NCBI GenBank assembly: GCA_003024175.1
Contig: MDYQ01000030.1
Location: 118,199-182,198, forward strand
Direction: 5' to 3'
DNA length: 64,000 nt
From: Planoprotostelium fungivorum
Lineage: Eukaryota; Evosea; Variosea; Cavosteliida; Cavosteliaceae
The translations under genes were made by a program, and so were the position numbers. This document shows positions 1 through 64,000 of the stretch, piece after piece. Numbering within the stretch: position 1 is the stretch's first letter; every line of letters begins with the position of its first letter. Below the pieces are notes generated by a model. It searched no databases. It saw only the letters and a program-made list of their open reading frames with translations, and was not told where the DNA came from.

Positions 1-689
1 AATGCTTCCTGCACAAATGTGCCAGCTAAAATATATACTCTGCAACCTATACAGGGTGTATGAATGAATATAAATCTCTCTATCGTCAACAACCTATTTT
101 CTTCTATGAGAAATAAGTACTTATAAGGGTGAAGATGAAGGACACTGCTGTCTTTTGATGATAGCTTAAGGTACCACTCAACAACACTGACCAAGTCGTT
201 CCCATCAGAGGAGACCGACACAGCATGTATATGTTGGACCTATACAACGAATTTCCGTTGAGTAGGAAGTGTGTGTTTCTGTTAAACATAACAGAATTCT
301 TCTCATCTCTCGACTCAGAATTCATCTGGAACTTGCATGGCTGTCTTTCGCAAAGTGGGATCTCACAATCCACCGATGACATGGAACGTCGGATCATCTC
401 TTTGACGATCTGAGTGGGTTGTAAAATCGTTCATCTTACTATGTCCATTTCACGATTTGAGTAGCCAAGACTGAGAAAATTGGACATGGTAGGGCAAGTG
501 GACGTGACAATCGTTTGCACTAAACCTGCCCAGTATAGTTGCCGATGTATATGAAATCACGGGGCTGGACATCTGGGTCATGAATGTGATGTTCATGGGG
601 CTGTTTCCTACAACGATGCCGTAGACTAACTTTGATTAATCCTAGTAATCTATCACTGAGAGGTTCACAGATTGATTGTGTACATCAAC

Positions 690-850
690 TGGACCGATTG
701 GAAGGGTAATGGACAGAACACGAAAGGCACGACACAGGTTGTTCCTCAATAATTCACTCTTTCCAGTCCGTTAAATCAAGTCTCACGTTCACAGAATATG
801 CTCCGAAAGCTCCTTTATCTGTTGTTGCTTCTTTGAAAAATCCCGAATAT
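690..850 (+). repeat. Diverged direct repeat, copy 1
   Basis: This segment matches 1157-1313 in the same orientation. The matching track runs from a 'gaccgat' word through 'gacagaacac', 'cacaggt', 'ttccagt', 'ctttatctg' and ends in 'aaaaatcccgaat'. By eye about 70-75 percent of positions agree with small indels, so the duplication is old. No ORF is conserved between the copies. Confidence 0.7.
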
Positions 851-1156
851 CGCCACCAGTATCTTCCTGTGTGACCCTCCCTCACGGAAAGTTGATCCTA
901 TGGTATGGACATGGACAGACTCACGCTCTTCCCGCTTCTTGTGGTATATACGAGCCACTGAGGTGTTCATGACGATGAGTTGAATGACTGAAGGATGTTG
1001 AGAACGCTCACGCTCCCTGTAGGAGGCCGTAATTTTTGCACCATCAATTCGACCTCTCCCTCGTTGCTATATACTTCTCATTGATGTTGCATCATGGTCT
1101 GAATTCGGTTTATGGGGTGCTTCAATCTTGGAACGGAATGTTTGTCTGTTGTAGTT

Positions 1157-1313
1157 GACCGATCGGCAGGGGGGCAGACAGAACACAAAGTACCACGTCA
1201 CAGGTCGTCTTTCAAGCATTCAACTATTCCAGTCTGTTAGATCAGGTCTGATCGTCTTAGAATCTGTAACGAACTCTCCTTCATCTGATGTCATTATTTC
1301 AAAAAATCCCGAA
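1157..1313 (+). repeat. Diverged direct repeat, copy 2
   Basis: Second copy of the direct repeat at 690-850, starting about 465 bases downstream of it. Both copies end with the same 'aaaaatcccgaat' word, which suggests a defined end to the repeated unit. Confidence 0.7.
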
Positions 1314-1670
1314 TGATGTTGGTATTACAAACATCACAACGCAATACACAACAAAAATCTCTCTCTGTATGTGGTCCACGTGGTCTTGACTCCTGTGAGG
1401 ACTCGTTTGTGACGATCTCGCCGGTGACGCTCGTCTATCACAAATTTCTCGTGTTAGAGATGGCGACGCTGATGTTGCAATTGACTTGCGTATGGCATGA
1501 CCCAGACCGGGAAGGTTTTCACACCTGCAACGACATCGAATATCTCTGCTGTCCACAATCGTGGAAACCATCTCGTGATAAATGAACGATCCACAGCCCT
1601 TCTAGATGACACGCTCCAGAATAGAACGATCAGAGGAGGGACATATGGAGATATGACCTAAAATAAATCA

Positions 1671-1704
1671 TTAACCGGTTAATCATTTCATTTATTAACC
1701 GGTT
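1671..1704. repeat. AACCGGTTAAT inverted repeat
   Basis: A perfect 12-bp palindrome (ttaaccggttaa) at 1671-1682 is followed about 10 bases later by attaaccggtt, giving an 11-bp inverted repeat. It could be a protein-binding site or the end of a degenerate element. No gene start is close enough to assign a role. Confidence 0.6.
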
Positions 1705-1885
1705 TGCATCAAATCAGAGTTGTTCGGTCTGCTGCTCCCACTTACAGTAGATACCATTGCTCTTTGTACATATACTAAACACGAGGGAGGTATAATAATG
1801 CTGCTATACACTCCTCTGTCCCTCTACGCTTCGTTTAGAGACATCACCTGAAGTATTCCAGCGAGTGCTTGAAATCCATTTCCCA

Positions 1886-2908
1886 TCAAATGGCCTTCAG
1901 ATCTTCCGAGTCGATCACTTGACGCAAGTTCCATCTCGTGCCATCAGAAAATCGTCTGAAGAGCACACGTTCCTGTTCTACGATCAGTACAACAACGATC
2001 GGAATAAAGTCAGACTCACCCAAGAACAATTGGCCCCACCTCCTCACACCATGAGTCTGCTGGTTCTGCAAAATGTTGCTCATGATGGAACACATCCGGG
2101 CCAGCTGGATATAACCGGCACAGCCTGTTGTTCTCTCCTTCACATAGAAAGGATTGTTAGGTCAACCTTCTCCACCTCTGCTCCTCTAGCTAGGTCTGAG
2201 GTGGCAGGAGGCGCCACTGGTATACCTGTGACCCTAGCGCTACGTGAACTGCCGATCTGGAGCCCACGCTGACGACATCTCTCCTTCAAAGCCGAAATAG
2301 AAAGGTCATTCAGATCTGTTGTCAAGTCTGATCGTAGAAAATTCCTGTGTCTGTTACAAAGCGTTCGATGGTTCAACTCATATGATTCGAAGGGAGGTGT
2401 GTCCAGCCTGTGCAGAGTAGAGTCCGATGAGATGCTCATGTCCATTCAGTGTAACCAAAGGGAGAGGAGAAGTAGAATGGTGTGCCAATTGTCTTGTCCC
2501 CCTGCTTGTCTGCCGTGGTTGAGTGATTCGTAAGATGGGTGGAATGGACAAAAGACCCACCGTGATGCTTGCCGTGAAAAGTTAGGAAGGAACTGACTGC
2601 TGTTTGCTGTTTCTGACCTACCTGAAGAGTGTTCGCCAGCGACCCCAAAGAAGAAATTCTCTGCACCTTCAACAAACTCGTTCAACCTCTTAGACAGTTT
2701 CGGTTCTCCTCCCTCGTCTCGACTTCCTCTTCCGGTGAGTTCGATGTGATGCATCCACCCCGTGAATTACTAAAATAGTGTTGTAGAGACTTGGTTTCAT
2801 TCCAGTGACCCAGTTCAATCTCCACTCTTTCAGGTCATGACATCTGATCTGGTCAACAGCCCGTTGGAGTCCTGTCCCCATATACCTCTCAAGATATGAG
2901 TCTTCCAT
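1886..2908 (-). other. Possible decayed SAP-like gene, minus strand
   Basis: Three consecutive minus-strand ORFs (2690-2908, 2140-2445, 1886-2143) could be exons of one gene. The middle one contains the word LSISALKERCRQRGLQIGSS, which resembles a SAP DNA-binding motif (two helices ending in a GL-x-G/S turn). The SAP gene at 60812-61816 has a comparable segment. I could not build a continuous reading frame through GT-AG introns, so this may be a pseudogene or chance ORFs. Confidence 0.25.
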
Positions 2909-4409
2909 ATATATACGATAGATTATTCGTCCTTACAAAAAGAGAAATAGATCTGACAACATCTCCCCTCTCGAGAAAGTCATTACTCAATGGGTCGGTC
3001 CACAACTAAAATCCGTGATCTCTCTCTATTTACCACCTTTTGCGATGTAGCATTAGAGCTCACAAGTCTGTCGCACCCTTTCCACTGTGCTTTCGGACAC
3101 CAATCTGCGTAGTGTTTCTTGAAAGGGTGAAGTAGAGGCCATGTTGAAGTAAAATACATAAGAGCGTCTGTGGGCAGTGGCATCTTTGATGTCTGTTTCA
3201 AAAGACAAGAGACTCCTCCTGTACCAGAAGGATCTCATGAAACAGATCGAGGAAAGACCGCTTGAGGTCAATGCTGCAAAGATACAGCAACAAATAAAGA
3301 AATTGTACTGAACTTCCAATTCTTATGTCGTCCTCCAAATGTATCAGCACAATTTTAAATCTGGAATGGTACACTGTGCGATGAGCTTGAGGTCTTTCAA
3401 TTGAGATGCTATAGAATCACTCGTTGATCACCTTGATGATTCTGGCTGGATTGCATGTCACGTCGGTAGATTGTATACACCATAGAGAAGAGAGGGCCAA
3501 AGAGCGTGTCCTATCTCGTCTTTCTTCTCCATTCCTCAGCTGCCTCCTTCGTCCCTTCTATTCTCGCGTTTGTTACACGTTGGTAGACAGCGATCCATTG
3601 CTTTCAAAGACCATACAGTGACTCCCTTGCTCTGTTATACACAGCGTTGGCATTGATCTCAGAAAGTCAGATCGAGTCATCGACACCCAGCGGAAAGAGT
3701 TTAACGCCCTTTCTGCACACCCACCTAAAAGAACTGGGTCATCTTGGGTATTTTGAAATCAACTTCCACTCGATGCATCGTCGTATCTGTCGTTTCGCTT
3801 CTGGTCTTTGGACTTCGTCTTCTCACCAGTCGGTCCCCACGACGATGTTCGTTCCTTCTTGTTCAACATCTCCGAGAGAACTAGGGCAGGAGAAGCCAGC
3901 CCAGTTTTCTCAGTTGTTTTTCGAGTTGTGGCTTTCACAGCCACAACGTCACTTTTTACACATCGCGGACCACGAAATCGCAATATTCAGTCAAAATAAC
4001 TGTCTCCGAAGAAAACAAAGAAACATGAGAACAAACCTGAACAGCTGACAGAGTTTGCAACAAACGATAGCGACGCGGATACATCTGCAAAGGGCCAACG
4101 TAGTTTTTGTAGATGAAGAGGTCAGTAATATGTCCCTTGCTTTTTGACTGAGTGGAATAGCCTGAGGTAGTCTGTGTAATATTTATATACAGCCACAGTG
4201 ATTGAGGTGGAATAGAAAGAGAAAGATGCGAGAGGAGAGGTATAGAAGAAGGAGAGAGGACACAAGATGTTAGGTTACGATGATAATCGATCGGGAGATG
4301 ATTATGACGATCCTTTAGTTTTACAATATGATCTAGAGTGATAATAGATAACAAAACAAGGATAAAAAGACTATGGTTTTTTCGTGGGGGTTGAAAGCTT
4401 TATTTAGCT
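2909..4409. other. Region without a supported gene
   Basis: Only weak candidates are present. A 40-codon plus-strand ORF at 3189-3311, rich in Lys, Gln and Glu, could be a terminal exon. A lysine-rich minus-strand ORF lies at 3759-3983. Neither has a recognisable domain or partner exons. Confidence 0.4.
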
Positions 4410-4865
4410 ATGCGTCATGGGGTCTTCAACGAGCGTAACACAAGAAAGGAAGAAGAGGCAAGAGGAAGAGAGACGAGAGGAGAGATGGGAGGGAACATTG
4501 AGAGAAGAGAAGAGAAAGAAGGGAACATCGATCAACAAGGTATGTCGATTGAAATCGAGCAGGCATGTGGCTGCGAAACAGGAGAATTAACAGTCGATGG
4601 ATACGAAGAGGACGAAGCAGAGGAGTTGTTGAACAGCATCATCACACCCGAGTATCTGAAGGAGGGAGAGGTGAACTATCCCATCGTCGCACGAAAGGGA
4701 ACCAACTTTGCTTCTCAATTCGCCAAATTCTGGAATCAAATCATCTCCAAGAGTACGAACAAGATCTTGTTCGATGGCCACTTCCTCGAGCCTGTAGAGC
4801 CACCTCACATTGCTGATTCACAGACGAGAGATTACAATAACAATTCAACAGAAAAACACCATTAA
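4410..4865 (+). pseudogene. Solitary STAG-like (cohesin SA/SCC3) fragment
   Basis: A single-exon ORF of 151 codons. The N-terminal third is Arg/Glu-rich and unremarkable. From about residue 75 the sequence resembles the STAG domain of the cohesin subunit SCC3/SA: an acidic lead-in, a VNYPIVARKG segment, then FAKFWNQII, NKILFDGHFLEPV and a terminal SQTRD that stands where family members have S-x-x-R before an RHT. Only about 70 residues of the domain remain, while SCC3 proteins are usually over 1,000 aa with long HEAT-repeat regions. The stop lies 19 bp before the convergent stop of the peptidase gene. I infer a truncated copy or a stand-alone STAG module. The homology is judged by eye only. 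Confidence 0.4.
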
Positions 4866-4884
4866 GCCTTCACGATCAATTTAT

Positions 4885-7029
4885 CTAAGGTAGAGAGATC
4901 GCATACTTGGCCAGTACAACAAAGTTGGGGGTTCCCAAACCTGTTATTGGATCCCAGCCTGCAACGGCATGAAAGCCAGGGCAGCGCCCAAAACGATTAC
5001 TACCGCTGACGACGTCATAGAAAGCGTTAGGAATAGTTGCAGCCTTGTAGAGAAGGGGGTTGATGAATCCCAAAGGCTTTTTTCCATTCTAGAACCAGTC
5101 AGATCTTTTTGCGCCATTTTCTTCACCTTCAGACGGATACCATTGATGATAGAAATCATACCACTAAAGGTGGGGGCAGAGCAAGAGGTACCAGACTCAT
5201 ATCCAACGAAGCCCTTAACGACAACTCGGAAGCCAGTACCAACTGTAGAGACATCAGGCCGACCTCTACCACTAGCGTTAAAGTAGCTAGTAGGCAAGTT
5301 GGGAGTTTTTAAGAACTTATCCACAGCAGCCTGTTGCCAAGCAGGGATACCAACTTCATTTGCAAAACCTCCACCACTAAATTCGGTTCCAACTTCACTG
5401 TAAGATCCATCTGTTTGAGTCAGAAACAATAAATGAGATAAAATGACTTTTACCATGTTCAATATGAATTCTGGTGGCGCCAACAAGAGTAACCCAAGGG
5501 CTGGGCGGGAAATCAGGTTGAAAGGACTTTCCATCACTGCTGCAACCCACTCCATCATCACCTGATGCGTGTGAAGGGGTGTGGGATAGATGTAGGCACT
5601 TACCAGAGCCATAGATAGTGGTGACACCACGTGTACCAAGCTTCATGTACTCATCTGAGATTCTATTGACCTGTTCGTCATCAGCTCAGGCCAATCGTCA
5701 AGATGACAATGGTGATTATGATGTGTCAGGAGGAGGAGAAGGATAGTGATTCAAAGATAGATACCTCGTCAATGGGGTAACCTCCATCCAGTACCCAAGA
5801 GATGGAATGAACGAGAGGGGGCTTGGGGTCGTTAACAAGATCGATCGCATACTTAAGGAAGGCAGTGTACTCATCACCATCCTGTAAACTCTTTAGATCC
5901 TATCAACTGCTCCCGCACAATGATGATGTCTCACATTATAGTTGTAGTAGTAAGTGGGGGCAAAACCACCAAGAGCAGCAAGGTATTGGATATCTAAGGA
6001 AGCCTCGTTGCCTGGTCTTGTGGGGTCGTTGTCTACATCTCCGAGGTACTTCACAACCTTGACAGAAGTCAACTTTGGGGCGAACTTCTGAAAGAAGTAC
6101 TGGAGATCGGCAGGGTCCATATTTTCTCAAGACAATGTGAGTCATCATAACAAATGGGATGTACCAAAGAATAGGAGAGAATCACCTTGTTCAAAGACAG
6201 CTTGTGTGTTGTTGACCTTCAAGTCGATAACGGGAGCGGTCACATTGTATCGAGAGCGAATGACATCGGGCGTGACATTGCGGACAATTGGACTGTTGGG
6301 GGAAGGCTCAGTCGTGTGCGATCTAACGCGGGCAAGAGGGCTCTTGGGGAATCCGTGAAGAGGTGTGACAAACTGAACTATATTGTCCAAGTGTTTGGGA
6401 ACTCTGTAAGGGGTCTCTGAACGGATGATGGGGTTGGCTGCAATGGTTGGAGAATGGATCATATGAGGGGGGGTCACACCAGCTGAGGCAGAGTGGATGT
6501 ACGTGCTCAGCTTGCAGTCAAAGAGACGCTCGACTTGAGCGGTGGTGGCACTAATCTTGATGTGACCTCCTGCAGGAGTTGTCTCATAGTCAATTCCCTC
6601 TGCATCCAACCACTGAGTAACCCGGAAGAGGACATCAGTTTCAATTCGTTCCATATCAAATGATTGAGTGTTTGTACCTCGGCTACATCAGAGGCGTGAG
6701 GGGCAGTAAGAGCTTTCAACTCGTGGAACGAGAGGTGTTGACTGAAAGAAGGAGAATCAGGATTGGAGATCTCCAGTGCAATACGTTCGACCTCGTCCAA
6801 GTTTCTCTCCTTCAGAGCAATGAACAATTCTCTGACCTATAACCCTCTCAGAAGTGTTCTCATGTCTTCTCATCCTCTAGTCTACCTTATTCTGTGCGGG
6901 TTTGCCTGCGGCAGTCCATCCATGTTTGCGACTAGCCATGAACTCTCTGGCTTTACCAGGTTCATAGACTCTGGCCTCAGTAAACGCACCAAGTGCAAGG
7001 AGTACCAGTAAGATGACGTTGCTGTGCAT
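4885..7029 (-). CDS. TPP1: Tripeptidyl-peptidase I (sedolisin, S53) precursor
   Basis: A secreted or lysosomal serine-carboxyl peptidase that removes tripeptides from protein N-termini. The start at 7029 opens a signal peptide (MHSNVILLVLLALGAFTEA). The propeptide follows (SPSFSQHLSFHEL, typical of pro-kumamolisin), then the catalytic domain. The Glu and Asp of the S53 triad sit in NEASLDIQYL, and the nucleophile in ESGTSCSAPTFSG. A calcium-site Asp is in AGWDPITGLGTPNF near the C-terminus. The gene has several small introns: one after the AQNK codons (about 6839-6888), and a 38-bp one at 5089-5126 that restores the frame from IRLK to NGKKPLGFINP. All family landmarks are present in order, so the enzyme looks intact. 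In an amoeba it would act in phagolysosomal protein digestion. That last point is inference. Confidence 0.92.
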
Positions 7030-7789
7030 TGTTGGTCGACCTAATTTGTGATGCACTCCGGCAGACCACTTTGTTCGTGTGAAATGTCTTTTTCATCACG
7101 AAGTAACCAATAATCATCGTTGTATTGATTAGGTGACTTCGGGCCGATAGCAATATTGAGAACCCGTCCATCTTTTTCGATTCAGTGAAATGTGATATGG
7201 CCTTAGCCTCAAGGAGGTGTGTCTTATCGATGGCCTCTTTCCATAGAACTCATGGATGTACCTGTCCACTGTACGTACTGATATCTACTCCCGCCAGCAG
7301 GATAATATGATCTTCTGTTAATTATCACACGATCACAACGACTCACTTGATGGATTTACTAGAATCTTTCAAGTGAATCCATCATCTCTCCGATGGACCG
7401 AATCTATGATGTACATGTCCTTTCTATCTCCAAGACTGTGAGTAATGAAATTAGCAGAATATCTGCATCATCGTGGCAAGTACGATGTCAGCCTCTCACT
7501 TCCTGCATTTGGAATAGCCCCACGTTCTGTTTCTGGTTTCGTCGATAACCTGGGAGAATCAGGCACACTACGAATCGAATCACACACATCTCTCCATCAT
7601 TATCTATATCGAGATCTGCATGAAGGTTGTCTATGGGCGTTGCAGAGACCGTCGCATACTATTTGATCGGGTCAAAGATGTGAGATGATGATAAGACTAA
7701 CCTCTTTGTCTTCAAAATGGTCCTTCAATCGCATATATTGATTACAGTACTGCTGATCGATTCGAGGCATCACTTTATCACAGTTGAAT
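7030..7789. other. Intergenic region between TPP1 start and LSD1-SRI stop
   Basis: This is the upstream region of the peptidase gene and the 3' flank of the demethylase gene. No ORF has recognisable content. The one at 7445-7666 is 73 codons of ordinary composition. It contains the interleaved inverted repeats at 7344-7384. Confidence 0.5.
7344..7384. repeat. Interleaved inverted repeats (pseudoknot-like)
   Basis: CACTTGA at 7344-7350 pairs with TCAAGTG at 7369-7375, and TGATGGATT at 7348-7356 pairs with AATCCATCA at 7376-7384. The arms are interleaved rather than nested, the order seen in H-type pseudoknots. The two left arms overlap by three bases, so the stems would compete or be coaxial. 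Confidence 0.5.
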
Positions 7790-10700
7790 TCAGTTGAACG
7801 GTGGCTTCTTATCCTCCTTCATCTTCTTGACGTAATCCACCACCAACTTGTTCACTCTCTGCTTCATCTGCTCCCTCTCTTCCTCTCCCATCTTCTCTTC
7901 TCCTCCACTCCTCTTCATCTCTTTACTCCCACAGATGTGAGTCAACTTCCTCGCCAACTGTCTCATCATTAGTCTCTTCCATCATCATCATTCATCACGC
8001 ACGTGTTTAAAGTCTTCCTTCTGCATCTGTTTACCGTGCTTGGCCACGGTTTTAGACAGACTCGAGACGACTGCAGAGGACAACAAGTCCTTCGTCTCTC
8101 TCGGTAGCTTGATCTCCTGGCTGACGTTGAGTTCTGTCTTCTTGACATCTTCTGTCGATGTGGTTGGTGTTGGATCAGATGTTGGTGGTCTCTGTTGTAG
8201 GATGGGATGTCTCTGCTCCACGCTTCTCTCTTCTGAATGGATGGGTGGAGATTGATGATGAAGAGGATGAGGTTGATGATGAGTGGGGTGAGGTTGTGGC
8301 TGTGGAGGGTAGGTCGCCTGCGTGACGTCATCACACGTCATCACATTCTCTCACCTCTTGACGAGGTGGCTGGTTGTAGTACGACCTCTGTTCTCTGTTC
8401 TGTACATATATATAGTCGTTGTGTGGTCTGTCCCTGTAGTTCCTCTCGTGTGGTGATCTTTCAACGGAAATCTGTTGACGTTTGGCGGGAGAGGGTGAAT
8501 AATACGGGCGAGTTGTAGATGGCGACAATTGCTGTGAAAATTCCGAGGACGGCGTGGTAGGTATCGTGGCCGCTGCGGCGGCGGCTCTCGCCCTGAGTGA
8601 AATCAGTCGAAATTCAAATTTCAAATGTCTCACCTGGCGGGAAGAAAGTCCAAGGCCCTCTTGTTGCACTGATTTGGATTGTAATAATCTCCAAATTTCT
8701 CCTCCTTCTTGATGCCATTCTGACTCAATCCACTGTTTCGGTCGACCGATGAAGAGGGAAGAGAAGAGAGGGAGGTCGATGCATCGTTGATCTGTCCTTC
8801 CACTCTCTTTGGTATCTTGTACACGCTGCTGAATAGCCAAGAATAGCTCGGGTTAAATTTAGCCTTCTTCATCTTGAAGCCCCTCCTGCCCCTGCGGGTT
8901 CCCTTCCTCTCTGCGTTAATTTTGGCTCTCAGTCTCTTCTGCTGGTTCTTTTTCTGTGGTGTCTTAACATGCTCAGAGGTCCACTCCTTGTACAGCGTCT
9001 GCACGTCGAAATCGACGACGATTTCTCCTTGAAATTTCCGGCAGATATCACCCGCTGTCCTCAAGCCACTGAGGTAAGCACCTGACGAGCGTCACGGATT
9101 CGAATTCTCCGCGAGATTTCTCACCGGCGGCCGTGGCCGGATGGGTCCTCGTCGTGGCTTCTCCCGCGAAAAACAAGTTTTCATCGACTTTTCGGGCCAA
9201 ACTGTCGTAATCGTCACCGCTGCTGTTGACTGCGATGTAAGAGTAAGATCCCATGGCAAATGGATCGCTCCCCCAGCGAGTTACGATGCTTCGAGTGGGG
9301 CGAGGGATCTCTCTGCCGAACAACTTTCCCAGTGACGTCATCACACGTGATACGATCTATTTTTAGAGTCAGTGGCGGGTTGTAGATGACGTTACCTCTT
9401 CTTCACTGCGGGTCTCCGAGGCGTAAGCGGCTTCCCCGGCCATGAGAGCGATGAGAACCGGACGGCCCATGCACCTGTGGCTCGGTTTCAATCCCCACTC
9501 CCTCCCTTTTTTCACCTGTGGAGGTTCCAGTATAAATAAAATTCGCCTCTGTGACGACCCTCGTCCGCCGTCTGACCAAAGTAATCTAATTCATCGTTCC
9601 AGAAGACTTCGGGGAAGAGTAGTACCACCTCCAAGAATGAGATCGACGTGATGAAATGCTTCTCACCTTGTTCAATAAACCAAAACCGAGATTATCAATG
9701 GATTTCTGTTTCCATTCCGGTAGTGGAGGTGAAAATTGGATGCTCCTGTTCCCATCAGCTCGAAATGTCATAGAAAACTCACTTGGATTTCAATACTCCC
9801 AGGGAAACGGTACAGAGGACGGCATCACACTGGATGTCCCCCGACGATGTCGTTACTATGGCACTGTGATCCTTTGCATCTCCGGTGTTGTAAGTCACCA
9901 TGGATACCGAAGTGTTCAGACGTAGATCGAGCCCGTCGTGCAGTCGATCGGCTATGCTGCCGTAGCCTTGTCTCAAGAGGCAGTGATCGCCGGCCCAATC
10001 ATAAGAGTCGTCTTGGTCCCAATTTTTACGCGACACCTATCCATTTCATCAGCACCATCAGACGATCATGATCACGTCCATCATCGCGGCACGTCTTCGC
10101 ATCACGCCTTGACATGATCATCTCATCACCTTGTGTAGATCGATGGCACATCCATATTCGAGATTTGCCACGTGCCAATCGAACAGTCGATCTCTCTTCT
10201 TCTTCTCTTCCTCACTCCACTCTTCCCCGTTCTTCTTCCTCAAGATATCGATCGATGCACCCAACGACTCTTCTAATTCTTCTCTCTCTTCTGCACACTG
10301 CTGAAGTACCGTATTGAACAAGCCTTCCACTTGTTTGTCTGTCTCCTTGTCCACGTGGACTCCATCGATGTCGTAGATGGGGCACTCGTAGGTGAGAGGA
10401 TGGAGCTTTGTCTCCAGTTGCTTGCAGACTGTGGTCAGGGGGTTACCCTCTAAACCGGTGACGATGGATGCGCCGAGATCGACTCCCTCGCCGAGCGACC
10501 TGTCCGTGTTGACCCTTCCACCGACTCGATTCCTTCCTTCTAAGAGGGTGACCTGATGGAGTCATCACGATCATGTGATATGGACACGTGAACATGATGA
10601 TGCGAACCTGATAGCCGAGATGATGGAGCTGACGGGCGGCGGCGAGCCCGGACATACCAGCACCGATGACCACGACTTTGTATTGTCTGTCTGGTTTCTC

Positions 10701-11256
10701 TGGAACGGCATGCTTGACGACTCCAGTGTTGATGAATCCGTAGCGAGATAGAAATTGGTGGGCGGGGGAAACGAAAGGGCGATATTTCGTCTGCACGGTT
10801 CACATTAGAAGGGATGGGTGAGAGTGTGATAGAATGCAGGTAATAATGGTGGGTGAGAGGGTGGGGAATGTACTCTCTCACTTGTATGGACTTTTCGGCC
10901 GCTTCGACCGTGATGAATTTGTGTAAATCGTCTTGCCAGAGTGTCAAGATGTGATTTCTGGTAGACACGTAGACCTCTTGGGCATCAACGAAAGCGGGGA
11001 GAGCTTGTTTCTCTAATTCTGACATATCAAACGGTGGGAGATCAGCCGCCAATGCAGCCACTATCACATGATTAGAGGAAATCCGAAAATCAGAGGGGTA
11101 GGGTCAAGTGACACTGTACGACCACTCACCTTGATCTTTCTGCAAGATATCATCGTCCGTCGTTTCATCGTTCTCTTCATCGTTATAATTGACCTTCGCC
11201 TTCTCTTTCAGACGCTTACTACTGCGTCCCTCTCCATTCTTCTTAGAAATGCCCAT
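7790..11256 (-). CDS. LSD1-type lysine demethylase fused to SETD2-like SRI domain
   Basis: A multi-exon gene for about 1,000 residues. A basic, acidic-tailed N-terminus starts at 11256. Next is a SWIRM domain (ALPAFVDAQEVYVSTRNHIL ... FLSRYGFINTG), then a flavin amine oxidase domain. The FAD-binding motif is VVVIGAGMSGLAAARQL, the conserved flavin-side lysine is in PPLPEWKQ, and the C-terminal FAD motif is FFAGEATTRTHPATAAGAYL. RLFDWHVANLEYG runs straight into YDWAGDHCLLRQGYG, so there is no Tower insertion. This resembles plant LDL/FLD proteins rather than animal KDM1A. The frame then continues through a basic linker and a Pro/His/Arg-rich stretch. It ends with an SRI-type domain: EDFKH splices to LARKLTH, then a basic helix to PPFN-stop. 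The junctions at about 8595-8635, 8300-8337 and 7945-8000 all have GT-AG ends and keep the frame. The enzyme would be nuclear and would demethylate histone lysines. The SRI would tether it to phosphorylated RNA polymerase II (inference). Confidence 0.8.
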
Positions 11257-11358
11257 TCGCCACGATCGATAATCACGTCAATGATGCGCCGATACGACCG
11301 TTGTAATTTAAAAAGGTGAATTTTTCGCATTTTCATACAAACCACAAAGGCCGTTTAT

Positions 11359-12646
11359 TTAGAGGAAGTATCGCTGCAGCTTCTCGTAGACCACCAAGGT
11401 GATACCAAAGAGGGGAGAGATGATCATCATACGAGGAACGGCTCCCTTGTATAGAGCTCTGGGTCCCTCCTCTGTTCGAATCATTCAGAATGACATGGAT
11501 GATTACGACGTCGATCATCGTCCCACCTTTCAATATGCGGTTGAAACAATCGGCGATGCCTTTGTATGGAACGGCTCCCTGCTTGACTTGAATCCTCGTC
11601 TTGATGACGTCGGCGGGGGTGACAAGGCCTCCTGCGAACATTCCCGCAGCAGAAGAGGCGACGAAGAGTTGAAGGACAGACAGCGGCTTACCCTGCTGTT
11701 TCTCGAGTTGAATGGCCTTCAAGTTTCCGTACAAGGAGAAGTAGAGGGCGCTGATGGAGGTCAGTGATGCATGGGATGGAGAGAGACCGATGAGATAGAG
11801 GATGGTCTGACCTGAACGGAACGTCTCGGAGGAGGGTGGCGGCTGAGCCCTTGAATAGACCTCTGAAGCCCAACTCCCTCACGACGGTGATGCCTGATTT
11901 TCTACCGGCACCCTCTAAAGCTTGCGTCTGCAGTCTCACTTTGACAATTTCGTATCTGTCTTTTTTTCAATTCTCTCTGCGTGTGAAGACATCATGGTGG
12001 ACTCGATCATCTCGATTCTTTAGACTTATACGAAGAGAATGGGTGAGAGGACGGTTGAAAAGATGGAGACGCACGGATTGGTGGCTACGACTTGAGATAA
12101 ACCGGCGGCCATTCCTGCCAGGACCTCATACTGCAACTTGATCTTTCCAGTTTTCTTGTCGGTTGATGCATAGCGGATGTAATCGTTGATCGTAAGCTTG
12201 ATGGCCTTCTCTGGTGTGATACCAACCTAATCGACATATGAGATGGAGATGATGTTCTAATGGAGAAGAAGAAAGAAGGGGGAGACTCACCAGTTGAGCG
12301 GGGAGACCTCTGTAGAGACCTCGAACACCTTCGGCGGCAATGATCTTTCTGAAGCAATCGAGGACACCGTTGTATTGTCGGACTGCACCTCTCTGATTTT
12401 GCATGCGTGTCTTGACCATGTCTAATGGAAATGTGCTGCATGCTCCTATGATACCTACGAATTCATTTCAGGTGGCGTGAGAGGATGATAGGATGATATG
12501 CCTCACCTGCAATTCCACCCATGACCAAGTTTTTCAAGATTGTTTTTCCAATGGAGGGCTGTTTGACCACAACAGGGGCCGTCGGAGTTTGATTGTTCTA
12601 AATACGAATCAGGTGGTGGTTTAGACATCTGCGAACATACACTCAT
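11359..12646 (-). CDS. Mitochondrial carrier, aspartate/glutamate (aralar) type
   Basis: An inner-membrane solute carrier with three repeated halves. The signature P-x-[DE]-x-x-[KR] appears three times: [22 protein letters not shown] (rebuilt across an intron) and [11 protein letters not shown]. The C-terminus ([15 protein letters not shown]) and the second and third signatures resemble the carrier half of aralar/citrin. The calcium-binding EF-hand half of those proteins is absent: the first exon is only ATG-AGT and is followed by about 20 residues before the first repeat. The stop codon at 11359 overlaps an AATAAA hexamer, so the 3' UTR must be very short. The gene shares a 193-bp divergent promoter region with the coiled-coil gene at 12840. 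Substrate specificity is a family inference. Confidence 0.85.
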
Positions 12647-12839
12647 CGTATGGTTGAGGGAGGAGGGCTGCTTTGTAAATGGTCGGACTGTAAGGGAACC
12701 CCGGATGTGCTCGTTGTAGTTGGCCGGATGCGCGGACGATTATTTCTGGCGGGAAACACCTGATCACGAAGCTTCTTAACGGTGAGCTTCGAGATTACCT
12801 GCGCCGCAGGCGCCAATTGAGAAGATCTATGAGAGGACA

Positions 12840-15800
12840 ATGAAGTCTTCTGTGGGGCATGACGACCGCCGCCTACGAGAAGCCATTCTCGAACATAGAA
12901 TGCACGAATCGGTGAGTGTCTCTTGCATCTTTCTATGTGAATATATCGCAATATCATTTCGTCGAAAATGACATTCCAATCCAGAGATCACCCAAAAGAC
13001 CACGCGTAGAGATACGCATCGAAGAGACAGATCTTTACCCTACAAGATCACTGACACGAAAGATCAGTCCAGAGAGACAGAGACCGACACCTCAGAGAGA
13101 TGTCATGCCACCTCGTCCGCCCGTGAAGAGGAGTGAGCCCGTGTGTCCTGGAGACGTCACAGCCTACATGCGGCGTAAGACAGAAGAGAGAAAGATGAAA
13201 GAGAAACAGTCGAACCGAGAGAAGTTGAAGGAAGAGAAGAGAAAGAGAGAAGCCATCCACGGCATCCAAGAGAGAAACAAAAAATTGTACAGGAGAGGTG
13301 AGTTCATCGACCGAAAGATCATATCGAATGACATGGCACAGCTGGTGCAGATCACCATCACGATGGAGATCCAGATGAAGATGCTTTCGTGTCGGGCTTC
13401 GCCCAAGACTACGCCTTCCAGCAACGCTCCTTCTCCACATCGCGTCAGCCCACCATCATCCATCATCCACCTTCTAATGCATCCAAACCTGCCCCCCAGC
13501 CGTCCAGAAGTAAGAGCCCAGTCCGAGCACCCGTCAAGAGTCCAGTCCGGATTCCATCCAGTCCAACTCGGACTCCACCTCCTCGCCGGGCGATCAGCCG
13601 CCGCGACGGAATCCGGACCAACAGCGTCCAACAGCTTCCATCCGAGATTCCAACATCGTCCGCCCCACCATCTAGACCGTACACCTCTTCCACGTTTCCC
13701 GCCAGAAATTTCGACGAATCTTTCGAGATCTCTCCCTTCATCACCAGGGGACAGAAGATGATTCTGTCACCCGAATTCATCCAACCGGTCACCCTCCATG
13801 ACTTGAATTCCCCTCAACCCAAACGAGAGAAGCAACCGAAGACCGTCGTGGAGAATCAGTGGAGAAGGGACGGGAGCGGCTCCTGTGGGCCCACCCACGG
13901 TACAACCGAAGGCCGTCGGCCCATCCGCGAAGCTCTCTTGTTTGCGAAACGAGTGGCCACCGAAGAGGAAGAAGAGAAGGTACCGCCCGGGCGAGACCCA
14001 TCTCAAGACAGAATGAAAGCCATCAGCAGCCAAGCAGAAGAGCTATCACAGAGGATCGCCAATCTGTACTCGCGAGTGGCAACGAAGGAGAGAACCAATG
14101 GACCACCGAGGGAGGAACCCTTGTCGAGACGATCGCAGACGAGGGAGGAACAGTTTAGACAGCAGCAGATGATGGAGGAGCAAATGAGGGTGGAGCAAAT
14201 GAGGGAGGAGCAAATGAGGGAGGAGCAGATGAGGGAAGAGAAGACGAGAGAAATTGCAGAGAGGATGCGATTGGAATCGTTAGAGAGGGAAGAGAAGATG
14301 TTCAGAGACAAATTACTGCAGAGGGAGAGACAGACGAGGAGGGAAGCAGAACTGCAGCTGCAGAGAGAGAGACTGCAGAGGGAGCAGAGGCTGTCACTCG
14401 ACAGAGAACAGATGTACAGGGAGCCTTACGTCTATCGAGGAGAGACCACTCAGCCACCTCTGAGAGAGACTCTGCTGAACGAACGAGGAGGACACATGTA
14501 TGATGACAGCAGACCCCCTCGTTACTCAGATCAATCTCGGCCCTTGTACAATGGAAAATCGAGTGAAAATTCGATATACGTAGATCACGTGACGAGCCCC
14601 CACGGAACCATTCCACTGGGCCGAGTCGGAGTTTCCGATCGATTTGCGGTGAGATTTCTGGGAATTTTCGAGGAAGATCTGATGGAAATTCAGGTCTATC
14701 TCAACCGTGAGAAGAATCGAATCGATAATGAAGCAGCGAAGAACATTCAGAGAATCTTCAGAGGCTTTCGCGTTCGCATTTGGTTGAAGCGAAATCAGAT
14801 CATCTTACGTCCTCCCTATTCGAATGTAAATTCGAGATCAAACGATCAGCCCAAAGCACCAACTACAATCAGTCAGTCAGTGGAATACAACCAGCCACAA
14901 CCCGTCCCCGTCGATCCCGTGGAACTTAAAAAATCGGAGATTTCAAAGACAGAGAAGGACATTAACATATCGAGTCCAATTGTAATGGGTGAGATGCCAG
15001 AACTACCACTGAGAGACGAAAAGAGAGAGGAACCATTGCACGTCGACATCTTAACTGAACCGATGAGAAGGTGTCATACATGAGAGATTCAAGTGGATGC
15101 ATTCTGACCCGTGTGATAGCACCAGTCCTCCCTCTCCATTCAATGACAATAGAGTACTCTCTCACCTCAAGAGAAGAGAAATCCATCACGACGGCGACGG
15201 CCTCAACCAAACGAAGGACGAAACGTTCCATTCACTGAACCATCCATCTCTTCACCGAACGACCGACACTTCCCCCACTTCCATCTACAACCCGCTCGAC
15301 ACGATCCACTCTCAAGATCCCGCATTCACCTCCGTGGACTCGTTCTCTTCACCGAGACATTCTTTCGTCTTAGAGGAGAAACGTCTGGCCTCAACATCGA
15401 ATCTATCTCTCATAGAGATCCTACCGGTGAGACAGTGGGTGGATCGCACTCTGGGTGCAGAAGTCATCGGCGGTTCTATGAGTCGACTGGCTGGCCTGCA
15501 CGGATCTGGAAGGTTGCCACCTTCCACACGCACTTTAGAAGAGCCAGTGTCCATCGTTGTGGGAGACAAGATGTCTATCGTCAATCTGTTGGCCGAGAGG
15601 ATGCTGCACAAGGAAAAGAGTCCGGAGGCATCGAGAAGAACGAATGAAATTTCGACGGAAATTCCGACTCTGCAGAGAGTGGAAGAGATGAGGTGCGTAA
15701 TGTACGTACGTGAGAAGCTGAAATCTCGTAGAAATTCGAAGAGTGATTTCGGGGTGCAGACGGAATCGGAGATGAATGTGTCGGCACAGATTGTCATGCA

Positions 15801-18800
15801 TTCTCTCCCGTCCACTCGTTTGCCCTCTTTTACGTTTCAGAACCAAGTTCAACCGTCTCATCATCATCATGATCATGATGAAGCTCACGAGATGTCACAC
15901 GTTGCGTCTCCAGCGCGGCCAACGACAGCTTCACCTCGAAAGAGTGAAGGTAAAGAGGAGGAGATAGAGAGGACGAGCGCACGTATCGAACGACCGAGTC
16001 CGAGGAGGAGTCCAAATCCGTCCAGATCTTCCGTCCGACCTCCACCCCGGGAAGCACCTGACGCACTCTACGAGAGGATGCAGAACGAAATCAATCTGTT
16101 GGACAACTACAACGAGTCACTCCTGCAATTGGACGCACTCTCCAGCACCCGTGCCATCAACATGGCTCAACACGAGACTGGCCTGCTCTATTCTACTTTC
16201 CTTCACGAGAAGCAATTGGAACAGATGAGGCTGACTTTGACCAATGAAATGAGAGAGAGCCAAGCGGCGTCACAGAGAGAGATGCAGAAGATCCAAGAGG
16301 CCTCGCAGAGAGAGATCGAGAGGCTACAGGACGCCCTCAAACGAGAAGAAGCGAGGAGGTGAGGAGATCTGACGGAAATTTGGGGGAAATTCGAATGACT
16401 CTTCGCAGGTTAGAAGACGAGATGGAACGCATCGCCAAGAGCATCGAGGTACGTACAAGTGATGACGTCATCACACGTCATCAACAGATGCACAGGCAGA
16501 GAGTGAGAGGATGAGACTTCAGATGGAGACGGAGAACGAAGGAATCAGAAGACAACTCGAAAAGGAGAAGAAGAAACAGCAGGAAGAGCTGTCTCTATTG
16601 GAGGATCAACTGAGAGAAACAGCACGCAGACAGGCCGACCTCATTGTGACAGACGAAGAGAGGAGGAAGAGAGAGAGAGAAGAAGGAGAGAAGAAGGAGA
16701 TGGAGAGAATCGAGCAGAGAAGGATGGTCAACGATCTACAACGGCAGCTGGAGGAAGTGAAGAGGACGGCAGAATATCAGATGAACCGGAAAGATTCGGA
16801 GATCAATCTGCAGATGATGGAGAAACAGAGGGAGATGGTGGAGAAGCAGAGGGACATGTACGAGAAGCAGCAGGCACAGATGGAGCACCAGAGGCTGACA
16901 GCTCAGATGGTGGCCAAACAAGAGCAGATGGAGAGTTCCATGAAGATGCAGCAGCTGCAGATGCAGATCGATACGATGACGACTCAGTTCAAGAGACAAG
17001 TGAGATCTATACTTTCTACTCCCTCTCACATCTGATCAGGAGAGAGACCTAGAATTGAAAGAACAAGCGATCGCCGACGCCACACTACAACGCGACAGAC
17101 AGATGGAAGAAGTGACTCGAGCTCGCATCAAGATGGAGGAGGACATGAAGGAGAGAGAAGAGAGATTGAAGCAAGCTGTGGCCAGCATGAAGAGTACACA
17201 GATCGTCAGAGACATTCAGATTCAGACGGAGACAGACAGATTGGATGACCTGAGAGAGTACAGGAGGGGTTATTCCTCTGTCGACAGCTCTTTCATGTCG
17301 ACTACGGACTCTAGCTTTGCAGACGATACAGATAGTGAATACGAGAGGTGGAAGAAGGAGAAGAAGAGGAAGAAGGAAGCGGAGGTAGAGGAGCAGAAGG
17401 AGAAAGAAGAGAAGAGAGAAGAGAAGAAGATAGAAAAGAAGGCAGAGAGGAAGGAAGAGAAGACGGAGAAGAGAGAAGAGAAGAAGCTAGAGAAGGAGAA
17501 GGTACCCAAGATTGACAAGAGAGAGCGAGTCAGTATCATCTCTTCCTCCACAGATGAATCAGAGACAATCAGACAAGTTCCCAGAGATGCTCCACAGATT
17601 CTCCATTCCCAGGGAGATGATGGAGAATCGAAGACGGTGACGGAAGACGAAGTGTCAGATGCAGTCACTGCGAGTGAGTCTTCGTTGTAGATTTTATCTT
17701 CTCACGAGATATCAGAGGAATCGGAAGAGGAGGAGGAAGAAGAGGTGAGGAAGCGTCATGCTGATCTGTCGCCACCATCATGATGAGCGGCTGACTGATG
17801 ATGAATAGGAGGAGAGCGAGTCAGACGAGAGTTATGAGACAGAAGAGGAGGAAGAAGAGGAGAGTGAAGAAGAGACACCGAGGGAGAAGGAAGCAACAGA
17901 AGACGAAGTCTCGGATGATTTTGAAGACGAGGAAGAAGAGAAGATTGAGATTGCAAAGAAGGCAGAAGAGAAGAGGAAGGAGGAAGAGAGGGAGATCAAA
18001 GAAAAGAAGGAGGAAGAGAGGAAGATCAAAGAAAAGGAGGAAGAGAACAGAAGGAGAGACGAAGAGAAGAAGAGGGAAGAAGAGAGAAAGAGAGAGGAGG
18101 AAGAGAAGAGAGAAGTGGAGAGAAAGAAGGAAGAGAAGAGGGTGGAAGAAGAGAGGAGAAAGATGGAGGAGGAGATCGAAGAGAGGAAGAGGAAGCTGGA
18201 GGAAGAGAAGAAGAAGATGGAAGAAGAGAGGAGGAGAGAAGAGGAGAGACTGCAGCAGGTCAAGAGAGAGATCGAGGAGGAGAAGAAGAAGTTGGAGGAC
18301 AGGAGGAGAGAGATGGAGGAAGAGAGGAAGAGGACAGAGGAGGAGAGGAAGAAGGTAGAAGAAGAGAGGAAGAGAGCAGAAGAGGAGAGGAGAGAGGAGG
18401 AGAGGAAGAGGGAGGAGAGAGAGAAGGAAGACATGGAGAGGGCCTTAGAAGAGAAGAGAAACAACGAGAGGAGGAAGGAGGAGAAAGAAGAAGAGAGAAA
18501 GAGGAAGGAGGAGAAAGAAGAAGAGAGAAAGAGGGAGGACAAGAGGAGAGAGGAAGAGAAGAAGGAAGAAGAGAGGAGAGAGCAAGAGAGAAAGCGAGAA
18601 GAAGAACAGAAGAGACGAGAAGAAGAGAGGAGGAAGGAGGAAGAGAGGATAGAACAAGCGAGGATAGAGCGAGAGAGGGAGGAGGAGATACAGGAGGAAA
18701 AGAGACAAGAGGAGGAGCGAAAGAAGGAGGAGCAGAGGAAGGTTGAAGAAGAAAACAAGAGACAAGAGGAAGAGAAGAAGAAACAAGAGGAAGAGAAGAA

Positions 18801-19899
18801 GAAACAAGAGGAAGAGAAAAGACAAGAGGAAGAGAGGAAGAGACGAGAAGAAGAGAAGGAAGAGGAGGAAAGAAAGAGAGAGGATAAGAAGGGATCGGAT
18901 ATAGAAGAGGACATTGAGATGACGAGAGAGGAAGAGGAAGAAGAGGAACTACGGAAGAGTTTCGACGAGCTGGAATCCGAGTTCTCCTCTTTCGAGGAGT
19001 CAGACGAGAAGGACAAGGAGGAAGGAGAGACAGAAGAACCCAAGGAAGAAACGATAGAGAAGGAAGAGGAGAAAGAAGACCACACCGACACCATCACCGA
19101 GATGATCCTGATGGAGATGCTGGAAGACAGTCTAAACGAATCGACTCGCATCCAAGAGACACCTTTCTTCAGCCATCCCCTCTCCACATCACCTCCCATC
19201 ACATCTTCCGCCATCACATCACCTCCCGTCACAGCCACCATCACATCACAGCCACCATCACCCACCATCACATCACAGTCACCATCATCTCTACAGCCCC
19301 GCCGTCCCATCAGAAAGCCCCTGCCACCGGCATCCTTGCAGACGTCCCCCCTCGGAAGAGGCATCAACACGAGACCAGAAGTCACCACAAGTTACGTCCA
19401 AGATATCTTCGACGCCAGCGGCCTGTCTGATTTTCGTCTGTGTGAAATCAGCGACTTGTGCCTCTTAGAAGACAAACTCTTTATCGATTTAGAGAAGAGC
19501 CGCAGCTACAGGAACAACGAGCCGCAGCAGAAGCAGAACAAGCTCATATTTGATGCCATCAACGAATGTCTAAAGGACCTCATAAAGAGGAGACCTGCGG
19601 CGTGGAAGGGAGCGACGAGCAGAGAGAAACCGGAAGACTTGTTGTCCGTCATCGTGCAGAAGCAGATTGCAGAATGGACGACGAAAGATTTTGCCATGGA
19701 CGATCTGAACAAGATCATGGTGAAGGTGATGGTGATGGAAGGTGAAGAGACTGAAGAGAGACAGGCGGGAGAGAAACAGAGGGAAGAAGAGATGGACAGG
19801 GAGACGGAAGAGGAATATGCCATCAGCGCGCAGATCGCTGATCTCATCTTTGAAGATGTTCTGATGGACACGGCACAACTGTTACTGGATATGAGATGA
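12840..19899 (+). CDS. Giant coiled-coil IQ-motif protein with C-terminal DUF4378-like domain (CEP350-like)
   Basis: Roughly 2,200 residues built from about eight exons. The start at 12840 gives MKSSVGHDDRRLREA and a first intron at about 12912-12984. The middle is Pro/Ser/Arg-rich, then Glu/Arg-rich coiled coil. An IQ motif (AAKNIQRIFRGFRVRIWLKR) near 14730-14795 suggests calmodulin binding. A very long K/E/R single-helix or coiled-coil tract covers about 17340-18900. The last 190 residues resemble DUF4378: YVQDIFDASGL, then KLIFDAINECLKDLI, and IADLIFEDVLMDTAQLLLDM just before the stop. Plant TRM proteins and animal CEP350, both cortical or centrosomal microtubule organisers, carry that domain. 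One junction is uncertain. Two ORFs in different frames meet at about 15072-15097, joined either by an intron at about 14987-15072 or by a sequence error. Function by analogy: microtubule-organising scaffold. Confidence 0.7.
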
Positions 19900-20085
19900 A
19901 GAGGAGAGGGGAAGACTGTTTCTGTCGATATGTCCACCAGAAGTCACTGTGACCTCTCCGATCAGGTCACACGCGTGTAAAGACATAAAGTTCAACTTGT
20001 TGATCGTCTTCATCATGTACATGACTTTGCGACGATCATCGACCTCATTACTTGACACCACTACATTCAATAGGATCAATGCTTC

Positions 20086-20361
20086 TTAACGAAAGCAGAG
20101 GTCATTTAGTTGTGTGAGCTCAAACCTGCGCAGCTCAGTTGAAAGAGGCACCACCAAAATAAAATCAGCACCCAAATTTGCCAAATGCGACAATGCTCCA
20201 AAGTGATAGGGAGAAACATTTTCGTAAAATAGGATTGACGTGCTCCATACAGGGACAACCAACATCACACCCACAACTGCGTCTAACGGCTTTGTTATGA
20301 CTACTCCAGTCGTGGAGTTCAAACCAGAGACTAAGAGCATCAGGTGTTCTAACAACAGCAT
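20086..20361 (-). other. Possible sensor-domain fragment, uncertain
   Basis: A minus-strand ORF of 91 codons between the coiled-coil gene and the cyclase. It reads GVVITKPLDAVVGVMLVVPVW, then PYHFGALSHLANLGADFIL, which faintly resembles extracellular CHASE-like sensor modules. A second minus ORF (19882-20079) follows it immediately but I see no intron joining them. It may be a relic of a receptor or cyclase sensor, or chance. Confidence 0.25.
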
Positions 20362-20369
20362 CTCCAGCT

Positions 20370-23009
20370 ATGGAGAGAGGAGGTGATGTGATGGGAAGGA
20401 ATGGACGGCTGAACCTCGGCAGGACTCAACAGAGGTTCCTTCGACAGATGCTATCCGTTCGTTGCATGTCGATCGTAGTCGCTGTTCTCTCTGTTTTAGT
20501 CGCAAGCACCGTAATCGGCTCCATCGCGGTTACCCAACAACAGCGATTACAAGATTCTTGTAGTCGTGCACAATTTGTGGAGGTGATGACGATGGTTAAA
20601 TCGCAAGTGAAGGACCTTCTGACTGGTCCGTATAAAACGGTGGCACTGAGTGAGTCGTACTATTTCACTTGTTATGACACGATTCAGTGGACAACTTTTT
20701 CAGAAAGACGAATCTGACTCAATTGACTGGCGGAAATCTGAATGCTAGAGACGTCTATCGCGAAAACATGGACTTGATGGTTTCCATCTGTGCCTCCGCT
20801 CAGATCGGGCACGTATCCGCCTTCTTCTGGCCCAACGGCAAAGTGAGAGACTCACACGTAGAAGATGAGCTGACGATACCGTCAAAGGCTTTCGGTGCCG
20901 AATCATATCATGGACAGATGGATGTGTGGGAGAACACCATCGTCAATTCCACTTACGCTCCTCTGGTCGGTTGGTTCATCAATTCCAACGACAACCTGGA
21001 TCGAGCGTTCGCTCGCACACCGTGAGATGAAATGTCCATCTCGACGGTGGTGGACTCACCTTCACCAGTGATCTCTCTTATTCCTGGTCCGCCCTCGTCT
21101 ATAAGAACGCTGACGAAGGAAACAATTGCTCGTCACCCGCATGGTGGTCTCATCTGCGCTATTTCTTGGAGTACGATCCTCCTATCACTCTCTCATGCTA
21201 TAATTCCGTTTACTGTGTCGACGATTCACTCGTCGGTTATATGCACGTCTGCGTGGAGATTCAAAGGTAAAGATTTAGAGAGAATAGCATTCAACTTGAT
21301 AACCGTCATCATCATGTCATCATCCATCAGATCATGGTTATTGTTGAATGTATTGATGACGGTGATGCAGCGTCCGAGACACACTTCAGAATATCGTCAA
21401 CGGATTCAACGGAAACTCGATGATGTACATCATCGACGACAAGACGGAAGCCATCATCGCAACTTCCACCGGCATCTTCCCTTACGACTCCAACACGTGA
21501 GGCACATTCATCCTCCCCATCCAAATCGACATCGATAGACAATACATTGATAATTCTTAACCATTTATACAGACAAACTCCTATCACCGCACGGACGACC
21601 AATTTATCGTGGATAAAAGACAGTTTCAACACCTACCGCACAAGTGGCTCCGAATTTTACTCCATCAACTCCGATGGTGAGTTCACAATCATTCATTCAA
21701 CGCTTAACGTCGACAAAGGTGTCGATTACTTGGTCTCATCACAATCGAATGTCACATCCCACCCCGATCTCGATTGGATCTTATTCATCGTATCAGTCAA
21801 GCCGCGTGACAATTTCGTGAGGAACGTCGTCATCATCGCAGTCTTCACCTGCTTGGGCGCCGGACTTCTCATATTCATCACGACTTACTTTGTCACTCGA
21901 TCTCTCTTCCTACTATCGAACGAGCTGGAGAAGGTGAGTGTCTCATCGACGATGGGATGTCTCATGCGCGGTAAGGTATCGAGGCTGGAGCTCGATTTGA
22001 ACCATCTGTCCGAACCACCTATCTGGGAGGCACAGAAGTTGTACAGATCGTTCATCATGATGCACGCGGCTCTCAGCTCATTTCGAAAGTTTGTACCCGT
22101 CGAGTTGATCTCTCACATCATGAAATCGAGGGTGATCGACCTTTCATCCATCGATATCTGATACCATGATACAGAGAGAAGCTTTTCCGTATCTATCGCC
22201 GGCGAGGGCGACCATTTACTTCCAAGACATCAAGGACTTCACGAAATTGGCTGAGAGTCAAGATCCTGATGTGTTGGCCGCCATCACAGAGGAATATATG
22301 GAATCGATGACGAACATCATCATAGAGGTGATTCACCTTCCATCGTCTCATCTTCTCACTCTATTAGAATGGAGGAATGGTGGACAAGTACATCGGAGAC
22401 TGCATCATGGCTCTGTTCAATCTACCGAAGCCACAGAACGGTCACGAGCAGGCCGCCACACGATCAGCCATCGAATGCACGGAACAGTTGACTCTCCTGA
22501 ACAAGAGGTGGAAGAAACTGTACAACATCGAGCTGCAGCACAGGGTCGGTATAAACACCGGCGAAGTTCTGGCAGGGAACATCGGCAGCAGTCAGCGATT
22601 GGCCTTCACCTGCATTGGGGACAACGTCAATCTGGCATCCAGAGTGGAGGGAGCTAACAGATTCTACAACACAACAGTGCTGGTAACGGACACGACGTAT
22701 CAGCAGATCGATCGTGATGCATTCACCACGAGGAAGATCAGCACGGTCCGCGTGGCGGGAAAGAAAAGAGAGACGATCGTCTACGAGGTATCTGGTGATC
22801 GAACGCAAGATTACAAAGATCTCTGTGAAGAATACGAGGCGGCGCTGCAATTGTACGACGAGAAGAAGTTACACGAGGCGAGAGCGAGGGCAGAAGATCT
22901 GTTAGAGAGGTACGGCTACGATGCGCCGGCGATGAGATTGAGGGAAAGGGTGATGGTGGCTCTGGAGAGGGATGATATGTGGGCTACTGTGGAAATATTG
23001 GACAAGTGA
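20370..23009 (+). CDS. Membrane class III adenylate/guanylate cyclase with extracellular sensor region
   Basis: A receptor-type cyclase of about 780 residues. An N-terminal membrane segment (IVVAVLSVLVASTVIGSIAV) is followed by a large, probably extracellular region rich in Asn and aromatics, comparable to dCache sensors. A second membrane segment follows (IIAVFTCLGAGLLIFITTYF) with a HAMP-like stretch, then the cyclase domain. The first metal-binding Asp is in YFQDIKDFTKLAE and the second in VDKYIGDCIMALF. The transition-state Asn and Arg are in GDNVNLASRVEG. All catalytic landmarks are present. A C-terminal helical tail follows. Introns are short, for example about 22127-22172 (joining SR to REAF) and 22328-22368 (joining IIE to NGGMVDK). 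The first intron donor near 20640-20700 is ambiguous. Whether the product is cAMP or cGMP cannot be decided here. Confidence 0.85.
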
Positions 23010-23745
23010 CGACATGTAACACCGGCTGAAGATGTAAATGAAGAATCGAGAGTGTGATGTGATGATTGAAACTCTGAAATGGAAGTGAGGGACGCTTTGG
23101 CTCGGGATGAAAATTCGTCTTTGCGTTTAAGATGATAGGTCTAATGCAGAAGGAGGATGAAGAAAAGTGGAGATGTGATTCGGTTTTTCCGGTTGGTAGT
23201 CAAATGGTACATTGAGAATGGATCACTTCTCTCCCGACTACTGGAATATCCACTACAAAAAAATTAGTGATCCAAATGCATGGACACCAACCAGAAAAAC
23301 CAAATCATGTGTCACTGCTGTATGGTTTCCATGCCGAGAGACCGAAAGTTGAGAAGTCGCACCCACCGAGAAATAGAGCGGATGACGACAACCTGTGTCA
23401 CCTCTGAGCCCACAGACCGCCGATTAAGGTCCACAGGCTTGACCGGTCCATTTAAAATTCACCCTTAATCTTGTCTCTCTCGTGGAGAGGAAACTTATTT
23501 TAATCTTTTGGAGGACATTCTACAGATCTGGCTTCTATCTCCGTACCTGAAAGCCTTTTTTTTTCATCTTGGCGGATTTTAAGCAAGATGAAACTTCCTC
23601 CACGACTGGGCCCGGCAGATTCGCTCCAGAGAAGGCCCGCGACACGATAGCTACCGAGTCAAATCACGGCATGGATCAACCGCTCCGGAAAGAGACATGA
23701 GCCACTATCAACCCACATTTTCGAACTGAATCACAAGAGAGGAAC
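23010..23745. other. Intergenic region with a MITE-like repeat
   Basis: Between the cyclase stop and the secreted-protein start. Apart from the element at 23176-23307 there is no supported gene. A plus-strand ORF at 23280-23468 begins inside the element and has no recognisable content. The last 200 bases before 23746 are the likely promoter of the small secreted protein. Confidence 0.5.
23176..23307 (+). mobile_element. MITE-like element, copy 1
   Basis: A 132-bp unit that is nearly identical, in opposite orientation, to 44088-44218. Its two ends are inverted repeats of each other for about 25 bp: TGATTCGGTTTTTCCGG at one end and, read on the other strand, TGATTTGGTTTTTCTGG at the other. It has no coding capacity. 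The flanks show a TG dinucleotide on both sides, a possible 2-bp target duplication. The structure (short, non-coding, terminal inverted repeats, dispersed near-identical copies) fits a miniature inverted-repeat transposable element. Confidence 0.8.
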
Positions 23746-24081
23746 ATGAAGGTAGCCATTCTCATCGCAATCGTCTTCTGCCTGGCGGTTCGTGCCGCCG
23801 ACCTCTCTGAGGATTTCCCTCAGCCTCCCTACAACATCGTGGAGACCTTCACCACCGGCACCATCGCCTCTCTCACCTGCCCTGACAGCTGCGGTAACCC
23901 CGACTCCAAGTACTGCCTGTGGAACGCTGACATCCAGAACACTTGCTCTGCCACCTACGCCGAGAAGAGAGCCATCGAGGAGAGACAGACCAGATGCCAG
24001 AGACTCGGATACTGTGGACCCGTCTGCTTCTCTGATGGACAGGGAGGTTACGCTTGCGGATGCGTCAGCTGCGGAAAGTAA
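23746..24081 (+). CDS. Small secreted cysteine-rich protein
   Basis: A single-exon gene for 111 residues. A clear signal peptide (MKVAILIAIVFCLAVRA) precedes a mature region with ten cysteines, many spaced in pairs, ending YACGCVSCGK. I recognise no family. Codon choice is strongly biased to C-ending codons (TTC, ATC, CTC, GCC, AAG), much more than in neighbouring genes, which suggests high expression. It may be an extracellular disulfide-rich peptide such as a lysosomal cofactor, an adhesive or an antimicrobial. No function is assigned. Confidence 0.8.
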   Translation: MKVAILIAIVFCLAVRAADLSEDFPQPPYNIVETFTTGTIASLTCPDSCGNPDSKYCLWNADIQNTCSATYAEKRAIEERQTRCQRLGYCGPVCFSDGQGGYACGCVSCGK

Positions 24082-24296
24082 ACCTTTTGGATAAACAACT
24101 GTATTTCAACTGGACTTGTCGTGATGTCTATGCGAAGAGAATCATCCGAGCGGATCATCACATCACTACCACACGTGACGCACACGTCGTATCATCAGTA
24201 AATCCTGAAAGAGCTAAGGATACATTGACATTGCCAACGCTTCTAGAAATTTATCTCCGAAACGCATTAAGATATGGTGAATGTTCTTTATGTAAA

Positions 24297-27200
24297 TTAC
24301 ATGAGTAGGACAGCCATCCAAGCCAACATGAGCAGGGCAGGAACATGGTTCACTCCCGAACCAACGATAGCAGGGGCCAACGCAGACACAGTGGTCAACG
24401 TAGAGGAAGTGAGGCACGAAGATGGAGCGTATTGTGGAGATGCCGGAGTCAGTGTGGCCGTGGGAATGGTGGCAGAAGGTACGAGGCGAACTTGATCGAT
24501 CAAGATGTTCACGTTGTACAGTCCCGAGTTCTGACCGAACCGAATGGTCGACAGCTGTGTCGTCACGCCAAGAGCTGACAGAGGAATGCGTACTGCATGC
24601 GTCAGAGGGAGAAGATGACATTCGAAGAGTTACCGAGAGTCCACTGATAAGAGTTGAGAACGTAGTCAGCCACGTAACGGTTGTCTACTATGACGTAGTT
24701 CTGATGGTGGTCAGGTTTACAGGTCGAATGTGTACTTACGCCATCGTTGGCGGACACATTCAGAGTGATCTGTACGGCGACTGGAAGTCTCGCGTAAAAC
24801 TCTAAAGCGGTGTACTGACCCACAGACAGGGCGCTATTCATAAGATTAGCGTTGTGATTGGATGTGATCAGAGATAAATTCAGAATTTCGTTCTCACCTG
24901 TGCTGCTGGTCCATGTACAGATGAACACTGGCTACGGGATTTCCCAATTGAAGCTCCAGTACGGGTGATCCACATGGCTGGTCGGCCGTGTACGAAGAGT
25001 TCCACCTGCATCCACTCAGCACTCCCTCACTCGACCCTGACTCACAATCCAAAATTGTCATAATTCAGCACTCTCTGTGTCGATGTCGTCCAGTTGTACA
25101 CTCCTGCATAGCTGTAGGCAGGATGGCACATGTCCACTCCCCCCATACCCAGTGGTAGACGGATGGTTGATGGAGTCACAGCCTTCAGCTGTCCTCTCAA
25201 TCCGTTGCTACCGTCAGCGTTCACCACGACGACGTACAACTTCCCCAGCACGAGCAGCTCCCACACATTTCTGGCCAGCTTGATGTTGTCTGACGTTCCT
25301 GTCGTACCAGCAGCAAAGTCTGCCACTTTCACTCCAGAGTCGTCTTGTAGTGACATGAGAGCGTAAGGGCCGCTGTTGTGGTAGGCTTGGTAAGATAAGG
25401 TGGGCATACCGGTGAAACTCTGAGGGTAGACTTGTACAAAGATCGTTCCGTTACCATCAGTCTTTCCCACTGGATTGGCGTTGCATGGCAACAGATCTGC
25501 ACGGTATGCATCTGATGTCAAAGCGCTGGGTGAGAAGGCGTTAGGTACCTGCGTCAATCAGATATCGAGATGTGGATGGAACGCACCTGAATGGGACCGT
25601 GTGTGCATTTTCCCGGGCACGCGGCCGTCACTTGAATTCCGTATTTGGAATAATCTGGAGCGTTACTGCTGACTCCCTGTTGTAGAACGCCCATCTGACT
25701 GAACACGTTTGCGTTGGACTGATCGTTTGTCACCCACAGATACAGATTCTTGTTGTCATAGTAGTAGTTGCGAGGTGTGAGGGCAGCCAGAGAAGAAGCT
25801 TGCGGTAGATTCACCTGACGGTAGTAATCGAACACCTGAACGCGTTAATTATGATGCGACGTGAGATGACATACCGTGAAGGTCGTACCAGCCGGATAAG
25901 GAATGGCCAGCAAGAAGTATTCTCCCTTTCTTCCAGAGCTGATGTCGATATTCACCGAGCTAGGGCTCAGCAGTGTATTTCCGTCCCCGTTCATGAACTG
26001 TACCGCCCACGATGTCTGCGCGGGAATGTTTGCAATGTAACCTGCATCGTCGCGGCCGAAGTAAGCGTTGTCGACCGAATTTCCCTTTCCGAGAGGGTAC
26101 ATCGCCATGTAACCACCTGCCTTCCAGAGTGGGTTGTTGGTGTCCGTCGTATCCACTACGTTGTCGTTCTGTCTTGCGTCAGATCTTTTCCCGCCAAAAA
26201 AACTCACGGGTCCGAGGGAGAAGACTATTTGAGTGATACCGCCAGGGAAGAGGGAGCACCAGTGACAGTTACCGAGGAAACGATACGTACAATCTCCCCT
26301 GCTCTTCCAATAGTTATTCACTCCCACGGCCCAACCACCTATCAAACGCGTCAACTTCCACGATCGAATTCATTCAGAATGTATCTTACCTCCGTTGACG
26401 CCGTCTACAGCTCCATCGTGAAGCAGAGTGTACCCTGACATCTCATTGGCCGAGTTGCCAGTGAAGAACGTCTGATTTCTGACGCGCACGGGCTCGCTGT
26501 TGATGAACTTTCCTCCGATCAGCTGATTGCGGATGAGACGGAAGGCAGAGGCGTCTGAACCTCTCATGCCACCTGACTCTGTGTACTCTGTCGATGTAAA
26601 ATTCTCAAAGGTAGGGTTCAGCACCACTGTCTGACCTCCCTGTATTCATTCAACGACTTGTTCTATCATCAAGAAATGATGTTATATAAGATAACGAATA
26701 GAATATGTGTGATTTGAGTTACTTACAGCATCGTAAGGCATAGAACCACCGTGCATGCGGTAGTATGGCGTGCCGATCGTCAGATATGAGTCAGCTAATG
26801 TGTATTGCCACCCCGGAAGAGGTGTTCCAGGGTTGCCTGTCTTTCCGAGGAAGTAAGCATCGCTGATGACCTGGAAGCTTCAGCGACATCTTCTACATTC
26901 TGAAACATCTCACTTGTGAGTTGAGAGTGAAAGTACCCATCTGCCCGGTCTCGGCGTAGACGTTGTGTGTCCAGAAGCAAGTGACACATCTGGACCACAT
27001 TCCTCCCTTTCTCGTCCTCCACGCAGTGTATCTGGACATTTCTACGTTGATCGGACCGACATAATAATCGTAAGGTGCCTGTTCAGATCGTTAGATCATC
27101 AACACGTGATCATGTGACGAGATGTCATGATCGTGTGATGTGATGTCATGAGACATCATCGATGAACGTCACCTGTTGAGGCATCCAAGCGGCGCTCTCC

Positions 27201-28912
27201 AATTGATCATCCGGAGTAGACATGTCATCGATCATGACACCAAAGAAGAACATGGAGTGAGCGATGTTGTTGTCGAAAAGAGGACAGGGAATCTTCCTGG
27301 GGTACAAGTTCGCGTGGGCGTATTCAGCCGTGCTGAGTCCCTTCGGTTGTACGGGCATGACGAACCAGTATCCGATGTAAGCGGACGATACGGCTGCATT
27401 ACGTCAGGTCTTCGTGACGACATCCCTCACCGTTGTTCGTGAAGGTATTGTTTGGATTGGTGATCCACACGGATGATGGTTGGTTGTCTGTCGGCAGAAG
27501 GAGGTAGGTATCGTTCATAGGTCTAGCCCACACCACGAGATTGGTGTCTAAGACGTTACCTTGCTCGCTGCCGTCTTCGAAGAAGAGACAATGGCCGTAC
27601 GTGTTGAATGAGACTGTGTTCCGTACGACGACGTAATTGGAATCTGATGATGCTGCGTCAGAATGCGTGAAGCGGGGTAGACTCACTATGGATGGTGACA
27701 CATCGCTGATAGTTGGTGTGGATCGAACTGTCCGTGATGAATGCTCCTGCCGCATTTCTGATGACGTGAAAGTGTATGGGGTATCTTCCCAGCACGGTCA
27801 ACTGTCCCATGCGAGTCAACTCCACGCCTGATATCTGCGTGTTCGCACTGCGAGTCAAAAAGTGACCTCCGTAGAAGGTAGCGTCAGATGCTGCATCACC
27901 CCTGATGACTATGTTTCTGGTGAGAAGACTGTCATAGATTAGTTCAGCTCGTTGTGGATGCATCTCACCCCACTTCGGCTGTCTCTGGCCACACTCCCCA
28001 GTGTAGATACCGCAGAGGCGCGGATAGAGTGATAGTTTTGCCGCCGTCAGACACTGCAGCCACTGTGGCGTACTCGCTCTGGTCTGGAAAGTTACCCCCC
28101 TGGCCAGTCATTTGGCTTTGATAAGGTTTTCCATTCTGGTCTTTGTTGTTGACGTCGAAATACTGGGCAGAAATGAGTGGTTGATGATGCGATCTGAGAT
28201 GGATGTTCGGATGTGTTTTGAGATGTGACGGAAAATTACCTCGCTGTAGTCGGAAGAGGCGATCGTCAGCTGATCTCCCACTCTCCACGAGACTGCATCT
28301 TGTAGGTGTAAGACTCGGTCACCAGCCTGCACTGTAGAGGATAGCTTGGTCCAGGTAGGTCCACTCTTCCAGCCATACAGTTGGATAGATCCGCCCACTT
28401 TGACGATCAGCCCTTTTGACCCGTACTTGATCACTCCGGCCCATGAGTCCGTCTCTGAACCCAGCGTCGTCAAATTTCTCGGGCTAGGTGGTGCTCCACA
28501 GAGTGTGATGGTGACCTACGTTCTTCTTGTCAATCATCTTGAATAGGGAGCGGATCGGATCACTTTTTGTGTAATTGGACAATCGGGCGACCCAGCTATG
28601 AGACTTCCATTGGCAGAGACGATGATTCCAGTCGTCTGGAGCTCTTGGGTTTTGTCGGGCAGAACGAGTGTTCCTCCTACGGTGATTACTCCTAAGACAA
28701 CCGACGGTACTTGGTCTAATACAATGTTCTGTCCAGTCTGGATATTCACAGTCGATTGTGCAGCCAAATTGGGAAAGACTGTGAACATGAGACGAAGAGA
28801 ACAGATCGGAGCTCGATGTCTCACCAACTGACCATTTCTGGTAATTGGAGGTGTCCAGACAGGCATGAACAGTGATGGTACACAAGACAAGGAGGGCGAG
28901 GGTGCCTCTCAT
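24297..28912 (-). CDS. G8-domain / beta-helix surface protein (CEMIP/TMEM2-like), probably GPI-anchored
   Basis: About 1,300 residues in a dozen or more exons. The start at 28912 opens a signal peptide (MRGTLALLVLCTITVHA). A G8 domain follows: TVNIQTGQNIVLDQ, GVITVGGTLVLPD, then the WAGVIKYGSKGLIVKVGGSI and AVSWRVGDQLTIASSDYSE segments. Next is a parallel beta-helix region with NIVIRGD, GRYPIHFHVI (close to the R-Y-P-I/L-H-F-H landmark of CEMIP and TMEM2) and GHCLFFEDG. The C-terminal part carries jelly-roll-like stretches. It ends in a Ser/Thr-rich spacer and a purely hydrophobic tail (VPALLMLAWMAVLLM-stop), as in GPI-anchored proteins. CEMIP and TMEM2 act in hyaluronan breakdown. The amoeba's own substrate is unknown. 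Role by inference: surface or secreted polysaccharide-active protein. Confidence 0.85.
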
Positions 28913-29305
28913 CTTTGTCGCTCAAAAATGTTATTTAGAAGGAAAGAGAAGATACCAACCCGCAGTATGACACCTTGGTTGTTGACGGCAGTTTTACTGG
29001 CACTACTGCCGCACGCTACCATGTGAGGGAACAGCAGGGTATTAGCCATGATCCCTGCACAGAACAAGTGGTACACATCGCACCGGATGAATAGAATGAC
29101 TTCTGCTCAACACATTTCGTTCATGAAAAATAAAGGAACGGGACAGCCACCAAGTCATTATCTTCTTGAGGAATGGATCGTCACCTACAAGCCAAACGTT
29201 CCATCACTTGTTCTTTCATCTCATTCCACCCTCCATCGTCACATTCATCACACAAACGAACGCTATCCATTTGCTATTATTCTATTTATTTGAGATGTTT
29301 TCCAT
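28913..29305. other. Intergenic region
   Basis: Promoter side of the G8 gene and 3' flank of the chitinase-like gene. On the minus strand an AATAAA hexamer lies at about 29284-29289, some 16 bases past the stop at 29306, a likely polyadenylation signal. The plus-strand ORF 29048-29293 has no recognisable content. Confidence 0.5.
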
Positions 29306-30479
29306 CTAGACATTGAAGACTCTTTTGGCGAGGTCGTAGAATCTGACTCTCTGTGCGAGTCCAGCGTCAAAGTTTCCTCCAAAGATGCATCTGGAGACGA
29401 GGTAGTAGCCAGAGAGGGGGTTCTGCGATCCTGTGCCTTGGTCCAAGACGGGTCTGAGATCACCGCAGGGGCCACCCAGAATCTTGGCGCTACCTTGGGC
29501 CATCCACCAGCCACCGGTCAAGAAGGCCAACTTGGGGTTAGCCAACAGCTGTGAGAAGATGAGATGAGGTCATATGAGAATGAGATGGGAAGATGGATGA
29601 TGGTGCACCTGTCCGGCCTCGAGGTCGCTTCCACCTCTGCATGAACCGAAACGTTGAGTGAAGGCGGCTCTGATCTCATCGTCGTCCTCGCAGGCGATTC
29701 TGAAGTTGGCGGGAAGCATGTGGATGGCTCCGGCACCTCCGTCGAGGGGCTGCATGCGGAGTGAGAAGAGATGTAAAGAAGAGATGGATAATGGGATCGT
29801 GGAGGATGGTGTCACCTGGTAGAAGGTGGTCAGACCGGCAGTCTCGTGTCTAACTTGGGCGAGGAATCCGGCCTTTCGGATGGGGGTGTTGAGTCCATAC
29901 TTGTTGAGGACGTAGTTGACGTCGTTGATGTAATCGTATGATTGACCGTTCTATCAGATGATCAGAAGAGCTCGTGTGGATGATTTGGATCACCTCCATA
30001 ACAGCACGGAGTTGGTCGGCGGTCAGATCTGATGTGATGATTAGAAATCACGTTGTTGTGCCGTCAAACTCACCACCACCATTGTTGTTACCTCCATCAC
30101 CGGTGCTGGGGGGAGGGGGAGGAGGGGGAGGGTTACCTCCACAGTACTCAGCTCCAGTTCCACAGTAGCCATACTGTCATATCATCAGAAGATGGCCTCT
30201 CAAACAATTAATCACCTGGGAGCAGCAGAGTCCAGGAGCACAGGCGGGGTTGCATTTTCCGCCTCCTTGGCCTCCATTGTCGGATCCACAGTAATCAGCT
30301 CCGGTTCCACAGTATCCCCACTACACCTTCTTTAGAACATCCACAACTTGATAGCACAAAATCAAAGTAATCACCTTGGAACAGCAGAGACCACCACCAC
30401 AAGGAGGGTTGCACTGAGCGAGAGAGACGGCCAAGATGGCAGCGAGTACCAAGAAGGTAGAAGAGGTGCGTCCGATCAT
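29306..30479 (-). CDS. Secreted hevein-domain chitinase-like protein
   Basis: About 290 residues in six or seven exons. The signal peptide ends in AVSLAQ. Two hevein-type chitin-binding modules follow, each with the CN-P-C...GLCCS...GYCGTGA-x-YCG pattern. Then come a short poly-Pro linker (about nine Pro, encoded by a cct/ccc run at 30105-30136) and a lysozyme-superfamily domain of chitinase type. Its landmarks are GFLAQVRHETAGLTTFYQ, with the HET that carries the putative catalytic Glu, GAGAIHMLPANFRIAC and LTGGWWMAQGS. Two exons carry one hevein half each, so the modules share an intron position and probably arose by exon duplication. Expected role: binding and cleaving chitin of fungal prey (family inference). 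Confidence 0.85.
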
Positions 30480-30660
30480 GTTGTCGGCTTAGAGAATGGT
30501 GAGAAGCTCGACCTGTGTCCTCGGAAACGTTAATGGAAAAGTGAAGACAAGCGTCACTTTTGATAGGCGAAGTCGACCCGTTTTTTATGTCAGAGGCTTC
30601 CCAAAGAGGAAAAGGCCCGCGACTGGTCGCTGCTGTGAAGAGAGATGGACAGTTCAAGTG

Positions 30661-32370
30661 TCAATCGTTTGTATTCAGACCACAATCTTCAGGTGTCGCC
30701 AACTTCTCCTTTAGAAACTCCCTCGCTCTCTTCCACCGACAGGGGTTTCCGTCTCCACCGCATCCGCTGTCCTTGGGACTCTTGAGGTGACCATTGTACG
30801 CAAAATGGACCCAGAATTCGCCTGCGTCTCTATTCAGGCTTCATCTTTGGAATGCGATCATCGATGGAATGTGATCATCGATGGAACACGGTCATCGCGA
30901 TGATGGTCACCTTGATCATCACTCCACAGCTCGATGTTGATGTAAGATGCGTAAGAAGGCCACTTTCCGTCGAAAATTCCCAAACTGGCTCCTAGCGGAC
31001 CGATCGTGCTATCGTGTCCTGAGAACAAGTACCATTTGATCTCCTTCTTCACGTCTGTGACGTACTCGTCTAATCCTTGGAACAATTCGTCTAGAAATCG
31101 AAAGGTCCTGCAAACCGATGTCATCATCGGCGATGAGATCATCTCTTCACCCCAATCTGACCAAAAGTGGATCCGTTGTGAATTGGAGATTGAAATTCCA
31201 TTCGGCGGCCGATCTGATCTGATCGAAGGTCTCATCATCGATGGCGGAGGGCATGGTGAAATTGTGACACCTTCTGCAGGAGTAGACATCGTTTAATTCT
31301 GGTGAAGAGTTGGCTGTCGGTCATCTACAACGGATCTTACCGTCCCAGGTGGGGAGTGTATCGATGTGAAAAGTGTTTCGGAGGTGATCGATGAGAGGCT
31401 GGATTTCCTTCTCGTGTTTCTTCTCTTCCTCTCCGTTCTTGATCTACCACCCACATCAGCATCACGATCATCAGATGATGGATATCGATCGCGATCACGA
31501 TCATCACGTGTCTCAGAGGATCAGATGCTCACTTGATTCCAACGAACTCCCCAAGCGGGACAGATGCCTTCGTTCGGCCACATGCTCTCCTTTGCCGAGT
31601 CCCTCACGTGAACCTTCACCTTCTCCCTCCTTCACTCCCTCAATCTCATGAAGCGATGGAGAGACATCACCTTGCATGAGGAGGAAACATGCCGTTCAGC
31701 TGTGCCTCAGCACATTGGATCGTCCTCTTTGAATCGGTCGATCGAACGTGAACTCGTGAGAGACTCTCTGAAGCGTTGAAGAGGGAGAATTGGTCTATGT
31801 ATAGTTTACGAAAAGCCGCTCCCAGCTTCAGGTGCTGATCGTAGCCTCGCATGGTCAATTGTCCTGTCTGTGTTGATGATTTTGGCGGGAAATCGGATTA
31901 CCTTCGCCGCAGTTGCCTGGGAGAGTCTCGACATCATCTTCGTATTGGACGAGGAACATGCGATGGATTTCTTTCAGATGGCCTCTCGACGTGATGTCAA
32001 CGGAAGCTACGATTTGTTCCAAAGTGCAATTCCAATGAGGGTACGGCTCCTGAACACAGATCAACATGATGTACGGATGTTTCACATCACGTATGACACG
32101 CACCTCCATCTTTGGGATAAAGCGGTCAGGTGCTCTATCTCCATGTCTGACGATGGCTGTATTGAATCAGACGTCATCATGTCTCACCGACACATTCTCC
32201 ACTACAATCACAATGATGTCGAGTCTCTTTCGAAGGAAAGACTCACTCTGTACCATTTCCAATTTGAGACCCTTTGGTGTCTCTCTCAGTGGTGGATGAG
32301 GTGCGCCACAGAACTCTGATGCGACCCAACTGTATATACAAGATACGGCGAGTATCCGTAGGATCATCAT
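30661..32370 (-). CDS. Histidine acid phosphatase, secreted/lysosomal
   Basis: A branch-2 histidine phosphatase of about 400 residues. The start chosen at 32370 gives a signal peptide (MMILRILAVSCIYSWVAS). After an intron the catalytic motif is rebuilt as IVRHGDRAPDRF, which holds the phospho-accepting His. The acid/base HD motif is in FSGHDSTIGPLGA near the C-terminus. An RSTDSKRTIQCAEAQLNGMFP segment contains the conserved Arg that binds phosphate. The C-terminus (EFWVHFAYNGH) is recovered through an intron ending at about 30793. The stop is at 30661. The protein resembles prostatic/lysosomal acid phosphatases and could work with the TPP1 and chitinase-like proteins in phagosomes. Confidence 0.85.
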
Positions 32371-32584
32371 GCTTTGACTGATATCACCTTCGCCTTCGCA
32401 ATGATGGTGTGATAATCGCAAATATTCAAATAAAACACCACCGACGTGCACGAATGACGAGATGTTACTCGCCGATGCATGATTGGCTATGCATTTCAAC
32501 GCAAAAACCGTTCATTGGGTTGAATTGACTACGCATTAGAACGAAGCCACCCTTTTATTATCACTGTTGAAAAGTGCGTCTCCC

Positions 32585-33108
32585 TTAGATCTCCTCAACG
32601 TGGAGGTCTAAACACAATCAGTTGAATTCGAAAACATATCTCTCAATATCATCCATCATTCGTATGATCGAAATGCGAGAAGACAATGGGAAATGAGATG
32701 TTCGACTTACTGGGAGGGAGGGACTGTCGCAGCTTGTCGACCTTGCTCTGCTCACGCACACGGAGGGTGTACAGGTATCTGCTGGTTCTGACCTTGAACT
32801 TGGTCTCTCCTGACTTCTTGTTCTTCTTGATCCTCACTTCTATAGATCCAACGTAAATCAAGTGTAACACGAACGATGGGAGACGTATACACGATGCACA
32901 TTGTCTTCACGATTCGATATCTGATTGAAAACACTCACCAGAGGCATCCTTGCGGAGGGCTGTCAGCAAAAACTGCTTGATTTCCTTGATTTCCTTAGGC
33001 TACGAGGGATCAGCATGGAAGATCAGCATGGACCATCATGTCGATGATGCAAAGGCAAAAACGATAGGATTACGATAGATGATGGATGGATGGAGGTTGT
33101 ATCACCAT
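32585..33108 (-). CDS. RPL38: Large ribosomal subunit protein eL38
   Basis: A 60S ribosomal protein of about 70 residues in four exons. The first exon is just the ATG at 33106-33108, followed by a long intron. The second reads [20 protein letters not shown], the third [16 protein letters not shown] then TSRYLYTL and KLRQSLPP. A last mini-exon codes LHVEEI-stop, matching the usual G-L-x-V-x-E-L tail. Length and motif order match the family completely. An ATG-only first exon is common in ribosomal protein genes. It shares a 171-bp divergent promoter region with PEX19. Confidence 0.92.
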
Positions 33109-33279
33109 TATGACCAGTGATATTCAAAAGGCGGTGAATGCTCTTAGTTGAGGATGCCAAGAGAATCCGAAGCTCGAGAACACAAAGATAAAGATATCTC
33201 AACGAATTGTAGATGGTGGAGATCGAATTACATTTTCTCCGGGATTTGAAGCCTTCTCATTATCATTGACACAACGAAC

Positions 33280-34352
33280 ATGGCTGACGATTTAGACGAT
33301 ATTTTAGACAGTGAGTGATATATTTGGAGGAGTGGTCGTATAACGGAAAACAGGTGCTCTGGATGAGATCGAAAATGTAGAGAAGAGGGAGAACACGGCC
33401 AGCACACCGAAAGCTGAGCGCAAGGCAGAAGGAAACAGCGAAGATGGAAAGTCAGAAAATACGGAAGGTGTCGATCGAGGTTTCGACGTCAGCAGATTAA
33501 GGTCCAGCAGAAACACCTTCGATAGACAACATGGAGGCCGATATTCACAAACTTTTGGAAGGGCTGAATACGGGAACTTTGGACGATAAGCTGTCCGAGA
33601 TGTTAGGGGGCATGGATGGACTATCAGGATTAGGCGATTTGGGCAACATGAGCGAAGAAGACATGCTCAACATGATGCAGAGCATGGGAGACAAACCGGA
33701 GATGCAACAATTGATGAACGAAATGATGACTCAGCTGATGAGCAAAGACATCATTTACGAGCCAGTGAAGGAATTACAGAAGAAGGTGAATTTGTCGCAT
33801 CACGTCAAATCTCGTCATCATCTCGTATCACGTTTTGTGATGCGATGAACAGTACCCACAATGGTTGGAGGAAAACAAGGACAAAGTGAGCGCAGAGCAA
33901 TTGACTCACTTTACGAATCAACTGAATGCCATCAACACTATCTGTGAAGAATTCGAAAAGTCGGACGGCCAACAAGATTCATCCAAGGTGATCATCGAGA
34001 TCTTGTCACAGACAGACGAATAGTGAAATGAAACATACGATCATCATCTTCTCATCACGTCACACTTACAATCATTCTTTTCATGAAGTAATGTTGGCAG
34101 ATCGCAGAGGTGATGACACAATTACAAGAGCCATACCCACCAGGCATCCTAGGAGAATCAGGTGAATATCTATTTCTATCGTTAACGAGTGAAGACTGAG
34201 GCACGATGATGAACATGTTTCCATCATCAATACACCCATCATCACTTGAATGGCTGAAAAGAATAACAGGAGAGACTGGAGCTCTCGCAGAGCAGTTAGC
34301 CCAGATGGGAATAGGAGGCGAAGGCAGCAACGAGAACTGCAATGTCATGTGA
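33280..34352 (+). CDS. PEX19: Peroxin-19, farnesylated peroxisomal membrane protein receptor
   Basis: A cytosolic chaperone and import receptor for peroxisomal membrane proteins. The N-terminus MADDLDDILDS-ALDEIE is the PEX3-binding region, with an intron inside it. A variable Lys/Glu stretch follows. Then comes the conserved helical domain (EADIHKLLEGLN, MMTQLMSKDIIYEPVKELQKK and, after an intron, YPQWLEENKDK). The tail EPYPPGILGE precedes a last exon ending ENCNVM-stop. CNVM is a CaaX box, so the protein should be farnesylated. An AATAAA lies 7 bases after the stop (34359-34364), so the 3' UTR is tiny and the convergent SMARCAL1 stop is only 59 bp away. Confidence 0.92.
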
Positions 34353-34411
34353 TGTCGAAATAAAATCGGATGGATGTTGGCGATCTCATCTCTTCTTTAT
34401 ACAAAATCCAT

Positions 34412-37400
34412 TTACAATTTGAATGCAGCCAACTTGCTCAATCCTTTCGGTTTCGGTGGTGTTGGTTTGATTTCCTCTTCTTTCCCCGAGTCTTGCTCTT
34501 CTGATGTGTCCAAGTTGACCATGATGCGTTTCGGTTCGTTCTTGAGTTTGCTCAGTCTCTCCTTCAATGAATCTCCCTCTCTTTCGTCCTTCACATAATT
34601 AGTGTGTGTCCATAAGACTCTCTCATCTCACCTCTTTCAGTTTGAAGCTGTCTAGATTTGGCTTGCGAGGACCGGCCACTTGTGTGAGTGAAGGAAAAGA
34701 GATTGGGCTGGGAGACACCGCTGTTGATGGTGTCTCTTCATCTGAATCCTCGATCCTGATGGTAATGAGATCACATGGTGCATGGTGGCCATCCACTCAC
34801 CTCGTCAGAAGGCCTCTCTTCTTCTTTCTCTTCTTTGTCTCTTCCTTCGCTGGCTCTTCTTTTGGTAGATCATCTTCAGATAGAAGGTCGGCATCGTACG
34901 AATCGTCTCCCTTCTGTCTCTGTTCCTCTCTTCAGTAAGAGGATGTCTGTCGATCATCACCGCTCTCTTTCTCGCGCGACGATCTTTGAAAGCTTGGTCT
35001 GTTTCTTCGTATTGTGCCACTTTATCCAGGATACGCTGCAAGAAATCCATCTCATCTAATCCCTGCTGATTGTTCGCGATGAATTTCTCATCACTGCTGA
35101 TCTGTTCCCTCTCAGCAGTGCGAACGGATCATGAGATCACCTCTAACACGTTGCCTGCTTCACCATTCAGAGTGTTCCCCAAGATACTCTCTTTCCGATC
35201 GATGATGTCCCTGACACGATGTCATGCGATCTCATCTTGATGATGACAATGATCGTCTCACCACATGGCGGAATCGATGCTGCCCTCTGCTAATAGAAAC
35301 CTCACATCCACCGGTTTCTTCTGCCCGATTCGGTGCGCTCGATCTTCCGCTTGGGTGATCTGCTGTGCGTGGCGTCAGATCTACCGCAGATCTATCGCAG
35401 AGACACTCACGCCGGGGTTCCAATAGAGCTCGGCAAAGATGACGACGGTGGCTGCCGTGAGGGTGAGACCCACCCCCGCCGCCTTGATCGATAGAATGGC
35501 CGCCCGACACTCTGGATCGTTCTGAAAGTAATCCACCAACCTCTGTCGATCCACGCTCGGCGTCTCTCCTGTACACGTTCGTCAGGTTTTAGGGTTTATG
35601 GAGGATGTTACCGTAGATGAGAATGGATGGATACTTTGCATTGTACAGAGCAGACTCGATTCCCTCGAGAGGATCCTTGTGGTGTGCAAAGACTAAGATC
35701 TTCACCGGTTTACCTTCATCATCCTTCTCCGTGCTCAGTACCTGCTTGATGTACCTACCCGTGACGTCAGATGATGTCATCCATTATACCGTCTCACTTG
35801 ATGACTGCGGGTAGCTTGGCTCTTCCTGTATTCTGGAAAGATTGTGTGATCTGCGTTTTCGTCTGGAAGCTTGCCTCTTTCAACGTCTCTCTGTCTCTCG
35901 CTGCACATCGGTCATCGACTGATCGACTTTCGATGATGAGATGTTTCACCCGTGTTTCTTGCTTTTCTGGCTGAAATGAGATTCTCATTGATCTTGTCCA
36001 ACACTTTCCTCTGTTCCTTCCCGATTTCCAGATGCACCTGAAATTCGTCAGATTTCTCCTCTTCCCCTCTCACCTTCAATCGTGTTTTCTTGGGTAGTTC
36101 TTGTTGTACGTCCTTTTTCAATCTCCTGATCATGATGGTGCAGTTGAGAAGCATGTACAATTCGTTCAAGTGGCTCGCACCAGTCCAATCCGTACCGTGG
36201 AAACCCTGCCACGTTGAGTCATGTCTGACGATCTTCTCAGTCATTCACCTCGCGAGGGTCGCAGTATCGGCGACCGAAATTATAAAAATTGTTAAACAGT
36301 TTGGGATCGATAGCATCAATCTGTGGCCACACCTGTTCATCTTTTAATTCCAACGAGAACTGAATAGTGCTATAAAGAGGATGAATGAGATGGTGATAGT
36401 GAGGGATCATGAATAATCACCTCTGCTGGTTTAGAGAACATGGGTGTACCACTCAATAGGATGACTCTCTTACTCCTCTGTCTCTCTTCACCTTCTTATT
36501 CTTCGTCTCTTCTCACCTTGAACATGGGCAGTGCAATTCGTGTGACGTTTGTCGTCCAACTTTTGATCGTGTGCGATTCGTCTCCGATGATGATCTGTCA
36601 TCAGTGTCATCGTCGTGATCATCGTCCATCTGATCATCTGATCGTCCGACTCACCTGAAAGTTGTGCTTCTCGAAATGCTTCAGGAGCTGCCACGACGTG
36701 ATGACCACCTTACAACTCTCGTCGATCTGTCTCTTCCCGTTGTCCACGATGACCACATTGCTCTCGTGAAGTTCCGGAATCCATCTCAGATATTCCTGAT
36801 CCTGTGAGTCCAAATTCCACCGCACAAATATTCTCACGTTCCTCCAGTGGTCGCGCAGAGAAGCTGGGCAAGCCACTAAAACGGGCCAATCTTCCTTGTA
36901 GTAGGTGCTGATGGATATCGCTTGTATGGTCTTACCCAAACCGGGCTCGTCTGCGATGAGACACCTTCCCTTCTGCTGGATGCCGAATCTGATGGCGTCA
37001 ACGGGTGATGTGCGATGGATGGACGTATGGATGACGATGCATCGTGATGTGATGTGATGGATGAAGTGTCTCACTTCAATCCTTCTCTCTGGAAGGGTAG
37101 CATTCGGCTCAATAGTTCCGCGGGTACCTGTTTCTCTATTCAATTGGTCTTCGAGTAAATGGGATCACCTTGTCTAAATTGATCGTCTCTCTCTGGTTCT
37201 TCATCTCCTGCTGATGACTCTGGAAGTTTCTCTTCACGAGGAGCTCTACCACCTTTGCCGGAGGAGCATCCCTCTTCCACTCCCTGCAAAAATAGCCTCC
37301 AATCTAGCCTCACGTCATGTCCGATCTACAACAACCACGAGACACCTGCTCGTAGAGAGATATGGGAAATTTCCACTGTCTTATACCTTCTGTACACAAC

Positions 37401-38597
37401 GTGGCCTCGGAAAAATCCTGGAAAAATTGATCCAATATGCCTGACTTCTGCACGGACACAGCGCTCATGGTCTCTGAATCGAGTATGGTGAACTTAATGT
37501 CACCACCGGCACCCGCAGACAGTAGTTTCATCCTCTTCTCGTGTCTCTCCTGCTCACTTTTCATCACGTGACCTCCCTCTCTCTTCTCACCTTGTCGGTC
37601 AGCTGACACGGCACATTGTTTTGGGACGGATTGAATGTTTGAGACGGTTTGGTAACTGTGTTCAATTGTGTAGATGGAGTCGATGTCGCATTTGAATGAG
37701 ACGCTTGTGGATTCGGATGAAAATTGGATGAGATGGTGACTTGGGGTAGTACTGCGGGAGAGTTTGTCTTTTGAATCGTATTTCGGGCGGGAACGTGTGG
37801 AGTAGGTTGTACAGTGTTTCGGTTGATTGGGGGATGAATAGGTGCACGAATAGGTAGTGATCCGTTGATAGGTGCCTGATGCAGATCAGACGATGCGATC
37901 TGTCAATGTGGACGTCTTCTCACCGTCTTTACAGGGACACTGCTGGTGGAAGTCTGTGGAATCGTTTGATACAAGATGGTTGTTTTCGGTGCCATCTGTT
38001 TCGATTAGATGCGAACAATTCGACAACGATTTGCTCACCTGGGCTGGTGGTTCTTTCTTGGTTTCAATGTCATCGACGAGATCTAGACCCAGAGAAAAAC
38101 CTGGCGTTTCCATCTTCTCGTTCTCTGTGATGATTGAGAACGAATGAGGTTCAAATTCTCACTGATGAAATTGGATGTGGAGCGATCGTATGCGTGTGAA
38201 GTAGGGAAAATATCGTTCTTCTTTGATTTAACGGATGACTTCATCACGTTCGAAAGAGGAGCATTATTTTGGACTGTATCAAAATGTCTGTCAGACGATG
38301 AATGATTCCGTATGGATAATCACCTGCCGTTTGTTGTCTTTGAGCTGACGATGTCGGGTTTCCAAAGCGAGTTGAGGGCGAGTCCTGTTGTGCATTGGAT
38401 GTAAACTTGCGCGGTATAGCAGATGACTGCTTCTGAGGGGATGCATTGAAGTAAACACTCGGTTTAACACCTTGGCCCGAGATTTGTGTCGTTGTCGTTA
38501 CACTAGGTGCTCTCACAGAGGGGGCAGAAGTCGTCTTTTGTTGTCTGGCGATTTGATCGATTTGATCCCAATCCACATCGTCAAAGTCATCGTCCAT
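34412..38597 (-). CDS. SMARCAL1: SMARCAL1/HARP-type annealing helicase
   Basis: A SNF2-family ATPase that rewinds RPA-coated DNA at stalled forks. About 1,000 residues in many exons. The acidic start (MDDDFDDVDWDQIDQIARQQ) and a low-complexity region precede a HARP-like domain (GDIKFTILDSE ... GIRQWKFPISLYEQV). The helicase core follows: motif I ADEPGLGKTIQAI, motif Ia VLVACPASLRDHW, the DESH box in IIIGDESHTIKSW, SKRVILLSGTPMFSKPAE, MIRRLKKDVQQELP, then lobe 2 with VKILVFAHHKDPLEG, AAILSIKAAGVGLTLT and ITQAEDRAHRIGQKKPVDVRF. The tail is basic and ends KPKGLSKLAAFKL. Motif I has Pro where animal proteins have Met. Family membership is clear. Some exon edges in the first kilobase are approximate. 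Confidence 0.88.
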
Positions 38598-38978
38598 CGG
38601 TGTCTGTTGTGTTGTATGCTTGATCTTGGTGATGTTCCATTTCCGCGAAAATTGAATCTACAATTTAAAATCCAGCAAAATGTTTATTTTATTTATCCAC
38701 TTGGTGAAACTTTCTTGTCAGGTTGTCTCACAGACACACCCAATCAAGTAGATCAAACTACTGTCGAGGACTGCTGGATCCTATAGATACTCATCAAGTA
38801 GTTCTCTGATGTCGACTTGAAGAGGAAGATAGGTATGAGGTTAGACCTGTTCTGTGCAGAAGACAAGAGTTTGCTGGACACTTCAAAATGATATCACTGG
38901 AGAGGACAGACACCACAACGGAACAAGCGACGAGAGAAGAGGACAAGGTTAATTTCTCTACAATATTTATCGACGAAC
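38598..38978. other. Intergenic region
   Basis: Promoter side of SMARCAL1 and 3' flank of the sugar transporter. No ORF with recognisable content is present. The minus-strand ORFs that reach down to 38794 are out-of-frame shadows of the transporter. Confidence 0.5.
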
Positions 38979-40829
38979 TTAAACGCTCGATGGCTCGGCG
39001 AGCTCGAACTGGTTCTTCTTTCCGATGTCCTCTCCTCCAAACAAAACTTCGATCTGCTCCAAAGTGAGTCCCTTGGTCTCCGGAACAGCAAAGATGGTGA
39101 AGATGGCCATGATGACACAGAAGCCTCCCCACACGATGTACGTGTAGTAGTTGATCGCCTTCAAGATGAGAGGTGCGATCTTGCTGACCACGGCGTTCCA
39201 CACCCAGTTGGACACGGTGGAGGCAGAGGTACCCTTGGCACGGTAACGAAGGGGGAAGATCTCGGACTGGTAGACCCACACGACTGGACCCCAAGTGGAA
39301 CCAAAGAACACGGTGAAGATCTCGATGAAGACGATGGCACCGATGCCGAGCTGAGCGAGACTGTGCTTGTCGCTGCCGACTTGTCCAAAGATGCAGACGG
39401 TGATGAGAGAGATACCCATGCCGAAACCTCCGACGATGAGGAGCCATCTTCTACCTTGCTTCTCGACGAGCCACATTCCTGGAATAGTGGACAACATGTT
39501 GATGGCAGAGTTGATGAGGGGGAAACCGATGATGGCCATGGTGGGGCTGAAACCGAGAGCGGCGTAGAGGGAAGATCCAAAGTAGAGGATGATGTTGATA
39601 CCCGTCCACTGCTGGAAGAATTGAAGGGTGATACCCAAGAAGGTTCTGTAGCGAACCACTGGATCGGTGAAGAGCTGGACCCAGCTGCCCTCTCCAATCT
39701 CTCTCTCCTCGTCGACTTGTCTGACGATGTCCTTGTATTCGTTCTGAACAGCCTCGGACTCTTCTGGCTTGCCTCTTAATTTGGCGATGACGGCGAGACC
39801 CTCGACAGATCTTCCCATGTAGATGAGCCAACGTGGAGAGTAGGGGAGGAAGGTGAGGGAGATCATCATGGCCACACAGGGGATGAACTGGAGTCCGAAG
39901 GCGAGTCTCCACTCGGCGTCTCCCTTGGCGTCGGTGTAGTAGACGATGATGAGGGAGTTGACACAGGTGGCGATGAAGATACCGATGGTAATCATGAACT
40001 GGTAGATGGCGATGAGACGTCCTCTGACTTCACTCTCTGCGGTCTCGGAGATGTAGAGGGGCACCACGCAGGACATGAAGCCCACACCAGTACCGGCGAC
40101 GAAACGGCCGAGATAGAGGGTGGCGATGTTTCCAGCGATGGTCTCCATAGCCACTCCGATCAGGAAGAGGGCACCTCCGGTCATAATGGTCATCTTTCGA
40201 CCGACCGAATTGCAGGGGTAAGACACGAGGGCGGCTCCAAAGGCGGCACCGATGAGGAAGGTGAAGGTGATCTGAAGGAAATGTCAGTTGGGACTGTGGG
40301 GTAATTCTCCGGAACTCACCCAGCCAGAGATGTCTGCCTTCCCTGTGGTGTCGGCGAGAGTGCCAGTTTCATCGTAGTATTGGAGGCCGAAGAAGGTGTT
40401 GAATGGAACCATCTCAAAGACCTGGCTGCAATGACGTCAGTGAGTGTGATGACAGAGAGAGTGATGGACNCGATGAGGAAGGTGAAGGTGATCTGAAGGA
40501 AATGTCAGTTGGGACTGTGGGGTAATTCTCCGGAACTCACCCAGCCAGATATGTCTGCCTTCTCTGCGGTGTCGACGAGAGTGCCCGCTACATCGTAGCT
40601 TTGGAGGCCGAAGAAGGTGTTGAATGGAACCATCTCAAAGACCTGGCTGCAATGACGTCAGTGAGTGTGATGACAGAGAGAGTGATGGACGTACTTGATG
40701 ATACCGATCTCGTAACCTGCAATCATCGTCAGAGACGTGTTGGTGATGATGATTGTGATGCTCACCAAAGAGGAAACCTCCCATACCAGCGGTGAAGGCC
40801 ACCAGCCAACCATATATGTTGAATCCCAT
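38979..40829 (-). CDS. Sugar porter (MFS), interrupted by an assembly join
   Basis: A twelve-helix hexose-type transporter. The first exon is MGFNIYGWLVAFTAGMGGFL. The main exon (40226 downward) carries the family landmarks: NSVGRKMTIMTGG, YLGRFVAGTGVGFMSCVVPLYI, the central SPRWL motif, QFFQQWTGINIILYFG, GRRWLLIVGG, WVYQSEIFPLRYRAKG and the terminal PETKGLTLEQIEVLF. The 5' part holds a 220-bp tandem duplication with an undetermined base at 40470. The exon beginning QVFEMVPFNTFFGLQ is therefore present twice, with different residues after it. The true gene probably has one copy, or two paralogous transporters were merged. Read as drawn, the duplicated exon would insert a second partial copy of the first loop. 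Confidence 0.8.
40250..40690. repeat. 220-bp tandem duplication around an N
   Basis: Copy A (40250-40469) and copy B (40471-40690) are separated by a single n at 40470. They are identical except for roughly ten to twelve substitutions, clustered in the coding exon and mostly changing amino acids. Intron sequence is almost unchanged. This is the pattern of two overlapping contigs, alleles or paralogs joined at a gap. Confidence 0.9.
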
Positions 40830-41696
40830 TGTGTCTGTAGCTGTTCACGTGTGGTTGTTGGTGACGCTTGTCGAATGGTTTGTAAGGCCTCACAAACTGT
40901 AGAGATACCATTTGGTTACGAAGATATCCAAAGGAAGGACACCCAGTATTCCCTCCCGCGTTAACTCTACCGCTGAGCCACGTTCAAGTACCGTGATAGG
41001 ACTCTCTCTAGATTTAAACAACCCCGTTGGTCAAGGAACGACCTCGGGTCATTTCTCTATATTTCCGGTGCTCCGTTGTCATATCCGTCACATCCATCAG
41101 ATTCTATAGCGTTTCCGCCCATGTCAGCTCTATGTCTGGCTCCACCGCCTACAGAAACTCACCTCTAACGCCGTTAGGTCCCGTACGAGAAGCTTGAGGT
41201 ACAGAGCTGCACTTGCAATGAGCTCATCCTCAACTTTGAACGGAGAATTTTGAGCGGGATATGGAAGCCCGGCCGTAGATTTGAAGAAGATTACGACCGA
41301 AGCTTGAGACCGATAGAGAGTCATGCGACATAGAGAGAGCCGTCTCCTACCTCACACTGTCCGCAGCTTGCAGTTCTATGGATGCAGGGAGCGCCCGACA
41401 GCCACCACACCACCGCCAGCGGATTCAGTCCGTTTGGACGGAATATTGCGGAGTTTCCCGAGTCCGAGTCCGCAAGTCATTCGGACTTCTCCCGCCCGTT
41501 GAATCCACAGTTCCATCGATAGAGGGAAATCTACCTCCTCCTCGTTCTGAACACGAGGCACCACGAGAGACCACAATGGATAGAGGGAAGAGAGATAGAA
41601 GAAGTACACAAGCCACACGTGACACGAAACACGTGGGAAAGACAAATAAAAGGGGGATTTTGGGAGAATATCGGACGTTTATGATCGAGTGATCGT
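40830..41696. other. Region without a supported gene
   Basis: This stretch lies between the transporter start and the Con-6 stop. ORFs on both strands (41130-41324 minus, 41378-41692 plus) lack domains. The plus ORF ends 4 bases before the Con-6 stop and is probably chance. Confidence 0.4.
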
Positions 41697-41954
41697 TCAG
41701 AAGTCCTGATTCTCGAGTCTCTCGCGTGCGTGTTCTTTGGCCTCTTCGGAGACATTGGGGTTCTTCAGGGTGGCCTTGAGGCCTCCGGCCACGTTGCCGG
41801 GGTTCTTTCCGGTCTCCTCTCTGGTCTGCTGCTCCTCCTCGTACTGGGGCTGCAGCTCTTCAATCTTCTGCTGGGCGTTCTCCTTGGCCTCGTCAGAAGC
41901 GTTGGCGTTAGAGAGGGTGGCCTTGTAGCCTCCGATGACGTTTCCGGTGGACAT
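41697..41954 (-). CDS. Con-6 domain protein (two repeats)
   Basis: A single-exon gene for 85 residues with two tandem Con-6 motifs: GNVIGGYKATLSNANASDEA and, 40 residues later, GNVAGGLKATLKNPNVSEEA, each followed by a charged helix. Con-6 motifs were first described in the fungal conidiation-specific protein 6 and are mostly fungal. The protein is small, hydrophilic and probably unfolded. The codon bias is strong (GCC, GTC, AAG), suggesting abundant expression, perhaps in spores or cysts (inference from the fungal role). Confidence 0.85.
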   Translation of the reverse strand: MSTGNVIGGYKATLSNANASDEAKENAQQKIEELQPQYEEEQQTREETGKNPGNVAGGLKATLKNPNVSEEAKEHARERLENQDF

Positions 41955-42303
41955 GACGGTGATGTTGTTGGTGTGTTCGTGTGATTGTGTTCGAGAGAAG
42001 GTTCGAACCGTGTGGGCAGACCACGTGTCTACGTTGATGCGAGGGCGAACTTGCGTCTCTCTCGTTCTGGAGGGAGAATCTGAAGGAGGGGAGTACGTGC
42101 GTCAGAAACGAGGACAGGGACAGTTGGATGGACGAAATTCACACGGCTGCAGCTGTCACGTCTCACGGTCACGCATGAAAATATGGAAGATGAGTCATCA
42201 GGTGAGATTGCGAGCGATTTTCGGGGTAAAGACGTAAGCTTTCGTTTATTCTCATCACTGATGAGTCATCAGTGCTTCGCGATGTGAAGATCGCAGGTGA
42301 TGT
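41955..42303. other. Intergenic region
   Basis: Promoter side of the Con-6 gene and 3' flank of the dioxygenase gene. A plus ORF at 41935-42237 has no recognisable content. A direct repeat of 'gatgagtcatcag' occurs at about 42189-42201 and 42259-42271. Confidence 0.45.
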
Positions 42304-43586
42304 CTACCAAGGTTGCAACCCCATCAGGTTCTTCCCCAACGGACTCCACTCGAACGGTTTGTATCCATCGACTTCGATGTCTATAAATTTCTTGGACATG
42401 AAGTTGTGATGTCTGCCCGTCTCCAAGATGGTCTTCTGTCTTTCGATGAAATCTCGATTCAATTGTACGTCTGTGGTCTCATCAGTTCATAGTTCATCTG
42501 TGTGGGAACATCACCTGGGAGATGCCCAACGTATAGCACTTGTCTGAATCCCTCGCGGTTCTCTGCTTCAGAACTCTGTGCGTGAATGAGACGTGCGCTT
42601 TGTTCATGATCGACTCACATGAGGTAACCTCCAATCCCAGAAGAGGAAGTCCCCCTCCTTTAGAGGCACGAACTCCATCTTTTCTGGTGGGAATCGATCG
42701 TTCAGATCAGTGGCATTGCCTCTCTTTAACGAGAGGTCCTTTGGTGCTTCCTGCTTTACGTCGGTGTGATCCTGCATGATGATGATTTACTTGAAAGTGG
42801 ACGTGCATCTCTCGATGAAAACGAGGTAATACGGTGAATCCTCCACTCCCTCTCTGTAAACTGTCTGTCACTGCCAGCATGCCTTGAATGGGCTGCCAGA
42901 ACATCAGCTGTGATGTTCCCGCCTCGTTCAATTGAAACGGATCGTAAGGATTCAAATCCAAGTGAACACCCGTATCTCTTTGTGGTGCATTCTGTGATCG
43001 ATGAGATCGAGCGATGCGTAGAGATCACATACGTCTTTCGAAGGTGCACGATAGCAACAGCGATTGAGGAAGCAATACATTCGTTCGGGTGAAAAGCTCC
43101 CAAGTCGATTCGGCCATTGAGTATCATCCTCGCAGTACGTAGCTGTGTGCGATGTGAGGACAAGCAACTAATGTCTTACGAGGTGTACCTTCGAACAATT
43201 GAGCGTAAGCGAGATGGAGGGAGTCTAATTGTCTGATGTGATTGGCAGCTTCACCATGCATGAATTCGATCATCCCGCCAAAGCCTCGACCGATATTAGA
43301 AAACTGTAATACGTGTCAATGAATCAAATCTCCCTTACAGGATCACATTTTTCCACGTGGATGGATCGTCCTGTCTGACACCATGCTTCTCAGCAAATTG
43401 AAGGACTTGCTCTCTGTGACGAGTGACCAGCTCTGGTGGAATCAGACCAGGAACCACCACATAGCCTACATCCAAGAATGTATCGATGTGCTGACGTGAC
43501 AGAGGACCAGAGACGGTTGAACTATAACGACGATATTGAAGACCTATAGGGTGTATGTATCGCGAGATCTGAGCTCTCGCAATCAT
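42304..43586 (-). CDS. Phytanoyl-CoA dioxygenase (PhyH)-like protein
   Basis: A non-heme Fe(II)/2-oxoglutarate oxygenase fold of about 340 residues. The start at 43586 gives MIARAQISRYIHPIGLQYRR, an Arg-rich, acid-free leader that could be a mitochondrial presequence. Then come GPLSRQHIDTFLDVGYVVVP (typical PhyH N-terminus), an exon with GFGGMIEFMHGEA, and VHLDLNPYDPFQ, whose H-x-D supplies two iron ligands. MLAVTDSLQRGSGGFTVLPRFH is the conserved substrate-lid region, and a C-terminal VSFTHRVLKQR probably supplies the distal His and the 2-oxoglutarate Arg. It ends GKNLMGLQPW-stop. Substrate unknown. Alternative starts upstream would need a non-ATG codon. Confidence 0.75.
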
Positions 43587-44392
43587 CTGATGATGGTGTG
43601 GACCAAACAATAGTGCCACCAACGTCTACACCACATCTTTATGCGGAATTTTTAAAATTTAAAATGGCCAATAAGAGTGCTCATCTTGGTGTGGCGAATC
43701 ACTACTGCAGAACCAAATCACCCAAGAGTGCACTGAGCTTCCGCATGCAGTCATCCGTCCCACGACACGTCCAGGTGTGATCCAATCAGTATTTCAATTT
43801 GAAGCGGTAGTTGTATAAGATCGATCGGCAATGCAGAACGGAGTATTCATGAACCGCAGTCCTTTAAGGCGAGCGGAACAGCGGTGCCTCACACTGATCA
43901 TCAATTAGTGTGTTGGGTATACCGATAATGGGAAAAGATGGGAGCATGTCACGTGAACAAAGACCCATTCGATCAAGACTGTGCGTGTGTGCGGCTTCAA
44001 TATCGACCGTCCGTGGAATTCTTGGATGTTAGATCGGTGGACTTCTGAGTCCTATCCTCTTCAGCAGCTGATCTGTCTCTGAACATATGATTTGGTTTTT
44101 CTGGTTGGTGTCCATGCATTTGGATCACTAATTTTTTTGTCGTGCATATTCCAGTAGTCGGGAGAGAAGTGATCCATTCTCAATGTACCATTTGACAACA
44201 ACCGGAAAAACCGAATCATATTGATAGAATGAGCCAGTAAAGAAGCTTTGAATATGATCTTTTAAAAGTTGAAGAAGTTAGTGTTTGTTTTCGTGAGTTC
44301 CTGGCAGTGTGTTCCGTAACCTTGGGGACGTGTAAGCTGGTCGTAAAAACGAAAATAGCGAGAGAGGAGTAGAGGTTAGCAAGGCTCTCACC
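43587..44392. other. Intergenic region with MITE copy 2
   Basis: Divergent spacer between the dioxygenase and gelsolin-type genes. Apart from the element at 44088-44218 I see no ORF or RNA gene that can be supported. Confidence 0.5.
44088..44218 (-). mobile_element. MITE-like element, copy 2
   Basis: A 131-bp unit, reverse-complement of 23176-23307 with only a handful of differences. The flanks show TA on both sides of the terminal TGATT/AATCA, a possible 2-bp TA target duplication as made by Tc1/mariner-type transposases. It has no coding content. Confidence 0.8.
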
Positions 44393-47300
44393 ATGTCTTA
44401 CGTTTCTCTCCTCAGTGAATACAAGGGACCCATCGAGACGTTTCGCCAGCCGATGACGGGTAGCATTGTGATCTTACATCGGGTTGACCAATCTCAGGGT
44501 ACCTCGCTGTAAAAGTCATAGAAGCAGAGTCGCTTCCGATTCGATCGACTAAACCATATGTCAAGGTGCGTGTGGAGGAAGATCTCAGAATGATGTTGGA
44601 TAGGTCGGTTTTACAGCTTACATCAAGACGAAACCCTCTAAATACAATCCAACCCATCCAGTGTGGGAAGAATTGCTTGAATGTAATGTGAGCGACGGGG
44701 ATATGCACCTGACGCAGTCACAGGGAATAACATCACAGTACAGCCCGACCACAAACTAAAATTCTCCATTTATAACAAAGGTGGGCGTGGAGGATACGGT
44801 TCACCTACTGACAGGCTTAGCTACTGTTGCAGGGGACGAGAATATGGGTGAATGCTACGTGTCCACCAATCACATCTTGGCGAATGAGCTTGTGGAGAGG
44901 TGGCATGACCTCGTTCCAGGAAAGAACGGGAAGCCTACTCAGGGGCGAGTTCACGTCAGAGTCAATTTTCAGACGAAAGACGTGAGAGTTACGGTGTTGG
45001 TCGTTTCTGATCGCCAACAGAGACCCGAACCACCAATAACAGATGAGATCAGACCCTCAGCACCAGCTTCACCGCTCGTCCCTGTCGATGTCAGAGAAGA
45101 AGCTAGGAAGGAGAGAGTAAGGAAAGCTCTGGCGGATGAAGAGGAGCCGTATAGGGACAGTGACGGCGAGACTGCGAGTGAAGATCTTCCAGACTACGAA
45201 GACAGCATGAAGAAGAGGCAAGACAAAGACGCCAGGAAAGCCAAGAGAGATGCTATCCGAGCTGAGAGAATGGCTAGAAGAGAGAGCTTGGCAGACGAGT
45301 ATAAGAGAAGATTAGAGGAGGAAGACAGAAGATGGGAGGAAGAGAGAAGGAAGAGAACCGAAGAGGATGATGCCAGAGAGAGGAGATTCAAATCCAACAG
45401 AGACGAGGAGCTCGCGCGCCACGAAGCAGCCGTACAAGCGTTCGATCTCGAGAGAGCTCAACTGTTAGAGCGTTTGAGTGCGGAGAAGAATGCCAGAGAG
45501 GCAGCCGAGAGAAAAATACACCAAGAGAGGGAGAACCGTGGAGACAAAGATGCATCAGACAGAGAAAGGCTTGAGAAGGACAGGCTAGCCGCGGAGAGGG
45601 AGGCACAGATGCACCGAGAGATGTTGCAACAGCGAAACGCCAGCATCCGCAGACACAAGGATGCATTCGAATTCGAGAGGGAAGGAATGGCAAGAGAGAG
45701 ACAGATACTCCTACAAAGACTCGAAGCCGAACGCCTGGCCAGAGAGGAGGCCGAAAGAAGGGCCAAGGACGAGGTGGATCACAGAATGAGTGAGAAGATG
45801 TCCGCAGAAGAAACCGAGAGGAGGAGACAAGAGATCACGGAGAGAGAGGCCATGAAGAGGGAGATGATGGAATTGGCCGAACGCTTGAAATCAGAGACTC
45901 GCGCTCGTGAAGAAGCGGAGAAGCGAGCACAAGAAGAAGAGATGGCTAGAATCGCGAAAGAGAAGGAACGGGATGAAGAGAAGGAACTACTGAGGAGACA
46001 AGAGGTGGAGAGGGAGGAGGCAGCGAGAGAGAGAGCGGAGATACTGGTCCGTCTGGAAGCGGAGCGACAGGCTAGGCTAGAGGCAGAGAAGAAGATGATC
46101 GAATACGAAGAGGCGAACTCGAGTCGTTCCGCTTATGAGAATGAGAGGGAGGCACTCGCCAAAGAGAAAGCTCTATTGATGGCCAAGCTGGAAGTCGAGA
46201 GGAAAGCTAGGGAGGAAGCTGAGAGAAAGGCCAGGGAGGAGGCAGAACTCAGAGACAAGGAGATGGCTGCGAGAGAGCGTGCTGAACTGATGGCCAAATT
46301 GGAGGCTGAGACAAAAGCTCGACAGGAAGCGGAGAGGAGAGCCAAGGAAGAAAAAGATGCCCAGAACAAGAGGGAGAAGGAAGCGACAAGAGAAAGGGAG
46401 GAAGCAGCATTGAGGGCGGAAGAGGCTGAGAAGGCAGCTCTGGTAGCTCAATTGGAGATGGAACGTCAAGCACGTGAAATGGCAGAGAAGAAACTGATTC
46501 AGCAACGAGAAGAGGCAGCCAAAGAAGATCAATCCGGAAAGAACGATCTACAGAGGCGAGACGATGAAAGGTCTGAAGCTCAGAGAGTCGAAGCTCAGAT
46601 GGCATCAGACAGAGACGCTATCCGAACTACAACCACACCACCCACGCCCGTTCGAAATAGAAGGAACACGCGAGCTTCCGTTAGGTTGGAAGAGAACGGA
46701 GCTGAAGAAGAAGGTGACGCGAATTGGACGAGATGATTCTGATGGAAATAGATCAAATGGTCACCGATGAACAAGGTCAAAAGATCAGTGAGTATTTGTT
46801 TCGATTTAATGATCTCACGCAAAACAGGAATCCACCTCACAAAGTTCCGCGTGGTCGATGGTGAGCTGCGAAGACAACCTGCCGGGCGTGTCAGGTATAG
46901 AGTTTCTTCAATCATGAATTAATATCGACAGAGAATTCTCGTCTGATTCCGGCTACATCATAATACGGGTACGTATGAATGCGGTTCAAAATATCACTGA
47001 CGATATGAAGACGGAGGAGAGTCAGAATCAAACGACCAATAAGATCTATACATGGATAGGCCACAAGACCGATCGATCCTTGGAGACTGTTCTGTTGGAG
47101 AAAGTTGACGAGCTCGCATCCCAATATCCCACCACCTCTCCTGTCAAAAAACTCGTGAGGTCAGTCTTTCTGCGCTCTCACTGACCACTTCAGCACCAAG
47201 GACTCGAATCGAAAGAGTTCCTCTCTTCCTTCCAAGATGCCACCATTCATTACACACAAGAGAAGGAAAGCCGAAAGAATAGATTGATGCGTATCATAGG

Positions 47301-48062
47301 AAAGAAGAACATGAGAGTGTATCTGGGCAAGGTAAGTCCATTCACGGGTATTGCAGATTGATGTTCGCGCAGGTCAGTTTCACCTACTTGAATGCTGGAC
47401 AATCCTGTGTGTTAGACACTGGCCACCGAGTGTACCAGTGGATTGGTAAGCAATCTACGGCAGCCAACAGAAGAAGAGCGAATGAGGTCAGGTAAATCAT
47501 TCCATCACGAATTGATTGCAACAGATTCTGCGTGCTCTGGTCAGCGAGCGTACTGGAAAGGCTCAGACTGTTATCGTCGGTGAGTTGGATGCACTTAGAA
47601 TTGTGATTGAGAGAAATCAGATCAAGGTACGGAGGACGCAGAATTCTGGGATGCCATGGGTGGAAGAGGGCCCGTCAGCGACCCCAACGATGACGATGAT
47701 TACGTCGACACCGAACAGTTAGCCAAGGAGAGACAGTTGTACAGGTGAGATTAGAACCTTCAATCTGATCTCTTACACCGACCAGACTGGATGTACAGCC
47801 CGATGGCCAGATCACGTTCACGCTGGTGGCGGCAGGTATCGATCTGGATCAGCAACATCTGGACACGAAGGAGGTGTTCCTGTATGACGCAGGTGTCGAT
47901 CTCTTCGTGTGGGTGGGGAAGCAGGCTGCACCCGAAGCGAAGAAGAACTGCATGGATATCGCGGCAAAGCACGCACAGCAGAAGGGAAGAGTTGACACTC
48001 CGATCACGAAACAGCTGGAGGGAGGCGAGAGCGACTACTTCAAGGTCGCCTTCTCCTTTTAA
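44393..48062 (+). CDS. C2 - coiled coil - gelsolin-repeat protein
   Basis: About 1,050 residues. The start at 44393 gives MSYVSLL and, after an intron, an N-terminal C2-like domain: YLAVKVIEAESLP, STKPYVK, TKPSKYNPTHPVWEELLE, then GECYVSTNHILANELVERWH and GRVHVRVNFQ, the last strands of the fold. A long continuous coiled coil (about 45110-46620) follows, full of AREEAERKA-type heptads. After a Thr-rich linker come gelsolin-type repeats: an EFSSDSGYIIIR strand, IYTWIGHKTDRS, VLDTGHRVYQWIGKQS with NRRRANE, EDAEFWDAMGGRGP and KEVFLYDAGVDLFVWVGKQA before the stop. Gelsolin repeats bind actin or calcium, and C2 binds membrane lipids. The architecture implies an actin-membrane linker (inference). 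The intron between 44680 and 44715 is the least certain. Confidence 0.8.
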
Positions 48063-48112
48063 TATTGGATAAAACGGATCGCATTGTATTTGATTTATTC
48101 TCGTGTCTATAT

Positions 48113-51100
48113 TCAGTGCGAATGTCTCACACCTAGAGCTCTGTCCAGGTTGTATGCGGCAGATATGAGAGAGAAGTGAGTGAAGGCTTGTGGGAAGTTA
48201 CCTTTGATCGTTTAGAAAGAAGAGAGGAAGAAGAGACATACCCAACTGCTCTCCCCTCGATCCTGTTTCCTCAGAGAACAGACCCAAGTGGTTCTCATAC
48301 CCAATGATCTCCTCGAACATCAATCTCGCCTCTCTCAGCTTCTTCTTATCGTTCTCTCCAGCTCTCGTGAGTGCTTCGATGAGCCTATCATGCATGGTCA
48401 CTCATCTGACTGAAATGTACATATGAGGCATATGTAGGAGTACACACCAGAAAGAGCAGATGTTGAACGTTCCTTCTTCTCCCGCCAAACCATCGTGAGA
48501 TAACTTTGTATCGTAGCGGAAGACCAGGGAATTGACGGTTAAACCACCATCTTTCGGTTTCTTCATGATCTGATCGATGGTGGAGACGATCCTGGGGTCC
48601 GTGGGGCTCATAAAGAAGGTGAGAGGCATGATCTGTTCACGTCAGTATAGATCTCCTTTTCGTCTCACCAGATTGGCCGCATCGAGGCCCTTCGAGCCGT
48701 AATATTGAGCGAAGACCTTCCTATCCTTGCACCATCCCTTCTCTTGGATCTCCACGAAGATCTCGTTCCTGGTGTTGGTCCATCCCACGATGTCCGCTGG
48801 TAACGATCTCTTGTTGGCGAGTCGAATTCCACGGTCGACTGTCTCTCTCATCAGTCGATTCATTCACATCGTATTACTCACAGGCGATCCAGCACATCAC
48901 TCTCGAATAGACAAAGGCTTGATCTCCACTTCTTATCTGCATCCCATTTATCAAGGAAGAGAAGGAATGAAGGAGAGAAAAATAAGGAGATGAAGAAGAA
49001 GAGAGATAAGGAGATGAAGAAGAAGAGAGATAAGGAGATGAAGAAGAAGAGGAGAGGTAAGGAGATAAAGAAGAGGAGCTGACCTCCCAGATGCCCTTAT
49101 CGTTGTCCCTCCAATGCTCCTTCAACCAATCCAACAAGAAGACCAAGTGCAACCAGAATTCGTAGGTCACTTTGAGTGCGTACTTGTCACACAGATACAC
49201 GCTGTCCATGAACTCTCCGTAGATGTCCATCTGGATCTACCCTCTCTCAGTCTCTCCACCCCTCACCTCTCACCTGTTTCGCAGCTCCATTTCCCACACG
49301 AACGGGCGACGACTTCATGTAACCCTCTAAATGAAGCAGCTCCTACCTCCATCAGTTCCATCTCACCCCCACCTTCACCTCTTCCGGTAGATCCTTCCTT
49401 CCATCGATTCCGTACATGATCTGCAGGGGAGGCTCCCCCCTCTTGACGTTCTCGTGTGCCTCTGCCAGACGATCTTGCATGAATCTCATCAGAGCCTTGG
49501 CCTCTTGGACGAATCCGATGCGCATGAAGCCGTAGACGGTGAAGGCGGAATCTCTGATCCACACGTAGCGGTAGTCCCAGTTTCTCTCCCCACCCAACTG
49601 TCGGGTGTCATTCGTGCTGTCTGGGTCGATTTCTTTTGTTGTGTATTACGATAGAGGTGGATGTGAATGGATGTCGTGGAGATTTACCTCTTCTGGGAGA
49701 CCACAAGTGGCGGCGGCAACGATGGCACCTGCATGCGGTAAGATGAGAAAACGATGAAGACGATGGTGATCTGATGAACTTCACCGGTGGGTTCGAAACA
49801 GAGGAGTTTCATGGCCAGAGCACTTCTCTCGACTTGCTCTCTCCATCTTCCTATGAGAAGTCAGCCTAGAGAAAGGGAGTGTATAGACCTGTGTAGGTGC
49901 ACTGTGACAACCACTTTCTCCAATATTCTATGGTCTCTTGGAAATATCTGGACTCGTGTTCTAATGCACACAATGTCTCTCCTCCGTTCTCTTTGGGGCA
50001 GTGCAAGTAGAATATCGCTTCCTCTCCTATTCACTCTGTCATCTCTCTATTCTATATCTCTTTCCACTATATCATTCATTCTATCCTCTCTTCACTCTAT
50101 CGTAGATCTCTATTCTATATGTCCATTCTCTATTCTATATGTGTATTCTACACTATGAATGATATTTCCACTCCTATTGAATCGATCTCACCTTCAGAGA
50201 GAGTGAACTTGGTCTGCAAGGATGTTCCATCCTCCGAAGCCACGAGAGGAACTGAAGAGAGCAGATCTAATCTCAGATCCTTAGACGTCAGCTCTGCCCC
50301 TTGAACGCGTCAGCCTGATCTCATCCTTCCACTCACTCCTGTTGTCGTCTGCCATGTTCATAGTATGTTTGTCTCTACCGAAATTGAAGGCGGGCTTGCA
50401 TTTCATCGAGAACTCCATCCTGCCCCTGATGACTTGCACTTTTCTCACTACCGAGTTGGCCACCACCTATCATCATTCAGATCACAAACAGTCTACGGTA
50501 TGTACATCGATGTTTGGCACTAGCTTCACTGCATCTTCACTGTAGAACTTGGGCATGTAATCGACGATCTGTCCGATGCCATCTGGGGGTGTCATGGACA
50601 TCACGTGTCGATGGTGGTCTCACCGGTGTCTAAGAATCTTGTGACGAGCACGTTCGTCTCTGGCCAATAGAACTGCTTTCTTCTCATGCGCTGTGATGAT
50701 CAGCCTCCAGTGCTGGAACATCACTTACTCCCGTCTCTGCACCTTCTATGGGTTGGATGGCCCAGTTACCTCCCTTGTCTTTGTCTAAGATGGAGGCAAA
50801 CACGGCTGGGGAATCAAAGTGGGGAAAGCAGTACCTGTTGTTGTGAGCGGTCGATGTCAGAGTGGAAAGATCACCAGTCGATGTTACCATTGGTTCCAAC
50901 GAGAGCACAAGTTCTCATGTTACCAATCACACCGTGTGCTTCGATAGGAAGGTAGTCGTCATCTTGTTCACAGTTCTGACTCTGTCAGGATAGCACAGAA
51001 TGGCCGGTGACTCACACAGACAGGCATCTCTATTTCGTTTCGTTCGTGATGCGTATGGTTCGTTCCCGTTTGATGATGGATTGAGAATCACGTCACCACA

Positions 51101-51260
51101 GGTGACGAAAAGTCGTCGGTTTACGTGAGAATACAGATACGTATGGTATGTCTCAAAATTATAGACGCTCGTCTACCGCTTCTACTTCCTTCACTCACCT
51201 GTGTATCGTCTCATAGAGAGTCGTGTTATCAACCGAAGAGCTTACGATCAGACTCGGCAT
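48113..51260 (-). CDS. GH15 glucoamylase-like glycoside hydrolase
   Basis: An (alpha/alpha)6-barrel enzyme of about 640-660 residues in over ten exons. The first exon starts [15 protein letters not shown]. The conserved N-terminal block [21 protein letters not shown], then [20 protein letters not shown], identifies the bacterial-type GH15 group. Later landmarks are [21 protein letters not shown] (active-site WDYRYxWxRD), [16 protein letters not shown]-like [30 protein letters not shown], and [10 protein letters not shown] with a catalytic acid. The C-terminus is [20 protein letters not shown]. No signal peptide is evident, so it is probably cytosolic. Family members hydrolyse maltodextrins, trehalose or glucosides. 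One intron (about 48955-49083) is a 24-bp tandem repeat. The stop is 50 bp from the convergent gelsolin-type stop. Confidence 0.87.
48963..49075. repeat. 24-bp tandem repeat in a GH15 intron
   Basis: About four imperfect copies of a purine-rich unit beginning ataaggagatgaagaagaag. It lies wholly in the intron between the exons ending DNDKGIWE and starting [10 protein letters not shown] (minus strand), where it forms a long pyrimidine-rich tract in the transcript. Confidence 0.75.
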
Positions 51261-51417
51261 TTGAGTGAAAGAAGAACCGCAACCAAAATGCAAGGGGGAT
51301 TCGAAGGAATTACAACCGCACGACCACAGAGCTGAAGAGAAGGTGACCCCATTCTTCTGTGTTCACACCAACAGACATCATGACGTTGTAGATGAAGGAG
51401 AGGACAGAAACAAAAGT

Positions 51418-52796
51418 CTATTGGAACTGCGACAGATCTTCCTCCATGTCATCCTCACCACCTTCAAAAAGGTAGTTGGCCGCCATTTGTTCATCCTTGT
51501 CACACGAAAAGTATGCCTCGATGACTTGCTGTCGGCTGAAACCCAGGGCTTGCAGCTACTCACATTCAGCTCACACCCTTCCTTCCTCTCACTCACTCTC
51601 TCGATGGCATCCTTCTCCTCTTGAGTGACAGAGATGTAGTTGGCTCTGTTTGTCTTCAGATCATCATGAGACGACTCGTCCTCTCACCCTGGTCCTGCTC
51701 CTTGTGGTGCTCCACCTGCACCTCCGGCTCCGGGTGTGGCAGAATCCGCCGGCAGGTTCAAGAGTTGAATGAACTCCTCTTGGTTGTTGTTGATCATGTT
51801 CAAGAGTTGAGGGTTCTGCTGTCCCAACTGCTCGAGGACAGATTGGAGGAGCTGTGGGTTGCTCTGCACCATCTGCCTCAGCATGGCAAACTGAGGGTGC
51901 TGACGGAGAAAATCAAAGACGCCTGCACCCCCTGCGGCGGGCGCGGGTGATCCACCGGCTGGAGCCGGTGTGGGAGCGGCAGCTGATCCAGCGGGGTCAG
52001 GTGAAGGTACGGAGGGGGCGGCACCGACGGAGGCCCCGGGAGAGGCGGGAGCGGGTGGCTCGGCGGGTATGGCTCCAGCGGGGATACCCTGATCGAGTGA
52101 GTGGTGGTGATGACGAGGGGACTCACGTTGAAGAGGTACTCTACGGCGCGGTCTGGGTTGTTGAATGCCGCTCGGAGAGCGAGGACGACCTGAGATCTCT
52201 CGAAGCCCATCTCGCAGAGGGAGCTGACTGTGTTCTCGTATTCTGATCCGGTGACCAATCCCGATCTGGATGCGATCAGTCGAGTGAAGATGGAGGTATC
52301 TCACCCTGATGATGGTGTCGCCGCCGGTGTAGAGGCGACGGGTGCGGGTGTAGCAGGTGCAGGTGTTGATTCAGCAGGTGCTGGTGTAGATACTGCGGGC
52401 GCGGGTGTGGCAGTCGCGGGTGCTGGTGTAGTAGGTGCAGGTGCAGGTGTTGCAGGAGCTGGTGTAGGGGCAGGTGTAGTAGGTGCGGGTGTCGCGACGG
52501 GTGCAGGTGCAGATGCTCCCTTGGGTTGACGTACCATGAGCACGAGGAAGTCCTTCTCTCCGAGTTTGAGTGATTCTACTGTCGATGCATCATCGAGGAC
52601 CTTTCCAGCAAAGATGAGCTTCTGCCAACCAACTGGAAAAGTTTGTCCATCTTGAATCTTCTGTTTCAGATGTGCAACCTGATCGGATAATCCTCAGATG
52701 ATGAATGAAGATCAAAAACGTGGAGCTCACCGTCTCAGTTGGCTCTGACTCGAGAATGAATTCGTTTTGTTGAACTGTCTTTACGGTAACCTTCAT
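51418..52796 (-). CDS. RAD23: RAD23 ubiquitin receptor (UbL-UBA-XPC-binding-UBA)
   Basis: A shuttle factor that delivers ubiquitylated proteins to the proteasome and stabilises XPC in nucleotide excision repair. About 390 residues. The UbL starts [19 protein letters not shown] and, after an intron, continues [12 protein letters not shown] to [20 protein letters not shown] and FLVLMV. An Ala/Pro/Thr-rich linker (about 52310-52530) is a degenerate short repeat. UBA1 is [28 protein letters not shown] second Pro/Ala linker leads to the XPC-binding STI1 domain ([40 protein letters not shown]). UBA2 is [22 protein letters not shown] ending [19 protein letters not shown]. All four domains are present in the canonical order. 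Confidence 0.95.
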
Positions 52797-53179
52797 CTTG
52801 TAAAGTGTATTTTATGTGTTTGTTCGCTCGAATAAACTATGTATCGCGTCTGTTTCTTCACGTTCAGACAAGTGAAGCGGTTCGAGCTTTTGGTTGATGA
52901 TGGAACTAGTTGTTTCCGGAGAGGCCCTCTACACGTCACCGTTTATCATCTGTCCTCTACAACGCTTCTTTTTCTATGAATTGAATTCACCGAATTGGCT
53001 TCGAGGAGGGTCTCACGCTGTCTTCCCCCTTGTCTCTCCTTTATTGTTGTCTTTGGTCAGTGAACATACTGACACAGTGCCCTTGATCTCGTTGTAAAGA
53101 GGTCGTTGTTCTTCCATAACCGAAATCCCGAAGGTGGCGGTGTCATCGGTTGAAAGAGCCGTCGCACATCTTGCTCAAG
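52797..53179. promoter_or_regulatory. Divergent intergenic region RAD23 / TOG-kinesin
   Basis: A spacer of 383 bp between two divergent starts. It must contain both promoters. I see no TATA-like or other motif that I can call with confidence, and no ORF of interest. Confidence 0.35.
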
Positions 53180-56100
53180 ATGGCCAGTCTGGTGAAGGAA
53201 CTCGTAATTCCAGCTTCAGATGAGTTGGAACCCATCAACGACCTTTATATTCCAATGGACGAGGAAGTTCGGGTGAGCGGGCTGCGTCAGTGCCTCCCTG
53301 ATGCTAAATGGAATGTAGAACCTCGTTGGAAAACTAATGGACTCGAAATTAGATTGGAAGGTGAGGACCCCACAATCATTTCTTGTAGTAAAACCATCCA
53401 TCCGAAAGAAAAGAAAAGAAGCGACCCATCCTAGCCCTTTAAGAGCCCATGCATCAAATTTGACGAGACTGTCACGCTGACACGAGGGTACAGGTGCATT
53501 TTGACAGTATCACCAGGTTACGAAGAGTCATCGTCCACCATTGTACCGAGGCCACTGAGACTCTGTCCGATGGCATAAAGTGGTGAGTCGATTTTCTCAC
53601 ATCTTCCTCATACACTTCAATCTCGAACATCACGATGTTGATTCAATGATGCAGTAAACCAGTGTTGATGGGTATCGTCACTCAGACAGAGAACTTACGA
53701 TCTTCTGTGTCCAGAAACGCTGTCCACTGCATGGCAGGTGATCATCTCGTCTCACACAGGAGACTCAACCGTTCAGATCTATTCGTGGCTCTCGGTAAAT
53801 CCTTAGACGCTGAAGTGGAGGGCGTGGTAAGTGTAGACGTGAGAGGCACCATCAATTGATCCTCACCGTAGCTACCCAAACTTCTGAGGAAATACCCAGA
53901 ATCAAAGTTCTTCGAGCCAGAAGTAGACAATGCCATCAATCAGATCATCAAGAGCTGCTCCTCTACCAAGGTGAGTTATCATGGTCTCATCATTTCTGAA
54001 TGGAACAGGTGATGGGTGGTCTCATCTCAGCAGTCAATGGAAACAAGAATTCATTTATCCGGGGTGAGGCAGATACAGTGTGCAAGAGACTGACGAGAGA
54101 AGGAAAATTATCCATGTTCATCACCAAATTACTCACCACCAAGATGGGTGCCGCCGCTCTCAAGTACAAAGACATCACCAAAGTCATACAGACTCTCTCC
54201 TCTCTGGTGACTTGATTCATCTCCTCCTCTGTTTCAATGCATCAGAATATAATGATGAATATAACAATGAATGTAAAAATGAATGTAACAAATTGACCAT
54301 CAAAGGTTCAAGATGCAGCACCGGAGGCGAGGACGAGGGCCAGGTTAGGATTGTACGCCATCTACAACTACCACGAAGAAGAGACGGATTTCGAGAAATT
54401 ATTGACAAAGAGTACGCTGCCTGCCGCCGATCTTAGAGCCGTGAGAGATGCCGTAGAGAAGGTGAAGAAGGAGACTCCAAGTGATGACGCAGCGACACCC
54501 TCGAAGAGGGCCGTGACACCTCCCACACCCAGTAAATCGTGGACTTCTTCCACACCCACTAAGGCTACCACAAAGGCCACACCTCCTCCACCTTCCCCGC
54601 TGAAGGTGAATGATGACTCTCTTATTCATCGTTTTGATTTATATATCCTACCCTCTGTTGATCTATCCGACCTCATATGTATCTACCCCACCTTCTATTG
54701 ATCTACGAGTCATTGACTATGATTCATCGTATTCTTTATTGATAAAGGGACAGCCACCCAAACCATCTCGATTGGGATCAGGAAGGATGGAAGCAGTACG
54801 TGAGGAAGAGACTGCACCGGAGACAGGGCAGCTGGACCACATCAGTTTCAACAGCATCCGAAAAGGTGAGAGGACGAGGAGAAGAGACGTGACGAGAGAG
54901 CAGCGAACACGATCGCGAGTGACATGGAGGAAGCCATCAGTGTGGCCGTGAGAGTGAGACCGCTGGACGAGTTAGAGATGAAGGGAAACCGTGAGATATG
55001 GTTCACGAATCCAGACGGAACGAGCGTCTCTTGCATGGACAATAAGACGGGGAAGAACGTAGAGTACATGTTCGATCACACCTTTGGAAAGGAAGATGCA
55101 GAGCACGGATACATCTACGATTGCATCGGAGCATCTATCATAGACAGTGTCATGATGGGGTACAATGGAACCGTCTTCGCTTACGGTCAGACGAATTCGG
55201 GAAAGACGTATACCATGATGGTGATCCCTCGTTCATTCTCATTTCTACTGAATGCATCTCTACACTATGAATGCATCTCTACACTATGAATGTATCTCTA
55301 CACTATGAATGCATCTCTACACTATGTAGTATGAGAAGGAATGGTGATTGAAGATGGATAGGGTACGGAAGATAACCCAGGAATCATTCCACACGCCATC
55401 GATCACGTGTTCAGAATCATCAAAGAGGTGAGAGGGTGTGTGAGGTGGTGTTGACGGTAGACAGAGTCCAGAGAGGGAGTTCCTCTTGAGAGTGAGTTAC
55501 ATGGAGATCTACAACGAAGTGGTCAACGATCTATTGAGAACAGAGGGTGCTGGTCTGGCCATCCGAGATGATAAGAAGGTCGTCTCTCATTCATGTTCCT
55601 GTCGCTTTCATCCAAATGGTTATGGAATGATAGTCTAGTGATCATCACATATCCAATGGATGTGTTTGTAGCATGTGATCGGATGACTGAGATGAACACA
55701 GAAAGGAGTGGTCATCGATGGATTGAAGGAAGAGATTGTCGTGTCACCTGAACATGTCATCCACGTCATCAACTCGGGAGAAGGTGAGCATCTTACGACT
55801 CATTCCCCTGAAGAGAATCAGCTCACAGACACGTCGCTTCCACCGATTATAATCTCACCAGTAGTCGATCTCACACCATCTTCAGAATGGTACGAACGTT
55901 CACTCTTTTCATTCGAGAGAGGCTGAAGAGAACAGATCATCGAGAGTAACAGCCTGTCCGATTCGTCGAGGAAAAACGTCCAAGTGTCAGCTCTGGTGAG
56001 GAATAAGAGGAGGAGAAAACTGAGACGAACAGACTCTTATCGATCTGGCGGGATCAGAGAAAGTGGTATCCACCAGTATCCTACGGAAGAGGGTGAGAGG

Positions 56101-57593
56101 GTGATGATGGTGAAGACTGAGAGAGAGAAAGGAAGGAGCGTACATCAACAAGAGTCTCTTGACTCTGGGAACCATCATATCGAAGCTGAGCGAGAGAAAG
56201 AAGGGAGAGAAGATGTGAGACGGTGGAAGAGAAAGAATCTGATCGTCGCAGAGGTCACTTGCCCTACAGAGACAGTAAGCTAACGCGTATATTGGAGCCC
56301 TCTCTCAGTGGTAACGCTCGCATCTGTATCATAGCCACAGTATCATGCGGTGTGTACTCATACACATCACACGCTCGTGTTCTTCACAGATACTGACGGA
56401 GGACAGCATCAAGCTGTTTCGAAGAGACGAGTAACACTCTCAAGTTCGCCCAGAGGGCCAAGAAGGTGACGCACCGAGCGAAGATCAACCAGGATAGTGA
56501 AGCACAACTGTCCAAGTACAAGAATGAGATCCAAGATTTGAAGCAACAACTGCAAGTGGCCGAAGACAAGGAGCAGAAGCTGCAAGACACAGAACAGAAA
56601 TTGTCAGAATCACAAGAATTAGACTTGGACTCTTCTCTGGAGAAGACGAGATCAGAGGAAGTGGTGAGGGAAACAAGAGATGACTCGTCTCATGGTCACA
56701 GTTGGAGCGATTGAGGAGCGAATTGTCAGAGCAGGAGGCACAGAGGAACTCTCTGGAGGAGAAGATCAAACAATTGAACAAGTTGATCTTGGTGTCGTCC
56801 AGTGTGTCACCCAACAACACTAACGAGCAGCGTGACCTTCGTCGCAGAAGCTTTTCTCTTCGTATCAATCCTGAGGTAACTTCATCTCACTTGATCGCAT
56901 CATCACATCCTGTTACATCTTCTCTACTGCATCGCACCATGACATCCACGATGATAGATGATGAACCATCACACAGATTGCTGCAGCCCTGCGAAAGAGT
57001 TCCGTGGGATCCCACCGATCGTCCATCTTAGGTAGTGAATCATCCATCAGTCCACATCCATCACATCAGTCCACATCCATCAGTATAACCATCGATCACA
57101 CTGAATGTGCTCAGTATCACCCGGGGCATTGCACTCACCACCACAAGAGATGCGATCACCGCGGCTGACAGCATCCTTCTCACCTCCACAGAATGAGGGA
57201 CAGAGGACAAACGACTCAACGAAGACCATCAACGAAGCCCTGCAACAAAAGATCGGTGCCATGAGAGCCCAGGGAGAGCTGTGAGTTGAGGTTGGAGTGT
57301 AGAACTGAAGGAGGACAGACGTGATAGGAGACTGGAGGAGGCGAGGGAACAAGTGAAAACGCTGACCGAGAAGATGGAAGAGATTCTGTTGGGTAAGCTG
57401 CAAGGGCAGACGTCGTGGGTGGAGGCCTACAAGACCTACCTCAAGGAACAATATGCAAAGGTGAGAGGAGGGGGAGAGTGAGAATGACACAGAGCAGCAA
57501 ATCCTGGAGCTGCAAGATACAATCATTGACAAGGACACGCAGATTGAGATACATAAGTCAGATAACTTAGTTCTATCAGAGAGGATGAAATGA
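53180..57593 (+). CDS. TOG/CLASP-like domain joined to a kinesin-7 (CENP-E/KIN-7-type) motor
   Basis: Exons from 53180 code a HEAT-type TOG region: [75 protein letters not shown], and [19 protein letters not shown]. It ends [20 protein letters not shown] and is followed by a Thr/Pro-rich linker. This frame, left unspliced, would stop at 54951, inside the motor. A 38-nt intron (about 54867-54904, GTGAG to CAG) instead joins SIRK to [20 protein letters not shown], the motor start. The motor is complete: [11 protein letters not shown] (P-loop), [11 protein letters not shown] (switch I), LIDLAGSEK (switch II), [31 protein letters not shown], and [14 protein letters not shown] (neck-proximal). A coiled coil follows to the stop at 57593. 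The kinesin-7 call rests on the last block. If the intron is not used, these are two overlapping genes (TOG 53180-54951, kinesin from 54924). Confidence 0.65.
55248..55326 (+). repeat. 19-bp tandem repeat in a kinesin intron
   Basis: Four copies of atgaatgcatctctacact (one with a t for c) lie inside the intron that follows the P-loop exon (YTMM to GTEDNPG). The unit is non-coding and nearly homogeneous, so the expansion is recent. Confidence 0.85.
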
Positions 57594-58290
57594 AGTGATT
57601 GTAATGTCTTTCTTACCTCATCTATTATGTAGGCTCAAGCGTCTGTCATCAGTTTTATTGTCATAATATGTTCTCAAGCATCTGATTGATGCATAGATTG
57701 AAGTAAGGTGCAGGGTCTCCTCGTCTTGTGCAGGTGATGGCGTCAATATATTCCTCCCTATTCAAGGAGGGAGGTGGAGATCGATGGTTTGGTCGGGCAG
57801 GGTACATGGAATCATTCATAGGGACCGATTTTTTGACCTTCGGTATGAAGCTGACTGAGGATACACCGCTATACATGATCATGCTGCACGCAGAATTTTA
57901 CAAGATCAACGGCCGGGAAACTTCCGTGTATGGCCTTGTGTGGGATCGTTTGGCCTTGTCTCCAAATGTGGATTTCAATGACAAAGAAAAGGACACATTC
58001 ACTCTTCTTTATCTCCATTTAATCTATCTTTGTATTGTTTGTGGTATTGTTGGTGCTTGGACTCGATGATGGGTTGTTGCTGGTAAACGGTATATATTTG
58101 CGCCAATACTTAGCAGGAATACCAAAGCAAAGAGCACCTTCAAAATCACCCATGTGATTGGTCAGAATGCTATATCCTAGTAGTAGATGACTCTAATCCA
58201 TCTTCTGATGGCCTGTCTCGCACTCCTGACTACATTTGGTTCTTCCAGAATAGGTATATTGTCTGTGGCGGTGTCTTTCTATCCTTCAGC
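57594..58290. other. Region without a supported gene
   Basis: Opposed ORFs overlap here: plus 57728-58069 and minus 57661-57882. The minus ORF ends REEYIDAITCTRRGDPAPYF, faintly like the C-terminal part of Fic domains, but no Fic motif HPFxxGNGR is found upstream. Neither ORF is called as a gene. Confidence 0.35.
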
Positions 58291-58612
58291 TTAGAAGATA
58301 CTGAATAAATATTCAGCGGCGGTAAGAGTAGCAAGAGCGGCAGCGTTGAGTGATCCTGTAAAATTAAGAACAGTATTTGAAGGAGGTGGGTGATCTTACC
58401 AGATACAGTATAAAGAACGGCAAGAGCGGAACGCCCGTTGTTGTTGTTGTCTAGTTGACTACATTAACTCCATCATCGATCACAATGATCTGGTTGACAA
58501 CCAAGGCGACAACATTAGGACCGTCAGATATGTTGGCGGTTGTGTTACCATACGTGAATTGGACCATTATAACTGCATATGCGATCAGTTGAAGAAGATC
58601 TAACACCGACAT
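58291..58612 (-). pseudogene. Small hydrophobic secreted/membrane protein, frameshifted
   Basis: The start at 58612 gives a hydrophobic leader (MSVLDLLQLIAYAVIMVQF) followed by a Val/Ile-rich stretch ending IIVIDDGVNVVN and an in-frame TAG. Immediately beyond, in another frame, the sequence continues DNNNNGRSALAVLYTVS, and through a clean 44-bp GT-AG intron GSLNAAALATLTAAEYLFSIF-stop. The shift occurs at a CAACAACAACAAC run, typical of slippage or a sequencing error. One indel would give a continuous protein of about 90 residues. No family recognised. Confidence 0.5.
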
Positions 58613-59268
58613 CACCTTGTATACAGAAAATCGAGGCCAAGCGTTCGAGTTGTGCGTGTGTAATTACCTTGAGACGACTCGAGTGTGGTCTCTGGTGAAT
58701 GGGCAGTGGACGAGACGGACTCGAAACCTGAACCGAACGTCAGAAAAGACGAAGACGAACCGACGTTGGGTCGGCGTGTTATTACCAGAGAAATGCTCGA
58801 AGGGTCTTCTTCGAACGGACCGAAGATCTGAAAAGAAATAAGTCCCTCTTTTTATATGATGCGTTTCACCGTTCTACAATTTTATCATCTCCAACCCTGA
58901 CACTTTAAAATATGGTTGGTATTCCTCCGGTCACTACTGATAAATTTCTATACGTAAGTCGTAATTGCTGGTATTCTCAAGTGCGACCGCAAACTAATTT
59001 TTAACCCCTTTGGTCCGCAATGATGGAACTCGTAGAGAACTCATAACTACTGAAAAGGACCAAGAACTAATTTATGCCCACAAGAGACACTGCGGATGCG
59101 GACTTCGTCCACCTCGCTCATCACGCAGTGAGCTAGTGTTGGGAGATGATCTCTTGATCAAGATTGGATCTGTCTTTGAATCCATTGATGAGAGACATAC
59201 ACGGTCATGGTATGAGAGATGTGGATACACATTTGGAAAGATGTACGCAAAGTAAACAAGAATTGGCT
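58613..59268. other. Region holding the left inverted-repeat arm
   Basis: Flank of the small frameshifted gene and the left arm (58989-59116). An 81-codon plus-strand ORF (59010-59255) starts in the arm and continues past it into IKIGSVFESIDERHTRSW, a possible coding remnant. Otherwise no gene is supported. Confidence 0.45.
58989..59116 (+). repeat. Left arm of 128-bp inverted repeat
   Basis: Reverse complement of 60152-60279 with a single visible mismatch over 128 bp. The arm opens with gcaaactaatttttaacccc and contains an open frame starting MVRNDGTRRELITTEKDQEL. Weak similarity continues outward (TATTCTCAAGTGCG in both flanks). Confidence 0.92.
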
Positions 59269-60112
59269 TCATTCTTTCTCTCTTTTTGGGGACCCATACT
59301 CAATAGAGCCTGTGAATTCAATACCGTCTGTCTCAACAGTCTGTCCGTGGATAGGGGCAGGAAGAGCAAGTGGGCTAGGATTTGATAGTAATCTCTCAAG
59401 ATGAGCGATGCGATCGTTCTGCATGAGAATTTGCTGAGGCAGACTGTGATCAACTGTGCGAGTGATCAGACCACGATTAGAGGACTGACCATGCTGGAGT
59501 AAATTGTCTAACTCTTCAACAGACACTGACATGCCTCATGTTACATCAGCCATCAGATGGACGTGCCAGCTCACCTCTTTTCAAAAGGGTATTACACATG
59601 TTGATTGTTCTACATACAACTGTACGAGTCATGTCTGGATGGGTGACAAATGCCTCGTCATAATCTTCAAGGACATTCATCAAACGCACCCCAAGAGCTG
59701 TGAATTTTTGGATCTGTGTCTCTCGTGCGACAGCCTCGTCAGAGATCTTCTGCGCCAGAATCATCTCCCTGGTGACTTGTGGTGGGGCCGATACAGATGG
59801 TGTCCGTGAAGATTCTACAGGCACAAGCTCTCTATCTGATGTAACGGGTCGTTTTCCATGGTCTCGGTGCGTGCATGTGTCCGATTTGCAAGGTTCCTTT
59901 GTGCATTTTCCTCCATGTCCCTTCTTTGGTTGATGGCAGTAATTGATGGATCCCTCGTTTGGGCCCCTCTTTCTCTTTCCAGACTCTTGTGGTTGCGCTG
60001 CAGGTGCAGGTGTCGGAGATGGATTGTTGGGGGCCGCAATGATTTGTTTCCCACACCCTCCACAGAACCTCCCCTCTCTTGATAAAGATTCTCCACAATT
60101 GGTGCAGAACAT
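59269..60112 (-). CDS. Zinc-ribbon protein of unknown function, inside inverted repeats
   Basis: A two-exon gene for about 265 residues. The N-terminus MFCTNCGESLSREGRFCGGC is a classic double-CxxC zinc ribbon. A Pro/Ala linker and a basic stretch (GKRKRGPNEG) follow, then a second Cys/His cluster (YCHQPKKGHGGKC, PCKSDTCTHRDHGK) that may bind another zinc. A helical region follows (REMILAQKISDEAVARETQI ... VVCRTINMCNTLLKR). The intron at about 59505-59553 joins KR to VSVEELDNLLQHG, and the frame ends in a leucine-rich helix and KREKE-stop. Such proteins bind DNA, RNA or protein, and no specific family was recognised. The gene lies between two 128-bp inverted repeats, so it may be cargo of, or have been captured by, a mobile element. 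Confidence 0.7.
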
Positions 60113-60458
60113 GATGATGCGGTGCTGATGTGTCGCAGCGCAAGATTTCGTCGAGGTGGACGAAGTCCGTATCCGCAGTGTCTCTTGTGGGCATAAATTA
60201 GTTCTTGGTCCTTTTCAGTAGTTATGAGTTCTCTACGAGTTCCATCATTGCGGACCAAAGGGGTTAAAAATTAGTTTGCTGTCGCCAACCAACGCACTTG
60301 AGAATAGTGGAGCTGTCAGAATGCGTTAAGAGTTAACGCATCGCCGAGTATTCCCCCGGTCGCATTTACAACCGTTCCGCAAAAAGAGTATATTTATTGT
60401 TTTCCAAGAAAAGTACACGTGACCTCCGTTTTCGCTCTCCTCTCATTCTCTGCCACTC
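60113..60458. promoter_or_regulatory. Upstream region of the zinc-ribbon gene, holding the right repeat arm
   Basis: This spacer lies between the zinc-ribbon start (60112) and the small basic ORF (60459). It contains the right arm at 60152-60279, so promoter sequence of the zinc-ribbon gene is probably part of the inverted repeat. A minus ORF from 60258 overlaps the gene in another frame. Confidence 0.4.
60152..60279 (-). repeat. Right arm of 128-bp inverted repeat
   Basis: Partner of 58989-59116. On the minus strand it reads the same MVRNDGTRRELITTEKDQEL frame pointing inward toward the zinc-ribbon gene. It differs from the left arm at one visible base (tac against tgc codon). Confidence 0.92.
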
Positions 60459-60743
60459 ATGCAAGCACCGACCAGCAACAGAAAACTGCCACCACCCCAA
60501 AAGACCGCTGATGCCATAGAGGCCAAGCATCAATTCAACAAGAGGAGTCGAAGGATAGCTGTTGGGGCGTTCTCCAAGAGGGCAGAGAGCAGCGTCTGTA
60601 TGCAGATAGTAACACAAGACGTACGGATGAATTCACCAGAGTCAAAGAAGAGGAAGCAAGCGAACTCTCCAGTGAAGAGGCCACGAAAGACCAAGAAGGC
60701 CTCGAAACATTCCACCCCATGGTCTCAGCGGCTGGGTCTCTAG
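60459..60743 (+). CDS. Small basic hypothetical protein
   Basis: A single-exon ORF of 94 codons starting MQAPTSNRKLPPPQKTADAI and rich in Lys/Arg, with bipartite nuclear-localisation-like stretches (SKKRKQ, KRPRKTKKASK). No family recognised. It diverges from the zinc-ribbon gene and converges on the SAP gene (stop to stop 68 bp), a spacing that fits a real gene. The composition suggests a nuclear protein, but it could also be a chance ORF. Confidence 0.4.
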   Translation: MQAPTSNRKLPPPQKTADAIEAKHQFNKRSRRIAVGAFSKRAESSVCMQIVTQDVRMNSPESKKRKQANSPVKRPRKTKKASKHSTPWSQRLGL

Positions 60744-60811
60744 AGTGCACAAGAGGACACAAAATAAAAATCCTCTGTCTGATGTCATCATTTCGTACGA
60801 ACCGTGATCAC

Positions 60812-61816
60812 TCACTTACTGAAATCGGATACATCAGTCGATGTGAATCGTTGTACACCCGAAACGAGAATTTCACCTTGGCAACCCGTCGCTTCTTCTT
60901 GAAGCAGATATCGATCCCCTTCTCTGGAGAAAGGATAGCATACGTCGTAGAAGGTCTTCTTCAGAATTGGTTCTATAAACAGTTGGATCTGACTCTTCGT
61001 CATTCTATACTCCCCGTCATCCTCTGAAAAGTGGAAGTGGTAATCCTTCGATGAGATGGAGAACTCGGCCGTAACTGGAACAGGCACAGGATCAATGGAG
61101 ATCTCTTTGTGAAGGGCGTGCTTCATACCTTCTTGTATTTCAGAGTAACGTCCACGTGATAATAACATCGATCGATCGATTAACTCACACTAGAATTGAT
61201 TGTGTGCTCAATCTGATGCAGCATATCTTCGTAACGTCCACGTGATAATAACATCATGTTCTCCCTAATGCAAATCAGCTGACGATCTAAACCCATCGAT
61301 CATGTTCACCTTCCCAACGATTCTGTGATAAAGTTGAAGCACCCTGGAGGAAGTTCCCTCTCCCAATCACTCAGCAGCTCAAATGCTCTATCCTTCATCA
61401 TCAGAGATGATGGAGAGGTACACTCAGACCCACCGCAATTCGTGTGAAGGAACGATAGACGCGATCTGGTAGCTGGCATCCACCAATTTCACACCGATAT
61501 CCTCCGATTCGATTGGATGGATTGTTCTGGCTGAATGCCCCTCTCCCACGTCGTATGATGTGTCTGTCTTTGAACGATGTTTCTTTCCTAATTGAAGGGG
61601 TCAATCTCTCGGTTCGATTTCAATTGCATACGAATCACACTCACTCCATTCCTCTTCGTTATGTGACCAATCTCGGAGGCGCTTCAGCAAGGTGGTACTG
61701 TTACCTTGAACACCCAAGTTACGATTCCCACACATCTCCTTCAATCCGAGAGGAGTTATATGTGTTAACGGTACGAGGAATTCTGGTTCTTTATCTTTGC
61801 TTTCGTTGGGGTCCAT
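60812..61816 (-). CDS. SAP-domain protein
   Basis: A gene of about five exons and roughly 260 residues. The start chosen at 61816 gives MDPNESKDKEPEF (an upstream in-frame ATG at 61900 is possible). A SAP motif follows: ITPLGLKEMCGNRNLGVQGN then TTLLKRLRDW, the helix-turn-helix that binds scaffold-attached DNA. A GTGAGT intron leads to KKHRSKTDTSYDVGEGHSAR, IESEDIGVKLVDASYQIASI and a block beginning DRAFELLSDWERELPPGCFN. After another intron come MMLLSRGRYEDMLHQIEH, then KHALHKEISIDPVPVPVT, an aromatic acidic stretch, and KTFYDVCYPFSREGDRYLL to the stop. Beyond SAP no domain was recognised. A 25-bp sequence of the RGRY exon is repeated inside the following intron (61145-61169 against 61231-61255). 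Confidence 0.6.
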
Positions 61817-62189
61817 CTTATGAAGGGAAGTATGATTGGGCCCATCGGGGTAATTCAATTCCCCTCGGGGAAATAGGCCAGTATCCCCGGCGTTTTCCAT
61901 TCATTTTTGGCCATAGATTATTTTAAAGTGACCATTTTGCCTCATTGTGTCTTTTGTATGATTTGAGTGTATAGATTTCCACACAGACTGCACAAAGCGA
62001 GTACAGAGCGCGCGAACGCTTACAAATGTTTTGCAGAGGATTACTAAACAGAACACAGGAGGCGAGCATTCAGCGCGAGGAGAGTTGTAGAGAAATGGAC
62101 TATAATACCCCCTTTTAATATGATGAAGTGCCAGATTTTTTTTGTGCGCCTGAATACAAATTTGGTGGACCATTTTTGGACTCTCGAAG
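61817..62189. promoter_or_regulatory. Divergent intergenic region SAP gene / TTLL9
   Basis: Promoter region shared by the SAP gene and the TTLL9-type gene. ORFs in it (for example minus 61901-62215) have no recognisable content. No confident core promoter motif was seen. Confidence 0.35.
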
Positions 62190-63907
62190 ATGATGAAGCC
62201 ACCAGTAGCTCGCAAACCCTCTGGCAGGTTTGTATTTCAGGTATATTAGCAATGACGGTCTAGTAGGGATGCTAGGGATAACATGAAAGAAAAGGAGAAG
62301 GAAATCAAAGAGCGAGAAAAGGAAAGAGAGAAGACTCCTCGTGTCCTCAAATACAGATGTTGTTATCGTAACACCATCTGGGACGTTTTGAAGTCGCGAG
62401 GAATGAAGGAATGCACCGAAGGGTGAGGAGTATAGGAGTATCTAACTTCTATACCTGACGACTACAGAGATACAGAATGGGATTTGATGTGGGCGGACAA
62501 GGAATGGATGAGAGATGTGTTCGATCAGCACCACTTGGCCGAACACCAAAGAGTGAACCATTTCAGAAATCACTTTGAGGTAAGAACCGTTGTGATTGCA
62601 CACCTGATGAGTCTTGCCCAGCTGACAAGGAAGGATAATTTGATCAAAAACCTCAAAAGAGCAAAGAGGCAATTGGAAAAAGAGGACAAACATTCGGAGG
62701 CGTCCAAGTACTCTTTCTTCCCAACCACTTATCTATTGCCATCAGAATATGCGCTGTTCCTTGAAGAGTGGAAGAAGCACCCCACTGGTACAGTGTGGAT
62801 TATGAAACCTGTGAGCTGCGGCTGGGAGATTAGTCTCATCCATACAGATTGGGAGGGCTCAAGGGAAGGGGATCTTTTTGTTCAACAAGTTGAACCAAAT
62901 ATCCAACTGGAAGAAGGACTACAAAGGCATGACAACACCCGAAGGAGTGGTGGCACCAGAGGCGTATATCGTCCAACAGGTAAATCGAAAAATTAAAATC
63001 GCTAACATGGCAGTACCTGCATAATCCATATCTGGTCGGAGGAAAGAAGTTCGATATGAGAATCTATGCATTGGTGACCTCTTATTACCCCCTCAAATGC
63101 TATGTCCACCGAAGTGGCTTCGCACGCTTCTCAAACCATCGTTACTCTAATGATATCTCTAATATCACCAACAACTGTACGCTTCATCAAAGTGATATCA
63201 CTGATCGTCATGTAGATGTACACCTGACCAATGTTGCTGTGCAGAAGACATCCAAATCTTATCACGCTGCTGGCTGCAAGTGGAACGTGCGCAACTTGAG
63301 ACAATTTCTGATCTCAAAACACGGCCAAGAGGCTGTCAATGAACTGTTCTGGGAGGTGTGTATCAAACCGAGGAGAATAGACCACTCACTCCAACGAGGT
63401 ACAGCAAGTCATCCTGCGAGCCTTATGCGCCGTCCAGAGAGTGATGATCAATGACAAGCACTGCTTTGAGATGTACGGATACGACATCATCCTCGACGCC
63501 AATCTCAAGCCGTGGCTTCTAGAAGTCAACGCATCACCCTCCCTGTCAGCGGATACCGAAGAGGATCACACCCTCAAGTTTGGCGTCCTCAACGATGTAC
63601 TCGACATCATCGACTTCGAACACAAGTGAGTGCCATTCCCATCTGTCGGTGTTTCGATGAAGGTTCCTGTGAAACGACGATGTGTATGGTACTGATGGAG
63701 GACAGACTGAAGGGAAACGAGGAGCACATGGGGGGCTTTGATCTGATCTACGACCAAGCGACGGGTTTCAACGCTGAGACATCCTATCTGGGGTTCCACG
63801 TGAAGCCAAGAGACATCAATGTCCCCCGGACACTTGGAAAGAATCCCCAATCCATCGAGACCGTGAGGTACAACCAGAGGGTGCAACAGACCTCTCAGCC
63901 CATCTGA
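62190..63907 (+). CDS. TTLL9: Tubulin polyglutamylase, TTLL9-type
   Basis: A tubulin-tyrosine-ligase-like enzyme that adds glutamate side chains to tubulin. About 440 residues. The start at 62190 gives MMKPPVARKPSGR, then a Lys/Glu-rich stretch and the TTL core: VLKYRCCYRNTIWDVLKSRG, DTEWDLMWADKEWMRDVF, VNHFRNHFE joined to LTRKDNLIKNLKR, SFFPTTYLLPSEY. The nucleotide motif is WIMKP joined by a 40-bp intron to IGRAQGKGIFLF. Then come NPYLVGGKKFDMRIYALVTS, GFARFSNHRY, VDVHLTNVAVQKTS, CFEMYGYDIILDANLKPWLL and EVNASPSLSADTEED, the last two holding metal-binding Asp, Glu and Asn. It is close to TTLL9 throughout. TTLL9 acts on axonemal tubulin, so its presence fits a lineage with, or descended from, flagellated cells. 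Confidence 0.93.
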
Positions 63908-64000
63908 TACCCACCCTGAGGGAAACGTTCATCGGAAGAGTAGGATGGATGATGAAAGAGTAGTGGATGCATAGTGAAATAGTAAAGAATGAAGAAAGAG
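63908..64000. other. 3' flank of the TTLL9-type gene
   Basis: Ninety-three bases after the stop, A/G-rich, with no further feature visible before the window ends. Confidence 0.6.

Follow-up and report, generated by a model that had tools for sequence, protein, structure and literature searches.

A predicted LSD1-type demethylase gene that ends in an SRI domain, and its likeness to plant LDL3

Does a single gene join a histone demethylase of the LSD1 type to the SRI domain known from SET2/SETD2, and how might the product of such a gene work? A sequence-only reading of this locus proposed a fusion of this kind. The window considered here is the whole stretch of DNA that was analysed (64,000 nucleotides, C234:118199-182198), and it belongs to an assembly of 36.86 Mb in 471 contigs. 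Our spliced model of the gene, which lies on the minus strand, predicts a protein of 945 residues in which Pfam recognizes, from N to C terminus, a SWIRM domain, an LSD1-type amine oxidase domain and an SRI domain, each with a match above the curated Pfam cut-off. The parts of the gene are listed here in window coordinates.

7790..11256, minus strand: whole coding region, SWIRM - amine oxidase - linker - SRI (spliced model, 13 exons, 945 aa)
10728..11028, minus strand: SWIRM domain, aa 54-123, exons 2-3 (Pfam PF04433, E 4.4e-13)
9044..10655, minus strand: LSD1-type amine oxidase domain, aa 148-569, exons 3-10, without a Tower (Pfam PF01593, E 6.3e-84)
8054..9043, minus strand: linker of about 300 aa, exons 10-12, a basic patch followed by a P/H/Q-rich stretch (open frame)
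8593..8633, minus strand: intron 10, 41 bp, phase 2 (second of 189 candidate introns)
8318..8354, minus strand: intron 11, 37 bp, phase 0 (first of 189 candidate introns)
8003..8053, minus strand: 5' part of the SRI domain, exon 12, with F888 and K889 (PF08236, aa 874-938)
7958..8002, minus strand: intron 12, 45 bp, phase 0, which splits EDFKH from LARKLTH
7814..7957, minus strand: 3' part of the SRI domain, exon 13, with R893 and H897 (PF08236; human SETD2 SRI 2a7o, E 1.8e-5)

All 12 introns of the model have GT-AG borders, and their sizes range from 37 to 93 bp. The end of the oxidase domain, ATAAGAYLSG, is encoded in exons 9-10, and from there the frame stays open across introns 10, 11 and 12 to EDFKH-LARKLTH and a basic tail that ends at 7790. 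This agrees with the sequence-only reading, which had followed the oxidase end without a stop through three in-frame GT-AG introns to the same residues. Its intron coordinates hold to within about 20 bases, with the correction that the middle intron is 8354-8318 and not 8337-8300. A stop codon enters the model if intron 10, 11 or 12 is kept (each was tried), and the alignment to the solved SETD2 SRI domain crosses the intron 12 junction free of gaps.

The splice sites of the linker were scored with matrices derived from the remaining ten introns of the same gene model (introns 1-9 and 12); nine of these (2-9 and 12) fall within domain matches, and intron 1 was placed by frame only. Among the 189 GT-AG candidates in the linker, intron 11 tops the ranking with a score of 10.57 and intron 10 follows with 10.54, and both exceed all ten leave-one-out scores of the training introns (-0.73 to 10.07). 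Removing these two introns joins the oxidase frame to the SRI frame. An enumeration of splice paths by summed score was rejected as a test of frame, given that its top totals were paths with added introns that ended in all three frames. Because every extra intron adds score, such sums are uninformative, and the ranks of single introns were used instead. Codon scores favour the model frame clearly in exon 10 (0.080 vs -0.380 and -0.278), slightly in exon 12 (0.003 vs -0.036), and as the best frame in exon 13. In exon 11 none of the three forward frames contains a stop, and the model frame is not favoured (-0.084 vs -0.190 and -0.058).

The weak coding score of exon 11 would also suit a locus with two products, namely a demethylase that ends in exon 10 and an SRI-only protein of about 170 residues that begins at an ATG at 8341 and splices intron 12. 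Retention of intron 10 immediately creates a stop codon straddling 8633, giving an end that lacks the SRI domain, and the ATG at 8341 lies within intron 11 and is in frame with exon 12. However, such an arrangement seems unlikely to us when introns 10 and 11 are the two best of all the candidates and exon 10 is so clearly coding in the model frame. Furthermore, an SRI-only gene would need a promoter inside or beside coding exons. We regard the one-gene demethylase-SRI fusion as real, a gene prediction that is confirmed and well supported at the level of sequence.

A second copy of the region provides a further comparison. The interval C129:1-10302 repeats window 7731-17991, about 10.3 kb, and is identical to it from 17991 down to 8284. 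From 8284 to 7731 the C129 copy shows 18 substitutions relative to the window, gains 42 bp in one insertion and loses a single base, which leaves 92% identity across the last 760 bp when the insertion is counted, and similarity stops just 3' of the stop codon, at 7731. These differences are confined to exons 12-13, intron 12 and the flank. The insertion falls in exon 12 and is in frame, intron 12 measures 44 bp in the C129 copy owing to the 1-bp deletion and also carries one substitution, and across the 389 codons of exons 10-13 there are eight synonymous and five non-synonymous changes and no stop. Because the copies are identical in exons 10-11, the C129 copy is uninformative on that part of the gene.

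The C129 copy may be an allele, a paralogue or an effect of assembly. Its pattern is odd, since the 100% identity to window 8284-17991 at the start of C129 turns to divergence only on to 7731, and this might be taken to mean that a misassembly joined two genes. We consider such an artefact very improbable, given that order and frame are the same in both copies despite the divergence over exons 12-13 and that the linker has good splice sites.

Several other features of the window and the genome were recorded along the way. Between window positions 16001 and 20000 the plus strand is strongly purine-biased (GC skew 0.33, AT skew 0.50), and there are internal repeats around 17956-18606. The genome contains 287 occurrences of a perfect 18-bp palindrome, ATCTACAACGTTGTAGAT, against none of the reversed control. 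In four of 20 contexts (L044:866, L043:348, L049:312 and L052:292) it lies, as judged by eye, a few bases inside a short GT-AG intron, and it is possibly a dispersed short element or an introner-like insert. Words such as CATCTACAACCCGC and GGCGGGTTGTAGAT recur across the compared loci, one of them in intron 8 of the gene described here (window 9395-9357), and these are perhaps degenerate relatives of the palindrome.

What kind of enzyme does the fusion gene encode? LSD1/KDM1 proteins are recognized in sequence by a SWIRM domain that precedes a split FAD amine oxidase domain; both are found in this order in the window protein, which would place it in that family. The best solved relative of its first 593 residues is human LSD1 (E 6e-124, 418 bits), with LSD2 next at 326 bits. 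Human LSD1/KDM1A shares with it the SWIRM domain, the split oxidase and key active-site residues, at an identity of 45.9% (220 of 479 aligned positions, the human sequence having been pieced together from alignments with the Tower left out). We compared 14 LSD1 positions. Ten are identical (K661, W695, W751, Y761, N535, D553, D555, D556, E801 and T810) and four are changed (A539, N540, D557 and H802). The first four of the identical positions, which are active-site residues of LSD1, correspond to K415, W449, W507 and Y517 of the window protein, and its demethylase active site appears to be largely conserved.

Two differences set the window protein apart from human LSD1, namely the lack of a Tower and the presence of a C-terminal SRI domain. 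The missing Tower had been noticed in the sequence-only reading and is borne out by the spacing of two landmarks, EGNPLT and WHVANLE, which lie 91 residues apart here and about 193 apart in human LSD1 (the human count was made by eye), and by the alignment, where a stretch of about 100 LSD1 residues that separates two aligned blocks is unmatched. The Tower-less state is not unusual, because LSD2 and the Arabidopsis proteins LDL1, LDL2 and FLD are likewise described as having no Tower (Martignago et al. 2019, PMC6558185). Human LSD2/KDM1B thus shares this trait with the window protein, although it scores lower than LSD1 against it and carries two zinc fingers (PMC6558185), whereas zinc-finger families found no Pfam match in the 945 residues. 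A 235-aa piece running from the oxidase end and covering most of the linker likewise had no Pfam match. As for relatives of the SWIRM-oxidase part, seven pattern matches in viral contigs and 40 in prokaryote contigs yielded none that was confirmed.

The SRI domain folds as a three-helix bundle. A search of the spliced protein with the Pfam SRI model, PF08236, upheld the earlier assignment of this domain, with 38.1 bits against a cut-off of 23.5 (E 1.9e-9), and exon 13 alone reaches 24.7 bits in the whole-genome scan. Control tails, one reversed and six shuffled, gave no match (0 of 7) at E up to 10 with the HMMER filters on, a control limited by the fact that these filters remove most weak matches. 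Within its last 160 residues the protein matches the human SETD2 SRI domain 2a7o at E 1.8e-5, and among the SET2/SETD2 SRI structures considered (2a7o, 9egz and 2c5z) the segment EDFKHLARKLTH is identical between human SETD2 and the window protein. The carrier differs, being a SET domain protein in SET2/SETD2 and a demethylase here.

The residues through which the SETD2 domain meets the polymerase are of particular interest. With SETD2 positions numbered from the solved chain, on the assumption that 9egz spans 1432-2564, F2505, K2506, R2510 and H2514 are identical in the window protein as F888, K889, R893 and H897, and V2483 aligns with V869. Earlier NMR work, as related in PMC8294582, places all five SETD2 residues in the polymerase interface. 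The mutants described there separate two activities: F2505A loses polymerase binding and keeps tubulin, K2506A and H2514A each lose both, R2510H loses tubulin and keeps polymerase from lysate, and V2483A keeps both.

Given that the polymerase-contact surface of the SETD2 SRI domain also binds tubulin, the SRI domain here could serve another acidic partner. The fusion could be real and yet act away from the polymerase, by binding a different acidic tail such as that of tubulin, by serving as a scaffold, or through an oxidase with a non-histone substrate. The three residues whose mutation costs SETD2 its tubulin binding, K2506, H2514 and R2510, are indeed all kept. However, the window protein also keeps F2505, which SETD2 requires for polymerase but not for tubulin (PMC8294582), the genome encodes a canonical RPB1 tail, and plant LDL3 is a precedent for polymerase binding (PMC10690457). 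On balance we find a function off the polymerase improbable.

The polymerase II of this genome is of the canonical heptad-tailed kind, since the tail encoded by its RPB1 gene, on C345, finishes with 29 perfect copies of YSPTSPS. These heptads were found by other means than the heptad-repeat profile PF05001, which had no match here or in the control genomes, and in the stretches read around other RPB1-type matches, on C297, a heptad tail is absent. The whole-genome scan places SRI domains in three positions at E up to 0.001, namely the window, the C129 copy and C1:435725. Because the scan goes exon by exon, an SRI domain split by introns could be missed. The third gene (C1:435695-438320, L027) has very K/E-rich open frames ahead of its SRI domain, which reaches 58.5 bits once the preceding exon is joined by guess, and in the pieces scanned SET, WW and other domains over cut-off are absent. 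Sedolisin-type protease-like genes, recognized by eye, adjoin two of the SRI genes, at window 4885-7100 and near the C1 gene, which may be chance.

The sole AWS match in the genome lies at C64:17030-17134 (L031) with a SET domain beside it, and the whole-genome scan gives no SRI match at this locus; therefore the only Set2-like gene found may lack an SRI domain of its own while a demethylase has one. The CoREST-type ELM2 domain (PF01448) has no match in this genome or in any control genome. A second LSD1-type gene, on C90, is 49.9% identical to the window protein over 469 residues, measured on a rough join of its pieces. Its SWIRM piece, one exon alone, scores 25.4 against a cut-off of 28.6, and in the pieces covered its frame closes about 50 residues beyond the oxidase domain. 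The exon-by-exon scan of the genome has no SRI match there, and the C90 gene apparently has no SRI domain, though it may have further spliced exons.

Similar searches bear on the host. The Dictyostelium repeat PF00526, presumably a mainly amoebozoan family, has 22 matches on 12 contigs, 20 of them over the cut-off and ten in one place. The light-harvesting chlorophyll-binding family PF00504 has no match in this genome, and one control genome is positive. These profiles make an amoeba a plausible host.

In our view the gene product is probably a single histone demethylase of the LSD1 family that travels with RNA polymerase II during elongation, in the manner of LDL3. The C-terminal SRI domain would grip the phosphorylated heptad tail of RPB1, the linker of about 300 residues would let the SWIRM-oxidase part reach nucleosomes beside the moving polymerase, and the oxidase would strip methyl groups during transcription, most likely from H3K4me1/2. 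The working mode would then equal that of the plant protein. Domain order, the in-frame splice model, the catalytic and polymerase-contact residues and the RPB1 heptad tail are read from the DNA; expression, binding, linker flexibility, substrate and direction of effect are what we infer for the window protein.

It is important to note that this mechanism has a precedent. Much of the sequence-only reading stands, including SWIRM, oxidase and SRI in one predicted protein, the loss of the Tower, the kept interface residues and a polymerase with heptads, but its view that recruiting a demethylase by an SRI domain to elongating polymerase was an undescribed route does not, because exactly this has been published for Arabidopsis LDL3 (PMC10690457). 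LDL3 is an H3K4me2 demethylase of the LSD1 family that binds phosphorylated polymerase II, and deletion of its SRI domain abolishes that binding (Mori et al. 2023, PMC10690457). According to the same paper, land-plant LDL3 orthologues carry the SRI domain, human LSD2 is reported to bind the elongating machinery (citing Fang et al. 2010), and the authors ask whether the binding of demethylases to polymerase is convergent in plants and animals. The coupling of a demethylase to the polymerase by an SRI domain is a known mechanism, and any novelty may lie in the host and perhaps the origin. Among the matches listed in a search of the print literature for SRI with Amoebozoa or Dictyostelium, none pairs them.

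How closely does the window protein resemble LDL3? Both combine SWIRM, an LSD1-type oxidase and SRI, and each shares its genome with LSD1-type sister enzymes in which no SRI is seen. LDL3 is described as a protein of 1628 aa with 25-30% identity to its Arabidopsis sisters, long extensions, a long linker between SWIRM and oxidase and, at the Tower site, an insertion of some 33 aa, which one algal homologue is said to lack (Martignago et al. 2019, PMC6558185). In contrast, the window protein has 945 aa, only 24 residues between SWIRM and oxidase (123 to 148) and no insertion at the Tower site, a distinction that is drawn from the published description of LDL3. A TFIIS-like region also belongs to LDL3, and the window protein was checked for one by Pfam scan alone.

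Given the compactness of the window protein, its 45.9% identity to human LSD1 and its 49.9% identity to the C90 gene, we suggest that the window gene is closer to that paralogue and to ordinary LSD1 than to LDL3. If so, the SRI domain may have been joined to it separately. We tentatively entertain the idea, at somewhat under an even chance, that evolution has twice tethered an LSD1-type demethylase to the elongating polymerase through a fused SRI domain, once in plants and once, separately, in an amoebozoan lineage whose LSD1 core was compact and had no Tower. The same pattern would result, in place of a separate fusion, if the C90 gene had lost its SRI domain and LDL3 had drifted in plants.

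Each outcome would matter for the biology of this family. Should the fusion prove ancestral, the removal of H3K4 methylation during transcription would long predate the land plants. If an independent origin is true, then together with human LSD2 it would mean that co-transcriptional H3K4 demethylation has evolved repeatedly, and a third lineage, with a direct SRI fusion, would open the convergence question of Mori et al. to comparative testing. With one LSD1-type gene that bears an SRI domain and another that apparently does not, this host would offer a natural pair for dissecting what tethering to the polymerase contributes.
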